A stretch of 38,604 bases of DNA, from contig CAJQGY010000051.1 of NCBI GenBank assembly GCA_905478015.1, forward strand, positions 1-38,604. Direction: 5' to 3'. The notes under the pieces were generated by a model, which did no database searches, was not told the DNA's origin, and saw nothing but the letters and a program-made list of their open reading frames with translations. Below are positions 1-38,604 of this stretch, piece after piece (position 1 is the stretch's first letter; each line of letters opens with the position of its first letter). This DNA comes from an uncultured SAR86 cluster bacterium. GTDB taxonomy: Bacteria; Pseudomonadota; Gammaproteobacteria; Magnimaribacterales; D2472. The translations under genes were made by a program, and so were the position numbers.

Positions 1-336
1 AATGGTTATGAGGTTGGAGGAGGATCTCTAAGGATTTATCAAGAAGAGATGCAAAAAGCAGTTTTTGATATTTTAAAAATATCCAACAAAGAAGCAAAAA
101 ATAAATTTGGCTTTCTTTTAAATGCTTTATCTTCGGGATGCCCACCTCATGGAGGTATTGCATTTGGGCTGGATAGGCTCGTAATGCTTATAACTAAAAC
201 TTCAAATATAAGAGATGTGATTGCATTTCCTAAAACACAGAGTGCAACATGCCTCCTTACAGAAGCCCCCAGTAAAGTTGACAATGCCCAATTAGATGAG
301 CTTAAAATAAGATCAACACAAATAGAAGAGGATTAA
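1..336 (+). CDS. aspS: Aspartyl-tRNA synthetase, C-terminal part (5' truncated by window)
   Basis: This is the last 111 codons of a class II aminoacyl-tRNA synthetase that charges tRNA-Asp (or tRNA-Asp/Asn) in the cytosol. The frame is open from base 1 and reads [13 protein letters not shown], followed by [13 protein letters not shown], which is class II motif 3 with its ATP-binding arginine. The ending [21 protein letters not shown] is typical of the bacterial AspS C-terminus. An internal ATG at 49 would cut into the conserved fold, so the gene clearly begins upstream of the window. Its stop codon is directly followed by the yebC start, and aspS next to yebC is a common gammaproteobacterial arrangement. 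Identification is firm; whether the enzyme is discriminating cannot be judged from this fragment. Confidence 0.95.
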
Positions 337-1074
337 ATGGCAGGACATTCTAAATGGGCAAATATAAAACATCGCAAAGCAAGACAAGACGCCTCTAGAG
401 CTAAAGTATGGACTAAGGTTATTAGAGAAATAACAGTTGCAGCTAAAGGCGGTCCAGATCCAGAAGACAATCCTAGATTGAGACTTGCGCTTGAAAAAGC
501 AAATCAATCAAACATGCCCAAAGACACTATAAAAAGAGCCATTCAAAAAGGTTCAGGCACTGGCGAGACAGGCAGTTTAGAAGAAATAGTATTTGAAGGT
601 TATGGTCCTGGAGGTGTAGCGATTCTTGTGGAGACAATGACAGATAATAGAAATAGAACAGTTTCAGATGTTAGGCATGCTTTTTCAAAATTTGGCGGTA
701 ATCTTGGTACAGATGGTTCAGTGGCTTATCTATTTAACAAGCTTGGCATCATCCATGTAGGCAAGGGAGTTGCTGAAGATGATTTGATGGATATTGCACT
801 AGATGCTGGTGCAGAAGATCTAATTGATGAGGGTGAATATTTTGAACTCATTACTCCTCATAATGATTTAAGTAATGTAAATGATGTTCTTAAATCAAAA
901 GATATTGAAATTTCAAATGCTGAAACAACACTTAGAGCAGATACCCTTATAGAGGTTGATCAAGAAATGGCTGAAAAAATATTAAAAATCATGGACTTTA
1001 TGGATGATCTTGATGATGTGCAAGAAGTGCACACCAATGCTCAATTTCCTGATAATTTTGAACCAGGAGAGTAA
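337..1074 (+). CDS. yebC: YebC/PmpR family protein (TACO1-like)
   Basis: A 245-residue member of the YebC/PmpR/TACO1 family. Family members act as transcriptional regulators or, according to more recent work, as ribosome-associated factors that relieve stalling at proline stretches. The signature start MAGHSKWANIKHRKARQDA is present, followed by GPDPEDNPRLRLALEKANQ and FEGYGPGGVAILVE, and the length is normal for the family. It starts immediately after the aspS stop with no spacer, so the two are probably cotranscribed. The family is certain; the exact role (DNA-binding versus translational) is not decided by sequence. Confidence 0.95.
   Translation: MAGHSKWANIKHRKARQDASRAKVWTKVIREITVAAKGGPDPEDNPRLRLALEKANQSNMPKDTIKRAIQKGSGTGETGSLEEIVFEGYGPGGVAILVETMTDNRNRTVSDVRHAFSKFGGNLGTDGSVAYLFNKLGIIHVGKGVAEDDLMDIALDAGAEDLIDEGEYFELITPHNDLSNVNDVLKSKDIEISNAETTLRADTLIEVDQEMAEKILKIMDFMDDLDDVQEVHTNAQFPDNFEPGE
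1065..1070 (+). promoter_or_regulatory. Ribosome binding site selecting a TTG start
   Basis: AGGAGA lies within the last codons of yebC, six bases before the TTG at 1077. It is the strongest Shine-Dalgarno match nearby and supports TTG as the start of the nuclease gene, which has no ATG near its conserved N-terminus. Confidence 0.6.
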
Positions 1075-1076
1075 TT

Positions 1077-1502
1077 TTGCCAGTTAATTCAAGAGCAAAA
1101 GGTGCAAATTTTGAAAGAGAAATAGGAAATTTGCTAGTCAAAGATCTTAATTTAAACAATCCAGTTAAAAGAATTTTAGAGCAAACCAGAACAAAAGAAC
1201 TGCCTGATCTAAGACTTGGAAGATGGTGTTTAGAATGCAAGAGATATGGTGATGGAGGGGAGCCACCTCAAGATTGGTGGGATCAGGTAATCAGAGCATC
1301 AGAGGGATATGATTTAATTCCAGCACTTATTTATAAGTTCAATAGAAGGCCTATAAAAGTAAGAATACTTGCATCAACAATCAATCCAAATATCCAAAAT
1401 GATCTAATAACTGTTGATTTGTTGTGGCCAGACTTTGTACAGATTTTATTAGAACTTTTTCAAAAAGATATAGAGCTGCATGAGCAAACATATCAAATCT
1501 AG
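1077..1502 (+). CDS. PD-(D/E)XK endonuclease, phage Holliday-junction-resolvase-like
   Basis: A 141-residue protein starting at TTG with the sequence MPVNSRAKGANFEREIGNLL. This N-terminus, the PDLR ... LECKRY core and the later PALIYKFNRRPIKVRI strand resemble small nucleases of phages and prophages annotated as Holliday junction resolvase-like PDDEXK enzymes. The visible candidate metal-site residues are E13, D44, E53 and K55, and a DWWDQ segment near residue 67 is also family-like. The gene lies between yebC and ybgC-tolQ, exactly where many gammaproteobacteria carry ruvC or ruvCAB, which is absent here. It overlaps ybgC by 23 bases. I infer that it may resolve recombination junctions in place of RuvC. 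Structure-specific or other nuclease activity is an alternative; the fold assignment is by motif only. Confidence 0.75.
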   Translation: MPVNSRAKGANFEREIGNLLVKDLNLNNPVKRILEQTRTKELPDLRLGRWCLECKRYGDGGEPPQDWWDQVIRASEGYDLIPALIYKFNRRPIKVRILASTINPNIQNDLITVDLLWPDFVQILLELFQKDIELHEQTYQI

Positions 1503-1890
1503 AGATCTATTTCTCAAGGTATATTGTGAAGATACTGACTTCCAAGGTTTTGTATATCATGCAAACTACCTAAAATTTTTTGAGAGATCTAGAACAGAAT
1601 TTTTGATTGACAATGGCATTTCACAGGAAAAGTTATTAAATCAAAGGCTGGTATTTGTAGTAAGAAAAATACAAATTAATTTCATTTCACCTGCAAAAAT
1701 TCAAGATGCTCTAACGATTTCCTCAACTGTGCATAAGAATTCGAATGCTAGATTAACTTTCTCACAAGTGGCTAAAGAAAATACATCAAATAAGATCCTA
1801 TGTTCAGCCGAGATTGAAGTTTGTTTAATAAATTTGGAAACAAATAAACCAAAACCTTTTAACAATGATTTATTATTACTTTTTAGCTAA
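1480..1890 (+). CDS. ybgC: Tol-Pal system-associated acyl-CoA thioesterase YbgC
   Basis: A 136-residue hotdog-fold thioesterase. The family signature is clear: YCEDTDFQGFVYHANYLKFFERSRTEFL (written here across residues 15-42), with the aspartates of the EDTD segment at the usual catalytic site. YbgC hydrolyses short- or long-chain acyl-CoA or acyl-ACP at the inner face of the cytoplasmic membrane and has been linked to phospholipid metabolism, although the gene is best known as the first gene of the tol-pal cluster. It precedes tolQ here as in E. coli. The start at 1480 lies inside the end of the nuclease gene, suggesting translational coupling. Confidence 0.93.
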   Translation: MSKHIKSRDLFLKVYCEDTDFQGFVYHANYLKFFERSRTEFLIDNGISQEKLLNQRLVFVVRKIQINFISPAKIQDALTISSTVHKNSNARLTFSQVAKENTSNKILCSAEIEVCLINLETNKPKPFNNDLLLLFS

Positions 1891-1899
1891 AAAATTATT

Positions 1900-2571
1900 A
1901 TGAACGAAATTTCTGTATTAAATTTATTCCTAGAAGCAGGCTTGGTTGTGAAATCAGTAATGTTTGTACTCTTATTAACCTCAGTGCTTTCCTGGATAGT
2001 TATAATTGAGCGCTATAATTTTTATAAAAAAATAAAGAAAATAAATTCTGAATTTTTATCAAGATTTTGGTCAGGAAAGGACTTGCACTCGCTGTATGAA
2101 GAGATTCCTGATAATAATATTAATTATGGATCTTTAAATGTTTTTAAAAGCGCATTTAACGAGTTCAATACTCTTAAATCAAGCAATCAAGTTACCGAAT
2201 TAGATCTAGAAGGTATTAATCGCTCAATGAGAGTTGCCATAGCATCAGATGAAGAGCAGATGAATGTAAATCTATCATTTCTTGCAAATGTAGGCTCTGT
2301 TAGTCCTTATATTGGATTATTTGGTACTGTTTGGGGGATTATGACCGCATTTCAGGGTTTATCAGACGCTACACAGGCAACTATTAACGCAGTTGCTCCT
2401 GGAATTTCTGAGGCTTTGGTAGCAACAGCAATGGGTTTATTTGCTGCAATACCTGCAGTTTTGGCATATAACAAATTTGCCTCTGAGCTTGAAAGCATCT
2501 CTCAATCAACAATCATATTTTCTGAAGAACTTGCTAGTATTTTTTATAAGCAAACTTTAAAAAATAAATGA
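1900..2571 (+). CDS. tolQ: Tol-Pal system protein TolQ
   Basis: A 223-residue inner-membrane protein of the MotA/ExbB/TolQ family. With TolR it forms the proton channel that energises the Tol-Pal machine during outer-membrane constriction. Three membrane spans are visible: near residues 14-36, 126-150 (FLANVGSVSPYIGLFGTVWGIMTAF) and 165-190 (GISEALVATAMGLFAAIPAVLAY). The latter two contain the conserved GLFGTVWG and EAL.ATA.GL segments. It begins 9 bases after ybgC and its stop overlaps the tolR start as ATGA, indicating coupled translation. Confidence 0.97.
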   Translation: MNEISVLNLFLEAGLVVKSVMFVLLLTSVLSWIVIIERYNFYKKIKKINSEFLSRFWSGKDLHSLYEEIPDNNINYGSLNVFKSAFNEFNTLKSSNQVTELDLEGINRSMRVAIASDEEQMNVNLSFLANVGSVSPYIGLFGTVWGIMTAFQGLSDATQATINAVAPGISEALVATAMGLFAAIPAVLAYNKFASELESISQSTIIFSEELASIFYKQTLKNK

Positions 2572-2990
2572 TATATAGGTTAGGTAAAAAGAAAAAATTA
2601 AATGCTGAAATTAATGTAGTTCCTTACATTGATGTTATGTTGGTCTTATTAATTATATTCATGGTTCTTTCTCCGCTATTAATTCAAGGAGTTGAGGTTA
2701 ACTTACCTCAAACTGATACTACCAAGATGTCAATTCAGAACGAACCACTTGTTGTATCTATAAATGAAAAGGGTGAATACTTCATTAATATTGGTGAAGA
2801 ACAGCTCCCAATAAATCTAGATGAATTAAAAAGAAAATCTTTAATTATTTTTTCTGCAAATCCTGATGTTGAGGTTGTTTTCAAGGGAGATAGAAACGTA
2901 TCCTTTGAAAGTGTTGCTAAAGCTATGGCAGCAGTTCAAAGTGTTGGAATTGAAAAAATAGGAATTGTCACAACAGGCTATGCAAATTAA
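2568..2990 (+). CDS. tolR: Tol-Pal system protein TolR
   Basis: A 140-residue ExbD/TolR protein with one N-terminal membrane span and a periplasmic domain. The span VVPYIDVMLVLLIIFMVLSPL carries D22, the conserved proton-relay aspartate of the family. The periplasmic end AVQSVGIEKIGIVT matches the TolR C-terminal fold. The start overlaps the tolQ stop by four bases, and the 3' end overlaps the beginning of tolA. Confidence 0.96.
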   Translation: MIYRLGKKKKLNAEINVVPYIDVMLVLLIIFMVLSPLLIQGVEVNLPQTDTTKMSIQNEPLVVSINEKGEYFINIGEEQLPINLDELKRKSLIIFSANPDVEVVFKGDRNVSFESVAKAMAAVQSVGIEKIGIVTTGYAN

Positions 2991-3618
2991 AACTAATTAT
3001 CTTGTTGCTTCAGTCTTTTCTTTTCTTCTACATGCATCTCTAATACTTTTTTTAGTTGGTTATTTTTATGCTGAAAAAAAAATAAGACCGATTTTAAATA
3101 ACCCAATAAACGTCAGCTTAATATTTGAACAAGATTTAAATGTAAATACCAAAAAAAAAGATGTAGCAAAATTACAAACCCAACCAGTAGCTAAAAAATT
3201 AAAAAGTAAATCATTAAACATTGTGCTTGAATCAAATCAGCTGCAAGAAATTCAACCAGCCATCAATATAACCCCAGAAATAAATAAGCTAATCGATGAA
3301 GATAAAAATATTATAAAAAGTGAGAATATTAAGGTTGTAGACAAATTTAGCACAATGATAATAAAAACAATCGAGGATGCTTGGTTAAAGCCTAAGAATA
3401 TTCAAAGCGGTTTAATATGCGATCTCAGGATTGAAATAAATAAAAATGGAAGAATACTTAAAGTGTCTCTGGTGAAAAGTAGCGGGAATATAAGGTTTGA
3501 CAACTCAGCAATTAAAGCTGTTCAAAGAGTTGAAACATTTAATTTTTTTAATATATTAGATACTAAAATATACCAGTCCAACTTTAGAAATATAATATTA
3601 ACTTTTAATCCATCATGA
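2980..3618 (+). CDS. tolA: Tol-Pal system protein TolA (short form)
   Basis: TolA links the inner-membrane TolQR motor to TolB-Pal across the periplasm. This 212-residue version has one N-terminal membrane span (about residues 8-28) and a C-terminal TonB/TolA-type domain (IKTIEDAWLKPKNI, then CDLRIEINKNGRILKVSLVKSSG and FDNSAIKAVQRVE). The central region is only about 90 residues, mostly lysine-rich and without the long Ala/Lys repeats of E. coli TolA, so it is much shorter than that protein. I chose the ATG at 2980. A TTG at 2965 in the same frame is possible but its AGGA is too close. The position between tolR and tolB supports the assignment. Confidence 0.88.
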   Translation: MQIKTNYLVASVFSFLLHASLILFLVGYFYAEKKIRPILNNPINVSLIFEQDLNVNTKKKDVAKLQTQPVAKKLKSKSLNIVLESNQLQEIQPAINITPEINKLIDEDKNIIKSENIKVVDKFSTMIIKTIEDAWLKPKNIQSGLICDLRIEINKNGRILKVSLVKSSGNIRFDNSAIKAVQRVETFNFFNILDTKIYQSNFRNIILTFNPS

Positions 3619-4889
3619 AAAAAATTATTTTCCTTTTTTTAATTTCTATTAACACAAGCGCTGAGCTTGTTCTTGAAATCACAGAAAGTTCTGATAATCC
3701 CTATAGAATTGCTATTCATAGCTTTGATGGCCAGAACTCAATTTCTCAAAAAATTAGTCAAATAATTAAAGCTGATCTCCTTAGAACTGGAGAATTTTCG
3801 GTCCTTGGTTCTGATGAGCTTTTGTCGGAGGAGTCATATCAAGATCAAATCAATTATAGAAACTACAGACTCTTAGGCGTTGATTATATTTTAAAAGGCA
3901 AAGTGAATAGCGAAGATAAAATGAATATTACTGTTTCATATGATATTTTTGATTCTATAAAAGAAAAGAAAATAAGATCTTCAAAAATTTTTGGTATCCC
4001 AAATAAGACAAGACAGTTAGCACACTATGTGAGTGACGGTATTTATGAAGAAATTACAGGATTGCAGGGAGTTGCATCAACTAAAATGCTTTATGTAAGT
4101 GAGGATAATGATGGGACTTCTAAAGTTTACAGGTTAATGCTGGCCGATGCTGATGGAATGAATGAACAGACTTTATTAAAAAGCAATAGCGCAATAATTT
4201 CTCCATCATGGAGCCCAGATTCAAAAGATATTTCATATGTGTCTTTTGAAACAGGAACAGCAAAAGTTTTTATTCAAAACATTGCAACTGGCAAGAGAGA
4301 GGTTGCTGTTGAAAATAAATACCAAATCAGCTCTCCATCATTTTCGCCTGATGGAAAATTCCTGTCTCTAACTCTATATCAAGATGGAAATGCAGAAATA
4401 TATATTCTTAATTTAAAAAATAAAAATTTAACAAGATTAACCAACCATTACTCTATAGACACAGAGTCATCATGGTCCCCAGATGGTAAGAAAATATTAT
4501 TTACTTCTGGAAGGTCGGGCTCACCGCAGCTTTATGAGATAGATTTATTGAAGTTTAATACAAAACCTAAAAGACTAACTTTTGAAGGTAACTATAATGC
4601 AAAAGCTTCATATCTCCCTACTAATGAGGGTATTGTATTTGTTCATAGGGCTGATAAAAAATTTCAAATTGCCCTAAAATACTTTAATGAGAATTTCTCA
4701 AGACCATTAACTGAATCTCGTTTAGATGAATCTCCAAGTATTTCTCCCAACGGTAATGTGATAGTCTATGCAATAAAGGAAGATGAGACCGGATTGCTTG
4801 CTGGTGTTACACTTAGCGGGGCCAGATTTAGACTTCCTGCAACCTCTGGAGAAGTTCGAGAGCCATCTTGGTCAGGGTTTTTAAGATAA
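3615..4889 (+). CDS. tolB: Tol-Pal system protein TolB
   Basis: A 424-residue periplasmic protein that binds Pal and, through its N-terminus, TolA. It has a cleavable signal peptide (MKKIIFLFLISINTSA), an N-terminal domain (YRIAIHSF ... DYILKGKV), and a C-terminal beta-propeller with repeated SWSPDSK, SFSPDGK, SWSPDGKKILFTSGRSG and SISPNGN motifs. The length is normal. It overlaps tolA by four bases (ATGA). The ending REPSWSGFL resembles the end of other TolB proteins. Confidence 0.97.
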   Translation: MKKIIFLFLISINTSAELVLEITESSDNPYRIAIHSFDGQNSISQKISQIIKADLLRTGEFSVLGSDELLSEESYQDQINYRNYRLLGVDYILKGKVNSEDKMNITVSYDIFDSIKEKKIRSSKIFGIPNKTRQLAHYVSDGIYEEITGLQGVASTKMLYVSEDNDGTSKVYRLMLADADGMNEQTLLKSNSAIISPSWSPDSKDISYVSFETGTAKVFIQNIATGKREVAVENKYQISSPSFSPDGKFLSLTLYQDGNAEIYILNLKNKNLTRLTNHYSIDTESSWSPDGKKILFTSGRSGSPQLYEIDLLKFNTKPKRLTFEGNYNAKASYLPTNEGIVFVHRADKKFQIALKYFNENFSRPLTESRLDESPSISPNGNVIVYAIKEDETGLLAGVTLSGARFRLPATSGEVREPSWSGFLR

Positions 4890-4907
4890 ATAAATGGAGT
4901 AAAAATA

Positions 4908-5402
4908 ATGTATATTCAATCAAAAAATAGAAATATTTTCTTTATATTTTTTCTAATGTTTGCAGTTTCCTGCAGCACAGTAAATACAATTGAAGAATCA
5001 GTCTACAATCCAACTGTTAGCAGTGTAGAAGTTTCTGTTACCGAAGAGAGTTCAGTCACCTATGATGAAAAACCAATTACGACCAACGCGGTGGTCTACT
5101 TTGATTTTGATAAATTTACTCTTTCCACTAAATCAATACAGACTCTAAAGAGTGTTGTGAGAGCAATGAATGATAATGCAGAAATGATCATAACCATATC
5201 TGGACACGCTGATGAAAGAGGTACTCGTGAATACAATTTAGCTCTTGGCCAAAGACGCGGCGATGCTGTTAAGAATTATCTATTGTTAAATGGAATTAAT
5301 GAGAAAAGAATGACTGTAAAGAGTTTTGGTGAAGAATATCCACTCGTATCAGGATCAAATGAAATGAGTTGGTCTAAAAATAGAAGGGCAGAAATCAACT
5401 AA
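4908..5402 (+). CDS. pal: Peptidoglycan-associated lipoprotein Pal
   Basis: A 164-residue outer-membrane lipoprotein that anchors the membrane to peptidoglycan and is retracted by TolB. The signal sequence ends in FAVSC, making C22 the likely lipidated cysteine. The OmpA-like domain reads VYFDFDKFTLS, then ISGHADERGTREYNLALGQRR (residues about 98-118), with the aspartate and arginine that bind diaminopimelate, and finally SWSKNRRAEI. It follows tolB by 18 bases. The C-terminus is slightly shorter than in E. coli Pal. Confidence 0.96.
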   Translation: MYIQSKNRNIFFIFFLMFAVSCSTVNTIEESVYNPTVSSVEVSVTEESSVTYDEKPITTNAVVYFDFDKFTLSTKSIQTLKSVVRAMNDNAEMIITISGHADERGTREYNLALGQRRGDAVKNYLLLNGINEKRMTVKSFGEEYPLVSGSNEMSWSKNRRAEIN

Positions 5403-5408
5403 AAAATA

Positions 5409-6059
5409 ATGAGAACTAAGAAGAATATTTTTTTAACTTTAATTATAGTTATTTTTTCTAATATTAGTTTTGCTGATGAAAAGAGCACAGCTTCAGATAT
5501 TTTATTTTTAAAAATACAAGAACTTGAGATTGAAATTGCTGAGTTAAGAAATAAAATTGAAAGCCAGAATCATTTAATTGAAAAGCTCATAAGTGAAAAT
5601 CATAGTTCAGATAATGAAAAAGCACCTAATGGTAATGCTATAAATGCAAATAGTAGTATTAGGTTTAAAGGAGTTAATGATATTCAAAGCGAGGAAGATG
5701 TCTATTCAGCAGCTACAAAATCTTTAGAAGATCAAAATTATGAAAATGCCTTTAAATTATTTAAATTTTTTGTAGAAAGTTTTAATAATGATCAAAAATC
5801 ACCTCTAGCCTTCTTCTGGCTTGGTGAAATTTCTCTTATAAATAACGATTTAGAACTAAGCAAAAAATATTTTTTGGATCTTATATCACTATATCCTAAT
5901 CATTACAGAGTTCCGCTTGCACATAAGAAAATAGGGGATATACACGTTAAAAATAATGATTTAAAGATGGCAGCTGACAAGTATAAATTTGTGGTTAGAG
6001 AGTACCCAAATAACTCAGCTTCATCACAGGCCTTGCAGTTATTGAAAAATATGGAATAA
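5409..6059 (+). CDS. cpoB: Cell division coordinator CpoB (YbgF)
   Basis: A 216-residue periplasmic protein with a signal peptide (cleavage near SFA-DE), a charged coiled-coil stretch at about residues 30-65 (IQELEIEIAELRNKIESQ), a polar linker, and a C-terminal TPR domain (EDVYSAATKSLEDQNYENAFKLF onward). CpoB links the Tol machine with peptidoglycan synthesis at the septum. It begins 6 bases after pal, completing the tol-pal operon, and is followed by tRNA-Lys as in E. coli. Confidence 0.93.
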   Translation: MRTKKNIFLTLIIVIFSNISFADEKSTASDILFLKIQELEIEIAELRNKIESQNHLIEKLISENHSSDNEKAPNGNAINANSSIRFKGVNDIQSEEDVYSAATKSLEDQNYENAFKLFKFFVESFNNDQKSPLAFFWLGEISLINNDLELSKKYFLDLISLYPNHYRVPLAHKKIGDIHVKNNDLKMAADKYKFVVREYPNNSASSQALQLLKNME

Positions 6060-6085
6060 TCACATTTTTTATGATGCTTAATCAT

Positions 6086-6161
6086 GGGTCGCTAGCTCAG
6101 CTGGTAGAGCAGTTGGCTTTTAACCAATTGGTCACAGGTTCGAATCCTGTGCGACCCACCA
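6086..6161 (+). tRNA. tRNA-Lys (anticodon UUU)
   Basis: A complete cloverleaf with encoded CCA. The acceptor strands GGGTCGC (6086-6092) and GCGACCC (6151-6157) pair fully. The D stem is GCTC/GAGC, the anticodon stem is GTTGG/CCAAT with the loop CTTTTAA placing TTT at 6119-6121, and the T arm is ACAGG-TTCGAAT-CCTGT. A lysine tRNA directly after cpoB is also found in E. coli (lysT), so this is an ancestral neighbour rather than an insertion. No convincing independent promoter was seen in the short spacer before it, so it may be transcribed with tol-pal. Confidence 0.97.
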
Positions 6162-6176
6162 CTCAATTTAAGTATT

Positions 6177-7445
6177 ATGCAGGATAAAATTAAACACTTC
6201 TTTTCACTCTTATCTGCTTTAAAAACGAATAAGACTTTTCTTTCAAGTTTCTTATTTTACCTTGTACTTTCTTCTTGGTATGTTCTAAGACCTTTAAGAA
6301 ATGAGCTTGCTGTGGAGAGCTATGGAGAAGGGATGCTCATACCTCTTCTAATCAGCACTACTTTAGTAATGATTCTAGTTAACCCTATTTATTCATGGGT
6401 TGCATCTAGAGCTAATTACATAAGGATTATCTTTTACACCTATTCTTTCTTTATTTTAAACTTACTAATTCTTTATTTATATTCATCAAATTTATCTGAA
6501 TTAATGACCTTTGAGAGGTTGTGGCTTGGAAGAATATTTTATGTGTGGAGCAATATATATTCTTTCTTTACAGTTTCAATTTTTTGGGTGCTAGTAATTA
6601 ATTTATTTAGAGACTCTTCTTCAAGAAAATACTATGGATTTATACTGGCAGGTGGATCAGTTGGTGCAATGCTTGGCTCTCAAACATCGAGCATGCTCTC
6701 CAATTCATTTACCGAGACCGGGATAGCACTATTTTTAATCGCAGCATCATTTTTCTTGATATTAGCACTAGCTCTTGCAGCTTATATTGTAAAAATATTT
6801 TCAGTTGAAGCTCTCTCGTCTAAAGTTGGAGGAGGCTCTATTGATAGTATTAAAAATATATTAATCAAAGACGATATAAGGAAAATAGCACTCTATTCTT
6901 GGTTTTTTACTTTTTTAATGACAGTGCAGTGGATAGCTGCAATACCTATTATTGAGAACTATTCTGAATTATCTCCAGAAAGAATAAGGTTATTTGCATT
7001 AATAGAGCAAATAGTTTCTCCACTCACCTTATTAGTTCAGTTAACTTTAACTTATTATGTGATTTCAAAGTTTGGAATCAAATTTATATTAGTAGTTTAT
7101 GGTATTTTGTTTATAGGTGTCTTCTCTCTTTATGGGTTTTTACCATCTGTGGCAGTCGTTGTTTTCTGCCAAACATTGCTTAGAGTATTTGAGTACGGTT
7201 TCAACAAGCCGGCAAGAGAGATCGCTTACAGCCAGCTTGAGAAGAAAGATAGATACAAAACCACAGTTTTTATAGATACGTTTATGACAAGGTTTGGTGA
7301 TCTCTCGGGAAGTATTTTTATGGGTATTGGTAAATCAATATTTCTTACCATTACTTATATGCCAATTGTTGCAATTCCTTTTGCAATTCTTCATACATTC
7401 CTGGGCTATAACATTACAAAGAAAAAGTTATTTAAAGACCTCTAG
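6177..7445 (+). CDS. MFS-type / NTP-NDP exchange-like membrane transporter
   Basis: A 422-residue polytopic membrane protein with about 12 predicted spans. The N-terminal FYLVLSSWYVLRPLRNELAVE, the later IFWVLVINLFRDSSSRKYYGFILAGGSVGAMLGS, and the C-terminal FEYGFNKPAREIAYSQLEKKDRYKTTVFIDTFMTRFGD match a family found in many proteobacteria and usually annotated as MFS transporter or NTP/NDP exchange transporter, related to the plastid and rickettsial ADP/ATP translocases. The substrate of the free-living bacterial members is not established. Nucleotide exchange should not be assumed. It starts 15 bases after the tRNA and overlaps the end of convergent bepA by 14 bases. Confidence 0.8.
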   Translation: MQDKIKHFFSLLSALKTNKTFLSSFLFYLVLSSWYVLRPLRNELAVESYGEGMLIPLLISTTLVMILVNPIYSWVASRANYIRIIFYTYSFFILNLLILYLYSSNLSELMTFERLWLGRIFYVWSNIYSFFTVSIFWVLVINLFRDSSSRKYYGFILAGGSVGAMLGSQTSSMLSNSFTETGIALFLIAASFFLILALALAAYIVKIFSVEALSSKVGGGSIDSIKNILIKDDIRKIALYSWFFTFLMTVQWIAAIPIIENYSELSPERIRLFALIEQIVSPLTLLVQLTLTYYVISKFGIKFILVVYGILFIGVFSLYGFLPSVAVVVFCQTLLRVFEYGFNKPAREIAYSQLEKKDRYKTTVFIDTFMTRFGDLSGSIFMGIGKSIFLTITYMPIVAIPFAILHTFLGYNITKKKLFKDL

Positions 7446-8871
7446 ATTTATTAATTTTATTTTTTATATCTATAATTTTAGTCATGACGCTCTCTGATAC
7501 CTGAAAATTATTTTTTGTTAATTGAAGAGCAAATTCTAGTTGGCTAATAGCTTCTTCATATTGTCCTAGCAAAAAATGATATTCAGCTTTACTTTGATAA
7601 TACCCAACAACATTCTTACCGTCTCTTTGTATATCTGACAATAAAAGCCAAAGATACGGATCACCATTTCTTTTTAAAAGCTGTTCTCTTAATAACTCCT
7701 CTGCAGCAAAATATTCTCCAGTCTCATTTAAAATTTTTGCCTTTGTAATAGTTAGTGGATAATTTCCAGGAGAAATTGATAGAAACTCATCAACATGATT
7801 ACTTGCTTCTTGATAAAGTCCTGCATTTAAATAAATCTCAACTCTTGTTGTATTGAGAATTAAGTTTTTTGGAAAGCGATCAATTAAGTCATTTATTACT
7901 GAAATACTATTTTCAAACTCATTATTTTTATTTAAAGCAAGAGCTAAGCCATAATGGTCTGAGGGCAGGTTTGATTTTTTAAAAGCATCTTTAAAATAAC
8001 TGACGGATGATGCAGGTATCTTTTCATAATAGACTTTTAGCCTTGAACGAATGAATGAATAATCTAAACTATCTTTTTTTGACCCACTTACATCAATACT
8101 TTCAGCTGCATTAAATGCATCATTAACCCTTGATGAGGTCACTGGATGTGTTAAAAGAAATTCAGGTGGAGCCTCACCATAGTACCTTTTCATCCTATTC
8201 ATATTCTCAAACATTTCACCCATCGTATATGGGTCATATCCTGACGCGACTAGGTTTGTAAATCCAACCCTATCAGCCTCTTTCTCAAAAAGCCTACTGT
8301 ATCTTAGATTTTCTTGTTGCATAAAAGCACTTCCACCTATGATTGCTTGTGGTTGATTGGTAATTAAGGCAATTGCTATGGAAGAGACCAACACAAGCGC
8401 AGACGAAAGACTAGAATCTTGAGATCTAAGTACATTTCTTGCGAAGTGTCTTTGGCTTAAATGAGCCAGCTCATGTGCCATAACTGATGCAAACTGACCT
8501 TCATTTTCTGCTTCAAGAAATAGTCCACCATTAACCCCTATAATGCTCCCAGGGGCCGCAAAAGCATTTAAAGATGGGTCATCTATTAAAAGAACATTAA
8601 AGTATCTATCTTGAACTTTACTTTTTTCTGAAAGCCTAAATACTAGCAATTCTGTATATTCTTGAATAAGAGAATCATTAATTAAAGGAGCTTGCGCATA
8701 AGCTTGTTTTAGAAAGGCCTCACCAATTGCTTTTTCCTGAGCAGACGATACAGCCCCTGAAACCCTATCTCCAAGTTCCGGAAGTTTGATTTGGCTATTA
8801 TTTTGAGCAAAACTAAGGCAACTAATAAAAATTATTGAAAAGAAATAGTACTTAAATCTTATTTTTATCAA
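7432..8871 (-). CDS. bepA: M48 family metalloprotease/chaperone BepA (YfgC)
   Basis: A 479-residue periplasmic zinc metalloprotease with a C-terminal TPR domain, which promotes assembly or degradation of outer-membrane beta-barrel proteins such as LptD. The signal peptide ends near SFAQ (residue 23). The zinc site HELAH is at residues 133-137 and the third ligand lies in FEKEADRVG (E198). The TPR region covers roughly residues 290-470. The length is about that of E. coli BepA. It is transcribed away from the perM-like gene, matching the E. coli perM/bepA pair, and reads convergently into the transporter, overlapping it by 14 bases. Confidence 0.93.
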   Translation of the reverse strand: MIKIRFKYYFFSIIFISCLSFAQNNSQIKLPELGDRVSGAVSSAQEKAIGEAFLKQAYAQAPLINDSLIQEYTELLVFRLSEKSKVQDRYFNVLLIDDPSLNAFAAPGSIIGVNGGLFLEAENEGQFASVMAHELAHLSQRHFARNVLRSQDSSLSSALVLVSSIAIALITNQPQAIIGGSAFMQQENLRYSRLFEKEADRVGFTNLVASGYDPYTMGEMFENMNRMKRYYGEAPPEFLLTHPVTSSRVNDAFNAAESIDVSGSKKDSLDYSFIRSRLKVYYEKIPASSVSYFKDAFKKSNLPSDHYGLALALNKNNEFENSISVINDLIDRFPKNLILNTTRVEIYLNAGLYQEASNHVDEFLSISPGNYPLTITKAKILNETGEYFAAEELLREQLLKRNGDPYLWLLLSDIQRDGKNVVGYYQSKAEYHFLLGQYEEAISQLEFALQLTKNNFQVSESVMTKIIDIKNKINKSRGL

Positions 8872-8941
8872 TTTTTTAAATTTCCTATAATTACTGAAAA
8901 TCTATAACAATAGACTTTTTAGATTAATATCGGTCATAATT

Positions 8942-8963
8942 GTATACGCAACCTTGCATATAC
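8942..8963. promoter_or_regulatory. Near-perfect 22-bp dyad in the bepA/perM divergent spacer
   Basis: The arms GTATACGCAA (8942-8951) and TTGCATATAC (8954-8963) are inverted repeats with one mismatch around a CC centre. The site lies 70 bases upstream of bepA and 55 bases upstream of the permease gene, where an operator controlling both divergent genes would sit. The half-site CGCAA recalls LacI-family operators, but the spacing does not match PurR and I cannot name the regulator. It could also be a chance palindrome in AT-rich DNA. No convincing -35/-10 pair was found in this 147-base spacer. Confidence 0.4.
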
Positions 8964-9018
8964 CAGTTTTAGACAGGGTTAATTGTAAATAGTTTTAAAT
9001 ATAACATGTAGTTTAAAG

Positions 9019-10074
9019 ATGATAGACAGACTTAATAATTTTTTTAAAAAAATATTCATAAACGATGAAACTATTGTTTTTTCGATTCTATTAATTTCAT
9101 CATTAGTTTTATTGAACTATTTTGGTTCAATACTTACTCCATTTCTTTTAAGTATAGTTGTTGCTTATCTTCTTGTTGGCCTCCAGAAAAGAATAGAATC
9201 TTTTGGTATTAATAGTTTCTGGGCATTATTAGCTACTTTTACTATTTTTATAATTGTTGGTGCCGCACTTTTGGTGTGGTTAATTCCAATTCTGTATTCT
9301 CAATTGCAATTATTGATATTAGAGACTCCGGGCTTGCTCAATGATTTTGTAATTTTTATATCTCAAATACCTTCTTCCTATCCAGATTTATTAACCTCTG
9401 ATCAAATTACGACTTTCTTCCAGGCAGTATCTTCTGAGGCCTCATTGCTAACTCAAAATATTGTTAAGAGCTCTATTTCAGGAATACAAAGCGCAATTAC
9501 TGTTCTGATATATATTTTATTATTTCCAATCTTGGTTTATTTTTTCTTATTTGATAGGAAGAGTATTCTTGAGGGTTTTTTAAAAGTTATTCCTGGAGAA
9601 AGGAAAATGCTTTTTAAAATATGGGAAGAAATGGATGTTCAATTAAGCAATTATGTTAGAGGTAAAACCCTTGAAATATTTATAGTAGGAGTTTGTGCAG
9701 CTATAATATTTTCTTCACTAGGGCTAAACTACACAGCACTTTTATCTGTCCTTGTAGGCCTATCGGTTGTTATACCCTATGTTGGAGCTTTTGCAGTAAC
9801 AGTCCCAATAGTTATTATTGGTCTGATTCAGTTTGGATTATCCTTTGATTTTTGGCTTTTGATAAGTTTGTACCTAGTACTTCAGGTTTTGGATGGTAAT
9901 TTATTGGTGCCAATAATCTTTTCAGATGCAGTGAAGCTTCATCCGGTAATAATTATTTTAGCCGTTTTTGTCTTTGGAAGTATGTTTGGCTTTTGGGGCG
10001 TATTTTTTGCAATTCCCATAGCAACATTTATAAAAGCTGTTTGGAATGCTTGGCCCTCTGGCAACAGTAATTAA
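9019..10074 (+). CDS. AI-2E family transporter / PerM-like permease
   Basis: A 351-residue integral membrane protein of the AI-2E/PerM family with about eight hydrophobic spans. The FPILVYFFLFDRKSIL segment, the PGERKMLFKIWEEMDVQLSNYVRGKTLEIFIVG stretch and the C-terminal DGNLLVPIIFSDAVKLHPVIIILAVFVFGSMFGFWGVFFAIPIATFIKAVW are family hallmarks. Members have been linked to autoinducer-2 export or to sodium-proton exchange; the PerM branch beside bepA has no firm substrate. Its 3' end overlaps bcp on the other strand by four bases. Divergence from bepA mirrors E. coli perM. Confidence 0.88.
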   Translation: MIDRLNNFFKKIFINDETIVFSILLISSLVLLNYFGSILTPFLLSIVVAYLLVGLQKRIESFGINSFWALLATFTIFIIVGAALLVWLIPILYSQLQLLILETPGLLNDFVIFISQIPSSYPDLLTSDQITTFFQAVSSEASLLTQNIVKSSISGIQSAITVLIYILLFPILVYFFLFDRKSILEGFLKVIPGERKMLFKIWEEMDVQLSNYVRGKTLEIFIVGVCAAIIFSSLGLNYTALLSVLVGLSVVIPYVGAFAVTVPIVIIGLIQFGLSFDFWLLISLYLVLQVLDGNLLVPIIFSDAVKLHPVIIILAVFVFGSMFGFWGVFFAIPIATFIKAVWNAWPSGNSN

Positions 10075-10541
10075 TCTAAATTTTTAATAAAATCTAGAAC
10101 TTCGTCTGCATGACCCTTAACCTTAACCCCTCTCCATTCCTTTATTAATTTACTATCTTTATTAATAATAAAAGTACTCCTATCTACGCCTATGTATTCC
10201 CTTCCATACATTGATTTTAATTTCATGACATCGAATGCTTTACATACTTTTTCATCAGGATCTGATAGCAGCTCAAAAGGGAAAGATTGCTTCTGTTTAA
10301 AATTTTCATGCGATTTTATAGATTCTCTTGATACACCAAGAATTTCAGTGTTATTAGATTTAAATTCTTCATATAAATCTCTAAAATTCTGACCTTCAGT
10401 TGTGCATCCTGGAGTGCTATCTTTAGGATAAAAATAAAGAACTAGATTTTTACCTTTGAAATCATCTCTTCCAAATACATTGTTTCCAGTGCAATCTGCT
10501 TTAAAGTTTGGAGCTTTTTTACCTAGTAGTTTTTTAGTCAT
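10071..10541 (-). CDS. bcp: Thioredoxin-dependent peroxiredoxin Bcp
   Basis: A 156-residue cytosolic peroxiredoxin of the BCP/PrxQ group that reduces hydrogen and alkyl hydroperoxides using thioredoxin. The core FYPKDSTPGCTTEGQNFRD carries the peroxidatic C46. The nearby cysteine five residues on, which acts as the resolving residue in E. coli Bcp (CxxxxC), is Q51 here, so resolution must use another cysteine (C100 or C17 are the others) or an external thiol. The ending matches the family: VDRSTFIINKD, WRGVKVKGHADEVL. It faces perM tail to tail and diverges from dapA, as bcp is near dapA in E. coli. Confidence 0.95.
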   Translation of the reverse strand: MTKKLLGKKAPNFKADCTGNNVFGRDDFKGKNLVLYFYPKDSTPGCTTEGQNFRDLYEEFKSNNTEILGVSRESIKSHENFKQKQSFPFELLSDPDEKVCKAFDVMKLKSMYGREYIGVDRSTFIINKDSKLIKEWRGVKVKGHADEVLDFIKNLD

Positions 10542-10610
10542 TTGAATTCCTTTGTATAAGATTTTGTTTTAAATAGTGTATAGTCCTATTTTTTACTGAA
10601 AATATATTTG

Positions 10611-11498
10611 ATGCAAGTTTTAAAGGGAAGTTTTGTCGCATTAGTAACACCAATGCTTGAAAGTGGTGAGGTTGACTATGAGTCATTAAAGAAGTTGATT
10701 AATTGGCATATAGAAAGTGGGACGAGCGGAATAGTTTCAGTTGGGACAACTGGAGAATCATCAACATTAAGCATCCAAGAGCACTTAGATGTAATTAAAT
10801 ATAGCGTTGAAACCTCGGGGAATAGAATTCCTATAATTGCTGGGTCTGGAGGTAATTCAACTCAGGAAGCAATAGATCTAACGCTTGAATCTAAAAATCT
10901 TGGAGCAGATGCCGCTCTTTTAGTTACTCCATACTATAACAAACCAACACAAGAAGGCTTGATTCTTCACTATACGGCTATTGCTAATAAAGTGGATATA
11001 TCACAAATCTTATACAATGTTCCATCAAGAACTGCATGTGATCTTCTCCCACAAACAGCAAAAACTCTCGCTGAACACAGAAATATAATAGGCATCAAAG
11101 AAGCTTTGGACGATATGAACAGAATAAAAGATCTGGTTGAGCTTACTAAAGACAGCAAAAATTTCTCTATTCTTTCAGGCGACGATCCAACATTTTTAGA
11201 TAGTATGCAGCTTGGAGCCTCAGGTGTTATTTCGGTAGCTGCTAATATAATTCCTGAGAAGATATCTTCAATATGTTTAAATTCAATTTCAGGGAACTAT
11301 GAAAGAGCTAAGAAAGAAAATGATATATATGAAGATCTACTCAAATTTCTATTTGTGGAATCTAACCCAATTCCAGTAAAATGGATGCTATCGCAAATGG
11401 GTTATATTAATGAAAAGATACGTTTGCCATTAACTAATTTAAATGAAACTTATCACAATAAAATTATGTCTACATTAAAGGAATTAAAAATCTTATGA
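10611..11498 (+). CDS. dapA: 4-hydroxy-tetrahydrodipicolinate synthase DapA
   Basis: A 295-residue TIM-barrel enzyme that condenses pyruvate with aspartate semialdehyde in the lysine and diaminopimelate pathway. The Schiff-base lysine is K163 in IIGIKEA. Y135 and R140 in LYNVPSRTA and the threonines of GTTGESSTL (residues 45-53) complete the active site. I start at ATG 10611 (MQVLKGSFVALVTPM); a TTG one codon upstream is unnecessary. It overlaps bamC by four bases, the conserved dapA-bamC-(purC) order. It diverges from bcp across 69 bases, in which I see no well-spaced promoter. Confidence 0.96.
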   Translation: MQVLKGSFVALVTPMLESGEVDYESLKKLINWHIESGTSGIVSVGTTGESSTLSIQEHLDVIKYSVETSGNRIPIIAGSGGNSTQEAIDLTLESKNLGADAALLVTPYYNKPTQEGLILHYTAIANKVDISQILYNVPSRTACDLLPQTAKTLAEHRNIIGIKEALDDMNRIKDLVELTKDSKNFSILSGDDPTFLDSMQLGASGVISVAANIIPEKISSICLNSISGNYERAKKENDIYEDLLKFLFVESNPIPVKWMLSQMGYINEKIRLPLTNLNETYHNKIMSTLKELKIL

Positions 11499-12472
11499 TC
11501 AAAAGTACAAAATTATTATTAATTTTAATCACATGTTCATCATGCGCATGGCTAACTGGGCCAGAGGGGTACTTTCCAACAAATGAATATGAATTTCTTG
11601 AAGAAACATCAGAAGCACCAATAATAACTCCTGAAGGACTTTCTAGTCCAAATTCAGATAATCACTATCCTTATTTCAGCGCTTTTGAAGTTGAAAAAGA
11701 TTTAGATATTCCCAAACCAAGACAAATATTTTCATCTGGAGGTGAAAGCTCAGTTCAATTACGTAGATTAGGAGAGTTAATGTGGGTTTATATAGAAACA
11801 CTTCCGTCAACAACATGGCCTATATCAAAAAATTATTGGGATACTTCAATATATACAATTTTAAGCGCTGATCCAGATAGCGGAGTAATTAGAATTGACT
11901 TCAATGAGCAGTTTGAATTGGAGATGAAAATTGAACATGGCATAAAAGAGTCCTCCTCTGAAATATTTTTAAATCAAATTAGCAAAGAATCTAACGAAAT
12001 CGTTAGCAATCCGGAATTTATTCAATCAGAACTGGGGAGAGTTGTTGAGTACCTAGCAGAATCTGTCGATATATTTACTGGTACATCATTGGCAGCTCAA
12101 AATCTTAATGAAAGAAAAAAAGCAAATATTTTTACTGAGAATGGCCAAACTATTATCGAGTTAGATTTAAACTTTGATAGAGCATGGTCATCTGTAAGTA
12201 AAGCTCTTGCAAGTGGGAATATTGTTTCAAATGATAGAGACAGATCAAATGGAATATTTTTTGTAAGTTATGGTTTGGAAGAGGAAGAGGGAATGTTTTC
12301 ATTTCTTGGTTTCGGAAATTCTCAAAAAGAATCAGACTTTAATAAAGATTCACAATTTGAAGTAATAATCAGCCAAAAAAACAATAAAACTTATGTTCGT
12401 GCCAAATCATTAAATGGTAATATAGACGAATCTGAACAGCTATTATCAAAAATTAACGAATTATTAAACTAA
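11495..12472 (+). CDS. bamC: Outer-membrane assembly lipoprotein BamC-like (NlpB)
   Basis: A 325-residue predicted lipoprotein, probably the BamC subunit of the BAM complex that inserts beta-barrel proteins in the outer membrane. A short hydrophobic leader ends in ITCSSC, so C14 or C17 is the candidate lipidated cysteine; the lipobox is not perfect. The early APIITPEGL segment resembles the BamC lasso region that binds BamD, and two helix-grip-like halves follow (about residues 85-190 and 215-325). Sequence similarity to E. coli BamC is weak to the eye. The place between dapA and purC, identical to E. coli, carries much of the assignment. Confidence 0.82.
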   Translation: MIKSTKLLLILITCSSCAWLTGPEGYFPTNEYEFLEETSEAPIITPEGLSSPNSDNHYPYFSAFEVEKDLDIPKPRQIFSSGGESSVQLRRLGELMWVYIETLPSTTWPISKNYWDTSIYTILSADPDSGVIRIDFNEQFELEMKIEHGIKESSSEIFLNQISKESNEIVSNPEFIQSELGRVVEYLAESVDIFTGTSLAAQNLNERKKANIFTENGQTIIELDLNFDRAWSSVSKALASGNIVSNDRDRSNGIFFVSYGLEEEEGMFSFLGFGNSQKESDFNKDSQFEVIISQKNNKTYVRAKSLNGNIDESEQLLSKINELLN

Positions 12473-13194
12473 TGAATAAAATAAAAGAAATAACATCCGG
12501 CAAGGCTAAGTCATTATTTACCACAGATAACGAAAAGCACTTAATTATGAATTTTAGAGATGATACTTCTGCTTTTGATGGAAAGAAAAAAGAGGCATTG
12601 TTGGGTAAGGGTGCAGTTAATAATCAATTCAATGCTTTTATTCTTGACCATTTGGAAAGTAATGATGTTCCCACTCATCATATAAAAGTGATCAATCAGA
12701 CTGATTCGCTAGTTCATAGGCTTGAAATGTTTCCGATTGAATGTGTTATTAGAAATATAGCCTCTGGATCAATATGTAGAAGACTTGGAACAGAAGACGG
12801 TCTAGTTTTAGAGTCACCGCTTTTTGAATTTTTTTTAAAAGATGATGATTTAGGAGATCCATTAATAAATGATGAGCATATAATATCATTTGGCTGGGCA
12901 AACCAGGTCCACATTGATCAAATGAAAAAACTTACTTATAAAATAAATAATGTCCTCTCAAAACTATTTTTAGACTCTGGTCTAATATTGGTTGATTTTA
13001 AAGTTGAGTTTGGCCTTTTAGATGGAAATAAAATTATCCTTGCAGATGAGTTCACTCCAGATGGATGCAGGTTATGGGACGTTGAAACTGGTAAGAAGAT
13101 GGATAAGGATAGATTTAGAGAAGGCCTTGGAGACGTTGTTGAATCCTATCATCAAGTTGCTGACAGATTGGGAATGAACATCATACTTGACTAA
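12472..13194 (+). CDS. purC: Phosphoribosylaminoimidazole-succinocarboxamide synthase PurC
   Basis: A 240-residue SAICAR synthetase of purine biosynthesis, joining aspartate to CAIR with ATP. Family motifs are present: GKAKSLF (near 10), FRDDTSAFDGKKKEALLGKGAVNN, FPIECVIRNIASGSICRRLG, and LADEFTPDGCRLWD (about residues 190-203). It shares one base with bamC (TAATG). Its 3' end and stop codon lie inside the IscR operator and promoter of the next operon, so the last codons have a second function. Confidence 0.96.
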   Translation: MNKIKEITSGKAKSLFTTDNEKHLIMNFRDDTSAFDGKKKEALLGKGAVNNQFNAFILDHLESNDVPTHHIKVINQTDSLVHRLEMFPIECVIRNIASGSICRRLGTEDGLVLESPLFEFFLKDDDLGDPLINDEHIISFGWANQVHIDQMKKLTYKINNVLSKLFLDSGLILVDFKVEFGLLDGNKIILADEFTPDGCRLWDVETGKKMDKDRFREGLGDVVESYHQVADRLGMNIILD

Positions 13195-13207
13195 ATTAGT
13201 CAGGTAT
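13183..13207 (+). promoter_or_regulatory. IscR type-1 operator for the isc operon
   Basis: A 25-bp site that fits every position of the E. coli IscR type-1 consensus (ATASYYGACTRWWWYAGTCRRSTAT) as I remember it. The central TGACTAA-A-TTAGTCA (13188-13202) is a perfect palindrome, and the ATACT/GGTAT flanks extend it to 25 bases with one mismatch. It covers the -35 hexamer of the iscR promoter and the purC stop codon (13192-13194). Holo-IscR bound here would block transcription, giving the negative feedback known from E. coli. Confidence 0.85.
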
Positions 13208-13214
13208 TTATAAT
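13187..13214 (+). promoter_or_regulatory. Sigma70 promoter of the isc operon
   Basis: TTGACT at 13187-13192 and TATAAT at 13209-13214 are separated by 16 bases, the best promoter in the window. The start of transcription is predicted at about 13220-13222, that is, at the GTG start codon of iscR (13221), so the transcript would be leaderless. There is no Shine-Dalgarno sequence within the usual distance of that GTG, which agrees. Confidence 0.8.
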
Positions 13215-13220
13215 CCATGC

Positions 13221-13655
13221 GTGAAACTTACTACAAAAAGCAAATATGCTGTTAGCGCTCTAACAGAGCTAGGTGCTCTATATAATACAGCACCAGTGTC
13301 TCTAACTGATATTTCCAATAATCAAAATATAGAAATCTCTTACCTAGAACAGTTATTCAGAAAACTTAGAATTGCTGGAATTGTTAAAAGCGTAAGAGGA
13401 AGAAATGGTGGTTATGCTTATGCTAAAGATCTAAATAAAATAACTATTAAAGAGATTATGGACGCCGTTGATGAAGATTTAGATGCAACAAATTGCCATG
13501 GTAGCTTTACTTGTCAAGACGGAAAAAAATGTAAAACACATAATTTATGGAATGATTTAAATGATTTAGTAGATAATTATTTAACAAAAATTACATTAAG
13601 CAGTCTTGTTAATTCAGTTGATAGCCCATATATAAAACTTAAAGAAATAAAGTAA
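13221..13655 (+). CDS. iscR: Fe-S cluster assembly transcriptional regulator IscR
   Basis: A 144-residue Rrf2-family regulator. The N-terminal winged helix begins with [11 protein letters not shown] and includes [34 protein letters not shown]92, C98, C104 and H107 lie at the same positions as the [2Fe-2S] ligands of E. coli IscR, so this is the cluster-sensing type. The start is GTG at 13221, fixed by the conserved N-terminus; the ATG at 13217 is in another frame. It represses its own operon through the operator just upstream. iscS follows after two bases. Confidence 0.96.
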
Positions 13656-13657
13656 AA

Positions 13658-14881
13658 ATGAAAGAAAAAAATAACACCATTTATCTTGATTACGCCTCGA
13701 CAACTCCAGTTGACCCCAGAGTGGCAAAAAGAATGATGGAATTCTTAACACCCGATGGGGAGTTTGGTAATCCAGCATCGAGGTCGCACCGTTTCGGATG
13801 GAAGGCAGACGAGGCTGTTGAAGAAGCAAGGTCTCATGTAGCAAACCTTGTTAATTGTGATCCTAGAGAGATTGTTTGGACTTCCGGGGCTACAGAGGCT
13901 GACAACTTAGCTGTAAAAGGTATTGCTAAGTTCTACAAAACCAAAGGTAATCATATTATTACCTCAAAAATAGAGCACAAAGCTGTTTTAGATCCATGTA
14001 GACAACTTGAGCGTGATGGCTTTGAGGTTACTTACTTAGAACCAAATGAAGGTGGAATTATTACTCCAGAAGCCGTTAGCAATGCAATAAAAGATTCAAC
14101 TATATTAGTCTCAATTATGCATATAAATAATGAACTAGGAACATTGAATAATATTGAAGGCATAGGAAGAGTTACAAGGGAAAAAGGTATATTTTTTCAT
14201 GTAGATGCTGCCCAAAGTACTGGCAAAGTTGATATTGATTTAAAAGAGTTACCAGTAGACCTTATGTCTTTTTCTGCTCATAAAACATATGGCCCCAAAG
14301 GAGTTGGAGCATTATTTGTGAGAAGGAAACCTAGAGTTAGAATAGAAGCACAAATACATGGCGGAGGTCATGAGAGAGGCATGAGATCTGGCACGCTCCC
14401 AACTCATCAGCTAGTTGGAATGGGAGAAGCTTTCAGAATTGCCAAAGAAGACATGCAAAATGACATAGATAAAATTAAAAAATTCCATGATATGTTCTTA
14501 GATGAAGTAAATAATATAGAACATGTTTATTTGAATGGCGATGTTGAAAACAAAGTTCCAAATATATTAAATGTAAGTTTTAATTTTGTTGAGGGAGAGT
14601 CGCTTATAATGGGCTTAAAAGATATAGCTGTATCATCTGGCTCAGCATGCACATCTGCAAGTCTAGAGCCATCATATGTTCTTAGGGCCTTGGGAAGAAA
14701 AGATGAACTAGCTCATAGTTCAATACGATTTTCCTTTGGAAGGTTTACTAATGAAGATGAGGTATTGGAAACACTTTCAATATTAAAAAATGTTGTTGAG
14801 AGATTAAGAGAACTATCTCCTCTTTGGGAAATGCATCTCGATGGAATAGATCTTGACACAGTTGAATGGAAAACACACTGA
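13658..14881 (+). CDS. iscS: Cysteine desulfurase IscS
   Basis: A 407-residue PLP enzyme that removes sulfur from cysteine and passes persulfide to IscU and tRNA-thiolation partners. The N-terminal [22 protein letters not shown] (PLP aspartate), [10 protein letters not shown] with the Schiff-base K209, and [20 protein letters not shown] with the persulfide-bearing C331 are all present. The length is normal. It is followed by iscU, whose Shine-Dalgarno overlaps the iscS stop codon. Confidence 0.98.
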
Positions 14882-14891
14882 GGTAATTAAA

Positions 14892-15296
14892 ATGGCATAT
14901 TCTAAAAAAGTTGTAGATAAATTTGAGGACACTTTAAATAATCCCCAAGCATTCAAAGTTGGTAGATTTGATCCTGCTGAGCTGAATGTTGGAACTGGAA
15001 TGGTAGGGGCTCCTGCATGTGGTGATGTTATGAAGCTTCAAATTAAATGTGAGCCTAAAGGGAATTCTCATATTATCAAAGATGTTAAATTTAAAACCTA
15101 TGGTTGCGGATCTGCTATTGCATCATCTAGTGAGTTGGTAGAGATGTTAATAGGAAAAACTTTAGAAGAAGCAAAAGCAATCAAAAATATTGAAATCGTA
15201 GAGGCTCTTGAGCTACCTCCTATAAAGATTCATTGCTCTGTATTAGCTGAAGATTCAATCCGTCAAGCAATCGAAGATTATGAATCAAAGCAATAG
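14892..15296 (+). CDS. iscU: Iron-sulfur cluster scaffold protein IscU
   Basis: A 134-residue scaffold on which [2Fe-2S] and [4Fe-4S] clusters are built. Ligand cysteines C43 (GAPACGD, with D45), C72 (YGCGSAIASSS) and C115 (KIHCSVLAEDS) are present. The segment LPPIK at 108-112 corresponds to the LPPVK motif recognised by the HscA chaperone. The start is ATG 14892 (MAYSKKVVDKFED), preceded by GAGG at the iscS stop. An earlier in-frame ATG at 14853 lies within iscS and would add 13 residues not seen in the family. Confidence 0.97.
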   Translation: MAYSKKVVDKFEDTLNNPQAFKVGRFDPAELNVGTGMVGAPACGDVMKLQIKCEPKGNSHIIKDVKFKTYGCGSAIASSSELVEMLIGKTLEEAKAIKNIEIVEALELPPIKIHCSVLAEDSIRQAIEDYESKQ

Positions 15297-15298
15297 TA

Positions 15299-15640
15299 AT
15301 GCAAGAGTTCAATCCTAAGGCTATTTCATTTTCTGATAAGGCCATAAATCATTTTCGTATTAGTCTTAATCACCGTGGTTATGGAGATGGGGTTAGAATT
15401 GGTGTAAAGGAAGCAGGCTGCAGTGGATATGAGTATGTTTTTGATTTTGTAGACGATATTGATCAAAATGATCATGTATTTAGAGAAAATGGATGCAATA
15501 TCTATGTTGATGAGACAAGCCTCAAGCTTTTATCAGGTACTTTAGTTGACTATTCTGAAGATGGCTTAAATAAAGGTATAAAGTTTGTTAACCCAAATGC
15601 TAAAGCTATATGTGGGTGTGGTGAAAGCTTCACTATTTAG
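15299..15640 (+). CDS. iscA: A-type iron-sulfur carrier IscA
   Basis: A 113-residue A-type carrier delivering Fe-S clusters to target enzymes. The three conserved cysteines are C41 (VKEAGCSGYEY) and C105/C107 (ICGCGESF), and the fold spacing is standard. It begins two bases after the iscU stop. In E. coli the next genes are hscB and hscA; here fdx follows after a single base. Confidence 0.96.
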   Translation: MQEFNPKAISFSDKAINHFRISLNHRGYGDGVRIGVKEAGCSGYEYVFDFVDDIDQNDHVFRENGCNIYVDETSLKLLSGTLVDYSEDGLNKGIKFVNPNAKAICGCGESFTI

Positions 15641-15641
15641 T

Positions 15642-15980
15642 ATGCCAAAAATTAAAATATTACCTCATCATGAAATATGCCCAAACGGTATTACTATTGA
15701 GAGCCGCCCAGGTGAAACAGTATGCGAAGCAGCCTTGAGAAATAATATTAAGATTGAGCACGCCTGCGAAATGTCATGTGCCTGTACGACGTGTCATATA
15801 GTAGTTAGAAAGGGATTTAATTCATTAGATGATGCAAATGATACGGAAGAAGATCTTCTAGACAAAGCTTGGGGGCTAGAACAAACATCTAGATTGAGTT
15901 GTCAAGCTATAGCAATCAATGATGATCTAGAGGTAGAGTTGCCAAGATACAATATCAATCAGGTATCAGAGGATCATTAA
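15642..15980 (+). CDS. fdx: ISC-type [2Fe-2S] ferredoxin Fdx
   Basis: A 112-residue adrenodoxin-like ferredoxin that supplies electrons for cluster assembly on IscU. Ligands are C42, C48, C51 (in ACEMSCACTTCHIVV) and C87 (LSCQA), with the extra C46 also found in E. coli Fdx. The start is ATG 15642 (MPKIKIL), one base after the iscA stop; an in-frame upstream ATG within iscA would add an unlikely hydrophobic extension. It is adjacent to iscA because hscBA are missing. Confidence 0.96.
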   Translation: MPKIKILPHHEICPNGITIESRPGETVCEAALRNNIKIEHACEMSCACTTCHIVVRKGFNSLDDANDTEEDLLDKAWGLEQTSRLSCQAIAINDDLEVELPRYNINQVSEDH

Positions 15981-15981
15981 A

Positions 15982-16185
15982 ATGCATGAATTAGAATGGT
16001 CAGAAGTGTATGAGATCTCAATTTTACTAGCAGACAAGTATCCTGAGATAGACCCTCAATGGATATCATTTCCTGATTTACATAGCAAAATATGTAGTCT
16101 TGATAATTTTGTTGGCGATCCAAAAAAATCTAATGAAAAAATATTAGAAGCAATTCAGATGTTATGGATAGAAGAATTTGAATAA
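15982..16185 (+). CDS. iscX: Fe-S assembly protein IscX
   Basis: A 67-residue acidic protein of the IscX (YfhJ) family. It binds IscS and iron and tunes cluster formation. The family start (LEWSEVYEISILLADKYPEIDPQWISFPDLHSKICSL) and the end EKILEAIQMLWIEEFE match well. It closes the isc operon one base after fdx. Confidence 0.94.
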   Translation: MHELEWSEVYEISILLADKYPEIDPQWISFPDLHSKICSLDNFVGDPKKSNEKILEAIQMLWIEEFE

Positions 16186-16191
16186 CTCTCA

Positions 16192-16197
16192 TATAAT
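16192..16197 (+). promoter_or_regulatory. Possible -10 element upstream of ndk
   Basis: A perfect TATAAT in the 42-base iscX-ndk spacer would place transcription start near 16204, ahead of a good Shine-Dalgarno (TAAGGA, 16216-16221). No acceptable -35 is seen at the expected spacing, so this is only a candidate for a separate ndk promoter. Confidence 0.3.
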
Positions 16198-16227
16198 ACC
16201 CAAAATTTTTTAACTTAAGGATACAAA

Positions 16228-16653
16228 ATGTCAAAAGAAAGAACACTATCAATTATAAAACCTGATGCAGTTTCAAAAAATGTAATTGGAAAAATAATAT
16301 CAAGATTTGAAGATAACAATCTTAAAATAGTAGCTGCCAAATTAATACAGCTTGACGATTCACTAGCATCTGGTTTCTATGCTGAGCATGAGGGAAGACC
16401 TTTTTTTGAAGATCTTAAAAAATTTATGACCTCAGGGCCTGTTTTTGTTCAAGTTTTAGAGGGCGAAAATGCAGTTCTTAAAAATAGAGAATTAATGGGA
16501 AGTACTAATCCCAAAGAAGCAGCAACTGGAACAATAAGGGCTGACTTTGCTAATAGTATTGATGCTAATGCTGTACATGGCTCAGATTCACCAGAAAGCG
16601 CAGCAAGGGAGATAGACTATTTTTTCAATAAAGAAGAAATAATGTCAATTTAA
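16228..16653 (+). CDS. ndk: Nucleoside diphosphate kinase
   Basis: A 141-residue enzyme that balances NTP and dNTP pools by phosphate transfer through a phosphohistidine. [11 protein letters not shown] (residues 5-15), [16 protein letters not shown] and the active-site [16 protein letters not shown] with H117 are visible. The length is standard. ndk-rlmN-rodZ-ispG-hisS is a conserved gammaproteobacterial series. Confidence 0.98.
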
Positions 16654-16656
16654 ATT

Positions 16657-17736
16657 TTGATCAAAAAAAAGAATCTTCTTGGTTGCTCTCTAGAATCTCT
16701 AGAAGATTTTTTTAGATCTCTTGAAGAGCCTTCTTTTCGTGCTAAACAGTTATTAAAATGGATACATCAAAAAGGCATTATTGATTTTGATAAAATGACT
16801 GATTTTAATAAGCTCCTTAGAGCTAAATTAAAAGAAGTTGCCTATATCAAACCTCCACTAATTGAAGAATCATATTTATCACCAGAAGGAACTAAGAAAT
16901 ATTTAATCAAGCTTGACTCTGGAACGATGATTGAGATGGTGAGAATACCAGAAAAAAAGAGAGCCACTCTATGCATTTCTTCCCAAGCTGGTTGTGCTTT
17001 GCAATGTACTTTCTGTGCTACAGGAGCACAAGGATTTGAAAAAAATCTCACTTCTGATGAAATTATTGGCCAATTATGGTTAGCAAATTTTGGAGATGAT
17101 GAAAAAACACCCATTACTAATGTTGTATTTATGGGTATGGGAGAACCTCTTCTGAATTTTAATCCAGTTATTGAATCTGCAAAGATTATGAAGGATCAAA
17201 TGGGTTATGGACTATCAAGAAAAAGAATAACAATTAGCACATCTGGAATAGTCCCTCAGATTGATAATATTCCAAATAATGTAGATGTATCCTTGGCAAT
17301 ATCTTTACATGCCCCTAACAATAAGTTGAGAGATGAGATAGTCCCTATCAATAAAAAATACCCAATAGAAAAATTGATTAAATCCTGTAAGGATTATATT
17401 TCTTTTTATGATGGTAAACGCAACATTACAATAGAGTATATTCTTATAGATGGCATAAATGACTCCAAAGACTTAGCTTATGACTTGTGCAAACTACTTT
17501 CAGGCTTGTCCTGTAAAATTAACCTAATTCCATTTAACCCTTTCGATGGTTCAAATTATAAAAGATCTAGTATGACTAACATACAAAGTTTTAAAGAAGT
17601 CCTTGTAAAAAAAGGTTTTATTACAACTTTAAGGGTGACAAGAGGCGATGCGATTGATGGAGCTTGTGGGCAATTAGTAGGAAAATTAAAAAAATCAATT
17701 AAAGGCAAAAACCTCATTGATGCCAGAGAAATCTAA
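16657..17736 (+). CDS. rlmN: Dual-specificity 23S rRNA/tRNA adenine-C2 methyltransferase RlmN
   Basis: A 359-residue radical SAM enzyme methylating A2503 of 23S rRNA and A37 of some tRNAs. The [4Fe-4S]-SAM cysteines are C113, C117 and C120 (GCALQCTFCATGAQGF); C337 in DAIDGACGQL is the conserved C-terminal cysteine resolved in the mechanism. MGMGEPLLN and ITISTSGIVP are also diagnostic. No ATG is available at the expected N-terminus; TTG 16657 (MIKKKNLLGCSLESL), three bases after ndk, is the best start. It shares one base with rodZ (TAATG). Confidence 0.95.
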   Translation: MIKKKNLLGCSLESLEDFFRSLEEPSFRAKQLLKWIHQKGIIDFDKMTDFNKLLRAKLKEVAYIKPPLIEESYLSPEGTKKYLIKLDSGTMIEMVRIPEKKRATLCISSQAGCALQCTFCATGAQGFEKNLTSDEIIGQLWLANFGDDEKTPITNVVFMGMGEPLLNFNPVIESAKIMKDQMGYGLSRKRITISTSGIVPQIDNIPNNVDVSLAISLHAPNNKLRDEIVPINKKYPIEKLIKSCKDYISFYDGKRNITIEYILIDGINDSKDLAYDLCKLLSGLSCKINLIPFNPFDGSNYKRSSMTNIQSFKEVLVKKGFITTLRVTRGDAIDGACGQLVGKLKKSIKGKNLIDAREI

Positions 17737-18587
17737 TGAGTGAAGATCTAAAATCTGCTAACTCAGCAAAGACCGGACTTATTTTTAAATCTGCTAGAGA
17801 GGAGCTTGGCCTGTCTATAACAGAAGTATCAAATAAGCATATGATTAATATTAAGTATTTAAGAGGTATTGAAAGTGGAAGCTATTCTAATTTTCCAAGC
17901 GAGGGTTTTGCAAGAGCTTATTTTCGTAAATACTCAAATATTTTAAATATACAACCAGAATTTCCTTCCATCTACATTATCAAAAATAGAAAAGATGAGA
18001 TAATAAAAAAATCATTTAAGTCAATAAATAATTCTTTTGTAAAAATTCTTATAGGGCTTGTGGGCTTACTATCAATTGTTCTAATAATTTTTATTATTAG
18101 ACTATCATTAGCAGTAAATAAAGATATTGAATTACCAGTATCTAATCTGACAGTCAGTCAAGAAAACACTAACTACCCTAAAGATCAAACAAACAATTCA
18201 TTTGAACAGACAAATACTCAAAGCCTAGTCGATATACCATCAATAATTCCCAGTGAGATTGAAACAAAATTTACTATCCCAGAATTAACTGCGCCAACCA
18301 AAGAACCGGCTATAAACGTAATATCTAATAATAATAATGAAATAAATAATGATCTGCTTCTATATTTTAATAATGAGTGCTGGATTGAAATACAAGTAAA
18401 CGGGAATATTGTTGAGTCAGAGTTATATCTGAATGGAGATTCACTCTCACTATCACTGCCTAAACCATTTAGTATAAAAGTTGGAAATGTTTATGCTGTA
18501 AAGGGAACTTATCAAGGCCTTGATATTGATTTTATTACCGGTGCTGATAGGCTTAATGTAAACACTGTATCTTATTCAAATGACTGA
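17736..18587 (+). CDS. rodZ: Cytoskeleton protein RodZ
   Basis: A 283-residue bitopic membrane protein linking MreB to the cell-wall machinery in rod-shaped cells. The N-terminal helix-turn-helix domain (about residues 10-75: [34 protein letters not shown]) binds MreB in known RodZ proteins. One membrane span follows (about 103-127, [23 protein letters not shown]), then an Asn/Thr-rich periplasmic linker, and a C-terminal DUF4115-type beta domain ([24 protein letters not shown]). It overlaps ispG by eight bases. The cell may therefore be rod-shaped, though mreB is not in this window. Confidence 0.9.
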
Positions 18588-19674
18588 CTGGATTAAAAGA
18601 AAAAAAACGAACGAAATCAACGTTGGTTCTGTAAAAGTTGGCGGAGATAATCCAATATCTATTCAATCGATGACAAACACCGATACATGTAATGTTGAGG
18701 CAACTATTGGGCAAATTAATGACCTTAAATTAGCTGGAGCAGATATTGTTCGTGTATCAGTACCTACATTTGATGCAGCGGATGCTTTTAAAAAAATTAA
18801 GAAACAAGTAGAAATACCGCTTGTTGCTGACATACATTTTGATTATAAAATTGCCCTAGAAGTAGCCAGTACTGCAGATTGTCTTAGAATAAATCCGGGC
18901 AATATAGGTAAAGAGCAGCGAATAAGAGAAGTTATAAATGCCGCTAAAGACAATAATGTTCCAATTAGAGTTGGTGTTAACGCGGGCTCTCTAGAAAAGG
19001 ATCTCCAGGTTAAATATGGTGAGCCAAATTCAAGTGCTTTAGTAGAGTCAGCAATGAGACATGTTGAGATATTAGATAGATTTAATTTTACAAATTACAA
19101 AATGAGCTTAAAGGCTTCTAATATTGAAATGACAGTTGATGCATATAGAGAAATTTCTACGAAAATAGAACAGCCACTTCATCTTGGCATTACTGAAGCA
19201 GGGTCATTTAGATCTGGAACAGTTAAATCCTCCATTGGCGTGGGAATGCTGTTGTCTGAAGGTATTGGAGACACGATAAGAATATCATTGGCTTCAGATC
19301 CTGTTGATGAAATTAAAATTGGTTGGGATATATTAAAGAGTTTAAATATAAGAAGTAGGGGCGTTAAAATTGTTGCATGCCCAAGTTGTTCTAGACAAAA
19401 CTTTAATGTTATTGAGGTTGTTAATGAGCTTGAATCTCGCTTTGAAGATATTACAGATGATATTGAGGTAGCTGTTATAGGGTGTTATGTTAATGGTCCT
19501 GGAGAAAGTAAGGCAGCAGATATAGGCTTAACAGGTGCCAGTCCTAAAAATCTTATGTATGTTGACGGGCACCCGCATAAAAAAATTAGTAGCGAGAATT
19601 TAGTGGATGAATTAGAGTCAAAAGTAAGAGAAAAAATAGCTAAATCAAATATTGAGATCATTGCGAGGAGTTAA
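18580..19674 (+). CDS. ispG: (E)-4-hydroxy-3-methylbut-2-enyl-diphosphate synthase IspG
   Basis: A 364-residue [4Fe-4S] enzyme of the MEP isoprenoid pathway that reduces and opens the cyclic MEcPP. The cluster ligands are C267 and C270 ([11 protein letters not shown]), C302 ([10 protein letters not shown]) and E309. The TIM-barrel part includes [20 protein letters not shown] and LHLGITEAG. It has the short bacterial architecture. It depends on the Fe-S machinery encoded 3 kb upstream. Confidence 0.97.
19665..19670 (+). promoter_or_regulatory. Ribosome binding site selecting the GTG start of hisS
   Basis: GAGGAG lies at the end of ispG, five bases before GTG 19676. It supports that GTG over the in-frame ATG at 19652 within ispG. 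Confidence 0.6.
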
Positions 19675-19675
19675 T

Positions 19676-20938
19676 GTGAAAAAGATTCAATCCTTAACGG
19701 GGATGTTAGATTTATTTAAAGATTCTGATCAACATCATTCAGCAGAGAAAATCTTTAGAGTTGAAGAAATACTAAAATCAACGTTTACTTCATTTAATTT
19801 CTCAGAGATACGAACCCCAGCTCTAGAAGAGACAGATTTGTTTAAAAGATCGGCTGGAGATTCTTCAGATATAGTCAATAAAGAAATATATACTTTTCTA
19901 GATAGAAATAAAAAAAGTATAAGCCTTAGGCCCGAAGGTACTGCTGGCGTTATCAGGTCGATCATAGAAAAGAAGCAAGACTCATTAACTAATAAATTTT
20001 GGTATATAGGATCTATGTGGAGGTATGAAAGGCCGCAAAGAGGAAGGTTTAGGCAGTTTAACCAAGCAGGCGTTGAAATTCTTGGTTATGAAGAAGGTGT
20101 TTCTGAGTATGAATTAATATCGTTGGTTTGTAATATTATTCAAGATCTCAATCTTCAAGATACTACAATTAAAATTAATCACTTAGGTGATCCAAATACA
20201 AAAAAGAACTACTGTAACGATTTGGTATCTTATCTGACCCCGTTTTTAAATGAATTGGCAGAAATAGAGCAAGAAAGACTTCAAAAAAACCCATTAAAAA
20301 TTTTAGATTCTAAAAGTGAGAGAACTCAAGAAATATTAAAAAGTGGACCTATATTAAAAGACTATTTACCAAATAATAATATTGAACTTTTGAAAGATAT
20401 TAAAAAAACATTTTCTAGTTTTTGCAATATTGAAATAGACCACACTTTGGTCAGAGGTCTTGATTATTATTCAGGATTTGTTTTTGAAGCATCATCAGCC
20501 AATTTGGGTGCACAAGATTCATTCTTAGGCGGAGGCCGATATGATATTTTATCTGAAAAATTAGGAGGTAAATATTTGCCTGCTATAGGCTTAGCAATTG
20601 GCATTGAGAGACTTGCTGATATAGCAAATTTGAGTTTTAAAAAAGAGAAGGTTATATCTTTCATAACTATAACTAGCAATTTGGAACCAAAAGCATTTAA
20701 AATAGCACACCAGCTTAGAATGCTTAATAAAAGTGTCACTTTAGACGTTAATTTATCTAGTGGCAGTCTTAAATCTAAATTAAGAAGAGCTAATAAAATA
20801 GGTGCTAGTCATGCAATTATTATTGGTGACAGTGAGTTGGAGAATGATAGTATTTTAATTAAATATTTAGATGATGAACTAAAAAGCCAAGACACGGTCT
20901 CATATGATGAGATTTCATCTTTTTATAAGTCACTTTAA
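19676..20938 (+). CDS. hisS: Histidyl-tRNA synthetase
   Basis: A 420-residue class II synthetase. The N-terminus MKKIQSLTGMLDLF fits the usual IRGMNDxLP region. Motif 2 is FWYIGSMWRYERPQRGRFRQFNQAGVEILG, the histidine-A segment is LVRGLDYYSGFVFE (about residues 255-268), and motif 3 is AIGLAIGIERL. The C-terminal anticodon-binding domain runs from about residue 325. I use GTG 19676, one base past the ispG stop with a strong Shine-Dalgarno. The MLDL segment differs from the more common MNDI or MRDI, which is minor. Confidence 0.96.
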   Translation: MKKIQSLTGMLDLFKDSDQHHSAEKIFRVEEILKSTFTSFNFSEIRTPALEETDLFKRSAGDSSDIVNKEIYTFLDRNKKSISLRPEGTAGVIRSIIEKKQDSLTNKFWYIGSMWRYERPQRGRFRQFNQAGVEILGYEEGVSEYELISLVCNIIQDLNLQDTTIKINHLGDPNTKKNYCNDLVSYLTPFLNELAEIEQERLQKNPLKILDSKSERTQEILKSGPILKDYLPNNNIELLKDIKKTFSSFCNIEIDHTLVRGLDYYSGFVFEASSANLGAQDSFLGGGRYDILSEKLGGKYLPAIGLAIGIERLADIANLSFKKEKVISFITITSNLEPKAFKIAHQLRMLNKSVTLDVNLSSGSLKSKLRRANKIGASHAIIIGDSELENDSILIKYLDDELKSQDTVSYDEISSFYKSL

Positions 20939-20952
20939 AATAGGAAAAAACA

Positions 20953-21594
20953 ATGAACCGAATTTTTGATAATGATGCCGGTGCATCTTCAGCCCAAAAT
21001 TTTTTTGAAAAAAATAAGAAATTAATATTAATCATTATTTCTGTAGCTTTAGTAGCCTCAGCTATTTTGGTTAGCAGCACATACGCAGATAGACTGTCTG
21101 ATGAAAAAGCTGCGAGCATATACAACAAGTGGTTAATTTCCTCAGAATCCAACAAAGATGATGTTGAAAGTCTGTACTTAGAACTAGTTAATAATCATGC
21201 GAACACTGGCTACTCAATGATGGCTATGCTCAATAAAGGGGCTGAAAATGCAGAAAAAGGTAATTATGATCAAAGCATAAATATTTTCTTAAATCTTAAA
21301 AACTTAACAGATGGCTTCAATGGTAATAAGTTTTTTAACAAGATTGCGCGAGTTAGTATAGCAAGAATATACATGCATTTAGAAGAGCATGATAAGGCAT
21401 TATCTGAATTATCTAACTATTCCGAAGAATCAACAAATGCTTACATTCATGAATTACTTGGCGATATTTTTGCTGCAAAACAGGATAATATTAGGAGCCT
21501 TGAGCAATATGAATTTGCTAAAGAGAAGTATAGCGACCAACAAGCCAAATCAATTATATCAATCAAAATAGCAAATATTAGTTTAGAGCAATAA
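20953..21594 (+). CDS. yfgM: Ancillary SecYEG translocon subunit YfgM
   Basis: A 213-residue inner-membrane protein with a short cytoplasmic N-terminus, one span (about residues 23-45, KKLILIIISVALVASAILVSSTY) and a periplasmic TPR-like domain (repeats around GNYDQSINIFLNLKNL and EEHDKALSELSNY). YfgM works with PpiD at the Sec translocon to hand secreted proteins to periplasmic chaperones. Placement between hisS and bamB is as in E. coli. Sequence similarity alone would be modest; context makes it reliable. Confidence 0.88.
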   Translation: MNRIFDNDAGASSAQNFFEKNKKLILIIISVALVASAILVSSTYADRLSDEKAASIYNKWLISSESNKDDVESLYLELVNNHANTGYSMMAMLNKGAENAEKGNYDQSINIFLNLKNLTDGFNGNKFFNKIARVSIARIYMHLEEHDKALSELSNYSEESTNAYIHELLGDIFAAKQDNIRSLEQYEFAKEKYSDQQAKSIISIKIANISLEQ

Positions 21595-22743
21595 ATGAAA
21601 TTAAAATATTGCTACCCACTTTTCTTCTTTTTTTTAACATCTTGTTCTTCCATTTCTTCTATGAAATTTTGGGAAAATGCTGAGGTTGATATTGATGAAC
21701 CAATGCCCTTAGTTGCTGTTAATAATAGTGAAAATATTTCTGAGAATTGGAAAATTAAATTTTCTGGCACCAATGATTTAGGAAATTTTATACCAAGCTT
21801 TTCTGCAGATAAGTTATTTTTTTCTGATGAGACTGGCAGCATAAATTCTTATGAAGCTAGCTCCGGCAATCTTTTGTGGACAATACAAGAATCTGAGCTC
21901 TCTTCTGGAACTGCTTCAGGCTTTGGGGTGGTTGTTGTTTCAGATAAATTAGGAAATGTTATATCTTATGATCAAAATGATGGTTCAAAATTATGGTCTA
22001 AAAATGTAAAAGCAGGTGTTCTATCTCAAGCTGCAATTGATGCATCTGTTGTAATTGTAAAAACAAGTGCCGGTGAGTTAATAGCTCTTGATAAAAATAG
22101 TGGAGAAATAGTTTGGTCTTACAGATCACAACTACCACTATTAACTGTTCGTGGAAGTAGTAGCCCTGTAATAGACGATGATAAGGTTATTGCAACATTT
22201 GATAACGGTAGATTGGTCGTTTTTCAGCTTGCCACTGGTTTTCCTTTATGGGACGGTGCTATTTCTTATGTATCTGGAACATCAGAACTAGATAATCTAG
22301 TTGATGCAGATTCAAATCCTGTTATTGCAGGCTCACTTATATATGCCGTAAATTATCAAGGCAATCTTAATATTTTTGATCAATCTCAAAAAAGATCAAT
22401 ATGGAAATCAGAGGCATCTTCTTTCTATTCACCTGTAATTACTAAAGGGCTGATAATAGTTGTAGAGAATAATTCAAAAATTATTACATACTCTAATAAG
22501 ACTTTAGAGGAATCATGGAGTTCTGATGAATATCTTAATCGGTCTTTAAGTAATCCAATCTCTTTTAAAGGCAACCTTTTGGTGGGTGATAATGAGGGGT
22601 ATCTCCATATAATAAATCCAATAAATGGAAAAACAGTTGGAAGAAAGAAAATATCTAAGCAGCCTCTTAAATACTTGTCATCAAGAGGCAATGCAATTTA
22701 TGTTGTTGATGATAGTTTTAGTCTATTTTCATTATCATTATAA
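21595..22743 (+). CDS. bamB: Outer-membrane assembly lipoprotein BamB
   Basis: A 382-residue eight-bladed beta-propeller lipoprotein of the BAM complex. The signal peptide ends with the lipobox LTSC (C17). PQQ-type repeats are seen throughout: YEASSGNLLWT, YDQNDGSKLWSKNVKAG, ALDKNSGEIVWSYRSQLP, FQLATGFPLWDGAIS, and IINPINGKTVGRKKI. The start follows the yfgM stop directly. With bamC at 11495 this window encodes two BAM lipoproteins; bamA and bamD are not here. Confidence 0.95.
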   Translation: MKLKYCYPLFFFFLTSCSSISSMKFWENAEVDIDEPMPLVAVNNSENISENWKIKFSGTNDLGNFIPSFSADKLFFSDETGSINSYEASSGNLLWTIQESELSSGTASGFGVVVVSDKLGNVISYDQNDGSKLWSKNVKAGVLSQAAIDASVVIVKTSAGELIALDKNSGEIVWSYRSQLPLLTVRGSSSPVIDDDKVIATFDNGRLVVFQLATGFPLWDGAISYVSGTSELDNLVDADSNPVIAGSLIYAVNYQGNLNIFDQSQKRSIWKSEASSFYSPVITKGLIIVVENNSKIITYSNKTLEESWSSDEYLNRSLSNPISFKGNLLVGDNEGYLHIINPINGKTVGRKKISKQPLKYLSSRGNAIYVVDDSFSLFSLSL

Positions 22744-22755
22744 AATGATTGAAAT

Positions 22756-24141
22756 ATGTTTACATCAATTGCAATAATCGGCAGGCCAAATGTTGGCAAA
22801 TCTACACTTTTTAATAAACTTACAAGAACAAGAAAGGCTATAGTATCTGACTATTCTGGTTTAACAAAAGATAGAAACTACGGTTATATTGAGTTTGGCG
22901 AAAACCGCTTCTTTGTTATTGATACTGGAGGAATTGCAAAAGATGAATCAATTCTCAAAGAAGATATTGCAGATCAGGCATGGATAGCTGCGGAGGAGTC
23001 TAACTTAATTATCTTTGTATTAGATGGATCCCAAGATTTAAACAATGAAGATCTTGATATTTTAGAAGGCTTAAGAAAGCTAAATAAAGAATTTATCACC
23101 GTTGTAAATAAATCAGATAAAAAGTCTGATAGTCAGCTAGTTCATGATTTATCAAAAAGAGGAATTAAAGAACTTATTGAGGTCAGCGCGGAGCATTCCT
23201 TAAATATTAAAGAGCTTAGAGCCTTGCTAAAAGGCAAGCTGCCTAAAGAAAAGCTAGAGTATCCTGAGGGAAAGAGAATAGCTGTTATAGGCAGACCTAA
23301 TGCAGGCAAATCAACTTTTATCAATAAGTTTATCAATGAAGATAGATTGATTGTTTCTGAGATTGCAGGAACAACCATTGACTCAATTAGTATTCCTTTT
23401 GAAATTGATGGAAATGATTATATTTTTATTGATACTGCTGGTATTCGCAAAGGCTATAAAACAAGCCACAAAGTAGAGTATTTTTCATACGTTAGAGCAA
23501 TGCATTCTGTTGAGGAGTCAGATGTTGTCTTATTTTTATGTGATGCTTCAGAGGGGATTGTAGATCAAGATTTAAAGATTATTAATATGGTATGTGAAAC
23601 AGGCAAACCAATTCTTATTGCTTTTAATAAAATTGATTTATTAAGCAGAAAAGATAAAGATGATATGTATAGCTCAAAGAGAGCTCAATCAAATTTTGTA
23701 GCTGATTTTATTAAGCTAGAAATTTCAGGAATTAAAGGAAGAGGCTTTAAGAGACTTTTTAGAAATCTTGATCAATTAATAACAAGATCAAAAAAATCTT
23801 ATACAACTTCAGAGTTGAATAAACTTTTGGCAGCATTTATTAATTCCAGCGCTCCTCCATCAGTAGGCGGAAGACAATTAAAATTAAGATATGTTCATTT
23901 TGCTGGCATCAATCCAACAACATTTGTGATTCACTCTAATAACGAAAGTAAGATTCCACAAAATTATAAACGTTATTTAGAAAATTCATTTAGAGAAACT
24001 CTTAAACTTAAAAGCATACAGTTAAGAATATTTTTTAGAAAATCTAAAAATCCTTTCGAGAATAAAGTGAATAAATTAACTGATAGGCAGATTAAAAAGA
24101 AACAAAGGTTGATGAAGCACGTCAAGAAAAATAAAAAGTAG
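22756..24141 (+). CDS. der: Ribosome assembly GTPase Der (EngA)
   Basis: A 461-residue protein with two tandem GTPase domains needed for 50S ribosome maturation. Domain 1: GRPNVGKST (P-loop), DTGGIA, NKSD. Domain 2, from about residue 175: GRPNAGKST, DTAGIRK, NKID. A KH-like domain follows (about 350-435), with GGRQLKLRYVHFAGINPTTFVIHSN, and then a lysine-rich tail. This closes the conserved hisS-yfgM-bamB-der block. Confidence 0.97.
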   Translation: MFTSIAIIGRPNVGKSTLFNKLTRTRKAIVSDYSGLTKDRNYGYIEFGENRFFVIDTGGIAKDESILKEDIADQAWIAAEESNLIIFVLDGSQDLNNEDLDILEGLRKLNKEFITVVNKSDKKSDSQLVHDLSKRGIKELIEVSAEHSLNIKELRALLKGKLPKEKLEYPEGKRIAVIGRPNAGKSTFINKFINEDRLIVSEIAGTTIDSISIPFEIDGNDYIFIDTAGIRKGYKTSHKVEYFSYVRAMHSVEESDVVLFLCDASEGIVDQDLKIINMVCETGKPILIAFNKIDLLSRKDKDDMYSSKRAQSNFVADFIKLEISGIKGRGFKRLFRNLDQLITRSKKSYTTSELNKLLAAFINSSAPPSVGGRQLKLRYVHFAGINPTTFVIHSNNESKIPQNYKRYLENSFRETLKLKSIQLRIFFRKSKNPFENKVNKLTDRQIKKKQRLMKHVKKNKK

Positions 24142-24147
24142 TTTTTT

Positions 24148-24170
24148 GAACTGTATAGTTCCATTTTTTA
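24148..24170 (+). terminator. Possible weak intrinsic terminator after der
   Basis: The inverted repeat GAACT-GTAT-AGTTC (24148-24161) is followed by CCA and a run of six T. The stem is only five base pairs with two G-C pairs, so it would be weak. It lies just after der and before the sdh operon, where a terminator is expected. Confidence 0.35.
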
Positions 24171-24183
24171 TTTTAATCTAGGG

Positions 24184-24189
24184 TATAAT
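24184..24189 (+). promoter_or_regulatory. Possible -10 element of the sdh-suc operon
   Basis: A TATAAT hexamer in the 96-base der-sdhC spacer would start transcription near 24196, about 42 bases before sdhC. The -35 region is T-rich and not a good match. No Shine-Dalgarno is evident before the sdhC ATG. Confidence 0.35.
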
Positions 24190-24237
24190 CACCCCGTAAA
24201 TAACAGCATAAAATCAACATTTGTTTACTTTTATAAT

Positions 24238-24618
24238 ATGAATAAAAGACCAGTTAATATAAACCTTTTAAAGATAAAGCTACCTCTAACTGCTTTACTG
24301 TCCATAACCCATAGAGTTAGTGGAATAATAATTTTTTTCCTTGTCTTGCCTGTTTCAGTTTATGCTTTAATGGAACTTTCTTACTCACAAAGTTCATACA
24401 ATTCAATTACCCAACTCTTTGATACCAATATTGTATTTAAGTCTTTCATCTTGATGCTCATTTTAGTTTTTAAATATCATATTTTTACTGGAGTTCGACA
24501 CATGCTTATGGATTTTCACTTAATTAGTGAAAGTCTTGCATCATCACAAAGGTCTTCAGTAATAACATTGATTCTATTTCTTATTGATGCCTTATTAACC
24601 GTATGGATGTTCATATGA
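24238..24618 (+). CDS. sdhC: Succinate dehydrogenase cytochrome b556 subunit SdhC
   Basis: A 126-residue inner-membrane subunit with three spans that, with SdhD, binds heme b and ubiquinone and anchors SdhAB. The N-terminal SITHRVSGIIIFF carries the quinone-site serine and arginine, and HIFTGVRHMLMDFHLI contains the heme-ligand histidine region. Its TGA overlaps the sdhD start (ATGA). It is first in the TCA operon. Confidence 0.94.
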   Translation: MNKRPVNINLLKIKLPLTALLSITHRVSGIIIFFLVLPVSVYALMELSYSQSSYNSITQLFDTNIVFKSFILMLILVFKYHIFTGVRHMLMDFHLISESLASSQRSSVITLILFLIDALLTVWMFI

Positions 24619-24965
24619 ATTTAGGAAGGTTATTTTGGTATGCACAAAGATATAGCGCTTTGTATTTCTTGGTATTTGTTATTTACTTAGAGTTTTTATA
24701 TCTATCAAATCAATTAAATTTTATTTTTTTTGAAAAGAATATTCTATTTAAAGTTTTAGCGACTTTATTTATTTTACTTGCAAATATTCATGGGTTTATT
24801 GGTTTATGGACAGTCGGCACTGATTATTTAACCAAAAGAACTTTGGGTTTTTTATCAGATGGTTTGGGGGGAGTTGCCAATACTATTAGAAAAACTTATG
24901 AATTCTTCTTTGTAGCGATAGGTTTTGCTCTAACAATCTCTTACTTTTATATTATCTGGTTCTAA
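24615..24965 (+). CDS. sdhD: Succinate dehydrogenase membrane anchor subunit SdhD
   Basis: A 116-residue membrane protein with three spans. The signature [16 protein letters not shown] near residues 58-73 contains the histidine region and the D-Y pair at the quinone site of E. coli SdhD. I use ATG 24615 because it overlaps the sdhC stop in the usual ATGA way and yields [19 protein letters not shown]; an in-frame ATG at 24603 would add four residues. Confidence 0.9.
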
Positions 24966-24967
24966 AT

Positions 24968-26752
24968 ATGCATAAATACAACTCTTCAAATATCAAAACT
25001 CTAGAATTTGATGCACTCATAATAGGTGGAGGAGGTTCTGGGATGAGAGCTTCTTTGGAGCTTGCTAAATCTGGACTTAAGACAGCGGTTGTTTCAAAAG
25101 TTTTTCCAACAAGATCGCACACTGTATCTGCTCAGGGTGGGATCACTTGTGCTATCCAAAGTGCTGACCCTAACGATGATTGGAGATGGCATATGTACGA
25201 TACAGTTAAAGGGGCTGATTTTATTGGTGATCAAGATGCAATAGAATATATGTGTTCTGAGGGTCCTAAAGCTGTATTTGAGCTTGAGCATATGGGTCTA
25301 CCATTCTCAAGGTTTGATAATGGAAGGATTTATCAAAGACCATTTGGAGGTCAATCTAAAGATTTTGGAAAAGGAGGTCAAGCTGCAAGAACTTGCGCAG
25401 CAGCTGACAGAACAGGCCATGCATTACTTCATACTTTATATCAAAATAATATTAAAGAAGGCTCAAATTTTCTGAACGAATGGTTTGCGGTTGATCTAGT
25501 AAAAAATTCAAAAAATGAAGTTACTGGTGTGATTGCTTTTTCCATTGAATCTGGGGAGGTGGCATATCTAAAAGCTCAAGCTACAGTTCTTGCTACTGGC
25601 GGAGCTGGAAGGATTTATGCTTCTACAACTAATGCCTTAATTAATACTGGAGATGGTTTGGGAATGGCCTTGCGTTCAGGCTTTCCAGCTCAAGATATGG
25701 AAATGTGGCAATTTCATCCAACTGGAATATATGGCGCTGGATCTCTTGTTACAGAAGGTTGTAGAGGAGAAGGTGGTTATTTAGTTAATGCAGATGGAGA
25801 AAGATTTATGGAGCGCTATGCTCCAAATGTTAAGGATCTTGCAGGAAGAGATGTTGTTGCTCGATCTATGGTATTAGAAATTTTAGAAGGAAGAGGATGT
25901 GGTGAGAACAAGGACCATGTTTTCTTGAAGTTAGATCATCTTGGTGCGGATGTATTGAATGCAAAACTTCCTGGAATATGTGAATTATCAAGAACTTTTG
26001 CTCATGTTGACCCGATCTATGAACCAATTCCTGTCATACCAACATGTCATTATATGATGGGAGGAACTCCAACAAATGTTAATGGTCAAGCTTTTCAAAG
26101 ATTAGATAATAAAGATTTAACAATACCAGGTCTTTATGCTGCAGGTGAAGCAGCATGCGTTTCAGTTCACGGGGCAAATAGATTGGGTGGGAATTCTTTG
26201 CTTGATCTTGTAGTATTTGGGCGCGCCACTGGAAAACATATACAAGAAGAAATTAAATCTGGAGGCGGAGTAGAAAGTTCATCAGCTTCAGATGTTGATG
26301 AATCTTTAGAAAGATTGAATAAATTAAATGAATCCTCATCAGGCTATCAAACTGCTGAAGTCAAAAGGCAGTTACAAACATGTATGCAGAACTATTTTGG
26401 TGTGTTTAGAAGGGGTGAATTCATGAAAAAAGGTGTTGAGGAATTAAAAGAAATAAGGGAAAAGACTGATAATCTATTTGTTGCCGATAAAAGCGCTGCT
26501 TTTAATACTAATAGAGTCGAAGCTCTTGAACTTCAAAATCTTTTAGAAGTGGCTGAAGCTACTGCTATCGCAGCTCTAGAGAGGAATGAAAGTAGAGGTG
26601 CCCATGCTCGGGATGATTACCCAGATAGGGATGATGAAAACTGGTTATGCCATTCAATGTATGATCCAAAAACTAAAACTCTTTCGAAAAGAGAAGTAAA
26701 TTTTTCACCAAATCAGGTTGATCCGTTTCCTCCAGCTGTGAGGTCTTACTAA
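24968..26752 (+). CDS. sdhA: Succinate dehydrogenase flavoprotein subunit SdhA
   Basis: A 594-residue FAD subunit that oxidises succinate to fumarate. The dinucleotide fold [16 protein letters not shown] is near residue 18. [11 protein letters not shown] contains the histidine that binds FAD covalently. [33 protein letters not shown] and [12 protein letters not shown] hold the dicarboxylate-site histidines and arginine, and [19 protein letters not shown] completes the FAD site. The length is standard. It sits two bases after sdhD. Confidence 0.98.
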
Positions 26753-26753
26753 T

Positions 26754-27488
26754 ATGAGTAAATTAGAAATTAGTCTTTACAGATATAATCCAGAGAAAGA
26801 TAAGTTTCCTTATATGAAAACTTATAATGTTGATAAACCTTCTAGAGATATCATGATTTTAGACTTACTTCATCTTTTAAAAGAAAGTGATGAATCAATA
26901 TCATACAGAAGATCATGCAGAGAGGGTGTTTGTGGCTCTGATGGTATGAGTATCAATGGAAAAAATGGACTTGCATGCATTACTCCCATTTCTTCAGTTT
27001 TAAAAGGAAATAAAATTGAATTAAGACCATTACCAGGTCTTCCTGTCATAAGAGATTTGGTAGTTGATATGTCAGAATTTTATGCTCAATATGAAAAAAT
27101 AAAACCATTCTTACAAAACGACACAACCGCACCTGAGCAAGAGAGGCTTCAATCTCCAGCTGATAGAGATAAGCTTGATGGACTTTATGAATGTATTCTT
27201 TGTGCATGCTGTTCAACTAGCTGCCCTTCTTTTTGGTGGAATCCAGATAAATTTGTAGGCCCAGCAGCATTGCTTCAAGCATATAGATTCCTTGCTGATA
27301 CCAGAGATTTAAGTACAGATGAAAGGCTGGAAGATCTCTCCGATCCTTTTAGTGTTTATAGATGTCACGGAATAATGAATTGTGTAAGTGTTTGTCCTAA
27401 AAGCTTGAATCCAAATAAGGCTATTGGAGAAATAAAAAGCATGCTTTTAAAAAACAAGAAAAATATCATTGCAAGTGAGAGGGCATAG
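26754..27488 (+). CDS. sdhB: Succinate dehydrogenase iron-sulfur subunit SdhB
   Basis: A 244-residue subunit that carries electrons from FAD to quinone through three clusters. The [2Fe-2S] ligands are in SCREGVCGSDGM and GLACIT; the [4Fe-4S] motif is CILCACCSTSCP, and the [3Fe-4S] ligands are in CHGIMNCVSVCPKSLNP. It starts one base after sdhA. A client of the isc system encoded upstream. Confidence 0.98.
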   Translation: MSKLEISLYRYNPEKDKFPYMKTYNVDKPSRDIMILDLLHLLKESDESISYRRSCREGVCGSDGMSINGKNGLACITPISSVLKGNKIELRPLPGLPVIRDLVVDMSEFYAQYEKIKPFLQNDTTAPEQERLQSPADRDKLDGLYECILCACCSTSCPSFWWNPDKFVGPAALLQAYRFLADTRDLSTDERLEDLSDPFSVYRCHGIMNCVSVCPKSLNPNKAIGEIKSMLLKNKKNIIASERA

Positions 27489-27502
27489 AAAATAAATTAA
27501 AA

Positions 27503-30307
27503 ATGAGTTTATCAATGGGGGAATTTTGGGAGAGTTCGCACATTTCAGGAGGCCATTCTGCCTATCTTGAAAATATGTATGAGCAATATTTAATTGATAA
27601 AGATCAACTCCCAACTGATTGGAAAATTTTTTTTGATGATCTAGAATCTAATTCTAATAAAGAAGACGAAATTTCTCATCAACATATAATTGATGAGTTT
27701 AGAAATATGACTAGGCATGCAGGTCATAATGAAAGTGTCCCAGATGCTAGACAAGCTAAAGTTATTAGGCTGATTCAATCATTTAGAAATAGAGGTCATC
27801 AAAAAGCAAATTTAGATCCATTAGGCATGATGGATAGGGCGGATATTGAAGATTTAGATCTAAAATTTCATGGTCTTTCCAACAACGACTTAGATGATGA
27901 GTTTTATACAGATACTCTACAAATTGGTAAAGAAAGAGCTACTCTTAGAGAGATTATTGAGTCTTTAAAAGTCATATACTGTGGGAATATTGGAATCGAA
28001 TACAACCACATAATGAATTCTAATGAGAGAAAATGGTTCCAAAGAAAATTTGAATCTAAGCTTGGAAAATATTCGTTCTCTACAGAAGAAAAGTTACACA
28101 TATATGAAAGACTTAATTCTGCTGAAGGCCTTGCAAAATATCTAGCTGCAAAATATCCAGGTATGAAAAGGTTTGGCATAGATGGCGCAGAGTCGTTAAT
28201 ACCTTTAGTGGATGCTGTAATACAGAACTGTGGAGAGCTTGGAGCAAATCAAATTTGCTTCGGTATGGCTCATAGAGGAAGACTCAATCTTCTTGTTAAT
28301 GTGCTGGGCAAGCTTCCTTCAGAATTATTTGCTGCATTTAGTGAAGATTATGAAATTACAGGAGCAAATACAGGAGATGTTAAATACCATTTAGGCTTTT
28401 CATCTAACCTTATAACCAAGGGTGGTGAAGTCCATGTGTCTTTAAATAGTAATCCCTCTCATTTAGAAATAGTTGATCCTGTTGTTTTGGGGTCTGTTAG
28501 AGCAAGACAGGATCGCTTGGATGATAAAGAAAGAAAAAAAGTTATTCCAGTTCTTCTTCATGGTGATGCTTCTTTCTCTGGGCAAGGAGTAGTGATGGAG
28601 TCACTACAAATGTCACAGACAAGAGGTTTTAATGTTGGCGGAACTATTCATATTATTGTTAATAATCAAATTGGATTTACCACAAGTAGTAAAAAAGATT
28701 CTAGATCAACTGACTATTCAACTGATGTAGCAAAAATTATTCAAGCTCCTGTCATACATGTTAATGGCGATGATCCAGAGATGGTTGTAAAAGCGGTTAA
28801 AGTAGCTGTGGAGTATAGAAAAGAATTCAATAAAGACGTTGTCATTGATTTATTCTGCTACAGACGAAGAGGTCATAACGAAGCAGATGATCCTTCAGCA
28901 ACTCAGCCATTAATGTATCAGAAGATAAAAAATCACCCATCTGTTCTTACTCAGTACGAAGACAAGCTTATAAGAGAGGGCTTAATATCTTCTGATCAAA
29001 CAGCTGCAGTTCGATCTAGTTATAGAAAATCCTTAGAATCTGGTGTTTCTGTTGCGAAAAATTTAGCTAACAAGCCCAATGAAGAGCTTTGGTTTGATTG
29101 GGATGAATATATTGATAATAAATGGTGGGAAAAAACAGAAACTTCTATACAAAAGAAAACAGCCTTAGATTTAGGAGCAGAAATTTGCAAGATTCCGGAA
29201 AAATTTAATCTGGGCACCCAAGCATCTAAAATTTTTAAAGACAGAGATTTGATGTCTAATTCAAGCATTGAATTTAATTGGGGTTATGGCGAAATAATGG
29301 CGTATGCTTCTTTGCTTTCTGAAGGTTACCCAATCAGATTAACTGGTCAGGATGTAAGGAGAGGAACTTTTTCTCATAGACACGCATGTGTTTTTGACAA
29401 GGAAACAGGCGAAGGCCACATTCCTCTTTCAAAGATTGCTAGTAAAAATAATACAAAGTTTGATATTTATGACTCCCTGCTCTCCGAAGAAGCAGTGTTG
29501 GGTTTTGAGTATGGCTACTCTGCAACATGGCCAACTGGTTTAGTTATCTGGGAAGCTCAATTTGGTGATTTTGTAAATGGTGCTCAAGTTGTTATTGATC
29601 AGTTTATTGTTTCAGCTCAGCATAAATGGGAAAGATTATCTGGATTGGTTATGTTATTGCCACATGGCTATGAAGGCCAAGGTCCAGAGCACAGTAGTGC
29701 AAGGATCGAACGATTTCTTCAATTATGTGCATCAGAAAATATTCAAGTCTGTGTTCCTAGCTCACCATCACAAATATTTCATTTATTAAGAAGACAGGCA
29801 ATCAGAAAACTAAGAACTCCTTTGGTAGTTATTTCCCCGAAAAGCTTATTAAGAAACCCTGATGCAACTTCTAAGATAGACGACTTAGTCAATGGTTCTT
29901 TTGAATGCGTAATTGACGATAAAAAACTAAATAAAGCTAAAATTAGAAAGATCATTCTTTGTTCAGGAAAAGTTTATTATGACTTGATAAAAGAAAGAAA
30001 AAGTTTAGGAATAGATGATATTGCTGTAATAAGAATAGAGCAACTTTACCCTTTCCCTTATGATGATCTAGAGGCTTATTTAAAAGCTTATACAAATATG
30101 ACTGAGGTTGTTTGGTGTCAAGAAGAACCAGCGAACCAAGGTGCTTGGTTCAGTCATCGACATAGAATACAAAGAGTTCTTGATAGGTCAAATAAGAAAT
30201 TAGAAATCAGTTTAATTAGCAGGGCTGCCGCCGCCGCACCGGCTGTAGGTATGATGAAATTACATTTAAAACAACAAGAGGATTTAGTAGCATTAGCTCT
30301 AAAATAA
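27503..30307 (+). CDS. sucA: 2-oxoglutarate dehydrogenase E1 component SucA
   Basis: A 934-residue thiamine-diphosphate enzyme that decarboxylates 2-oxoglutarate and transfers the succinyl group to SucB. The N-terminal segment [27 protein letters not shown] is the E1o-specific E2-binding region. [46 protein letters not shown] and [24 protein letters not shown] are core motifs, and EEPANQGAW lies near the C-terminus. The length equals that of E. coli SucA. The alanine run before APAVGMM near the end is a GC-rich spot but fits the family end. Confidence 0.98.
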
Positions 30308-30311
30308 TATT

Positions 30312-34087
<3,776 letters not shown>

Positions 34088-34091
<4 letters not shown>

Positions 34092-34960
34092 GTATATTAA
34101 TAAATGATGATACTAGAGTTTTAGTTCAAGGATTTACTGGATCACAAGCTACGCTTCATTCTGAGCAAGCCATAGAGTATGGTACTAATATTGTTGGAGG
34201 CGTAACACCCGGCAAAGGCGGAAAAACCCATCTTGGCAAACCCGTATTTGATACAGTTCAAGAAGCTGTAAAAAATGTTGACCCCAATGCATCATTAATA
34301 TTTGTACCAGCACCATTTTGCAAGGATTCAATTCTAGAAGCAGCTGAATCAGGAATTAAACTTATAATTTGTATAACTGAAGGAGTTCCAACTCTTGATA
34401 TGTTAGTGGTTAAAAAGAGAGTTGATGAGCTAGGCATAACCTTAATAGGACCAAACTGTCCTGGGATAATTACTCCTGGCAAGGGCAAAATGGGTATTAT
34501 GCCAGCAAGCATTCATATACCAGGATCAATTGGAATTATCTCTCGATCCGGCACACTAACTTATGAGGCGGTAAAACAAACTACTGATTTGGGAATGGGT
34601 CAAAGTTCTTGCGTTGGTATTGGTGGAGATCCTATACCTGGATCATCATTTATTGATATTTTAAAGATGTTTGAGGATGATTCTCAAACTCAAGCAATAG
34701 TAATGGTTGGTGAGATTGGTGGTTCTGCTGAAGAAGAAGCAGGAGAATACATTAAGAATCATGTCACCAAACCAGTAATATCCTATATTGCAGGTCAAAC
34801 AGCACCCGCTGGAAAAAGAATGGGTCATGCTGGTGCTATTATTGCTGGTGGCAAGGGTACAGCATCAGATAAAATAAAAACTTTAAAAGATTGCGGTGTG
34901 CATATAGCTGAAAACTTAGTCGATATTGGTTCTAAAGTGGCAGAGGTTCTCGGTCGTTAA
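34088..34960 (+). CDS. sucD: Succinyl-CoA synthetase alpha subunit SucD
   Basis: A 290-residue subunit binding CoA and carrying the phosphohistidine. [33 protein letters not shown] is the CoA-binding start, [10 protein letters not shown] and SRSGTLTYE follow, and H247 in [18 protein letters not shown] is the phosphorylated residue. Last gene of the TCA operon. Its final 29 bases overlap the 3' end of the convergent MATE gene, with no clear terminator between. Confidence 0.98.
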
Positions 34961-36311
34961 ATTTAAAAAATAACTTCTTTTTAATTACCCATCTTAATCT
35001 TAGTATTGATAAGATTGAAAATATTGTTAAACCGATAATCATACCAACCCACATTCCAGCTGCCCCAAACGGCTCGCTAAAACCATACATTGTTAAAAAA
35101 TAACCAGCTGGTATAGCAAACATCCAATAAGATATGAATAATAGTATCATGGGAGCAAAGGTATCTTTAAAGCCCCTTAAACTTCCAACTGCTGCCATTT
35201 GTATTCCATCAGGAAGTTGAAATATAGCTGCAAAAATAAGTAAGCTAGTCGCAATATTTATTGCATTTAAATCATTGCTATATAGATATACAATCTGGTC
35301 TCTCACTAGCAAAATTGTTAAACAAGTCATAATAGAACCAATTATGCACAAATAAATAGTTGAATAAGATGCAATTTTTGCTTGTGCATAATTATCTTCT
35401 CCAACAAGATTACCAACTCTTGTAGCAGCTGCCAAACCAATAGATAGTGGAAGCATAAAAAACAAGCTTGCTATATTTAATGCTATGTAATGACCAGCAA
35501 CAATAGTCTCACCAAGACTACCCAAAATAAGAGCTGCCCCTGAGAACATACTCAATTCAATAAAAATTCCAAAACCAATAGGAGTGCCTAATTTAAAAAT
35601 TTCTTTGGTAGTTTCCAGTGAAGGAGGAGTGAACTCAGAAAATGGCTTTGTGGAACTATAGTTTTTTGATAAATGTATATAAAAAATCAGAGTTAACATC
35701 ATAAGAAAAGATACTAGAGTTGTTGCTATTCCACATCCAACTCCCCCAAGTTTTGGAATACCAAAGTACCCATATACAAAAATTATATCAAGAGGAATAT
35801 TAAGCAACATTCCAAAAAAAGCTATATAAAATACAGGTCTTGTAAGAGCCATACCCTCGCTATAACACCTAAGAGTAGTAAATATCGTCATAAAAATAAT
35901 GCCAACAGATAGAGCTTTAAGATATGAGCTAGATATAGAGGTGATTGAATTATCAATTGGTAAATAAGATAAAAAGTTTCCCATAAAAAATAAAATAATA
36001 CATACCGCTAATCCAAGAAAAAATGAAATCCATAAAGCTTCTCTAAGTTTCTTGCCTATTTTTTCATATTTTTTTGATCCGTAAAGCTGTGCAACTATTG
36101 GAGTAACAGCAAAAATTACACCAGCAATCAAAAACCAAATAGTATTAAATATTGCAGACCCAACCCCCAGACCAGCTAAATCTGCTGAACTTGCTCTTCC
36201 AGCAACTATAGTATCAGTAGTACCCATCAACATATAAGAAAGCTGTGATCCCAATATAGGAATCCCAATTTGTATCAGTTTTTTGAATTCAAAAGCGTGC
36301 AATCTAAACAA
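34932..36311 (-). CDS. MATE family multidrug/cation efflux transporter
   Basis: A 459-residue membrane protein with about 12 spans in two homologous halves, of the NorM-type MATE family that exports cationic compounds in exchange for Na+ or H+. The first-half signature [39 protein letters not shown] and the second-half [35 protein letters not shown] are clear, as is [23 protein letters not shown]. The substrate is unknown. The start appears to be TTG at 36311 ([12 protein letters not shown]); another TTG three codons in is possible, and no good Shine-Dalgarno decides. It converges on sucD and overlaps it by 29 bases. Confidence 0.9.
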
Positions 36312-36364
36312 TTTTTCTTAATAAATAATTTTTTGCTACTTTATCATATTAAAATGTATTTTTT

Positions 36365-37096
36365 TTGGAGATTATTATTAGAAAAGATAACAGACCTTAT
36401 TGGTTAAAAAAAATTACAAATAGGCTTATAAATATTTATGTTGATCATTTTCTAAAGCCACAATTTCTGAGATTAGGAAAAGGTGGGGCCTTCTTTAAAC
36501 CAAGGTTTATAAAATTATTTGGTACCAATATTTCAATTGATGATTATCCAACTTTAATTGGAGCGCCTGATGCTTACATTCAATTTACTGCATGGAATGT
36601 AGGAGGGTGGAGCGGTTCAATAGAAGTAGGCAAATATTGCTTAATTACTCCTGGAGTTAGAATAATGGCAGCAGAAAGCATCTCTATAGGAGATTCTTGC
36701 ATGATTGCTCATGGAGCTTATATTTCAGATGCTGATTGGCATGGGATATATGATCGCGCAGAACCAGTTGGTAATACAAAACCGGTTATTCTTAAAGATA
36801 ATGTGTGGATTGGAGATGGCGCAATTATTTGCAAAGGGGTAACAATTGGAGAAAATAGCATAATTGGTGCAGGTTCTGTAGTAACTAAAAATGTTCCAGC
36901 TAACACGATTTTTGCTGGCAACCCAGCAAGATTTGTTAAATCTATTGATGATCAAGATTTTAATTCCAGAGCTAATTTCTTTAGTGATCCAAAAAAGTTA
37001 GCTATGGATTTTGATTTACTTGATAAACATTCGTTAAAAGATAATACACTTCTTGGTTGGTTAAAATCCCTAACTTTTCCTAGTAGTAAAAATTAG
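36365..37096 (+). CDS. Acyltransferase, left-handed beta-helix (hexapeptide repeat)
   Basis: A 243-residue protein whose C-terminal two thirds form hexapeptide repeats: IEVGKYCLITPGVRIM, ISIGDSCMIAHGAYIS, VILKDNVWIGDGAIICKGVTIGENSIIGAGSVVTKNVP, and AGNPARFVK, with a candidate catalytic histidine in IAHG or DADWHG. This is the fold of WbbJ/maltose-acetyltransferase-like O-acetyltransferases; the substrate cannot be told. The N-terminal 75 residues are not from the common family. TTG 36365 is the only usual start upstream of conserved sequence, but a GGAG begins at 36367, inside the first codons, so the true start is uncertain. pdxB follows after one base. Confidence 0.8.
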   Translation: MEIIIRKDNRPYWLKKITNRLINIYVDHFLKPQFLRLGKGGAFFKPRFIKLFGTNISIDDYPTLIGAPDAYIQFTAWNVGGWSGSIEVGKYCLITPGVRIMAAESISIGDSCMIAHGAYISDADWHGIYDRAEPVGNTKPVILKDNVWIGDGAIICKGVTIGENSIIGAGSVVTKNVPANTIFAGNPARFVKSIDDQDFNSRANFFSDPKKLAMDFDLLDKHSLKDNTLLGWLKSLTFPSSKN

Positions 37097-37097
37097 A

Positions 37098-38132
37098 ATG
37101 AAAATTGTAGCTGATATCTCTATTAAAGATATTGATACAATATTCCCTCTTCTAAGAGGTTTTGATGATGCCTCTATAAACTTCCTCGAGACAGCAGATA
37201 TAGTCAATTCAAATATTGTTGATGCAGATGCGCTTTTAGTCAGATCACACACCAATGTAAATAAACAACTTCTTTTATCTTCGAATATTAAATGGATTGG
37301 CTCAGCCACCGCTGGCATAGATCATATTGACACTAATTACTTAGATACCAATAATATAATTTGGTTCAATGCCAAAGGCTGTAATTCATTCTCAGTATGC
37401 AATTATGTTTTATCTTCACTCTACCAACTTAAAAAAGACAAAATCTTTAAAGAAACTGATACGGTGGGCATAATTGGGTACGGCAATATTGGAAAGAGAC
37501 TTAAAAATATTTTAGATAATTTAAATATTAATAATATTGCTTATGATCCTTTTTTAAACAGTAATGTTCTAAGTAGTATTTCAGAAATTATGCAAGCTGA
37601 AATCATAACCATTCATACCCCCTTAACTTACGTGACAAAATTTGCAACAAATAACTTGGTAGATACTGAATTTCTAGAAAAATCAAACAGCCATTCCATT
37701 ATCAATACCTCAAGAGGGGGTATAGTATCTGAAGTAGATATCTTAAAAAGTAAACAGAATTATATAGCTGATGTTTGGGAGAATGAGCCCCATCTAAAAA
37801 ATTCAATTATGGATTGTTATATTGCAACACCTCACATTGCCGGTCACAGCTTTGAGGGAAAAGTTAAAGGGACCATAGACACCCTTTTTGGATTAATGAA
37901 TTTCTTAAATTTTGATAAAAATATAGTTAACAAAAACCTAAAACTTATCGATAATCTTTATCAGTCAAGTGCAAAGAGCTATAAATATCTTAAAGATTTT
38001 AACGATAATTATGATATTGAGATAGAGTCAAATAGATTTAAAGACTTATTTAAAAATATGCATAAAAACAACTTTAATAAATTAAGATCTTCTCATCTCA
38101 ATAGACATGATCTTTCTATATATAAAATATAA
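37098..38132 (+). CDS. pdxB: 4-phosphoerythronate dehydrogenase PdxB
   Basis: A 344-residue D-2-hydroxyacid dehydrogenase for the second step of DXP-dependent pyridoxal phosphate synthesis. The PdxB-type start MKIVADISIKDID, LLVRSHTNVNKQLL, IGSATAGIDHID and NAKGCNSFSVCNYVLSSL agree with E. coli PdxB. The NAD fold is VGIIGYGNIGKRL (about residues 118-130); NTSRGGIVSE supplies the substrate arginine, and HIAGHSFEGK the catalytic histidine. The C-terminal dimer domain is shorter than in E. coli. It probably shares a transcript with the acyltransferase. Confidence 0.92.
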   Translation: MKIVADISIKDIDTIFPLLRGFDDASINFLETADIVNSNIVDADALLVRSHTNVNKQLLLSSNIKWIGSATAGIDHIDTNYLDTNNIIWFNAKGCNSFSVCNYVLSSLYQLKKDKIFKETDTVGIIGYGNIGKRLKNILDNLNINNIAYDPFLNSNVLSSISEIMQAEIITIHTPLTYVTKFATNNLVDTEFLEKSNSHSIINTSRGGIVSEVDILKSKQNYIADVWENEPHLKNSIMDCYIATPHIAGHSFEGKVKGTIDTLFGLMNFLNFDKNIVNKNLKLIDNLYQSSAKSYKYLKDFNDNYDIEIESNRFKDLFKNMHKNNFNKLRSSHLNRHDLSIYKI

Positions 38133-38274
38133 GTATATTTAATATATAGATGAAACTGATATGTACTAATTCCTATGTTAATTCTGATAATATAATTCAT
38201 TTATAATTAATATATATATTTATTAGTCTCATATCGACATCAGAACTGCACATGTATATTTAAAATAAGATTGT

Positions 38275-38281
38275 GGAGAAG
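38275..38281 (+). promoter_or_regulatory. Ribosome binding site of the gene at the right edge
   Basis: GGAGAAG precedes ATG 38284 at a good distance and supports that start. Confidence 0.55.
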
Positions 38282-38283
38282 TT

Positions 38284-38604
38284 ATGAAAAATGATGAACT
38301 TATTGATCATTTAAAAAATAATAACGAACAACAGCTAAGTCATCTTAAAAATGCCTTGCCTATAATTAAAAAATTACTAATTCTTCTACTCGATGATGAA
38401 AAGTCTTCAATATTAACGTTTTTTAGATCCGATGTTTATAAATATTTTTTTCTTTTAACTTTTATGGTTGAATATTTTGATGGTGATGAGATATCTCAAG
38501 AGCATGCTATATCTCTTGTTCCGCAGAAATACGCATCTAGAATTAAAAGACTTCAGGTCCTCAAACAGGCAGTTGAGCTTGGATATATTATTGAAAAATC
38601 ATCT
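38284..38604 (+). CDS. Unrecognised protein, 3' truncated by window; possible winged-helix regulator
   Basis: An open frame from ATG 38284 to the window end (107 codons, no stop reached), reading MKNDELIDHLKNNNEQQLSHLKNALP at the start. I do not recognise it with confidence. It appears helical and lacks a signal peptide or membrane span. The second half (EISQEHAISLVPQKYASRIKRLQVLKQAVELGYIIEK) has the look of a recognition helix followed by a beta wing, as in MarR-type winged-helix proteins, where EKS-type residues precede the wing. It lies after a 151-base, very AT-rich spacer following pdxB, so it is probably a separate transcription unit. The spacer contains TATAAT at 38191-38196 without a clear -35. 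The function is unknown. Confidence 0.6.
   Translation, partial: MKNDELIDHLKNNNEQQLSHLKNALPIIKKLLILLLDDEKSSILTFFRSDVYKYFFLLTFMVEYFDGDEISQEHAISLVPQKYASRIKRLQVLKQAVELGYIIEKSS

Follow-up and report, generated by a model that had tools for sequence, protein, structure and literature searches.

A predicted Hjc-like Holliday junction resolvase of phage type occupies the ruvCAB slot in the SAR86 order

Known resolvases and the gene between yebC and ybgC

Earlier work placed RuvAB and RuvC/RecU in the near-universal core of recombination genes and saw little horizontal transfer of them (PMC1193525). Among phage enzymes, Hjc_15-6 of Thermus phage Tth15-6 (PDB 7bgs, also 7bnx) cuts Holliday junctions experimentally, and Glu10, Asp40, Glu53 and Lys55 have been proposed as its catalytic residues (PMC8805305). 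A different phage resolvase partially complemented the loss of RecU in Bacillus subtilis, which is a precedent for phage-to-host substitution (PMC3485210), and for one Hjc/UPF0102 protein that was expressed no nuclease activity could be detected (PMC10140301). The SAR86 bacteria (Magnimaribacterales) comprise four families and 22 genera with average genome sizes of about 1.05-1.66 Mb, and a cultured isolate exists (PMC11582366). No paper linking SAR86 with RuvC or the Holliday junction was found in the literature.

The order of genes in E. coli is aspS-nudB-yebC-ruvC-yebB-ruvA-ruvB, and yebC adjoins ruvC in many bacteria that possess ruvC. The stretch of DNA analysed here (the window) comprises 38,604 nucleotides of a contig from an uncultured SAR86 cluster bacterium, whose genome of 1.07 Mb is about 85% complete. 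It begins with the following genes:

1..336, forward strand: 3' part of aspS (aspartyl-tRNA synthetase), truncated by the window start; PF00152, E = 3.1e-23 on 49-333
337..1074, forward strand: yebC (TACO1/YebC family); PF01709, E = 2.3e-56, and PF20772, E = 1.1e-33
1077..1502, forward strand: phage-type Hjc-like PD-(D/E)XK nuclease, a predicted Holliday junction resolvase; PF24608 and PHROG 244
1480..1890, forward strand: ybgC (thioesterase of the Tol-Pal operon); PF13279, E = 5.6e-15
1900..2571, forward strand: tolQ, assigned from its translation; right landmark of the locus
2568, 2965, 3615, 4908 and 5409 (starts), forward strand: tolR, tolA, tolB, pal and ybgF, downstream of tolQ

The left landmark of this conserved locus is aspS. 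The nuclease gene starts with TTG two bases past the yebC stop, encodes 141 amino acids and ends with a stop codon at 1500-1502, so that its 3' end overlaps the start of ybgC by 23 bases; the spacing from yebC to ybgC resembles that in a translationally coupled operon. Among the relatives that were read, TTG is the start codon within the window's family and ATG stands at the equivalent place in other families. Further downstream, positions 6177-7445 encode a membrane protein whose match to MFS_1 stays under the cut-off and whose sequence may resemble nucleotide transporters.

The earlier note on this DNA had described a 141-residue PD-(D/E)XK nuclease between yebC and ybgC with E13, D44, E53 and K55 as catalytic residues. 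The gene order and a match to Pfam PF24608, PDDEXK_15 (E = 6.5e-10, 39.6 bits against a cut-off of 27), confirm the first point, and the four residues are invariant both in 20 chromosomal relatives and in a 53-sequence alignment of the window protein with 52 viral relatives. The proposed likeness to phage Holliday-junction-resolvase-like enzymes is borne out by PF24608, by PHROG 244 ('RusA-like Holliday junction resolvase', E = 1.3e-12) and by a predicted fold of Hjc type. Of the families named for comparison, the PDDEXK and phage ones matched but the archaeal Hjc family PF01870 did not (at E <= 1). The sole Pfam match at E <= 1 was PF24608; the RusA, RecU and UPF0102 (YraN) families gave none, the RuvC profile (PF02075) matched neither the nuclease nor anything else in the window's genome, and NCBIfam returned no match for the nuclease. 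The identity as RusA, which the PHROG name carries, was rejected as annotation only, and the family is taken as Hjc-like PD-(D/E)XK.

A sequence search of the PDB with the window protein gave no useful match, and the profile of its subfamily retrieved no chain. AlphaFold (AF2) models the window protein with confidence (pLDDT 89.9, pTM 0.85). When this model was compared with the PDB by Foldseek, each of the top 19 matches was a Holliday junction resolvase from the Hjc family (best match E 5.9e-4, probability 1.00), with moderate TM-scores of about 0.4-0.54 by query length. The nuclease of a second bacterial lineage, treated below, leads to the Hjc family in a structure search as well. The sequence of this second protein likewise matches Hjc enzymes of known structure (7bgs, E 1.3e-10; 1hh1, E 2e-8) with the catalytic residues in register, and the protein scores 19.9 bits against PF01870, just below the cut-off of 21.1. 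Profile comparison shows homology between the two nuclease families (99.7%, E 2.3e-25). As the profile of the window subfamily has no PDB match, its sequence link to Hjc passes via the family of the second lineage. Taken together, predicted fold, active site, family and position argue strongly that the nuclease would cut Holliday junctions.

RuvABC and the content of the ruv slot across the order

The window's genome is incomplete and an absence from it alone means little, so the search was extended to 151 genomes of the order, which span four families and 22 genera and have sizes of 0.7-1.8 Mb; 40 of them are at least 90% complete. The RuvC family (PF02075) had no match in any of the 151 genomes, including the 40 more complete ones, and the C-terminal domain of RuvB (RuvB_C, PF05491) likewise matched in none, with controls positive in both searches. 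The RuvA_N domain (PF01330, controls positive) passed the cut-off in a single genome, G118, which is 73% complete; there a true and intact RuvA lies on a short contig (L046) beside an efflux-pump fragment. This copy was rejected as a genuine gene of the order and is probably contamination, the genome having no RuvB_C or RuvC matches. Matches to RuvB_N (PF05496) occur in 151/151 genomes, and they were not accepted as RuvB: they reach about 31 bits at best, come without RuvB_C and fall in frames mostly of about 420 or 490-600 amino acids, which are taken as other AAA+ ATPases.

E. coli RuvA, RuvB, RuvC, RecG, YqgF and RadA were also combined into a single tblastn query. With it, RuvA, RuvB and RuvC were all found in both control genomes, and none of the three turned up in 10 genomes from the order, several of which are single contigs. 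In the wider sample of the class, RuvC is present in 190/202 genomes. A ruvC with ruvAB elsewhere in the genome would have refuted the reading of the earlier note, and none was found in the 151 genomes. That note had left loss or relocation of RuvAB side by side; loss is what the domain counts favour, the one RuvA_N match being a probable contaminant, while relocation falls away with no copy seen elsewhere. As far as these searches of genome sequence reach, RuvABC is absent from the entire order (SAR86).

The slot itself is filled. PF24608 is found in 137 of the 151 genomes and in all 22 genera, normally as a single copy, and in 38/40 of those at least 90% complete; the 14 genomes with no match are mostly incomplete, G046 and G054 being the two at least 90% complete. 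The nuclease directly follows yebC in 131 of the 132 genomes whose locus was read, the exception being a contig start, and because it recurs to this extent the arrangement is more than chance. In two control genomes the order is yebC-ruvC-ruvA-ruvB-tolQ-tolR with tolB also downstream (ybgC was detected in G367 only, not in G362), which agrees with the earlier statement that in many gammaproteobacteria yebC-ruvC-ruvA-ruvB or a similar order stands before the tol genes. Comparison of the loci of E. coli and these controls with that of the order indicates that the ruvCAB block was exchanged for one gene, and at the level of the genome the replacement of ruvC-ruvA-ruvB by the nuclease is secure.

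Between families, the nuclease shows nearly the same identity as yebC and a higher one than ybgC. In the closest nuclease pairs dN/dS is 0.03-0.09, a sign of purifying selection; for distant pairs, in which dS approaches saturation, the ratio cannot be relied on. By these measures the nuclease behaves as a housekeeping gene. It is hardly credible, then, that the protein is catalytically dead or dispensable and that recombination is brought to its end with no resolvase, by means such as RecG or a topoisomerase. The genomes are reduced and other marker genes have been lost from them (PMC11582366), but the four catalytic residues are invariant over deep divergence, the low dN/dS of close pairs speaks against decay, and RecG itself was not found in three genomes (see below).

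Three further observations concern single genomes or families. In family f4 (L053), ybgC is missing from the locus that was read and the order is yebC-nuclease-tolQ. In G026, a second PDDEXK_15 copy (L009), which shares 32% identity with the window protein, has surroundings that look like a phage replication or recombination cluster; it was rejected as a copy of the chromosomal gene, since it stands outside the yebC locus and clusters with viral copies. The 1.1 Mb genome G281 keeps ruvC after yebC and encodes elsewhere a weak PF24608 homologue of 111 amino acids (L055).

Phage relatives and a second lineage

The family to which both nucleases belong is otherwise found mainly in phages, and IMG/VR holds at least 553 window-type relatives. 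In marine Roseobacter phages a member of the family adjoins a PD-(D/E)XK nuclease, a single-stranded DNA-binding protein and a helicase. The nuclease of phage CRP-811 (L090) is of the type related to the window protein and that of CRP-831 (L091) is of the type of the second lineage; the two types stand at the same place in related phages, which suggests that phages exchange them too. A tree built from 97 sequences unites the order's chromosomal copies in one clade (support 100/100) among phage sequences. Nested in this clade are viral groups, of which one contig (L093, copy at L093:4001-4420) stands beside the window's family and the others (L094-L103) beside a group of family f3; their copies share 51-60% identity with the window protein. 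Two contigs, L093 and L097, carry tail, virion or endolysin genes, and yebC or tol genes were found in none of the viral loci examined. These nested contigs are probably SAR86 phages that took the host gene. The simplest reading of the tree is that the gene would have moved from phage to bacterium once in the order, and then back into phages at least twice.

A second case came from the class sample, where a RuvC-less genome (G185) encodes a PF24608 protein of 104 amino acids in the same slot. RuvC is found in 0/12 genomes of its gammaproteobacterial family, as against 8/8 in two sister families, which keep yebC-ruvC-ruvA-ruvB at the slot. The 104-residue nuclease follows yebC in all 9 genomes of the family with a yebC locus, and ybgC and tolQ come next in 8/9, the remaining stretch giving no further frame. 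With the E. coli queries, tblastn found none of RuvA, RuvB and RuvC in 6 genomes of this family and RecG in all 6. The named copies of this shorter nuclease belong to uncultured marine Gammaproteobacteria. Each nuclease family is placed among phage sequences in the tree, and the AU test rejects joining the two (delta lnL 77.9, p = 0.0001); the short alignments restrict the resolution of deep branches. The separate placement and the AU rejection indicate that the lineages took their genes from the phage pool separately, so that the swap most likely occurred at least twice. The yebC slot was also inspected in eight further genomes of the class sample that lack RuvC: five had no yebC match, two had yebC cut by or at a contig end, and G216 had an unrelated frame after yebC, so that these slots are uninformative on replacement.

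The proposal that a phage-derived resolvase replaced RuvC in a non-orthologous manner is thus supported by position, phage ancestry, Hjc-type fold and the loss of RuvABC, and it extends further than was proposed, to the order as a whole (151 genomes sampled) and to the second lineage. Nucleases are common in defence, and a phage origin would also suit an anti-phage or superinfection-exclusion nuclease that landed in the operon by chance, unrelated to the loss of RuvABC. Such a role is very improbable, however, for a protein that matches no PADLOC model, is normally present in single copy at a fixed housekeeping locus throughout the order, evolves between families about as slowly as yebC and was repeatedly swapped with ruvCAB.

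Proposed function and comparison with known systems

With considerable confidence, the nuclease is read as a vertically inherited Hjc-like resolvase that the ancestor of the order would have acquired from a phage and that replaced ruvC-ruvA-ruvB between yebC and ybgC-tolQ. RecA is apparently present: in 7/10 genomes of the order, the RadA query weakly cross-matched frames of about 350 amino acids (RadA matches being erratic, also in the control genomes). Four-way junctions must therefore form. In the proposed mechanism, the retained RecA would make joint molecules, a homodimer of the nuclease would recognise the four-way junction by its shape and make two symmetrical Mg2+-dependent cuts via E13, D44, E53 and K55, and ligase would seal the nicks. 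The enzyme would act without the RuvAB motor, the branches moving spontaneously or by RecG where it is kept. We infer dimerisation, junction cleavage, the role in vivo and the independence of a motor.

The nuclease might instead be a general structure-specific endonuclease for flaps, stalled forks and branched replication products, retained for fork repair, with Holliday junction resolution incidental or done by another enzyme such as YqgF. Selectivity is often lower among phage resolvases, which act on several kinds of branched DNA (PMC3864405), so that the natural substrate could indeed be wider. YqgF was found in each of the 10 genomes searched from the order, with a weak match in G012. In most bacteria, however, YqgF co-occurs with RuvC/RecU, and resolvase activity had not been shown for it (PMC1193525). 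The exact position of the ruvCAB block, repeated in the second lineage, argues for the role of RuvC, and a fork-repair function in place of it is unlikely.

RecG can move branches. The gene complement that the earlier note had listed for a genome search proved mixed in the 10 genomes: besides YqgF in every one and ruvA, ruvB and ruvC in none, RecG was found in seven. Three genomes of the window's family (G000, G002 and G006), which include the window's own incomplete genome, had no RecG match, only Mfd-sized proteins matching well. RecG does occur in another member of that family, G030, and in each of the six genomes sampled from other families. Without RuvAB and RecG, these three genomes would have no known branch-migration motor left, a statement that covers three genomes. 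It is a tentative possibility, somewhat short of even, that in these free-living marine bacteria RecA-dependent recombination is completed by a stand-alone phage-derived resolvase with no known branch-migration motor. If so, a phage-type junction cutter would suffice in place of the entire RuvABC-RecG layer of bacterial recombination.

In very abundant ocean bacteria, then, the whole RuvABC set is absent and a nuclease of a phage family stands in its exact place, a pattern repeated in a second lineage. This makes it testable whether one small phage resolvase can replace a resolvase-plus-motor machine. It also raises the questions why streamlined marine genomes favour the nuclease swap and whether phages with their own copy of the nuclease use or subvert host recombination.

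Compared with known systems, Hjc_15-6 has the archaeal Hjc fold and an E-D-ExK site like that of the window protein, and it matches the family of the second lineage by sequence. It differs in being phage-encoded, whereas the window protein is proposed as the sole chromosomal resolvase of a bacterial lineage, and in its motif (E-SD-EVK against E-PD-ECK), and the window subfamily has no direct sequence match to it. The archaeal Hjc enzymes (PF01870; PDB 2wcz, 1gef, 1hh1) share the predicted fold and the order of active-site residues; the window protein, in contrast, has no PF01870 match and a bacterial host, and its activity is predicted only. The phage proteins of PHROG 244 and PF24608 (CRP-811, CRP-831) belong to the same family and lie beside recombination genes, but they are phage genes, while the gene in the window is fixed in the chromosome as a housekeeping gene. 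E. coli RuvC, acting with RuvAB, shares the position after yebC and the proposed task but no homology. The RecU of Firmicutes is the precedent for non-orthologous replacement of RuvC (PMC1193525, PMC3403352); lineages with RecU keep RuvAB and rarely have recU at the ruv locus, whereas here RuvAB is lost and the gene sits in the ruv slot. Relative to the RecU case, what differs is that the RuvAB motor was also lost, that the exact ruv slot was taken, that the source was phage and that at least two events took place.
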